DNA of 41,079 nucleotides, taken from Poronia punctata. Lineage: Eukaryota > Ascomycota > Sordariomycetes > Xylariales > Xylariaceae. The stretch covers positions 1 through 41,079 of the forward strand of contig MU401742.1 in the NCBI GenBank assembly GCA_022579005.1. Direction: 5' to 3'. The first letter of the stretch is position 1. The number at the start of each line of letters is the position of its first letter. Position numbers and translations under genes: made by a program. The notes below the pieces were generated by a model, which saw only the letters and a program-made list of their open reading frames with translations, was not told the DNA's origin and made no database searches. This document shows, piece by piece, positions 1 through 41,079 of this stretch.

Positions 1-40
1 AGCTTTAATAATAATAATAAGCAATATAAGACTTTTAATT

Positions 41-262
41 ATTAAAACTAGCAAAATAGCTAAATTATATATATTAATTAATATATATATAAAAAGGTCT
101 AATTTCTTTTTTTTATAAAATTTGTATATACTAAATAAGTAAAAAAAAACCTTTTATAAAAAAACCTTTTCTTTTATAGTAGTCTTTACTATAGCTATAT
201 AACTTTTACTATATAGGCATTATATTAATTCCTGTTATCTTATAACTTATTAGATCTAATAT
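41..262 (+). repeat. Dispersed repeat, left copy
   Basis: This segment aligns over its full length with 37156-37378 in the same orientation, with roughly nine in ten positions identical by eye. Most differences are A/G or C/T transitions, as RIP would produce. After it, the left copy runs into the minisatellite at 264, while the right copy continues into unrelated AT-rich DNA. The shared part may therefore be one end of an element, such as an LTR or 5' region. Confidence 0.8.
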
Positions 263-263
263 T

Positions 264-640
264 TAGTTCCCCGGCTTCCGGCCTTAGTGCCTTTAATCCC
301 CTGGTCTTTAGTTTCCTAGCTCCTAGCCCTAGTGCCCCTAATTTCCCGGTCCCTAGTTTCCTAGCTCTTGGCCCTAGTGCCTTTAATCCCCTAGTCTCTA
401 GTTTCTTAGCTCTTAGCCTTAGTGCTTTTAATTCCCCGGTCCCTAGTGCTTTTAATTCTTTAGTTTTTAGTGCCCTTAATCCCTTAGTCTTTAGTGCCCT
501 TAATCTTTTAGTTTTTAGTGCTTTTAATTTTTTAGTTTTTAGTGCTTTAGCGCTTAGCTTTAGTACTTTTAACCTTTTAGCCTTTAGTAATCTTAACTTT
601 TTAGCTTTTAGCATTAGCAATTTTAACTTATTAGCTTTTA
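264..640. repeat. Minisatellite with 24-bp and 45-bp units
   Basis: Tandem units of 24 bp (for example tttagtgcccttaatctttt) alternate with 45-bp units that share the same core. The array is GC-richer at 264-440 (runs such as cccctagtccc) and fades to T-rich versions toward 640, with C replaced by T on the + strand. The reverse strand is open for 126 codons, giving an artificial Lys/Leu/Ala/Arg peptide with 8-residue repeats. That is a by-product of the repeat period being a multiple of three and is not called as a gene. Confidence 0.8.
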
Positions 641-3600
641 ACTTATACTAAGTAGCACTTATAATTACTTAATAAGCGTAAGCTAAGCGCGCACTTAACT
701 AATTAAAAAAAGGTATAAAAAATAACATTAACTAAAAATTTTTTAATTTTAATATTTAAAAGTAGTACTTAAAACGTAAAACTTAGTAAAAGCACTTTTT
801 ATATAAAAAAATTAAAAAAAAACGTTTTTTAAAAAATTTTAATAAAATATTAAATTTTTTTATTATTTTAAGTCTTATATATACTAAAACGTTTATAACT
901 ACTTTATAAGCTTTAATTGCTATTTTTAATATAAAGTATTAAAAAATAACTTAGTAAGTATTTATTTAATGCTTAATAAATAAAATATTAAAGTTTTAAT
1001 ATAATTATATATAAAACTAGTTAAAAAGCTATATTAAAAATAATGCTTTTATAGCTTATTTTAACAACGCTACTGTTTTTATACTAAATAGCATAATATT
1101 AACTAAAATTTATAAGTAATAATTATAAAACTAGTTTTATTAGTTTTATAATTATTTAAAAAGCTATATAAATAAAAAAGCTTTAAGTAAAAAAGCTAAA
1201 TATTATTATATTTATATATTTGTTTTTTTTTATATTTTTATATTGCTTTATTAATAATATATTTAATAAAGCTTTAAAAGCAATTAACTTTAAAGTTTTT
1301 ATATTACTTTTATACTAGTAACTAAAACTAAATACTTTTAAAAAAAGCTTAAAACTTATATATTATATATTACTAATTAATACTATTATATTTAACTTTA
1401 AAAATGTTTGCTAAATAAGTAAACTACTTTATATATTTAATTTAATTAACTTTATTATTACTACTTTTTATTTATATATAAATAAAATAAAATATTTTAT
1501 TATATTATTAAAGTACTTTGTTTATTATATTTTTATTTTTTATATTTATTTAAAGTAATTTATTTTTATATTATTTAAGCGTAGCAATTTTTAAAAAAAA
1601 ACTTTTAGTTATAAGTTTAATAATATAGCTAAAAAAGCTAAAATTAACGCTATATTAGCAATAAAAAATATTATACTAGCTTTTTTTTTTATTATAAATA
1701 CTAGCAATAATAATAATAATAATTAAATATTATAAAGTAGTAGTAGTAAAGTTTTAGTTTTAGCTTTAGCTTATAAGTATTAAGCGTTTTTTTTGCTTTT
1801 TTAGTGCTTTATTATATAAAAATAGCAAGTATAAGTATAAGAAGTTTAACGTTTTTTTTAATACTTTTAGCTTTGCTTTTTTACTTTTTTATATTATAAT
1901 TATATACTTTATTTTATTAAAAGTATATATTATCTTAGCATTATTTTTATTTAATTACTTATAATAACATTTTAATATTTTTAAAATTATAATAACTTAA
2001 GCATTTTAAGTAAAATATTTATACTTATAACTTTAAAAAGTAAGTACTTATAAGTAAGTAGTTAATTTAAGTAAGTAATTAACTTTTAATTTTTTATTTA
2101 GTTATATTAAGCAATATAAAAATACTTATTTATATATTATAAATAATATTAAATAAAGCAAAACTTGCGTTAAGAGCTTAAATAAGTTTTATAATATATA
2201 AAAAAGCAAAATTAAAGTAAAAAAAAAAAAAAAATATTTATATATTATAAAACTGCTTTTTAAAAAATATAAATACTTACTTATAACTAACTATAAAAAG
2301 CAGGTTTTAAAATATAGTACTAGCTAAAAGCTTTTATAAAATAAAGTTATAAGTTTAGCTTAAAATAAATTTATTTATATTTAACTTTAAAAGCTTATAA
2401 AATAAGTAAGCCTAATTATAATATAATATTTTATAATAATATAATAGCAACTTTTATAACTTACTTATTTTTATACTTTATAAACTACTTTTTACTTACT
2501 ACTTTTACAATGTTTAAGTAAAAAAAAAGTAACTATTTATAAGCATTTATATTATATATAATACTTATATTAAATAAGTAAATAAATATAAATTATGTAG
2601 TTTGCTTTTTAATATATTATAAGTACTTAATATATATATTTTTGCTTATAAAGTAAGTAGGTAATAAAAACGTTATTTAAGTAAATAAATAAATATATAT
2701 ATTTATATTAGCATAAAAAAGCTAAAACCTTTTTTTTTTACGTTTAAAGTTACTTTAAACTTTAGTTTAGCTAGCTTTTAGTTTAAGTTAAGTTTATAAA
2801 AATAAATTAATACTTTTTAGGTTTTATATATGCTTAAAAAAGGTTAATTTTTAAAAATAAAAATTAGTTTTAAAAAAAAGAAAAAGTATATATATTAGTA
2901 AGCTTTAAAAAAAAAAAAAAAAAGCTATGCTTACTTATTTAGTTAGCTTTTAATATAAAAAAAAAGCATACTTATATTAGTTAGTTTTTAATATAAAAAA
3001 AAAAAAGTATATATAATTTTGCTTTAAAGCGTATAATTTTACTATACTTATTAAAAAATATTTTTTTTTATATAAGATTAAAGTAAAAATCTTTAATATA
3101 AGTAAAGCTTTATACTTTAAAGCTTTAATACTTTTATTTTTAATATTATTAAAGTTTTATACTTTAAAATTTACTATTGCTTTTAAAAGGTTTTATATTT
3201 TTTTGCACTTATTTTTAGCATTGCTATTAGTATTGCAAGTAAAAATGCTATTTTAATTAGTATGCTATATTAGCTATTTAGCTACTATTACCTAGCTTAA
3301 AAAAAAGCAATTTAGCAAGCTTAAAAGCAAACTACTAAAAGCTATAGTACTAAAGCAATGTTTATAAAAAAAAATAATAATAATAATAATAGTAATAATA
3401 CTAGAAAAGAAAAGAAAAATAAAAGTAATAATATTTTAGCAAAGCTAAAATTTGCAATTATAAGTCTTATTATTATTAAAATATAATTATAAGTATTTAT
3501 TAAAGTTAATGCTAACTTATTAATTAGTATATAAAACTTTAGCCTTGTTAAACTTAATAAAACGTTATATTAAATTTAAAAAAAGTTTACTTTATTTTTT

Positions 3601-6600
3601 AAAGCTTTTAATTTAAATATAAACGCTAAAGCAGGTTTAGCTAGTTAAAATAAAAAACTTTTTGCTTTTAAAAAGCTATAATAATTAGCTAACTATTAAA
3701 ATATTAAAAAAAAATATTTAAAAATAAAATGTTTAAGTTTAATAAAAAGAAAATAAATATTAATATTTTAGCAATATTAAATATTAGTAGTACTAATATA
3801 ACATTAAATATATTTATTTTTTACTTTAAGCTTTTTATTAAAAAAGTAGCTAAAGTAAATAAAAGCGTAATAAGTTATGCTTATTAAAAAAAATAGTTTA
3901 TTAAAAATAAATTAATTAAAATGCTTTATTAATAAAATATAATATTGCTTTTTAATATTTATATAGCTTTTAACATTTAAGCTTAGTTAAACAATATTTT
4001 TAATACTTTATACTGCGCTTTTTGCTAGATCTTTTAAATAAATATTATAGTAAAAATATTAATTAGCAACTTTTTTTATAATATTACGTTCTTTTTTATA
4101 GCTATAAAAACTTTAAAAAAAGCTATTTATAAATAATTGCTTTTTCTTAAAATATAAACTGCCTTTATATTTTTTTGCTTAAAAAAATATTTTTATATAA
4201 ATAATAAACTAGTATAGCTTTTATTTAAAACTTATATTTTTTTAATTTTATTAACTATATTAAAACGCTTTTATTATTTAAGCTTAAAAAAACATATACT
4301 TTAATATTATAAAACTAGTTAATAAGCTTAAGGATTTTTAATAATTATAAGCCTAGGCATTTTTAATTTAAGCAATATTAAGTTAATTTATATATTATAA
4401 TAGCTAGCTTATATTACTATTTAATTTTATAGTATATAAATACTATTAAATAAATTATTAATTTTATAGCAATAACTTAGTAAATAAAACGCTTTTTAAG
4501 CATAAAGGTTAAGTTGTTAAAATATAAAAAAATTAATATTTTATAAATAACTAACTTAAGTATAAATAAAGTTAAAAGTAAAAAATAGTAGTTATTTAAA
4601 TTAAGCTTATTGCTTATTTTGCTAGCACTTTAATAGTGTTTAAAGCATTTTAAAATACTTTAAGTACTAAAAGATTTTTTAAAAAGTTTATTTTAAATAA
4701 TAAATAAGTATTAGTTAAAAACTTGTTTTATTTAGTTAAAAATAGCTAAATTTTTAAAATTATTAACTTAAGCTTAATTTTTATTAACTATTTATTTAGC
4801 AGCTTTGTTAGCTTAAAGCATAATTAATATAAAAACTAGTTTACTAACTATTATATTAAGTTTTTAATTTATTAAAAGTTAAATAGTGCTTTATAATAAT
4901 TTATTATTATAATTAAAAGTATTTTAATTTAAAGCAAGTTAAAGGTTTTTAAGTTTACTTAGTAATTATTAGTAAAATTCTTTTATAAAAAAAATGTTAA
5001 AATACTTATTATTTTTTTTATTTTTTTTGCTAATAGGTTTAAGCTTTATAAAATAATATATAAGTTTATTATAAGCATTTATTATTTAATTATAACTTTT
5101 AAACGCTTAAAATGCTTGCAATAAATAAATATTATATTAATTATACTTAGTTTTTATACTTTTAATAATAATAAAGTATAAATATAAATTAGTAGCAAGC
5201 TTTATAAGCTTAAAAATAGTTTTATTACTAGTATTAATAGTAAGCTAATATTTATATACAGTTATATTTTTATATTAGCAAAAAAAAAATTTTTATAATA
5301 AAATAACTTAAAGTTTTGTTGCTTTATTACTAAGCAAAGCTACTATATATATAAAGTAAGCTTAACTAATTATAGTAACTTAAACTATAACTTAATAAGT
5401 AGCAAGCACTTGCGCTATTATTATAAAGTTTTTTATTAAAAAGCTTTTTTTTTAATATTAAAAATTAAAAAACTTATAAAAAATATTATATTATAGTTTA
5501 GCCTTGCTATTAACTATTTTATATTATAATTAGTTTTTTTTACTTTTAATATTATTAAAACTTATTTTATAAACTTTGCTTATTTTAAATATAGTAAACT
5601 TATAAAAATATTATATTTACTAATTATAAACTAGGTTTTAATATTAATAACTTATAATAAGTATTTAAAAGTACTTTAAACGTTTTTTATATAACTTAGT
5701 TAAAACGTTTTTTAATTGCTTTATTATATATTATAATATATTTTAGCTAAATATAGTTATTAGTTAGCAATAGCTTTAATTTTATTTTGCTTATAATTTA
5801 AATTAAAGCTTAAATATATTAAAGCAAGCTTTTTAAAAGCTATTATATTTATTTTTGCTTTAAAGTTAAATTATTTATTTAGCTTAAATATAATTAGTAT
5901 TAGTTTTATTAATATTTTTATTAAGGTTTTAGTTAAAAATGTTTAAATAAATATTTTTTTAATACTTAACTAGCTTTTAGCTAATAAAAAAAAGTATAAA
6001 AGCTTTAAAGCTTAAGTTAAGCTAAGTTGCAGTTTTTTTTAAAAGCTTATTAACGCTATAGCTAATATTACTTTATTTTATTAAAGTTATTTAGTTAATA
6101 ATACTTTAACTTTAACTTTACTTATAATTACTAATAGTATTAAAGTTATTAAAAGTAGTTTTATAAGTATTAGTTATACTATTACTATTTAGTTTATTAA
6201 AAAAATAAAAAATCTTTAGCTAGCAATAAAACTAGTTAAGTTAATAAATATAAAAGCATTAAAATATAAGTTATAAATATTTAAATTTAATATATATATT
6301 AAGCTATACTATAGTAGCGTTATAAATAAATATAGCCTTGTTTTTATTTTAATAGTTTTTATATATAAGCTTAAATATAAGTAAGTATTGCTTTTTTATA
6401 TTTAATGTTGCTAATATATTTTAAGCTATAAAAAAAAATTATTTATATAACTAATTATAAGTTTTTTAAATAAAACTTTTTTATATAAAAAAACTTTGCT
6501 TAAATAATAAGATTTATACTATTTAATATATATAAAAAAGCATATTTTAAGCTAACTAAATAGGTTAAAACGTTATATTAAACTATTTTAATATTGTTTT

Positions 6601-8281
6601 TAGCAATACTTAAAAGTAAAAAAAAAGTTGCTAGCGTTATAAGTGCTAATAACTTTATTAAGTTAGCTTTTAAAAGTAATAACTTTAATATAATAAAGCT
6701 AATAATAAATAACTAATATTTTAATATGCGCATTTTTAGTTGCTTAAAGGCCTTATTTATTAATAAGTTTTAATTACTAATAAAAAAGTTTAATATAAAA
6801 AAAAGCTTTTGCTATTTTTTAGTTATTATATATATAATTGTTTATAGTTGCTTAATTATAATATTTAAAACTTAATAAGTTATTAAGTAGTAAAAAAAAA
6901 TAGCTTAAAATAATAAGTAAGTACTTAACCTTATAAAGTTATATGCTTTTTTTTTAATATACTATTTAGTTAACTTTTAATTATTTAAAAATTTTATTTA
7001 GCTATTTTTTAAAAAGACTTTTTTTTTATACTTACTTTTTATTGCTATTATTTATAGCAATCTTTTAAGCTTTAAAAGTTATATATTATAAAGCATTTTT
7101 TTATATATTATTACAAGGTTAACAAAAAAAGCGTATATTTTAGTTTAAATCTAGTTATATTTTTTTTTTTATAAATAAAGTATTTTTTTTATAAAAGTTT
7201 TATATAAGGTTTTAGTAAATAAAGAAAAGGCTAGATTAAACTTGCTTATATTTTAATTACTTATAAATATAAAAATAAAAAATTTATAAAGCATATTATT
7301 AAGCAGCAAAAGCAATATATTTTATAAAAACCTTTTAGCAACAATTTTACTATATATTATAGCTGCTTAAATTATATTTTTATTTATAAAGCAATATAAA
7401 ATACGTTTAAAACTAAATAATCTTTTTTATTAGTATATATACTAATTTATATAATATTTTATTATTTTTTAAATAAGTTTAAACAATTTTTATATTTTTA
7501 CTATTATTTTGCTTATTATAACTAATATAGTTAACGCTAAAGTTAATTTGCTTATAAGCTTTAAAATTTATAACTATAGCTAATTAATTATTTTAAGCCT
7601 TTTTTAAATTTATACTTAAGTTTACTATATAGTTTTATTTATAAAAAATAAAGCTAGTAATTAAAAATTTATTTAAAAAACGGATTTTATAAAAAATAAT
7701 AATTATAAAGTATTGTTTATAAACTAAAACTTAAGCTTTATATAACTAAAGGTAATAAAATTAAAAGATTTTTGTTTATATATTGTTAAAGTTAATAAGA
7801 AGATTACTTAATGCTATAAGATTAACTATAAAATTTAAACTATTACTTAACATAAACTTAAATATTAATATAAAATATAATATATAAAAGCTATAAACAA
7901 CTATATATTTTTAATATTTAAAAATAAATAAACATTTAAAATTTCTAATAATAATATTTAAATAATAATAGGAAATTTAAACATTAAATAAAAAAAAACA
8001 ACAAGGAATTTTTAACAATAAAACATTATAAACGTTAATAAAATTTTATTATTAAAAATTGCTTATTATTAAAAAACTTTTAGCGTTAAAAATTTTTAAC
8101 TATTAAAATTTTTTTAGTATTAGAAAATTTTTAACGTTAAAAAAACATTAACAATGCAAACATTATAACAATAAACAATAATTAACGCTAATAATTTTTT
8201 ATTAATTTAAATATTTACAACGTTTATTTACTTTAAACAATTAAATTTCCTAAGTAGTAGCTAAACAAAAAAGCTATTTTC

Positions 8282-8887
8282 TAACGTTTACGCTCCGCCA
8301 ACAGTTAATTTACAATAAATTCACTGTTTACTAAACCCGGTAGATCGCGGTACGGTAGCATATGGTTAACTTTCGACATGGGAGACACCTATGTAGATCG
8401 TTTTTGAGTCAGCTCTCTCCCTCGGGCTTAATCAACAATATTCCCACATATCCCTTGTTCTGGGAAGTTGGAACGGTGGTTTAACAACCGTTCGGCTGTA
8501 ATCCCTACGAGTACGAATCGAGTTATCACCCCCCTGGGGTGCAACCGAATGTACCAAAAAGCCCTGGCTTGACTAACACCCTTTTCCACATTGACGGTTA
8601 ATTTTTACCAATCCACAAGGCACGCTCATGACTTTGGCCCGGTTGCTCGACTTGACCATGTTCACCGATGGAGATATGCACACTGGCACACGGTTCTTGC
8701 CAACGTTGTGGGAACTAGGAATACTTGGTGACTAGCATCGGTACTGTCCTCCTGTTGAGGTGGAAACATGAAGGCTAGGTATTGTTCGTGTTTTTCTCCA
8801 AGTCGGTCCGTTGTTTTCTCTCTAGCAAGACCACAATTGGTTGTTCGCTTATAGGGATCAAGCCCGTGTCAATAACATAAATCACTT
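8282..8887. other. Boundary segment without a recognised gene
   Basis: Ordinary base composition starts here, right after the AT-rich block. I see no long reading frame, RNA gene or family motif. A short imperfect hairpin (aacggtggtt ... aacaaccgtt, near 8471-8492) is the only local structure. The segment ends at the tRNA gene. Confidence 0.6.
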
Positions 8888-8961
8888 GGTTTCATGGTGT
8901 AGTTGGTTATCACGTCAGTCTAACACACTGAAGGTCTCCGGTTCAAGTCCGGGTGAAATCA
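8888..8961 (+). tRNA. tRNA-Val(AAC)
   Basis: The 74 nt fold into a full cloverleaf. The acceptor stem is GGTTTCA/TGAAATC (one G-T pair) and the D arm is GTGTAGTTGGTTATCAC. The anticodon stem TCAGT/ACTGA closes loop CTAACAC, so the anticodon is AAC, which reads valine GTT (and GTC after A34-to-inosine editing). The T arm is TCCGG/CCGGG around TTCAAGT, with discriminator base A. Internal promoter boxes are visible: an A box (TGGTGTAGTTGG) and a B box (GGTTCAAGTCC). There is no intron. It lies about 600 bp inside the island, close to the edge of the left AT-rich block. Confidence 0.96.
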
Positions 8962-8980
8962 TTATCCTGCACCTCCTGGA

Positions 8981-8986
8981 TTTTTT
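8981..8986 (+). terminator. RNA polymerase III terminator of tRNA-Val
   Basis: A run of six T lies 20 nt after the tRNA 3' end, the expected form and distance for Pol III termination. Confidence 0.75.
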
Positions 8987-9434
8987 GAAATCTGGGCCTG
9001 TAGGGAAGCAGTTGAAATAGCTTCGAATTTCTTTTTCCATTTTGTTCGGCCACAAGTAGACCAATAGGACACAAAGTCTGGCAATAGTAGAGTTAACTTC
9101 AAAATAAATTAATCACAACTCACATTCTACCTTGACTTAAAACTATCACCTCTTTATTCCCCTCACCCCAACTTTGCCGAGATAACCTCACCAGATTCAG
9201 TCCTAATAATACTACGTCTAAGCAAATATGGCTTCTGGAAGAGGTCTAGCGCAAAGTCTTGCGAAGATCCCTCCAGGAAGAGCAAAATGTAGAGCTGGAG
9301 AGCTGAAGACAACACCCGTCCACTCAGCTCCCTCTCACCATCTCCCTAGCTGTCGTCTCCTCATCGACCCCGCAACGCAACTCGGGTTCAATACCATTCA
9401 AGGAGCTTAAAGTACCTTAGCAAACGATACAGAA

Positions 9435-11620
9435 ATGGAATCCCCATCTCTCTGTGCCGTGTGCTCAGGCTCCCTCCTTAATCACTCGGGGATCCTACAA
9501 GCAGGGGACTCGAAAGAGGGAGAACAAATGTGGCTATTCCAAGGCCATGCAGATCTCACCAGTCTCCAGACATCACGCGACGCAGAATGTCCGATATGTG
9601 TTTTATTCTGCCGACTTTTAAACGAGGAGCAGGAGGCTTTTTTATCCTCGCCGGAGATGACTGTGGAGAATGAGATATTGACTTTCATGATGGTTTGGAA
9701 AGATGAGTCGCTTGATGCGATAGGTGTGTCGATTGAGGAATGCTGGTTTCTGGCGGTTTCGTTTTGGGAATTGCCTGATACGTGGCCTGGTTCGGGACCG
9801 CAGGTTCGGTTTGTGCTTGAGCCTATTGAAGGTATGTTAAGTTTTGTGTTTCAAGTTGCTTTTGCAGAATATGGATAGGGAGTAATTACGCGTGATAACA
9901 TTCAATGCCGGGTATAGACGCAGTACCTGAACCCATCACATCAGACTCAACCGCATCGAAAGAAACATGGGAACAAGCAACGAAATGGATAAACACATGT
10001 CTCACGACTCACACACACAATCAGATATCTCCAAAGTGGTATCCTACCCGTCTGCTCTCCGTCGACACGGACCTCATTCAACTAATCGACACCTCAACAT
10101 CCATAATCCCAGGAAGTGGAAGCGAATACGTAACCCTAAGCCATTCCTGGGGAACAGCAAACGTCCTCAAACTAACAAAAACAACATCCACTCGACTCCG
10201 CAACGGAATCCCCCTCTCTTCCCTACCCCTCACATTCCAACACGCTATCCAAGTAACCCGCAGACTGGGCCACAAGTATATCTGGATAGACTCCCTATGC
10301 ATATACCAAGACGAACACGACAAATCCGACTGGTTGCGCGAAGCCCTCCTAATGGACAAAGTATACCAGCACTGCGCGATCAACATTGCCGGGACAGGAG
10401 GAAAAGACAGCACGAGCGGACTCTTCTCCCCCACTCGGCGAAACCCAAATCTGGAACTCCGCACCGCGAGAGTCAAATGGTTAGAGAAGGAATACCTCCT
10501 CACAGACTGGGGATTGCTCGAAAGAGAACTCCGTTCCGCCCCGCTGAATATGCGGGGCTGGGTCTTGCAGGAACGACTTCTCGCCCCGAGGATCTTGCAT
10601 TTCGGGAGATGGCAGTTATTTTTCGAATGCGATCAAGGGGGTGTCCTATGCGAGAGATTCGTCGAGAAACTACCGAGGTCTTTGCAGAGGGTGAATACGA
10701 AATATTTCTCCTCTCTGCAGACGGGCGGAGGGGATGTGTATAAACTGTGGGGAGGGATTGTAAGATCATATTCAAGGACTAAACTTACATATCCCAGCGA
10801 TAAACTCGTCGCCATTGCCGGTATAGCGAAAGTCATGCGCGCGCGACTAGGGGATGAAGATGAATATGTAGTGGGGATGTGGAGGAGCCGTTTGGCCAGT
10901 CATTTATTGTGGCAGGTTTCTTCATCTTCATCTTCGCCTTCTTCCTCTGCCTCGCGCAAGCCGAGTTGGTCATGGCTCTCAGTTGATGGGGAAGTTGATT
11001 TCCCGCGCACGAGAAAGGATGAAGAGATGATGATTGAAGTTATGGATGTCCAGGTACAATATGCCACAAAGGAGATCACGGGACCCGTCACAGGAGGACA
11101 GATAGTGTTGAGAGGAAGACTGAGACCATTACAGCTTCGCAAAGCGGTCGTGAGACTCGGTCTAGAAGATCTAGACGAGGAGACGAGAATAAAAGTTCAA
11201 GAACATGGTGTATCTCTGGATGATTACGTCAGGGAAATTCCCCGGGTTTGGACTATGAACGTCGGGGGACAAGATTTGGAAATGCCGACAGGGGAGGTGG
11301 AAGATCGGATTGGACCGATTGTTCGGTTTGATTTCTCCGTTACTTCTTCTTCGTTTTTCGACCAGATGAATAAACGGGGAGAGTTATTCGTCATGTCTGC
11401 TGGTGGTCCGTATGAGGATTTTCAGTTTCATACGCTTCTTATTCTCAAGTGTGTTGATAAGGACAAAGGGAGGTTTGTTAGGATTGGCTTGGCGGCTTTG
11501 GATACGGTGGAAAAGGCGGAGATTTTTGCGGAGTTGAAGAGGTTGGATGAGGGCGAAGATGGTATGCCTTGTGTGGAGTATGATGAGGGGAGACATTTGC
11601 ATACTATTGTTCTTGAATAG
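9435..11620 (+). CDS. HET-domain (heterokaryon incompatibility) protein
   Basis: Two exons are proposed: 9435-9831 and about 9924-11620. A short intron begins with GTATGT at 9832 and ends at AG 9917 or 9923; both keep frame, and the second gives 697 residues. The N-terminus has the CAVCSG...CPIC cysteine pairs common before fungal HET domains. The HET domain follows: YVTLSHSWG near residue 201, YIWIDSLCIYQD near 251, an INIAGTGGKDSTSGLF stretch, and RGWVLQERLLAPRILHF near 343. HET proteins trigger cell death after fusion of genetically different hyphae, or act more broadly as immune effectors; the partner here is unknown. The start was chosen because the cysteine motif begins directly at this ATG. 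A 60-codon upstream ORF (9228-9410) ends 25 nt before it. No frame damage is seen. HET genes often sit near repeat-rich DNA, as here. Confidence 0.9.
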
Positions 11621-14600
11621 GTTTACAGTTTCATGAATATGAGCCGAGCGGACGAGGTTAGGTTTGCTCGCCTTGATTCCTCTGGTAGTGTCTTGAGTCA
11701 ACGTTGGACTTTTGCTTCCTTAAATAATATAGGTCGAGTTGAGCACCTGATCTTAATGTGTACCGTATTTACATAGGGCGAGGATAGATCACACTCGTAG
11801 ATTAACTTGGAGTTATGAGCAATTCTGCAATCATTGTCTGGCCACTCTAAGGGGCTTACTCGAGTTAAGAGTACTGTTGGCTCCGGACGCTGATTCAACT
11901 GGTAAATTGTGAGACTGACGATGGCGACCAAGCTTTGACGACAGCCTCTACCTACCTACTCAACTAACCCAGATTAAGATTCTTTATGCGATCTAAAAGT
12001 CTCTTCGGACCATGATTAGGCGCCATGGGATCTGAGTCGTGTCATACACGTATAGTGTTGATTTCATTAGAAGCACTTTCTATCGTCGGATTTTCACATG
12101 GGAAGAACAAGAAGTTTACCCAGAAACAAGGAAGTCGATAGCCCATACCCTAAAGGATAGGATTGTCATTGTTACCAAGATTCAAACTTTACCTCCACAT
12201 GACTTCCTCATAATACCTCTCGGGGTTAAGGTTCTCATATTAGTTAGTGTAGATGGGAGGCTGACGCCATGCCGCGAAAAATTGACTTTTCATATCCTCC
12301 CCTGACTCCTGAGGGAGGATGAATAAGGCATTTACTCATCAGTATCACCCATCATCACCGTAAAAGATGACACATACGTACTTACACAATACAAAGAACA
12401 GTCGATATACAGGTACGAGTATACAAACAAAAGCGTATGGTTTGTGGGCGACTGCAGGTCATGGCTTCCTGTACGTACGTCATGGTAATTTACGACCTTG
12501 GCATATATATATACTCGTATACCATCTTGGCCGGCCGGACATACCCTACATGTTGAAGGTATATTACTAACCTCCTGCATCTGTTTCTGATCTGTATCCC
12601 GTTGCAGAATATAATGCCGATCTTTACTACACGTTCTATGCAGGTACTGTATTCCTATCAGACGATCAAGGTTCTTACCCCAACCGTACGTTCTTCACGG
12701 GGTTTGTCAATGTTAGCGTAGGTAATCCCAACTTCCGAGAGAGATATCTATTCATGTCCCTGGACAACGGACAGATCCCTCTCGAAAAAAGGGGTATGGA
12801 GAGGCCGAGATACATCTTTGTCGCGACAAACCAAGGACGCTTATCAACTCGAAAAACTCGGCCAAATACTGCAGAAAAAGATGCAAGCCAAGTCTAAACC
12901 CGTTTTCACATAGCTATCACTTAAAGTTGATGTTTCAGCATATCTTATCTCCGTAGGCGTTAAAACAAAGCGGCTAACCCGTGGGGGGAAAATGTTGCCA
13001 AGTCGTTCGGTTTAACCTTATTCTGGATGACAGGTGGGACTCCACCTCATTGCTCCGGTTACTCCTTTTGGGATTTTGATGCACGTAAACAACTTACTCG
13101 AGTGTAACTTGATTTACATCTTGACATTACCCGTAGACACACCGGTTGGTTGTCTATTTTAAACCCCCACATCACGAACGGACAAACTTTGAATCCTCCA
13201 TCTTCGGTGTTATTCGGATTGGGTTGTCACGGGGGGACTTGAACTCAAGGATTAAAGGATAGCAGTACCTATTGTAGGGGTATAATGGGTAACAAGCAAC
13301 AGGTCAGACGTTCTTGGGGACAAACCAAGTCCAGACGTTCAACACGCTTGGGTACACTGTGTATGACAGAGGGGAGTTCGAGAATCATGTTGTTGTCGAG
13401 TCATTAGAGCTTAAGCTTCCATGGTAGAAACTCACATTACCTGTATACCTAGGTAGCTAACTAATGTAACATTAGACGTGTACGTGGTGGTGTAAACTAC
13501 ACCTACAAGTAAATGCATCTTCAAGGTTTTTCTAAGCACCCTACTCGTAGATCATGAGTGGGAAGAATCTGTATTACAAACTTTCCCGCTGGTGGAAGTA
13601 CCTGCTGCAGTCAAGAAAAAATTGGAAACATACCAACCCATTTTAGTATGTTTTTTTTGCGAACCTTGAAAAACTTATAGGTACCGTGGTTCTTTCTTTG
13701 TGGTTCCCGTCAGCACTAGTGACGGCAAAAATGTCTCGACGATATGAAATGCAAAACATCGATCGTGTTGCACGTGACGTGGATGTGCAATCTCAGCGGC
13801 ACAGCAAATGTAGGACACCCCAGGTATCATCTCGATGAGTTGGGGATGATCTTATGTCGTATTCTACGGTGGAGAATAAAGCACTGCGCTCACCGTACTC
13901 CTGTTTCTCTCTACCTGTAAACGTGATGTTGTCTGTCGGTACTTTGTAAACATATTGTCTGGTATAAAATCGCCGACGGTAGTTCCTCTGCGGGAGATAT
14001 ACATACCGGTAGGGGTTGGGGGTCTCTTTAACGCAGGAAACGTTGGAAATAGGTATCTTTACCTACCACTGAAATACATGCAGAGATAGACAGGGGATAT
14101 GTCTAAAAGACGACTGATATGTACGAGGTAGGTAAGTTTACGCGTTTATGTAATTCCCCGGGAAACGGGCTGTATCACCCCTCCAATAACAATCCTTTCG
14201 GTGTGTACTCCTGAACCCTTGTCGTTGCACCCCCGGGAATTTGTTTAGCCCTTGAAGGATGGATGGATGTACACGCACTTGAAGGAAGTAGAATTGTAGG
14301 TAGAATGGATAGCCGAGACTCCACCCCCCGGGCACGGCCGGGATACAAAGACCTCAAGCAAGTAACCCTTGATACGTACGAGACTCGTAAGTATAGATGT
14401 ACATACAATAACCTTATTCGACGGAGCTAGAAGCACCACACCCGCTAGCCCCTTGTCCCCTTACCCGTCTGCTCCGCATCTAGCCAGGGTACGCGTAATA
14501 AAGCCGGACCCGCACAGTAATCCCGCACTACGGAGAAGATTGCAAACTGTCCATGTCCCAAGACCTACTACTAGGGACTTACATGATGGGTAATCTGGCT

Positions 14601-15069
14601 TTTACTGACATTGGGAGAACAACAAGAAAGCGGACCGAATAATTCTATTCGAGGCCTTATCTTGTACAAAACAACCGTTTTTCTAATGTTGCCGTGATGT
14701 TTCGGGACTCTGAATATCTTCAAACAATGTCATCGTTGAAGAAACGCAGTTTTTAACGCTTCTAGAAGGTCAGCTGAAAAGAAAAAAGCATCTAGAATCG
14801 GCCATAAGTACAAGTATGCACATTGTACGAGTATAGTCGGAAGTTATTTTCTACTGCCGCGTCGTATATTCCTGCCGAGTTGCGTGCGGCACAGCAATAA
14901 AAAAGAACAAGCCACCTCGCGTGGTGGGATGCACCTAAATCCCTCTTTTTGCAGGGGAAAAGAAACCCAACCCGGAGAATTTTGAAGGGGAGAGGCTGAA
15001 TGGTTTATTCTCGTTACCAAGATGATGGGTTCGCATCCACTTGATGGCATTGAAGGATCGTGTGTGTGG

Positions 15070-15108
<39 letters not shown>

Positions 15109-15280
15109 AGAGTTGCTACACACACACAAAACATGACGTGGATTTACATTTCTTTGTAATGTATTCTGTAGATTGTACGGAAAAGAACAATGAATCAAGC
15201 CATCGCTAACCATACAATGCTCCCCAATTTCTATAATCAATCGATCCGCCATCTAATCTAGGTACCTGTAGATAAATCAT
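11621..15280. other. 3.6-kb intergenic region
   Basis: There is no convincing gene between the HET gene and the esterase. All ATG-started frames are short and match no family I know. A stop-free frame without a start lies at 12604-12897 behind a splice-acceptor-like sequence, but it is unrecognised. Several copies of TACTCGTA/TACGAGTA occur (12414, 12512, 13542, 14826). A long poly(A) tract lies at 15070-15106. Confidence 0.6.
15070..15106. repeat. 37-nt poly(A) tract
   Basis: An uninterrupted run of A on the + strand, about 175 bp beyond the 3' end of the minus-strand carboxylesterase gene. On the minus strand it is poly(T). It creates artificial poly-Phe frames. It could be a simple-repeat expansion or a retroposition scar; no flanking duplication was found. 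Confidence 0.9.
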
Positions 15281-17141
15281 TTACAATAGAGGCTGATAAG
15301 GCGCATCATGCCAATAAGCACACCTCTCATTATCCGTCGGATCACCAACGACATCAAACCCAGCCGTAGACATGCCCATCCGATGCTTCAGATCATGCGT
15401 CTGCATCTCCGGCACATGCCCATTATTCGGATTCCCCGTAATCGCAAACGCCGTGATGTAATTCTGCGTCGCGACCGCCACAGTAGCATTCACCGAGCTG
15501 GAAACCATCGGCCCATTGTAAAACACATACGGGATATCCCCCTGATGCAGCGCAGGCCAGACGTCGAATAGATTCGCGTAGCCAGGGACATCCATCGCCT
15601 TGTGCAAATACGCCGCGTTGCAGGTACTCACCAACTCGGCCCATAGCACGCCCGCACGTTCCTGCTGGTTCGTCCAGGGATATGTTGTCCCGTCGAAGAC
15701 CGCCGGATACACATGATTAATAACGTGGTCGCGGACTTTCTGGTCCGCGCCGCCGAGGAATAGGTCGACGAATTGGACAAAGTCCGCTTCGCTGGTGATG
15801 TTTCCGGGCGCGAAGCGCAAGCCTTCGTTGGAGGCGATGGTGGTGAGGAGTTTGATGGACTTGTCGACTTTGCCGTCGCGCAGGAGACGTTTCGGGTCGT
15901 CGGGGACGAAATCGCCGCCTACGGCCGGACCGAAATATGTCGTGCCGAAAGTCGCGCCGGAGAGGAAGATGTAATTCGCGTCGATGACCCGATCCGACGG
16001 GAGGGTCTTTGCTTCTTCCAATGTTGTCACGTTCAGTAGACCGAGGTAGTACTTGAAGATGTCGTTTTGTTTCTCCGGACTTGCCGTGTCGGGCTCCCAG
16101 GCGGCGGATTGTAAGATGGCTTGTTGGAAGGGGGCTTTTTCGCCGGTGCCGTAGGCGGTCATTTGCATTATGATGGAGCCGCCGCCGGCGGATTCGCCCA
16201 TGACGGTGACGCGGTCGGGATCGCCGCCGAAGTGGTGGATGTTTTCTTGGATCCAGTTGAGGGCTAGACGTTGGTCGTAGAGGCCGAGATTCTGTACGCC
16301 GCCTTGGTCGCGGAATTCCGAGCCGAACATCCATCCTAGAGCGCCCAGCTAATAAAGGAAAAATGTTAGTCACATGGTGGGTAGATACAGGATGAGTAAG
16401 TAGGTAGGTAGGTAGGTAGGTAGGTAAGCTTACGCGGTAGTTGATAGCGACATAGATGACGCCATCTTCATCAGTATTGCGACTGCTGTGGATAAGTCCG
16501 GCGGGACTACCGTTGAAGAAACCAAAGTTATCCTTGGAACCGCCCGAGTAACCACCACCAAAGATGTACACCAGAACAGGAGCACCCTTTTCACCGCGCC
16601 TCTTCTTCTCCTTTCCGTCAAAGATGGTTCTCGGTACGAAGACGTCGAGGAACAAGCAGTCCTCAGTCTCGGTAGGGGGACGGGCATCCTTTGGCGGAGG
16701 CTGCGAACATACGCCATCGGCAAAGATTTCGTCGTATGTGGCCTGCCAGTCCATAGGCTCGCCGGCTAGGTAAGCCTCTACAAAGGCAGTCTGTACCTGG
16801 AACCAACAGGGGAAGTCGGCTGCGCAGTTACCGCCCTGCTCTGAGCCGTCGACGACGGGGGCGAGCAGGGAGTGGCTCTTGTGGGGAGGTTCAGGCTTTG
16901 CCCATCGGAGATTACCCACTGGGGCCTGGCCATACCGGATATTGGTGAAGTTGTAGTAATCTCCCGTCTCCTGTGATGTTTGTTAGTTGGGTGTGTACGT
17001 AGTTTATTGTCTTGCATTGTGTCTCACGTTGATGGAGATGGCTCGGTGTCGCTCATATCCCAAGTCGACAACTGGCAGCTCGCTGGCGATGGCGAGTGCA
17101 GGTAGTACTGCAGCAGCAGCAGCGAGGAAATACGACCTCAT
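15281..17141 (-). CDS. Secreted type-B carboxylesterase/lipase family protein
   Basis: Three exons on the minus strand, 17141-17028, 16970-16434 and 16348-15281, give 572 residues, a usual length for the family. Introns of 57 nt (16971-17027, phase 0) and 85 nt (16349-16433, phase 0) have GT...AG ends. Residues 1-20 ([20 protein letters not shown]) form a signal peptide, so the product is probably secreted. Family marks are the oxyanion-hole GGG (176-178), EDCLFLDV (141-148), the nucleophile elbow GESAGG with Ser270, the acid Glu392 (SNEGLRF) and His485 (HQGDIPYVF). The triad is complete. These enzymes hydrolyse carboxylic esters; the substrate cannot be told, and cholinesterase, lipase or esterase labels are equally possible. 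The second intron carries a TAGG microsatellite. No damage is seen. Confidence 0.92.
16401..16426. repeat. (TAGG)n microsatellite in esterase intron
   Basis: About 6.5 units of TAGG lie close to the 5' splice site of the second intron of the carboxylesterase gene. Length changes here would alter intron size but not coding. Confidence 0.9.
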
Positions 17142-19029
17142 TTTTTTAAGAATCCACTGTTATAGACACAAGGTCTACAAGGAAGTAACGGCTGTTATTG
17201 ACGATGATGAGATGATGATAATTATTTTGTAATCTTCAAAGGTCTTCACCTTGGACTTTATACCCCTTTCCTTCTATCCCATTTCGGTGAGAAGACAGTC
17301 CAAGGTCGGAACTCACACCTTTCCCTTTTCTTGCTATGGCCCTTTGGAATCAAACAGGATGCCCGAAAAAGGCACGCACTTTACAAACTGACATGGTTGT
17401 CGCTCGTTGATGACAAAGATGGGCTACATCGAGTGAACAATCGATCTTGTCGCCGATGCAACAAGAATCCTAAACGCCGAAAAGACGAACCGTTGAAGAA
17501 GAAGAAGAAGAAGAAGAAGAAGAAGACTAGAGAAGCGGAGAGAGACGAACTGGGCTAGTGGGAATAAAGATCTTCGTCTGGGTCGTCTGGGATTATGAGA
17601 TCTTGGCTGGAGAAATTCTCGGTGATTTTCGAGATACTGTTATGCTCGCTTGGAGACGATCAAAAGGAAGCGAGTGAAGTGCGCGGTCTTGTCTTGGGCT
17701 TGCAAGCATGAACCCACCGCCAAAGTTACTTTACTTACTGTAAATTTCTCGGGGTCAGACCTAATGGTATTGGCAGATCCACTCCAAGAGGAGAACATGT
17801 CTGCGGACTGCTAGAGTTACCATTCGTAGTATACTTCACCAGGGTAGGAGACGCAAGTATACATAGTAGATCCAGGGTTGGGGTTGTAACAGCAAGGGCG
17901 GATCCATCTGTCCTGTTCATGATATTTTGCAATACCTACCATAAATTGACCAAGTCCGTCAAGCTTTCGTTACCACGTCATCAAGGGGTATGTAATGGAG
18001 GTAGTTTATCATCAAGGGTCCAGAGTGCTACTACCTCAGTAAGTTAACTAAGCATATTTGGGACAAGGTACGTACTCCATCCCTTGTCGTTGGGGCTCTT
18101 GGGATGGACTCCCTTGCTGTCAAATTACTTGGTAATACTATATTGGGTAGGTCCAAGACATCCGGCGCCAAGAAACCATGTACATGGATAGTTACGTGAT
18201 GTACAAAATAACGGGACGTTTAAAAAGCAAATGCCGATCCGGACTACCTTGTTTTACCTTTACCTGCAGATATGTCCCGTCTCCGTCCCCACATCACGTG
18301 TACAGATATACATACATTCGTACACCCCCGGGATTTCCGTGGATTACCGTTTCTTGGGGTAATCGGCGAACAAGATTACTTGTGCAAAAGCTTGGCGCCA
18401 CTTTCTCTTTTCTTTATAGGAGCGGAATAAGGCCCAGTTTCTTTGGAACAAAGTTTCCCGGGCCAAAGTGACTTTGGTACATTGATGTCTACTTTACCTA
18501 GCTTGATACAGTCAAGGCGCGACAGCAGTCTCCTAGACGTTGTAAACAATAAATCCATTTATAGAAAAGACAGAAACACAATCTTCCTCGTACCCTTGGG
18601 CATAGGTCGCAGAACTACAAGTAATAAGTCTGCTGCACTTCTATAAAAGTAATCACACCTTTTTCGTACCGAGTTCCTAATATTTTGCCCTAGTTGTTAT
18701 ATAATCATATTTTTGCCTGGCGTACAAAACCCACCACGCTTCATGCTTCATGCTTCACGAGGACAGACATTCATGTCATGAAACTATCAGTTGAAATGAA
18801 GATTGATCGTCCTGTATTTGTACTATTGACGATGGTGGCTCGAAATAAAGCAGGGGAGGCTGCTTCAAGTAGTGTCGCCCCGGGAGGACAAGCGGGAGTC
18901 GCTGTTTAGATAGGCGCAGACATTCCGGATCAACAGTCGCCCTGGAGTCCGGACGCATCGTCTAGCGTTCGGCACCGTCACAAGCGTACCTATTGCTAAT
19001 CAACCATCACCATCGGCCGACGCAAAGAC
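17142..19029. other. Intergenic region upstream of the esterase
   Basis: The first few hundred bases form the esterase promoter and 5' leader; no TATA box is certain. A GAA/AAG microsatellite lies at 17495-17526 and explains a Lys-rich frame there. No gene, RNA or family match is seen in the rest. Confidence 0.5.
17495..17526. repeat. (GAA)n microsatellite
   Basis: About ten GAA/AAG units in intergenic DNA. The run of lysines it would encode is not evidence of a gene. Confidence 0.85.
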
Positions 19030-19403
19030 ATGCGGGTCTCAGACCTATCTAGTGAATCATCAGAGATTGACGATTCTGACCATACTGACTCTACAGAGCA
19101 ATCTAGCCATAACACCACCCGAGCGGGCAAAGACCCCAGAGCGAACTTATAGGCCCAAGAAACCGACGTCCCGAGTCCGCCGCTTCCTTTGTTTTTCCCA
19201 TCGTCGGAGAGAAGCCCGCCTGGAATCCGGGAAGACGTATACACCCGAAAGGGGTCTCTTGTCGTCTATAGACGTAGATTTACTGATGAAGAACGAGACC
19301 ACTTTGTATAGGTTTCTCCTAATTGCGTCTGAGGAAAAGAAGAGACTCACGTATAATCATGTCGGCTAGTAGATGGCTGAGCGATTTATGGGGTCGCAAG
19401 TGA
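19030..19403 (+). pseudogene. Possible degraded small gene, unknown family
   Basis: From ATG 19030 the frame reads an acidic Ser-rich segment (VSDLSSESSEIDDSD), meets an in-frame TAG at 19150, then stays open through SPPGIREDVYTRKGSLVVYRRR and FTDEERDHFV to a TAG at 19309. A second frame, shifted by one base, continues with RKRRDSRIIMSASRWLSDLW to TGA at 19401. Together these look like one protein broken by a stop (CAG to TAG fits a C-to-T change) and by a frameshift or lost intron. A competing frame (18914-19369) is fully open but gives a less protein-like sequence. The family is not recognised. The call rests on how natural the peptide looks, so confidence is low. Confidence 0.35.
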
Positions 19404-20052
19404 TAAAGGACTACACCAGATCTTTATACACTCTCCTATTTTTGAGTATAGTTTCGTCCACTCCTTCCCCTTTGACGTTTCTTCCCCTTGGTTTGGTTCA
19501 TGTTTCAACTGTTCGAGTTGGCATAGAATAATCACGGCATTCCCCCCCCTTGCTTCCAACATTTTCCTCGGCCTGTTGCTCGACCTAGCACAGGCCATCC
19601 GCCCCTTTATTCAACCGACTTTCACTGTCATTACTTGTTACTGGCCTACTATAGAGAGTCCATTGATCAAATCATTTTTTCTTGCCAGTTTCTGATGCAT
19701 CAAAAACTTGGTACCTATGGTGAAAACAGAAACCTGAAGACCTCGGTAGCCAACATCGGCGGTAAAATATCTCTTGCTTTGGTGCCCCTTATTGGCTATA
19801 CAGTGCGCATACAAATGTTGAAGTGTTAGTATAGAAGCCTTAGAAAGTAGAAGTAGTAGCATCTAGAAATAGGTAAGGACAAGTGGCATGGAATACATAC
19901 CAGAGTTGTTCCTTCCGGTAAACACGGACAGTCAGCTCAACACTATAACCACTGCCACTGCCACTGCCATCATCCTGAGAGAAGTCCTTCACATTTTCTC
20001 CTCCCTTGTTTCTTATTTATGACAAAAGTCGACTACGTTTCATATACCAGTT
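19404..20052. other. Short intergenic region
   Basis: No gene or RNA is seen. The only reading frames are short and without motifs. It separates the degraded gene on the + strand from the 3' remnant on the - strand. Confidence 0.5.
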
Positions 20053-20653
20053 TTACATCTTTTCGGCAACCCACACCAGCTTTGGAACCATGATAGCTGC
20101 TCCGTTCCTTACCTCCTCCATAGCCTTCCGCTCCATTTCGTAAGACGCCTCAGGCGTCTTGAGCACAGTTTCCGCAAACTCCTGCCATGTGCTAACATAC
20201 CTGCCATGTGGTTAGTATTCTCTTAGCTACGAAGTAGGTATAAACAACAGCAGAATGGTGTTATTACACTTACATATCGTTCCAGAGCCGTGCCGTGCTC
20301 AACCCGTACTTGTAGCTATGCAAACAAGAACCGGTAATAACCGTTTTCATTCATGATCTCAGTGAAATGGTATTTCCAGCTAATCAGCGGGATAGAGAGA
20401 GGCGAGCCTATGAAGTATCCTCATTGTTCTCCCAGGGGGGGGGCGCTTTTAGTTTCTACTCACCATACTACAATGTATACCAACCCGCGGCTTTTGGGCC
20501 AAGACGATTCAGGCATCCTGCGGCGTCGACAGTCAAAAGTTCCCTTTGACCAACATGGGCAACAGTGAAACGAGAGGAGAGCATAGGGATCCACAGTCCA
20601 TCAGGGTTCAGAATGCCTGGAATGTCGAATACAGCGAGCGGCTTCCTCCTCCT
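20053..20653 (-). pseudogene. 3' gene remnant, unrecognised, probably 5'-truncated
   Basis: Minus-strand coding character with phase-matched introns. The last exon, 20200-20053, ends YEMERKAMEEVRNGAA then IMVPKLVWVAEKM-stop. A 73-nt intron (20201-20273, GTAAGT...CAG) precedes exon 20315-20274 (YKYGLSTARLWNDM). Upstream, behind an intron starting near 20463 or 20478, an open frame reads AVFDIPGILNPDGLW and TVAHVGQRELLTVDAAG. That frame meets a stop (TGA, 20654-20656) with no ATG, so no proper 5' end is visible. It may be a truncated gene, or a live gene whose first exons I cannot place. I do not recognise the family. It lies 260 bp past the 3' end of the hydroxyacid dehydrogenase gene, on the same strand. 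Confidence 0.4.
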
Positions 20654-20913
20654 TCATCGACCCTACCTGCGAGTCGTGTGTGAGTTGGTTGATCTTATTT
20701 TGAGATGAAGCGATGCGATGGAATCGGCAAATACTTTAAGCTGTACTTTTGAGTACCTATAAGGGACATACTCCTTTTTTCTTCTCACGATACCTACCCC
20801 TATAAAAGCAGGAGGCCTGGCGGCGATGAAAAGAGGACGCCACGATAAGTGACCCCTGCGTATGTACCTGGTGTTCAATATTGCATAATACATAGTACAA
20901 AAGACATCCATCT

Positions 20914-22174
20914 TTAAACAACAAAATCGTCCCACTCTCCAGCAATATATTTCTTAATATTATCCTTTACCATAGCCTTCATAGTCGTCACCGTCTTGGT
21001 AGAGAAATACCCGACATGCGGCGAAAAAGTAAGATTGAGGTCGCGGGTATCCTCAGCCAGGAAAGCACTATCACGCTCATTACTAGCAGGTTCATTATCA
21101 AAGACGTCCATGGCGGCGCCTGATATGCGGTTCTCCCGCAGAGCCCGAATGACGGCTTCGGTGCACATGACTCCGGCGCGAGAAACATTGACGATGATGG
21201 CGTCGCGTCGCATGAGTGCCAGTTCGGCGGTATCAATCATGTTGAGAGTGGAGGCGTTGAAGACGGAGCATATGAAGAGGACGCTGACGGATTTGATTCC
21301 TTGTTCGAATGGGACGCGGGGAACAACGTCTGTTTCTGTTTGGGTTGTGTTGTTTTTGCGGTTGATTATGATGACTTTCATGCCTAGGGCTTCACAGAGG
21401 GTTTTGAGACGTTTACCTGTCGTTGTGTGTAAATAATACTCATGTCCGTAGATAAAGAGTGGAGGATGCATACCTATGTGTCCATACCCGATTATCCCCG
21501 CAACTTCCTGCTCGAGAGATAAGGGTGGTTGACCGTTTGCCGTCTGCATCTTGTACGCGATGCTATGTTCGCGTTTCCAGGAATTGGCACCGTTGGTGTC
21601 TGTTGAGCGAATTTCGGAATGTAGGATTATTGTTTTGCGTCTTGCTGCAAAGTACTACAATGCAGATAAGTAAGAAGTAGTGATTTTGATTTTGATTTTG
21701 ATCAGAGGGGGAAAAGAAAAAAAAAACCTTACAAGACTGAGCGCATGTTCGGGAACAGCTAGAGATGTCGACCCGGGACATTTAGACACTTTGATACCGC
21801 GACGTCTACACTCTTCTAAATCTACGTGATTTAGTCCCGCCGTTGGTGTGACGATGTATTTCCTAGATTCTACTCATTAGTCTCTCCCTCCCTACTTACC
21901 TCTTTACATAAAGGTGATGGGGGGAAACATACAGATAAGGAGCATCGCCCAAACTTTCAGCAGTAATGAGTGCCTGCGCAGTGACGACAATACTGGCACA
22001 TTGTATACGATCGCGAATCTCGTCGAGTAAATGGACTTTGTGGTAGGAGATGAGCTCGTGAGTTTGTGGGGTCGTGTCTATGTCTGTGATGGGGAGATGA
22101 ACTGCTTCGAGAACGACGATTACTTGGTGCGTCGGGGAGGGGAGTTGTTTTGGGAGGATTAGAGCGTCGTCCAT
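20914..22174 (-). CDS. D-isomer-specific 2-hydroxyacid dehydrogenase
   Basis: Four exons on the minus strand, 22174-21933, 21862-21733, 21654-21474 and 21416-20914, give 351 residues. Introns of 70, 78 and 57 nt have GT...AG ends and matching phases. The protein belongs to the phosphoglycerate/formate/glyoxylate dehydrogenase-like family, which interconverts 2-keto acids and D-2-hydroxy acids with NAD(P)H. Visible marks are VPEHALSLYFAARRK before the nucleotide domain, GYGHIG (180-185), and the catalytic set Arg264 (NVSRAG), Glu293 (FDNEP) and His318 (SPHVGYFS). After beta-2 the sequence is NRK (203-205) rather than an acidic residue, which suggests NADP(H). ATG 22174 is preferred over an upstream in-frame Met at 22279, which would add a low-complexity leader derived from a CTGT microsatellite. 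The gene is intact. Substrate unknown. Confidence 0.92.
21682..21702. repeat. (GATTTT)n repeat in dehydrogenase intron
   Basis: About 3.5 units of GATTTT inside the 78-nt second intron of the hydroxyacid dehydrogenase gene. Confidence 0.8.
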
Positions 22175-22183
22175 TCTTCTATT

Positions 22184-22212
22184 CTGTCTGTCTGTCTGTT
22201 TGTCTATCTGTC
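22184..22212. repeat. (TCTG)n microsatellite in 5' leader
   Basis: About seven TCTG-like units lie directly upstream (on the minus strand) of the hydroxyacid dehydrogenase start codon. The Asp-Lys-Gln-Thr repeats they encode argue against using the upstream Met. Confidence 0.8.
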
Positions 22213-22623
22213 CCCTAGAAGTGAAAATTAGATGGAGATAGGGAGATTGGTATAATTCCGATACGGTGTTTCTGTTCACGTTTAAATGACTTGGTCATGA
22301 TGTGGAAATGCGGAGTTAAAAAGCATAAAGGGCGCGCCGATGCGGAATCGGGGATCCCCACTTTACTTGTCTTACTGCACGTCTGCAGGTCCAACATTTA
22401 GGTGTGTTCGCGAGTCGCGACTGCCTGTAATACAAAAGCGACGATGAATGTAACCTTGGGCTCATGTAAGATGACGATGGAATTTGAAAGTAGGAAAGTA
22501 AGTACCTTAGTAGGTAGTTACTACCGATCTATCTATCTCAAGGGCGGAATTATCATAAAATACAGTTAAATGCCCCTCCAGCCGCCCTTGTCTGCACGTT
22601 TAACCTAGGTACCTTAGGTTACC

Positions 22624-23861
22624 TTAATCATGTACCTTGATGATGACTTTTCCAACATGGCTTCCCGACAACAGATAATCAAACGCAGCAGGCGATTTAT
22701 CGAATGAGAAGACTTTGTCTACAAGACGGGAAAGAGATACATTCTTTTCCGTCAAGAACTTGTTTAATTCGATGAAATCTTCCCTGGAACCGACAGCAGT
22801 GCCCCTAGACAGATTTCACAGTCACCCGTCAGCGGCCGAACTTGGCACAGTTAAAGAGGAAGGAAGCTACTTACTTCAAAGTCGCATTCTTGCTCATAAG
22901 AGCCATGATAGCACCAGGCTGCCAATCCCCACTGAAGCCCTCGAGAAAGCCGACAAGCGAGACCTGGCCACCGCGTTGACGGAGGAAAGAGATGTCTTGT
23001 GGGATGGACGCAGGTCCCGTATTATTGATGACGTAATCGACGCCTTTACCATCGGTGAGACGACTGACTTCGGCAGCTTGGTCAGTCACTTTTTTATAGT
23101 TGATTGTGCCGATCTCGTCGCCGAGGTCCTTCCGGATGTCTTGGAGCTTTTTGTCCGATGAGGATGTGATGATTGGTTTGACGCCCGCCGCCAGACAGAT
23201 TAGTAGTGCGAACATGCTTACACCTCCGGTTCCTTGGCCCTTGTTAGCTTTGCTGACATATGTGACTTGAGATAAAACCTACCTTGCAACAGGGCACTTC
23301 TCGGCTTGCTGCCCGACTTGAGCCCGTTCAAGGCACTCCAGGCCGTGACGCCGGCACATGCGATGGTAGCTGCCTGTTTCGCTTTATGAGTATATTGGTC
23401 CTCATCAACATGACAATTCATCTAGTGAAGCTGACCTCTTCCCAATTCAAATACTTGGGCAACGGCACCAAGTGCTTCTCCTCGTAAACGGCGTATTCGC
23501 GAAGGACACCGGCGAAATCACCCCCGAGCGCAAACATGGGCGCGTCTTCGCCGCCGACTAGATTATTCAAATCGAAGATGACAGAGACGTGGTCGCCGAC
23601 GCCGACTTGGGTAACTGCGGATCCGGTTGCGACGACTTCGGCCGCGGCGTCGGAGCACGGAATGCCACGTTCCTCTACCTCGATCGGGTACCGTCCGACT
23701 AACATGCCGACATCGCGGAAATTGAGAGAGACGGTGTGGACCTTGATGAGCACGTCCTTTGGTCCGAGGTCTTTGGGTACTGGCTCGGTCGAGACTTCGA
23801 TTGTCCGTGGTAGAGGGCCGCTGGTGCGGCGGTATACCTTGTGCGTATCGGGGATCGACAT
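22624..23861 (-). CDS. Medium-chain dehydrogenase/reductase (zinc-type alcohol dehydrogenase-like)
   Basis: Four exons on the minus strand, 23861-23436, 23373-23283, 23232-22875 and 22804-22624, give 351 residues. Introns of 62, 50 and 70 nt have GT...AG ends, and phases agree at each join. Fold marks are SLNFRDVGMLVGRYP, IPCSDAAAEVVATGS, AATIACAGVTAWSAL and the nucleotide loop GTGGVSMFAL (173 onward), with VDYVINNTGP later and GKVIIKVHD at the C-terminus. The zinc-binding GHE motif of classical alcohol dehydrogenases is absent, so this is more like the zinc-free reductases (fission-yeast C1773.06c-like). SSSDKK after beta-2 suggests NADPH. It lies 450 bp upstream of the hydroxyacid dehydrogenase on the same strand and diverges from the Gfo/Idh gene. 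Substrate unknown; intact. Confidence 0.92.
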
Positions 23862-24771
23862 TTTGTTATTGTTTTATTTTACAACTTTCTGTTTGACAAA
23901 TGGTTTTACGCTGCTGATTTCATCCGTTGACGGTGCGATACATTACATCAAAAGTTGACTACCTTTAGCTTTCACTCGAACTTATATACCTCCTACTCGT
24001 AGGTCTAGGTACCGAAAATCCCCATTTCTAATTCAGATTAATAAGCAATCAGGACGTCTTAGAGTTTATTGACCGGGGAGATCCTTGGACCGACCGTATG
24101 GATGAGAGTTTAGAGTTTAGACTATAATCCTCTACGAGTCGGCGCAACCTTTTGAGGCGGACAGATACAAGTGCCTTGCGCGGTAACGGCATTCAGGGTG
24201 TTGTCAGCATGAAATGTCCCCGTCGGTAAGATACCTACTATCTAATGGCATAAGTTCTAAATGCTTACTTTATCTTATTTTCCGATGGATGTCACAAGTA
24301 AGAAAAAGAAGGATGCCGTGCCGTTACTAGTCCGCTTCTTCCCGAACTAGATGCCGTCACTAAACCGAAAGGGTGGGGAGAACAAGAGATATAGCGGGGT
24401 TCATGGTGGGGGGATTTCGCATTTGTCATCTCGTAAGAAAGAATCCCCAAACCTAATTGTCCAGTAAGAAACGTTGGGGGATCTTGCACTCGCACGCAAT
24501 TGATGGAACTTGCGAGTTATAGATCGAGATGGATATTTGGAGTAGGTAGATACCTTAGTCAGTAGAGATGTATGTGGGGAAGCTTTCCAACCAAGAACCT
24601 CATCCTTCCCCTCCCGTTTTAGGTCCGTGTCGCGATATTTCAGGACTCACTCGGTCACTCACTCACTCTGTCGACTATAATTCGAACTATTTACATAATT
24701 GACTGTTACCAACAAAATTGACACCTCCTATTCCTCATCCCCATCAAAACTAGGTGCACTTGTGTGGAGAA
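23862..24771. promoter_or_regulatory. Shared divergent promoter region
   Basis: This 0.9-kb region lies between the start codons of the MDR reductase (-) and the Gfo/Idh protein (+), so it must hold both promoters and could co-regulate them. It contains TACTCGTA at 23994 and a related tacgagt at 24133. No TATA box or known operator can be assigned with confidence. Confidence 0.5.
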
Positions 24772-26068
24772 ATGGCCCCTATCCGAATCGGCTTCATCGG
24801 CCTATCCAAGACAGGATGGGGCGTACAAGCCCATCTACCCTACCTCAAGAAACAGACGGACAAGTTTCAAATCGTAGCAATCCAGAATAGTTCGGTGGAA
24901 AGTTCGCGCGAGGCGATCAAATTACACGGACTGGCAGAATCGACCAAGGCGTATGGGAGTCCTGAAGGTTTGTTTTCTTCCTTTCTTTCTTTCTTTCTTT
25001 TTCTTTCCTTTCATTCATTCATTCTTCTTTCTTTTCTTCCATTTCCTTTTACTAACCAAGAGGTGGGGGGAAAAAACTAGAAATTGCCAACGACCCCGAA
25101 ATAGACCTCGTAGTCGTCTCCGTCCGCGTAGACAGACACAAAATCGCCGCGGCGCCCTCCCTCCTGGCGGGAAAAGACGTGTTCGTCGAATGGCCGCTCG
25201 GCAGATCCCTTTCCGACGCCGAAGAGATCCTCTCCCTCGCGCGAAAGGGCGGGAGCGAAAAGACGGTCGTGGGGTTACAGGCGCGTCAAGCACCGATTAT
25301 CAAAACGATTCGGGGATTCATCCAAGAGGGCAAATTGGGGGATGTTTTGAGTTCGACGTGGATGGCGAATTCGCCTATGGGGGGCGCGGTTGCGACGGAC
25401 AGGTTCAGGTATTTGGTCGATAAAGGGGTTGGGGGGAACTTGTATACTATCAGTGCGGGGCATTCGCTGGATTATGTGCAGCAGGGTAAGTCTTTTTTCT
25501 TTTTTTGCTTTCTTTTCTCTTTTTCCTGCGTGTGTGTACGTTTACTGATATAATATACTGGACAGCCCTCGGCTCAACATTCACATCCGCAACCGCCCTC
25601 CTAGCCAACCGTCGTCCCACCGTAAAACTCACAGGGTCCAACGACGAGATCCTAACAGAATCCCATCCCAAAACCGCCGACGATACGATCTTCATCCAGG
25701 GAACCGTCGGGGAATCATCCATCCCCGTGCTCTTCTCCCTGCAAGGCGGACCACAGTTTAAAGGTACCGCCGGGCTAGATTGGAGGATCCTAGGCACCAA
25801 GGGAGAATTGCGGATAACTTCTTCCGGACCATTACTTTCCATTGGATCGCCGGATCAGAAAGTCGAGTTTCATGATTTGGAAAAGGACGAGGTTGTCACC
25901 GTGGAGGTGGAAAAGGACGGGTTTGATGAGGAGTTGCCGCTGCCGGCTAGGAATGTGGCGAGGATTTATGAGGGGATTGCGGGTGTGGAAGGGAGGAGGG
26001 AGTTTTTGTGTTCGTTTGAGGATGCGGTTGAGAGACATCGGTTTTTGGACGGGTTGGATAAGAAATGA
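24772..26068 (+). CDS. Gfo/Idh/MocA-family oxidoreductase, Gal80-like
   Basis: Three exons, 24772-24967, 25081-25485 and 25566-26068, give 367 residues. Introns of 113 nt (very pyrimidine-rich, branch site actaac at 25051) and 80 nt, both phase 1, have GT...AG ends. The N-terminal Rossmann fold starts RIGFIGLSKTGWG (5-17), a looser version of GxGxxG. The usual catalytic EKP motif is EWP here (102-104, VFVEWPLG), as in fungal Gal80-type proteins, which bind NAD(P) but act as transcriptional co-repressors in yeast. The C-terminal half (YVQQALGSTFTSATALLANRR onward) is the alpha/beta domain typical of the family. It may be an enzyme or a nucleotide-sensing regulator; the sequence alone does not decide. 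The start is the ATG directly before the Rossmann strand. Intact. Confidence 0.9.
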
Positions 26069-28219
26069 ATAATAAGAAAAGGAAGGGAATTGGGGAATGG
26101 AGTGAGAGAGGGATAAAAATTCGAAAATGGACAAGTAAGCGGATGAGTGAGTGGATAAGGTAAGTACGTAGTGAGTGAGTGAGTGGACGGATGAGTGGTG
26201 AGAGTGAGATAAGAACAAAACCTAAACACTATCATTTAGTCCAGCTCATGGTGACGACTTGGTATCCTACATTAAAGTTATATATAAGGTATAAAAAGTA
26301 TCAAAACACACATCTATTGTAGATTGAAAACGCGTGCTTTAATCCCGATACCATCAAATCACCTTGGTTAGTCATCCCTAAAAATAGGCATTATGGCCAT
26401 GAAATAAGTAATCAGTGCTTTACCTACTGTCCATATGCGTACAAGTCATATCATACTTGTTAAATAAAACAAAGATGTACTAGAGCTAATTGTTTACTAA
26501 GATCTCTACTCGTAGAGGCCTTTTCCCCCTCATCTGTAAGATTGCAAAGGTAGATGAACAGACAAGCCGTTTTCTCCTATCCTTTCATAAGAGTCCGACC
26601 CGAGTAAAGCCGAGGCGACAATTTTAAACACACTGCTTCTAGATAGCTCCAGTTTTCCGCCCAAGTATTCAACCTAGGTACTCGTACCTTGGATAATGTT
26701 CCGGTAGACCACTTCTGCAGCTAGTCACTTAGTCTAGAGACATTGCCGGTGACCAAAGTTTAGGTTCGGTGTTTGAAGCTTGTTTAATACCAATTCGCTC
26801 CGCTCCGCTCTGCCTTGATTACGAGTAGGTCCGGCAATTCTCTTTTACATACCTAACCTAGTATTAAACCTTCCTTTTCTGTCTTCATTTTCACCTTATC
26901 AATGAATCTTGTTTCTTATTAACGCACTTTTATTTCGACCACTGGATACGGTACTTGTGTAAATATAATATCAACATACATAGGTATGTACGTAGGATCA
27001 GAATATACGTAAAGTTGTTCTTGCTCAAAAGAAATTGTGGAATTATAGTCATCATCATGTTGCATCTTTCCAGCATATCCTATCTAAGTAAGTAGTCTAT
27101 CTGATTATCAAACATACCTAATGACGAAACTACTCAATCGCGTACATAGTAGAGTGGCATTCGAAATAAGTACCATGCATGTATCGTAGTACCTAGCAAA
27201 GTGCAAACGAACCCTTTCTTCAACAGACAAACCTGGCAACCTTGCAGAAACCGGATCCACATACCATGTTAGACAGATTTAGGCAAATGATCGACAAGGG
27301 GAACTTTCCAGCTGGTCAGTTGCCGGCTTGTGTTGATCCGATACCCCTTTTAATAATAAATCAACATATATAATTACTTAGTATTTGTACCACCATGTCA
27401 AAGGAGGATTTATCTAGGCCGATAAAGTTTTGAGGGAAAAGGGAAAAAAAAAGAAGTCAAGTGTAAGGTCAACAAGCATCATCAAGTGAAAAAGAAAAAA
27501 AAAACACCAGGGTGGAAAACTCGGCTTAGGTACAGTAACGGCGCCGGCCTCGGCCCGCGCCGCTCCTAGCTTGGCAGTTGTTCTACCGTGCATCTACAAG
27601 TATCTATTTATCTAGACTAACCTTTGCTCCCTCCCGTATTCGAATGTAGATCTTTTCAATTTTCCTTATCTTCATATTGACTCGTAGATATCGTATATAG
27701 ACCTGCCCTGGATCAAGATTTTCACAAGTATAGCTACTTACCTATATACCTATTGGTATGTGCGTCAAGTTTGACGTCGGTCGATATGTATGTACTGTAG
27801 ACCGTGGGGTCGGGGGAGTCTTCTTCGCATTCAGCTAGACTAACCTATGTAGACACAACAATCTCACGATAACAACAAGACTACCGCTATGGATTAAGCA
27901 TCCTTTACTTTTCACCCCAAAGGAAGATTATGGTACGACGTCGGTGGATACTTTCAGCTTGTGTCGTCATTGGGGGGGGGGGGAGGTGGCGGGATAGGTA
28001 CGGTACCTACTAAGTAGATATGAATGTATCGTAACTCGTAGATATAGAAATAGAAGATCATATCCATGTGTAGTTAGGTTACCTAGCTATTCTCGCTTCC
28101 GTCGTGGAGAACTGAGACACAACCAAAAGTGTGACGATGATCCTACTGAGTGGAAAAGGCGGCATACCTATGAGTAGGTAGTTTGAAAGCCCATGGTAAG
28201 AAATACATACACGTACACG

Positions 28220-28257
<38 letters not shown>

Positions 28258-28372
28258 TCATCGCAAGGTACGTAGTTCAGAATAAAATCAAGTCAAAGAT
28301 CCAAACCACCAACCACCACCAACACAACAACCCTCTACAAAGCAAAATCCAACAAACCAAAAAACATCAAAA
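26069..28372. other. 2.3-kb intergenic region with HAD-gene leader
   Basis: No gene or RNA is seen. It holds TACTCGTA/TACGAGTA copies at 26507, 26679 and 26820, a run of 12 G at 27972-27983 and a TA microsatellite at 28225-28253. Positions 28300-28372 are strikingly C/A-rich (ccaaccaccaccaacacaac), as often seen in untranslated leaders just before fungal start codons. Confidence 0.55.
28225..28253. repeat. (TA)n microsatellite
   Basis: About 13-14 TA units, 120 bp upstream of the HAD-hydrolase start codon. Confidence 0.9.
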
Positions 28373-29104
28373 ATGCAAATCGCAACCCCCCCTCCGGCCG
28401 CAATAATCTTCGACCTAGGCGAAGTGGTATTCTCCTGGTCATCCTCAACAACCCCTAAACTCCCCAAGCCCATCCTCCGCTCGATAATGAAATCCGCCAC
28501 GTGGGCAACGTACGAGCGCGGACAAATAACGCGCCAGCACTGTTTCGAGCTCGTCGCCCGTCAATTATCCGTCTCCGTCGAAGACGTCTCCCTATCGTTT
28601 GCGCAGGTCCGACAGACCCTAAACGTCAACCCTGGTGTCTTATCCTTTCTACAAGATATGAAGAAACAGCAGAAACAGAAGAACAAAAATAAAACAAAGA
28701 TATACGCCATGTCCAACATCGGGCGCGAAGATTTCGCCGATATTGCCCAATCCATGGACTGGACACTTTTCCAACACGTCTTCACTTCTGCCGAGGCCGG
28801 GGCGAGAAAACCCGATTCGGCCAGTTATGAATACGTCCTGAAAGAGATTGGTCTGCAGGGGAAGGGGATGGGGGATGTGGTGTTTATCGATGATAAGGAG
28901 GTGAATGTTAGGGCTGCGGAGGAGGTGGGGATTAAGGGGTTGGTTTTTGGGGACGAGACGGTGGATATTTTGAGGTCCATGGTTGAAGGACGAGGGGATG
29001 TCGATGATGTTGATGAGGAGAACAAGGAGGGTTGGTGGAATCAGAGTGAGAGTGAGAGTCATTTGTTTCAGACGACAAGGGGGAGGGAGATTCGGTCGCA
29101 GTGA
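28373..29104 (+). CDS. HAD-superfamily hydrolase
   Basis: Single exon, 243 residues. HAD motif I is IIFDLGEVV with the nucleophile Asp14; the second Asp of DxD is replaced by Gly16, a variant also seen in YihX-type phosphatases. Motif II is YAMSNIG (Ser114), the motif III lysine is in GARKPDSA (Lys146), and motif IV is VVFIDDKEVN (Asp173/174). Between them, SATWATYERGQITRQHCFEL and AFxxxR-like helices resemble the cap of the fungal HAD proteins related to AstC-type sesquiterpene cyclases and their partner phosphatases. Only the HAD unit is present, without a DxDTT cyclase motif. A lysine/glutamine-rich insert (97-109) interrupts the helix before motif II, and the tail after 200 is acidic and unconserved. 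The start is supported by a C/A-rich leader. Likely a phosphatase; substrate unknown. Confidence 0.9.
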   Translation: MQIATPPPAAIIFDLGEVVFSWSSSTTPKLPKPILRSIMKSATWATYERGQITRQHCFELVARQLSVSVEDVSLSFAQVRQTLNVNPGVLSFLQDMKKQQKQKNKNKTKIYAMSNIGREDFADIAQSMDWTLFQHVFTSAEAGARKPDSASYEYVLKEIGLQGKGMGDVVFIDDKEVNVRAAEEVGIKGLVFGDETVDILRSMVEGRGDVDDVDEENKEGWWNQSESESHLFQTTRGREIRSQ

Positions 29105-29124
29105 TGGTTCTGTGTATATCAGGG

Positions 29125-29147
29125 TAGGATAGGATAGGATAGGATAG
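29125..29147. repeat. (AGGAT)n repeat
   Basis: About 4.5 pentanucleotide units just after the HAD gene stop codon, probably within its 3' untranslated region. Confidence 0.85.
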
Positions 29148-30470
29148 AATAAGACTTGGACAAAGCGATTTTTATACTTCACTCGGTTGTTTCTCAGGAA
29201 ATACGCGACGCCTTTGATGCCCTTGACGGCCCTGGAATGAAGATGTAGTAACCTCTACTCGTTTTACAAGTGCTATGGTTGTCTTCGAGGGACGACTTTC
29301 ATGATGCGTATAGCCAAGAATCTAGTCTTAGCAGACACGCAAGTATAGAAAGTCGTCAAGCTGTTGTTGAAAAGAATTTATTGTTCTTGGAACTCGTGAC
29401 ATCTGATCTGACTACTACGACATTAACAACACGATACATGCAGTAAGTACGTCAGCCAAATCAGAACACGCAAGCCACGACGAATAAGACAAACCTTCCC
29501 CGCAGTGTGACAGACGCTTCTTTCTGATCGGTAGCCTGAATTCGACTGCCAGAACCCCGCGTTCCAATCGTAGGCAACGTTCGGTTATGTATGTACTCCT
29601 GTCAATAATGGTAAATCTCCGGATCTCATTGTGTCACTGTATCATTTATCGACGTCCAGGTACCAAACCCAAGTCTTCCATCGTTGCAGAAATCCGAACC
29701 AAAAGAAAAAGCATCAAAGGGAGGGGCATCTCGATCTTGCAAAGAATTGACATGTTACACATGTATTCCAAACTCCACTCCTCTTCCACCTTTTGTCGCT
29801 GCTTTGGTTCTCCCGCGACATGCGATCGGTACTATGCAACAGGAGGCGCCACATGGCCAATTGTTATGGACTCTGCACAGGTGAGGGGGAGAAAGGGTAA
29901 GATAGAAGGAGAAAGCATCGTATGAATCAAACCTGGACGTCACTGCGGAGTGCCGATGCAGTTCCTTTCCCAAAAACATCTAATGGCACAACGTGGGGCC
30001 TATATGCTTAGGGGATCGGATGGGAATATCTGGACAAACTGTCGACAAGGGTGTCGCATGAAAATCGGAAAAGGAGGGGGTCGGTTGTGCCTCCTTTCTT
30101 TTACTTTGCTTCTCATTTCGTCCATCTCGCTGATGCTCTTCAGCTCTTTAATGGATCGTACGATGAATAGGCTCGTCTTTTCTCGCGAAAGGAAACGTGG
30201 GGAAGTGAGCGGCATCTTTGCAGTGGTTGTTTGCACCGCTTCACCCAAGGAAAGAGGAGAATATAGCACGGCTCCAAAGGGCACTATTGAATGTGTTGAT
30301 GCCTTGGTTTCTCCACCACATAATCAACCTCCTCCTTGCATCCATCTTTCTCCCTGTCCTGTCACGACCTGTGATGAAACCGATACTTTTTTTTTTCAGC
30401 TAGGTTAGTCATGCTCTAGCCGCGGGAGGTGCCGAATCCGTACGTCGCCTTCTTAGTCAAGCTGTAGGCC

Positions 30471-30506
30471 CCGTAGCAAGACCCGTAGCAAGACCCGTAG
30501 CAATGG
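30471..30506. repeat. 12-bp tandem repeat, three units
   Basis: The unit ccgtagcaagac occurs twice exactly and a third time as ccgtagcaatgg. Function unknown. Confidence 0.85.
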
Positions 30507-31649
30507 AGCAGACAACCCACAAGACCCCGTTCTTTTGCGAAAATGGCTCGAATTAGGTCAAAGAGCCAAGCTGGGTCGAACCACAGATTGGCCTAAATAG
30601 GGTCGAGGACCCTGTGAATGAAGGTTTGCATACAGCTGAGCTGCGAGGCGCCCCATCTTTTGCCATTGATGTTACGAAGGAAATACCAGGCAGCGTAACG
30701 CCGTCTTTAAGCGTAGGAACCAGTCGTTTTGAAGTGGTCCAAACCTACTCGTAAGTAATCGTGACCTCCTAATGTAGGTACTTGCATAATCGAGATCACA
30801 GGTGATTCAACTCATCGTGGGCAGCTGGTGAACGGGTGGTAAGGTCTCCGACAGCAATAGTGCACAGACCAAACAAGATGAGGTCGGGTAGAAAACACCT
30901 GTCGAGAGGTGTTACGGCATCCCCGCACTAGGCGGATTCGTCGCATCCCGAATGCAACGCCGGCTTTCCGGTTTCTTCGACCGCCAAACGTAGAGTAACA
31001 TGAGGGGCCAGTCAGACGCCCCCATGATTCGAATGCATTCTACGTAAATGCATAGGAACCAATAGCACAACATATGATTAAAAGAGGCCTGGCCAAACGA
31101 TTAGTACCCTCAATGTTTTCAGCTGGCCACGGGAATCCAATGCATATGAAGCTAAGACCGGCCTATCCATTTATTGGAGTCTTCCTTTCTTCTGATGAAT
31201 CGATAGGCTTGAAATGATGGGAGACAGATACGGCGCCTCCCACACGTCGAGCGGGGTCGCGGTTCACGGCGGGGGAATACTCTTCTCGGGAACCGGGTCA
31301 AGCCAACCCGGCCATACCACGGTCCACGGCTACGGCGGCGACGCCATGGCATGCCAGCCGGGTGCTGCGCGCTGCTTGATTTGACCAGTCAACATGCATT
31401 TGCGCCCGTCGACATGCATGTTTGTCTATGACCACCTGACGTCGGTAGATCCTTGGGCAACTTCGAGCAGGATGAGGAACACGGCTTTGCGCTCGATGTG
31501 TTGTTGAGACCCGAGGATATCCCAACACATAATAAAGCCCAGAGAAGGCCCAAAAGGCGGATTTCAAGTTCCACCACAATCGATCCGAGTCCCAGTTTGG
31601 TTCAACTTCAAACACCTGTATCGGAAAAAAAAAAAATCGGGACATAATA

Positions 31650-34600
31650 ATGGCGGGCGTTCTGGACTCCTTTCTCCATGGGGCCCAGCGTGGTCTTGTC
31701 ATGAGGCCTATTTTCGGCGAAATCTTGACCATCTGGTTCAAGGATTACGAACAGTCAACGCACGATGCTATAGTCGATACCGTTCAGAGGCTAGACAGGG
31801 AGATAAAGGAAAAGCATTCGGAAGACTCTGCTTTTGTCGCTGCATTCGCTCCTTCGCTTTGGGGCAAATGGTACGACCGCGATATCCCCATTTCGACCAA
31901 GGTCCTCGACGGAGGCTACAACTTTCAAAATACTGGCGGTGATGCCCTGATCTACATCAAATCGCCGGATCATGCCACGGCAACCGAGCTTTCCGAGTTC
32001 GTCCGCGGCCGACTAGGTCCAGTCACCGATAAGATAGACCACCTCCCGGTCGGGAAGCGCCGTGACGGCCGTGTCCTCGGAGGCCGTTATGTCGATCACA
32101 TCAGCAATCCAAACGACCCGATTAGCTTGTCCGAAGACATCTTGTTGCCTGGGCCCGGAGTCGAACGTGGCGCCACCTTTGGCTTCACCCAACAGTTCGT
32201 TTTCGACTGGCCCGACATTTCCACCCAGTCCGGTAGCACTTTGGATGCCGTCATCGGGCGTAGGCCGGATGGAGAGATCATCTCCCAGCAGGTCTTCCAG
32301 GGAGCAAACTCCCATATTCGTCGAGCACACACGCTAGATCACAACCTCGACCAGCGAAAACTACTGCGCCAGGCTCTCCCGTACGGCGACTCCAAGGGAC
32401 ATGCCAGCCGTGAAGCGGGTCTCATGTTCGTGGCCTTCTGTAACGAGCAGCAGCGGTTCGAGGACATTCTCCAGAACATGATCGGAGACCGCAACGAGAG
32501 GCCTGCCGACCGCCTCCTGGACTTGGTTCAGGGCACTGGCGGTAGTTATTGGTATATTCCCTCGGCTACCGAACTGGGCGTCTCGGGCGTCAGGAACGGA
32601 GACGACACATACGAGGATCCTCATTGGCGGGTCCGCAGTCCCAACAATTACATGTTCTATAACTCACAGGACTACATGCACACCATGTCGGAGAAGAAGT
32701 ACATCGACAAGGAGGACACACCCAGTGTGCGCGTCCTGAGCCTACTGTCGAGGACCTTCAACCACTGGAGAGACGGTTGGATGACGACGGAGCACTTTCC
32801 ACGCTTGCCGCATCTGAAAGAAGTGCTCGCCAAGGAGAACAGGACCGTGCCGGAGCCGATCCTCGAGCGCAAGGGACTTGCCAACATGGTCACTCTCGCT
32901 GATCTTCTCTCATCGCCAGATTCCCCCATCGCCAAAAAGACAGGGTTGACCCGGATTGCCGCCAAGGAGCTCATCGTTGGCGCCATCCCCGACTTCACTT
33001 TGGGTAGAGGAAAAGAGGTTGTGCCGTACTTGACCGATGACGAGACTATGGCCGCATATATGAAGGCCAGTCTCAACGAATGGGCGGCCATGGGCCACGT
33101 CGTGCCCAATATGCAGACCGTCGTCGACAATGGCGTGGCCGGCATGGTCCACAAGCTAGATGCCCTAGCGAGGGAGGCAAGCGAGAAAAAGGAGGCTGAT
33201 AAAGCATCATTCTACATCTCTGCCAGAGACTCCTTCGTGGGCATCCAAGGCTACCTCCGGAACTGGTCTAAGATCGCCAGTAATGCCAGCGAGAAGGTCG
33301 CCGACAAAGCGGACAAGGAAAACATGCAGGACGTTGCGAAGCGTATGGAGCGCCTAGCAGACCACCCCCCTTCTAGTTTCCAGGATGCTGTTCAGCTCAT
33401 TTTCACATTGCACTGCTGTCTTCACCTGGTAGGCGAGCTGACGGCAGTTGGTCGAATCGACCAGGTCCTCTGGCCCTTCCTCGAGCGTTACCCCATTCCA
33501 GACGAGCTTGCCCAGGAAATAATCGACTGTTTGTGGATCAAGATTGGCGAGAATGCATTTGTCAACCGCGCTTTCATATACGATTATAGGACGTATGGCA
33601 CGACATCCATCAACGGCGTGGGCGGTAACTTCCCTCAGGGTGGCGGTAGTAAGTGGTCCTCTAGATCTTCCCCCCCCCCCCCCCCTCTCGGATTCCTTGT
33701 AATCACATTTCGAGATAGGAAAGGCTAATACTCGATACTTGCAGTCAACCAGTGGGTACAGCAGATCACTGTTGGTGGATATAAGGCCACCGATGATGAG
33801 GTGCCCGAGAGTGGCGCCAACAAGGTCACGCTTTTGTGCTTGAAGGCAGCACGTCGTATCCCGGTCAACGCGCCCAGCTTGTCCCTGCGGTTGCACAAGG
33901 ATATGCCTGATGTATACATTCAAGAAGCGGCCAAGTCGCTACTGGCTGGCGGAGCTCACCCCGTCCTGTACAACGACGACAGACTATGCGAGGGTCTCTA
34001 TAACGCCGGAGCGACTGTCACTAAAAAGGTAAGTTCACAAATCCTCTTCGAACATCTGATGGACTGCGCGCATGGTTTTCACCTCCAGTCGCCGACCTGG
34101 GACCAAACACCTCTCCTGCATCGCTACACTAGACCTTGCCGTTGCTAACTCACGTCTTCGCAGTGGTCCCGTGACTATTCGGCCGACGGGTGTTATGAGC
34201 CCATGTTTACAGGAGCTTCGGAATTCGTCTTTGGCAACGTCACTCCCATGCTAGCCCTAGAGCAGGCCCTCAACCAGGGTGCGACCTATGGCTCCGCAGG
34301 GCCGGTATACCTGCGCGGTCTGAAGCAGACATGGCGGTCTTCTCCCGTCTTTGAGATCAAATCTTTTGAAAAACTACAGGAAATTTTCCTCGAGCAGCTC
34401 AGGTGGGGTATCATCTCGGCTTACAGTTTCATCCTCAACAACTACGGAAACCTGGAGGACATATGCCCCTCGCCGCTGCTTTCCGCCGTGCTCGACGGTT
34501 GCGTCGAGTCGGGCCGTGATCTAACGTCGGGCGGGACAAAATTTCATATTGGTACGTGTCCTCATGTTCAGGGAATGGCTGCTAGTCGTTCAACGAGTGC

Positions 34601-35523
34601 TAACATTGCGGGTCTCAGTTGCGCCGCTATGCGTCGGTATAGCAAACACCATCGACTCGCTGTACGCAATCAAGAAGTTATGCTTCGAACCTGAGTCGGC
34701 ACGAGTTACACTGCCGGAGCTGCTCCGGTGCCTCATCTGCGACTGGGGTCACAGCATGATCGAGCCGTTCCAGGACTCGACCCTAGGGCCGGCCAATGCC
34801 GCCGAGAAGGCGGTGCGGTACCAGGAGCTACGTGAGGTAGCGCTGGGACTGCCCAAGTGGGGAAGCGGCGCGAAGGACGAGGACCTCGGCGAGCTAGGAA
34901 CGTGGCTCATCGACAATACGGTGCGGTTATGCGTAGACGTGTTCCGCAAGCCTGTGAAGCCACTTCAGGACGCGTTGGACAGGATCGAGAAAAAGTACGG
35001 GCCCAACTTCGAGTTTACCCTGACACCCGGAATTGGCACCTTCGAGGGCTACGTGGGCGACGGACTCGGTTGCGGCGCGTCGGCTGATGGCCGCCGGAAT
35101 GGCATGCCCATCGCCTCCGACCTTTCGCCAACCCCAGCCGCGCAAGATCTCCCCGCGGCCCCGGCGCACCGTGACATATACGAGTCCATGAAGAGCTACG
35201 CCATCAAATCGGTCGAGACGGGTATTTCCAACGCCGCACCTGTCGACATGAACATTCCCGAGATGTTCCCAGTCGCTAAGCTGCAGCAATTCGTCAAGGA
35301 TTTCGCCGAGAGCAAGGTAGGTGGGAATATGCTTACCTTGACGTGCGCCGACCTCGAGACATATCAGAAGGCCTCGGAAGATCCAGAAAAATATAACCTT
35401 ATCCGTGTTCGCATGGGCGGCTGGACGGAATTCTACTCCACCATGTTCCCAGATTACCAGGAAACGCAACAGCGGAGGCAGTATTTTGAGGTTGATGTCC
35501 CAAAAACAGCAGAGGTTGTCTAG
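31650..35523 (+). CDS. DyP-type peroxidase fused to a glycyl radical enzyme
   Basis: Exons 31650-33648, 33745-34028, 34164-34551 and 34619-35523 give 1191 residues; introns are 96, 135 and 67 nt, GT...AG, with matching phases. Residues about 20-310 are a P-type (YfeX-like) DyP heme peroxidase: distal Asp149 (RYVDHISNP, both glycines of GxxDG changed), proximal His222 (SHIRR), Arg240 (KLLRQALPYG), GLMFVAF and GGSYWYIP. After a linker (about 312-355), residues 356-1191 are a glycyl radical enzyme: ELIVG, GHVVPN, GGNFPQGGG, the active-site loop GCYEP (Cys771, Glu773), ADGRRNGMPIASDLSP, and glycyl loop RMGGW (Gly1158). GCxE fits dehydratase/lyase GREs, not pyruvate formate-lyase (Cys-Cys). The domain junction lies inside exon 1, so the fusion does not depend on splicing. 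ATG 31650 has A at -3 and G at +4. Third-position G/C is common, unlike the AT-rich DNA 370 bp downstream. No activase is nearby. Substrate unknown. Confidence 0.9.
33670..33685. repeat. Poly(C) run in intron 1 of the fusion gene
   Basis: Sixteen C in a row inside the 96-nt first intron, about 20 nt from the 5' splice site. It is prone to sequencing and replication length errors but is non-coding under the proposed model. Confidence 0.85.
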
Positions 35524-35894
35524 GCAGTCCAGTTATCTCGTGTCAACTGGTTTGATTGACGTGGTAAAACAAATAAATTAAATAAATTGGTTCAATGCAA
35601 TTTACATCCTCTAAGAGTCAAGTGTGACGCGACTTGTAGGAATCCGCCTCCAGAACAAATGACTAAATCAAATACGAGTACGAGTAGAAGATCCTCCGCA
35701 GACTTGCGGCCAGGGTCATGTTGTGGTAGGTTACAGGTAATTCTCAATTTGCGGTCGTGGTCGAAAAGGTTGTGATTGTTGCCTTGCGAACATTGTGGGG
35801 GAGCGATCCCATCTTTAGGGCCTGTTACAGTGGACTAGGTACCTAGTTAACCCTACTGTGTGTTTAGTCCACTACTGCTGCAGGAGATGCTGGG
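35524..35894. other. 3' region of the fusion gene and edge of the island
   Basis: Downstream of the stop, AT-rich sequence (aataaattaaataaattgg) is a plausible polyadenylation region. Two overlapping TACGAGTA copies lie at 35673-35686. A short hairpin with 9-bp arms (gtggacta ... tagtccac) spans about 35830-35873, directly before the palindromic element. No gene is seen. Confidence 0.5.
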
Positions 35895-37091
35895 TGGCCA
35901 CAAGCGTTATAAAATCTACAAGCGTTGTAGATATATTAGTACTAGTAAAATCTACAACGCTTGTAGATTTTACAACGCTTGTTAAAATTTACAATGCTAT
36001 AGACTACTATAACTAGCCCTTATAGTTGCTATAATAATGCTTTTAATTATACTGTTATATTTGCTTTTATTTGCTATTTAACTTAATGTTAAAAATTACT
36101 TTATATTAAATATTATAAAAGCTATTTAATTTTAGCTAGCTCTTTATAGTTTATTTTAATATAGCTAATTTAAACACAGCTAGCCTTTTATAGCTTATTT
36201 AATCTAAGCTAGCCCTTTATAGCCTTTTATAGCTTATTTTAATATAGCCAGCCTTTTAAAACCTTTATAATTAGCTTTATATATAAGTATAAAGGTTATA
36301 TAAGCTACTTACTTAGTTAATTAGTTAGTTAGTTAATTAGCTAGTTAGCTAGTTAGTTATATATATAAGTTATAATTAATTAGCATATATTACTTTAACT
36401 AAAAGCTATACTAAAAGCTACTTTAACTTTACTATACGCTAGCTACTATAGCTAAAAAGTAACTTTATATATTATATAAAGACCTTATAATTAAAAGTTA
36501 CTTTATAGCTATAGCAGCTAGTATAAAGCAAGGTTAAAGTAGTTTTTAGTAGCTTTTAAGTATAGCCTTTAAGTATAGCTTTTAGTATAAAATAAAAGGC
36601 TAGATAAAAGGCTAGGCTATTTTTGCTACGTGCTAGCTAGCTAAGCTAAAAAGTAACTTTATATATTATATAAAGTCTTTATAATTAAAGGTTACTTTTT
36701 AGCGTTAGCAGCTAGCATATAGCAAGGTTAGTATAGCTTTTAGTTAAAGTAGTAGTGTATATAAAGGTAATAGAAAAATAACTATATAATAAGGTTAGAA
36801 ATTTTTTTCAAGTTTAAAGTAGTAGCACTAAAGTTAACTTAATAGCTTTTAAACTAAGTAAGAGGCTAGGTTATATATATACAGTACAAATTTATATATA
36901 AAGGTATATAATCTAAGGTTTTAAAAGGTAATGTACTAAAAATATAGCATATATAGCATTGTTATTTGCTAAAGTTTAGCACGTAAGCCTTAGACAGAAA
37001 ATAAATATACTTTCTTTATTAAATTGTATATAATAGTATCTACAGTCCTAGAAATTTACAACAGCTGTAGATTTTACAACGGTTGTGGCCA
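35895..37091. mobile_element. 1.2-kb element with inverted ends, probable non-autonomous DNA transposon
   Basis: The first about 38 bp (starting TGGCCACAAGCGTT) reappear inverted and diverged at the end (37057-37091, finishing GGTTGTGGCCA), giving terminal inverted repeats. Each end carries several copies of the near-palindrome ACAAGCGTTGT/ACAACGCTTGT. At the left end two of these form a 33-bp inverted repeat with one mismatch (35900-35932 and 35950-35982, the inner 22 bp perfect). The interior is AT-rich, has about 45-bp tandem repeats around 36120-36260 and two copies of a palindromic unit of roughly 105 bp (36438-36540, 36632-36740), and codes for nothing. A target-site duplication is not clear, so the superfamily is unassigned. 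Confidence 0.6.
36438..36740. repeat. Duplicated palindromic unit
   Basis: Two copies about 195 bp apart, at 36438-36540 and 36632-36740. Each is an imperfect inverted repeat centred on tatatattatataaag, with arms resembling aaaagtaactttat and ttaaaagttactttat. They would fold into long cruciforms or hairpins. Confidence 0.7.
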
Positions 37092-37155
37092 TTGTACAAC
37101 GCTTACAGCCATTGTAGCCTCCTTCAATTTCCCGCTACAATAGGTTACAACTTCT

Positions 37156-37378
37156 ATTAGAACTAGCATAAATAGCTAAATTGTATATATTAATTAATGT
37201 ATATATAAAGAGGTTTAACTTCTCTTTTTTGTAAAATTTATATATACTAAATAAGTAAGGAAAGACCTTTTATAAAAAGACCTTTTTTTTTATAGTAGTC
37301 CTTATTGCAGCTATATAACTTTTACTATATAAGCATTATATTAATTTTTATTATTTTATAACTTGTTAAATCTAATAT
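37156..37378 (+). repeat. Dispersed repeat, right copy
   Basis: Same-orientation copy of 41-262. Differences are mostly transitions. The right copy keeps G in many places where the left has A, but has T in others where the left has C, so each copy has mutated independently. It begins about 65 bp after the inverted-end element. Confidence 0.8.
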
Positions 37379-40300
37379 ACCTTCTTAAAATAAGCTAACA
37401 TACTAGTTTATTTTATAGCTGTAAATAATACTTTTATTTTATAATATTATAGCTTTTATAATAATAGTTATAGTGTTTTAAATTGTTTTAATTTATTTTC
37501 TTAGTTTTCTTACACTTTTATAGTAATAAGCTAGTTAATTTTAGTTTAAATAACTTTAACGTTAACTAAATTAATTTATTATAAGAAGCTTGCTTACTTA
37601 TTTTGTACTAAAAACTTTATAAAACTATTTGCTATTATTAAATTTATTAGTATATAAATTACTTAAAGCATTTTGTTAATTACTTTTTAACGTAATTAGT
37701 AGTTATATATATTAACGTGCTATAATTTTATTTTAAGTATTATAATATTTTTATTTACTAAATTAATAGTTTGCTAGTTATTATACTAAATAGTAATATA
37801 CTTTTATTTTAAATTAACGCTAAGCTTATTAATAAGCTAGCTAATAAACATAGCTTCTTTTATAGCTTAAGCTAACGTAAAAAGCTTAGCTTTAGTTATA
37901 AAAGTAGTAATAGTATTTTATTTATTTACTTTTTAACTAATAAGTTTATTAAAAAAAAGCATTATATATGCTTATAAGCTCTTTTAATTAATAGTGTTAT
38001 TAGTAAATAATAAATTACTAGCTACTTTAAGCCTATTTTTGTTTTTAAACTATAAAGCAAAGCGTTAATTTGCTTAAAAATAGTTTAATACTTAGTTAGC
38101 AGCAGCGTAGTAAGCAAAAAAAAGGTTATTATTAAATTATAAAAGCTATAACGTAATAAAAGCAATATTTAGTTTAATAATAACTATAGTATATATAATT
38201 AATTTAATTTTGCGTTAATAGTAACAAACTTTTTAATAAGTAGTAGTTTTTTTATAAAAAAGCAGCTTAATAAATCTTATAAAAGTTAATAGTATTTTAC
38301 TTAAAAAATTACTTAATTTATATATTTTCTTAATATATATAGCTTATAATAGCTAAATTAAGCTTTGCTTGCAGTTTTAAATAATTTTTATACTTAAAAA
38401 CTACTTTAAATTATAACCTTTAGTTAGTTAATATTAGTTTTTTAATTTTTTAATAGCTATAAAAGCTTTAAATTTGCAAATTTTTTAGTAAGCAAGCATA
38501 AAGTTGTTAATATATATAAATAATAATATTTTATTTTTAATAAATATACAAGGTTTATAAAGCACTAGCTTAAATCTAAGCTTTAAAAGCGTTAATATAA
38601 GCTTTTTTTGCTATAAAAGTAGTAATTTTTATAATTTATAAAAAGCTTTTAAAAGTTATAAAATATGTTTTTTTTTTTTGCAGCTATAAAGCATTTTTAT
38701 ATATATTAGTTTTTAAAGCAATACGTTAACAAAAGCGTTAACTATATTATATTATTTTAACTTAAAGTTAAACTTAGCTATAATAGCAGCTAGTATTTTA
38801 AAAAACTTTTTAGCTAAAATAAAAGCATATATATTTTTATATTTATTTATAAACTATTAGTTTTTTTAAACTATAATTTATACTTTATACTTTAAATAAA
38901 AGCTTTTTTTATTAAACTTGTAAATATATACTTATATATAGTTTAAAATTTAATATTTTTTAGCTATATAAGTAAAAACTTTTTCTTAAAAGCTTATTTT
39001 ATTATAACTAGCTAAATAGTTGTTTTTAGCTTTAAAAAACTTACTTTTTAAAAAATAATTTTTAAGTTTTTTATATAATCTTAAAAGCAGCAAAAGCTTG
39101 CTTTAATATATAAAAATATTTTTTTTAATTTTTTTTTTATAAAAAAACTATAGCAGCTAGTTTATATAATTTCTTTTTATTTTAAAAGTATTATTAAAGT
39201 AGCATAGTAAACATTTAAACGCTTTAGCTTTTGCAGCTTTGCTTACTTATATACTATACGCTAATTTAAAAGTATATAAGCGTTTAGTATTAAACATAGC
39301 TTTTTAGCATTTTGTTTATTTATTGTTATTAATATAAGCTTTTTAGCTTAATTTTAATAGTTTAAGTAGCTTAGCAAAAAAAGGTAAAAGGTTTTTATTA
39401 ACGTATATATCTTTTAAAGTAAATAAACTATTATTACGCTTATTATTTATAAATATTCTTGCTTAACAGGCTTTAAGTAAAGCAAAAAACTTATTATAAC
39501 GCTTATTAAAATTAGCATTTTTAATTGCTATAAGCATTATTGTATTAAAAAAAAACTATAAAGGTATAAAATATAATTAAAATTTTAAGTTAGTATAAAA
39601 GTAATTAGTTTTATTAAACTTAAAGTTTTTAATATTTTTAATACTTTGCCTATTTACTACGCTGCCTTTAGCTTTTAAATATTATAATATATATTTTATT
39701 TTGTTTTTATCCTTATAAAAGTTAGTATTTTAATATTGTAATTTAAACTTAAAGATTAAGGTCTTGTTTAAAAAATTTAATTTATAATAAATTTGCAATT
39801 AAGTATTTAAAGCTTATCTTTTAGTTTATTAAGCTTTTTATTAAATATTTAGTTTTTATTAAATCTTATGTTTTTAGTTTAAATTACTTAATTAGTTAAA
39901 AAATTCTAAATTTTATAAATATTAGTTAACTTATAGCTAACAAAATAACCTATTTAAGCTTTAAAGCTTAGCTTTAAAAAACAATTTTTTTTTCTTTATA
40001 TTAGTAGTAAAAGCATAAGCTTTATATTTATAAACTTATAAATAGTTAAGCTTTAGTTTTTTAATTTTAATATAGCTGTCTTAAAACATAAAATAAGTAT
40101 AAAAATGTTTATATAAAGTTTTTTAATAAAATATATATTTAAGTGTTTAGTTTAATAAATATATTATAGCTTTGTTAATTTTAATTTAAAAAGTTTTTAA
40201 AAGCTTTGCGCTAGTTTTTATGTACTAAGCATGCTTTTTAACTATTTAGCTAAATTGTTTGCTAGCATTGTTTTAAGCTTAAGTATTAAGTGCTAAGATT

Positions 40301-41079
40301 TTTAGTATAATAAGTGCTTTATTAACTAAGTAGTTTATAACTATTTATAATTATAAAAATTATTTATTTAATTTAATAATAATAACTTATTTTTTATAAA
40401 CTATTTATACTTTTTTTATAAAATACTTAAGTAACATTTTTAGTATGTTTATATTAAGGCTTTATAAATAGTAATTAAATATGTGCTTAAAATATTTTTT
40501 AATTATAAAAAGCATTAATACTTTATTATTAAAACTTTTATTATAAAAATGCTAATTTATAGTAATGTGCTTAAATAAATAATTTAATTAGTTTTTAAGT
40601 ACTTTATTAATTTAGTTTTTAAGCTTTTTATATATATACCTAAAGTAATTTATTAATTTAATGTTTTAGCTTAAAGATTTTTTAATTTTTACTTTTTTTG
40701 CTTAGCTTATTAGGTGCTAAAGTATATTAAAACTTAGGTAGCTAAGCTAAAAATGCTATTTAAAAAGATTTGCTTTAAAAGCAAGCTATTTAATATATTT
40801 TGTATATATATTTTTTTAAGTATAAAAAAAGGCTTTATTTATATTTAGTAGTAAATATTTTAAAATATATTAGTTATACTTATTTTATACTTAATATAAT
40901 ATTAAGTAATTAAGTTTTTTAAAATAGCTTTTTAGTAGCTTTATATTTTATTAAATCCTTTTTTAAGTAAAGGTATAAAAAAAAACAATATTTATTATAA
41001 AAGTTTTATAATAAGCTATATTTTTAAGCTTTAGTATAAGTAGTTTTTTAGTTTTTTAAACTTTTATATTAACGTTTTT
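37379..41079. repeat. RIP-like AT-rich block (right flank)
   Basis: Extremely AT-rich, TpA-rich DNA with stops in all frames runs to the end of the window. No gene or RNA is visible. A short stretch near 38690-38750 (ataaagcattttt ... gttaacaaaa) resembles 7090-7130 in the left block, so more than one segment may be shared. Decayed transposable elements are the likely origin. Confidence 0.85.

Follow-up and report, generated by a model that had tools for sequence, protein, structure and literature searches.

A fungal DyP-type heme peroxidase fused to a divergent glycyl radical enzyme, and its possible role as a peroxide-driven activator

A DyP-type heme peroxidase and a glycyl radical enzyme (GRE) are joined in one polypeptide in the fungus Poronia punctata, and the GRE clade concerned is linked to DyPs in three ways: fusion to a P-type (P/B-type) DyP, an EfeB-like DyP encoded by a neighbouring gene, and fusion to an Alr1585-like DyP. 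GREs are regarded as mainly enzymes of oxygen-free life that depend on oxygen-sensitive radical-SAM activases. Members of this clade occur mostly in genera known to be aerobic, and an activase was undetected in most of their genomes. Since most of the bacterial relatives examined keep a DyP with the GRE while no trace of the customary activase was seen in them, the peroxidase may serve, in a manner so far overlooked, to switch on a GRE in air.

The window (the whole stretch of DNA analysed, 41,079 nucleotides of P. punctata contig MU401742.1) carries the gene, for which the following model was built:

31650-35523, + strand: DyP-GRE gene, four predicted exons, product of 1191 aa
31650..33648, + strand: exon 1, open frame with the entire DyP domain and more than one third of the GRE domain
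33649..33744, + strand: predicted intron 1 (GTAAGT...TTGCAG, branch-like site)
33745..34028, + strand: exon 2 (gene model)
34029..34163, + strand: predicted intron 2 (GTAAGT...TCGCAG, branch-like site)
34164..34551, + strand: exon 3, carrying the active-site Cys (gene model)
34552..34618, + strand: predicted intron 3 (GTACGT...TCTCAG, branch-like site)
34619..35523, + strand: exon 4, glycyl loop and stop codon (open frame, gene model)

Exon 1 is free of stop codons from the ATG at 31650 through the DyP domain and into the GRE domain, as an earlier note on this DNA had claimed, and the spliceosomal introns which that note placed in the GRE half are matched by three predicted GT-AG introns, each of which has a branch-like CTAAT/CTAAC sequence close to its acceptor. 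The splice model is one among 84 stop-free combinations of the splice sites tried and was selected using consensus donors and resemblance to other GREs; a later alignment with intronless bacterial homologues was consistent with it. An artefact of the gene model, i.e. two adjacent genes or a contaminant, is extremely improbable and was rejected: individual exon boundaries are indeed predictions, but the open frame of exon 1 passes from one domain into the next, intronless bacterial proteins share the domain order and length, and the intron-like interruptions together with a 45 Mb genome argue against a bacterial contaminant. The joining of both domains in one fungal polypeptide is confirmed.

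The DyP half has the following features:

31758..32576, + strand: DyP-type heme peroxidase domain, aa 37-309 (TIGR01413, Dyp_perox_C, AF2 model)
32094..32096, + strand: Asp149, predicted distal heme-pocket acid (sequence, row conservation)
32313..32315, + strand: His222, predicted proximal heme ligand (invariant in 17/17 DyP rows)
32367..32369, + strand: Arg240, predicted distal heme-pocket Arg (invariant in 17/17 DyP rows)

This half scored 121.7 bits against TIGR01413 Dyp_perox_fam (cut-off 100.5), and the product 75.7 bits against Dyp_perox_C (cut-off 20) over aa 147-306. The AF2 model of the domain (pLDDT 78.5, pTM 0.84) had P/B-type DyPs as best PDB matches, which upholds the P-type assignment made earlier; Asp149, His222 and Arg240, also named then, were all found in the translation. 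The Asp149 position is at least 90% conserved among 17 fused and split DyP rows; loci L028, L006 and L059 have Glu there. Two residues after Arg240 stands an Ala (Ala, Thr or Gly in fused relatives), at a position which we take, in DypB numbering, to be that of the distal Asn of DypB; DypB variants D153, R244 and N246 are named in PDB titles. As judged from sequence, this half is a P/B-type peroxidase in which the predicted heme-pocket residues are kept.

The GRE half has these features:

32691..35520, + strand: GRE domain, about aa 348-1191, with three introns inside (PFL-like profile)
34191..34193, + strand: Cys771 of DGCYEP, predicted thiyl-radical cysteine (family alignment)
35419..35424, + strand: Gly1158, predicted glycyl radical site, and Trp1159, family-specific, in RMGGW (family alignment)

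Of the profile matches anticipated in the earlier note, PFL-like (318.4 bits, cut-off 24.3) and Dyp_perox_C were obtained, whereas Pfam Gly_radical (PF01228) gave 13.5 bits on the product, below its cut-off of 22.2. The latter profile had zero matches over the whole P. punctata genome, the DyP-GRE gene included, and reached 22.7 bits, just above the cut-off, on a fragment of the relative L007. None of the GRE subfamily models (PFL2-3, CutC, HypD, PRK09983 and others) exceeded its NCBIfam curated cut-off, the best being TIGR01774 with 189 bits (cut-off 678.2) and other equivalogs scoring lower. By these scores the half is a divergent GRE.

The key residues of a GRE were nevertheless kept, as claimed earlier. 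The active-site Cys (C771, GCYEP) and the Glu two residues later were found in 26/26 family rows and DGCYE in 25/26; the glycyl loop, with G1158, reads GGW in 26/26 rows versus [AS]GY in 7/7 conventional GREs, 21 of the 26 rows having been selected with a DNA pattern that encodes RVRMGGWTE, so that their GGW carries no independent weight. The window gene, L006, L035, L059 and L062 (plus L007) were chosen without this pattern. Cys and Glu were never selection criteria, and the rows span several phyla. As modelled by AF2, the heme region and the glycyl loop have low confidence. It is very doubtful that the GRE half is devoid of radical chemistry and serves the peroxidase as a scaffold or binding domain: the sub-threshold Gly_radical match, the altered loop and the lack of an activase in most family genomes would fit, but a scaffold would not need the Cys, Glu and Gly kept throughout the 26 rows (with the same reservation for the Gly loop in the 21 pattern-selected ones).

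The earlier note knew of no described example of such a protein. However, a DyP-PFL (DyP-B/PFL) fusion was reported in Chaetomium cochliodes, with a claimed bacterial origin (Zamocky 2016, PMC5041501); its glycyl-radical region was noted, a putative PFL activase was pointed to, and the reported induction of the gene was 3-fold with H2O2 and 18.5-fold with peracetic acid. As far as the passages on that fusion go, it is of the same kind as the Poronia gene (both fungal, same domain order), except that what is presumably the intron column has "none", versus three predicted introns here. Fused proteins with this domain order, for which a search had been proposed, are also present in proteobacteria; their GRE halves share 60-65% identity, and their DyP halves 49-57%, with those of the Poronia product. 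A Massilia or Janthinobacterium type is among the fused proteins. The Poronia gene is considered, jointly with an activating role of the DyP, as a bacterial gene acquired by the fungus, a combined proposal given somewhat less than an even chance. The fusion itself is thus already in print; the wider GRE-DyP pattern looks new, the passages of Zamocky 2016 that bear on the fusion holding no split pairs, other DyP classes with GRE, missing activase or GGW loop.

Across genomes, 32 family loci were compared and a DyP was found at 29, the remaining three (L015, L024, L030) being cut at the relevant side; matches were only partial at L010 (34.6 bits), L026 (47.4) and L060 (73.5). Both Pfam DyP domains were detected in 8/8 scanned ORFs downstream of stand-alone GREs, a result independent of our profiles A8 and A9, which were built partly from loci they match. 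These neighbouring DyPs are EfeB-like (159.5 bits, versus 43.9 for the best P/B-type row); one such split pair is that of Flavobacterium noncentrifugens (L027). By comparison, no DyP was found in the flanks of 23/23 conventional GRE loci, some sharing a genome, within short flanks of 1.5 kb from the match (an estimated 0.5-1 kb or so past gene ends). DyP genes were counted in a subset of 17 of the 29 family genomes, with one profile that is weak on Alr1585-like DyPs. The family is rare: 2/398 Pseudomonadota genomes (centre included), 4/399 genomes of the order of G010 (G010 and G018 known beforehand) and 2/395 of the order of G020 (centre included), P. punctata being the sole fungus in the collections searched. 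Reading frames are broken in L007 and L019. The tree was a quick build with long outgroup branches, in which the placement of L062 is unsure.

Neighbour genes vary among family loci. Phospholipase-D-like genes lie nearby at four (L007, L016, L031, L028) and a phosphoesterase on either side of L014, mere hints at a substrate. Fused or adjacent enzymes often act sequentially, and the phospholipase-D-like genes could hint at one substrate class; DyP and GRE might accordingly be successive enzymes on the same compound. This is improbable, as three DyP classes in two arrangements fit poorly with one specific DyP substrate and the missing activase would be left unexplained.

The PFLA activase model (TIGR02493) exceeded its cut-off in 4/29 family genomes, which are exactly those with a conventional GRE (at least 697 bits) beside the activase; the other 25 had no PFL-like match outside the DyP-linked family (L062 counted within). 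TIGR02494, run on 25 of the 29 family genomes (G272, G606, G634 and G836 left out) and on the fungus, exceeded its cut-off in one of the 25. Among the 25 genomes with no activase over the TIGR02493 cut-off, the best sub-threshold TIGR02493 match was identified in 20, several genomes having second, weaker matches, and five had no match at E 0.001. Seventeen of the 20 pass the cut-off of another family (PqqE, RlmN, AmmeMemoRadiSam, NrdG2, QueE, MoaA), with four each for NrdG2 and AmmeMemoRadiSam; two are QueE-like below cut-off and one has no assigned family. The usual arrangement, in which the activase gene adjoins that of the GRE, is not supported, since no radical-SAM domain was detected in 40 ORFs scanned at family loci (eight of them the DyPs themselves, and some not directly adjoining the GRE gene); the features listed for L006 and L007 name no radical-SAM gene either. 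In the Poronia genome, scanned without handling of introns, at least five radical-SAM matches were obtained, one of them (L005) a weak PFLA match of 27 bits, and TIGR02494 had none.

The main rival to an activating role is protection, in which the DyP would remove peroxide or oxygen-derived species around an ordinary GRE activated by a radical-SAM protein that escaped recognition, e.g. the PflX-like L005. DyPs consume peroxide, the Chaetomium gene is induced by peroxide and peracetic acid and a putative activase was reported in that fungus (PMC5041501, passages on the fusion), and the Poronia genome has the PFLA-like exon. We consider protection unlikely all the same: 25/29 family genomes are without an activase over cut-off, the best residual matches are mostly members of different radical-SAM families, no radical-SAM domain turned up in the 40 ORFs mentioned above, and general catalases would suffice for protection.

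We tentatively prefer, at a little short of even chances, that the DyP domain activates the GRE in place of a radical-SAM activase, driven by peroxide. Its heme would form compound I with hydrogen peroxide, and compound I would take an electron and a proton from the GRE by way of aromatic residues, perhaps the Trp adjoining the glycine, giving the glycyl or thiyl radical for which anaerobes use radical-SAM activases. In the GRE half an elimination-type reaction would follow, similar to those of glycerol/propanediol dehydratases and choline lyase. We infer that the coupling serves radical generation, and likewise the radical relay, the reaction and its substrate. Conservation of both domains, linkage to DyP, the lack of a recognisable activase in most family genomes and the altered glycyl loop argue for activation by the DyP, as does the peroxide and peracetic acid induction in Chaetomium; against it stand the putative PFL activase in the same account (PMC5041501, as far as those passages go), the 27-bit match of L005, and the cleavage by oxygen still expected at the glycyl radical. 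Activation in trans by another radical-SAM protein might instead occur, since six other radical-SAM families are present among the genomes with no activase over cut-off. The broader proposal, that a heme peroxidase replaced the radical-SAM activase independently with three DyP classes and gave peroxide-switched GREs in aerobic bacteria and fungi, is possible though somewhat less probable.

Three points go beyond the earlier note: the activase that was not found in most family genomes, two further kinds of DyP linkage and the change in the glycyl loop. If activation by the DyP is true, glycyl or thiyl radicals could be made by a second route, which would render the powerful C-O, C-N and C-C bond chemistry of GREs usable in air, and GREs would have a solution resembling class I; the proposal is open to a direct and cheap check on purified proteins.

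The best PDB relatives of the GRE half, by profile and fold, are B12-independent glycerol/1,2-propanediol dehydratases and choline TMA-lyase CutC. Like them it carries the GC-x-E active-site motif, and its N-terminal part has a GH motif that glycerol dehydratase also shows; it differs in its identity of only about 20%, in GGW replacing [AS]GY, in its linkage to a DyP and in that no activase was found beside the gene. Among P-type (B-type) DyPs, the best PDB relatives of the other half are DypB, DtpB, YfeX and KpDyP, whose Asp, His and Arg it keeps, with presumably the same Asp and Arg spacing as in DypB (DypB numbering); unlike stand-alone P-type DyPs, it is attached to a GRE. The role proposed for the DyP parallels that of the small subunit of class I ribonucleotide reductase, an oxygen-dependent di-iron or Mn protein from which the radical of a barrel enzyme originates; the anaerobic relatives of that enzyme rely instead on a glycyl radical made with a radical-SAM activase. 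In the DyP-GRE, the di-iron or Mn protein would have its counterpart in a heme peroxidase, and the glycyl domain, which the class I large subunit is without, is kept.

The predicted gene of the window that joins a heme peroxidase (DyP) to a glycyl radical enzyme (GRE) lies in a genome of 45.05 Mb (573 contigs). The model encodes 1191 aa in four exons:

31650-33648, + strand, exon 1
33745-34028, + strand, exon 2
34164-34551, + strand, exon 3
34619-35523, + strand, exon 4

The three predicted introns have the donors GTAAGT, GTAAGT and GTACGT, the acceptor CAG throughout, and a CTAAT/CTAAC site close to each acceptor. The single frame from peroxidase into radical enzyme described in the earlier note was confirmed: exon 1 by itself passes uninterrupted from the one into the other, and the fusion is thus independent of splice choice. 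Profile searches with the window protein recovered the proposed DyP (TIGR01413, aa 37-309, 121.7 bits against a cut-off of 100.5; Dyp_perox_C, 75.7 bits) and PFL-like (aa 467-979, 318.4 bits) domains, but not Gly_radical, which stayed at 13.5 bits, under its cut-off of 22.2, and had no match in a scan of the whole fungal genome. Codon 32373-32375, which we take to be the position of the distal Asn of DypB, encodes Ala; aligned fused relatives have Ala, Thr or Gly there.

The gene-bearing part of the window is flanked by very AT-rich DNA (1-8000 and 36001-41000, 13-24% GC), of a kind seen in fungal genomes with repeat-induced point mutation. An open frame at 9899-11617 resembles by eye a HET (heterokaryon incompatibility) domain.

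The same two-domain order, marked earlier for comparison with other proteomes, was found in bacteria: among plasmids, tblastn detected a fused protein in Asticcacaulis (L006, 33%). It also detected, in Hymenobacter, a GRE adjoining a DyP (L007). In this Hymenobacter copy (L007:10028-13367) GRE and DyP are spread over several frames, and it may be decaying or misassembled. The pattern RVRMGGWTE, run on one genome per species (84,980 species), gave 26 loci, all with a relative of the GRE half, in Massilia, Janthinobacterium, Azohydromonas, Andreprevotia, Collimonas, Ensifer, Sphingomonas, Flavobacterium, Hymenobacter, Pseudomonas and other genera, most of them known as aerobes. Whole-genome profile scans, counts including the central genome, placed the family in 2 of 398 Pseudomonadota genomes, 4 of 399 from the order of genome G010 and 2 of 395 from the order of genome G020; in the 398-genome scan, family and conventional GREs were widely separated (1112 versus 239 bits). 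A distant fused protein of 1304 aa (L062:145-4059, Flavobacterium, order of G020) has GCWEP and RVGGW motifs in its GRE part and shares 27% identity with the GRE half of the window protein. For the nearest proteobacterial proteins, identity to that half is 60-65%. In a quick tree the family stood apart from 7 conventional GREs (97), all 9 split GREs, those with a separate DyP gene, formed one group (99), and the fused GREs with the cut row L010 formed another (99). The sister group of the window protein was made up of 7 fused proteins of proteobacteria (SH-aLRT 100 for all eight), a topology that fits the bacterial transfer proposed by Zamocky et al.

Most family loci show coupling to a DyP. 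Directly downstream of stand-alone GREs, all eight ORFs scanned (L008, L011, L016, L020, L022, L027, L031, L032) proved to be DyPs in which both Pfam domains passed their cut-offs, and L009 likewise has a DyP by profile match. Overall, 29 of 32 family loci have a DyP; the remaining three (L015, L024, L030) are cut on the relevant side, and the whole-genome frames holding the GREs of L015 and L030 are of fusion length (1361 and 1209 aa). No DyP was found within 1.5 kb of the match on either side at any of 23 conventional GRE loci. Each of the three linkages has a different DyP class, going by the molecule names of the matches: the fused profile matches P/B-type structures (best 126.6 bits), the split profile EfeB-type structures (159.5 bits versus 43.9 for the best P/B-type row), and the DyP of L062 is Alr1585/DyP2-like (258.1 and 208 bits). 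The proximal His and the distal Arg do not vary among the 17 fused and split DyPs aligned. A search of 17 of the 29 family genomes found no DyP besides the linked one in 16 of them. Two separate DyPs (L022:1-1684, L031:3645-5609) have C-terminal extensions resembling by eye a HAD-type phosphatase domain; Pfam at E 0.001 found no such domain in them.

On the GRE side, all 26 aligned family rows retain the active-site Cys and, two positions after it, a Glu. In every one of these 26 rows the radical loop reads GGW with T, S or N as the next residue; 21 of the rows had been selected by this motif and five (window, L006, L035, L059, L062) had not. In 7 of 7 conventional GREs the loop is [AS]GY. Since the RVSGY loop is the binding site of PFL activase, the altered loop fits an altered activator.

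The PFL activase, a radical-SAM protein (TIGR02493), was over cut-off in 3 of the first 25 family genomes and 1 of 4 added (G003, G018, G025, G634), exactly those with a conventional GRE (697-725 bits) adjoining that activase. In the other 25 of 29 it was never over cut-off, and no PFL-like match fell outside the family (counting L062 as family). Calculated by hand for unrelated genomes, the odds of this perfect split are 1 in 23,751; the true figure is weaker because G018 and G025 are both Andreprevotia. Both positive controls with conventional GREs (G351, G377) passed the search; TIGR02494 was over cut-off in one of 25 genomes (G003). Best residual TIGR02493 matches were available for 20 of the 25 genomes, the other five having none at E 0.001. 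Seventeen scored over cut-off for a different family (4 AmmeMemoRadiSam, 4 NrdG2, 3 MoaA, 2 QueE, 2 PqqE, 2 RlmN), two were QueE-like under cut-off and one had no family assignment; among those identified, no one radical-SAM family was common to all genomes. In the fungal genome no PFL-like gene was found besides that of the window; TIGR02494 gave nothing there and TIGR02493 matched one exon of locus L005 (27 bits). By eye, L005 is a PflX-like radical-SAM protein, and another radical-SAM gene, L003, is viperin-like.

The best explanation is that peroxide would form compound I of the DyP, which would create the GRE radical, with the Trp beside the glycine a possible carrier of the electron hole from the heme. 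Its main rival is that the DyP removes peroxide and protects a normally activated GRE. For radical creation by compound I, split pairs offer a simple test because both proteins can be purified separately. What the data show are the two domains with their key residues, the three forms of DyP coupling, the failure to find an activase in 25 of 29 family genomes, and the altered loop. That a radical is transferred, along which path, in what reaction and on which substrate is what we infer from them. Phosphoesterase and phospholipase-D-like genes close to DyP-GRE genes in several phyla perhaps hint at the substrate. Phosphoesterase genes were seen near or adjoining one DyP-GRE gene (L014:269-1765 and 5657-6907), and phospholipase-D-like genes near or adjoining others (L007:13863-15644, L016:2510-4291, L031:6118-7908, L028:6168-8000).

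The coupling of the family to DyP, with an activase mostly not detected, was not found as a system in the literature searched, which largely excludes subscription journals and preprints. Such a fusion was reportedly noted in other organisms by Strittmatter in 2014, as cited by Zamocky et al. The fusion itself is already known: the earlier note knew of no described example, yet a DyP-PFL fusion is reported in Chaetomium cochliodes (Zamocky et al. 2016, PMC5041501); among the titles and abstract openings listed by the searches, no other pointed to one. In that paper the protein is classed as a type B DyP carrying a PFL domain, its closest relative is from C. globosum (89% identical), proteobacteria are inferred as the transfer source, and hydrogen peroxide induces the fusion 3-fold, peroxyacetic acid 18.5-fold. 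A putative PFL activase is also mentioned for Chaetomium, and may be an L005-type protein. The presumed intron column there gives 'none' for the Chaetomium fusion (PMC5041501), whereas three introns are predicted in the window gene.
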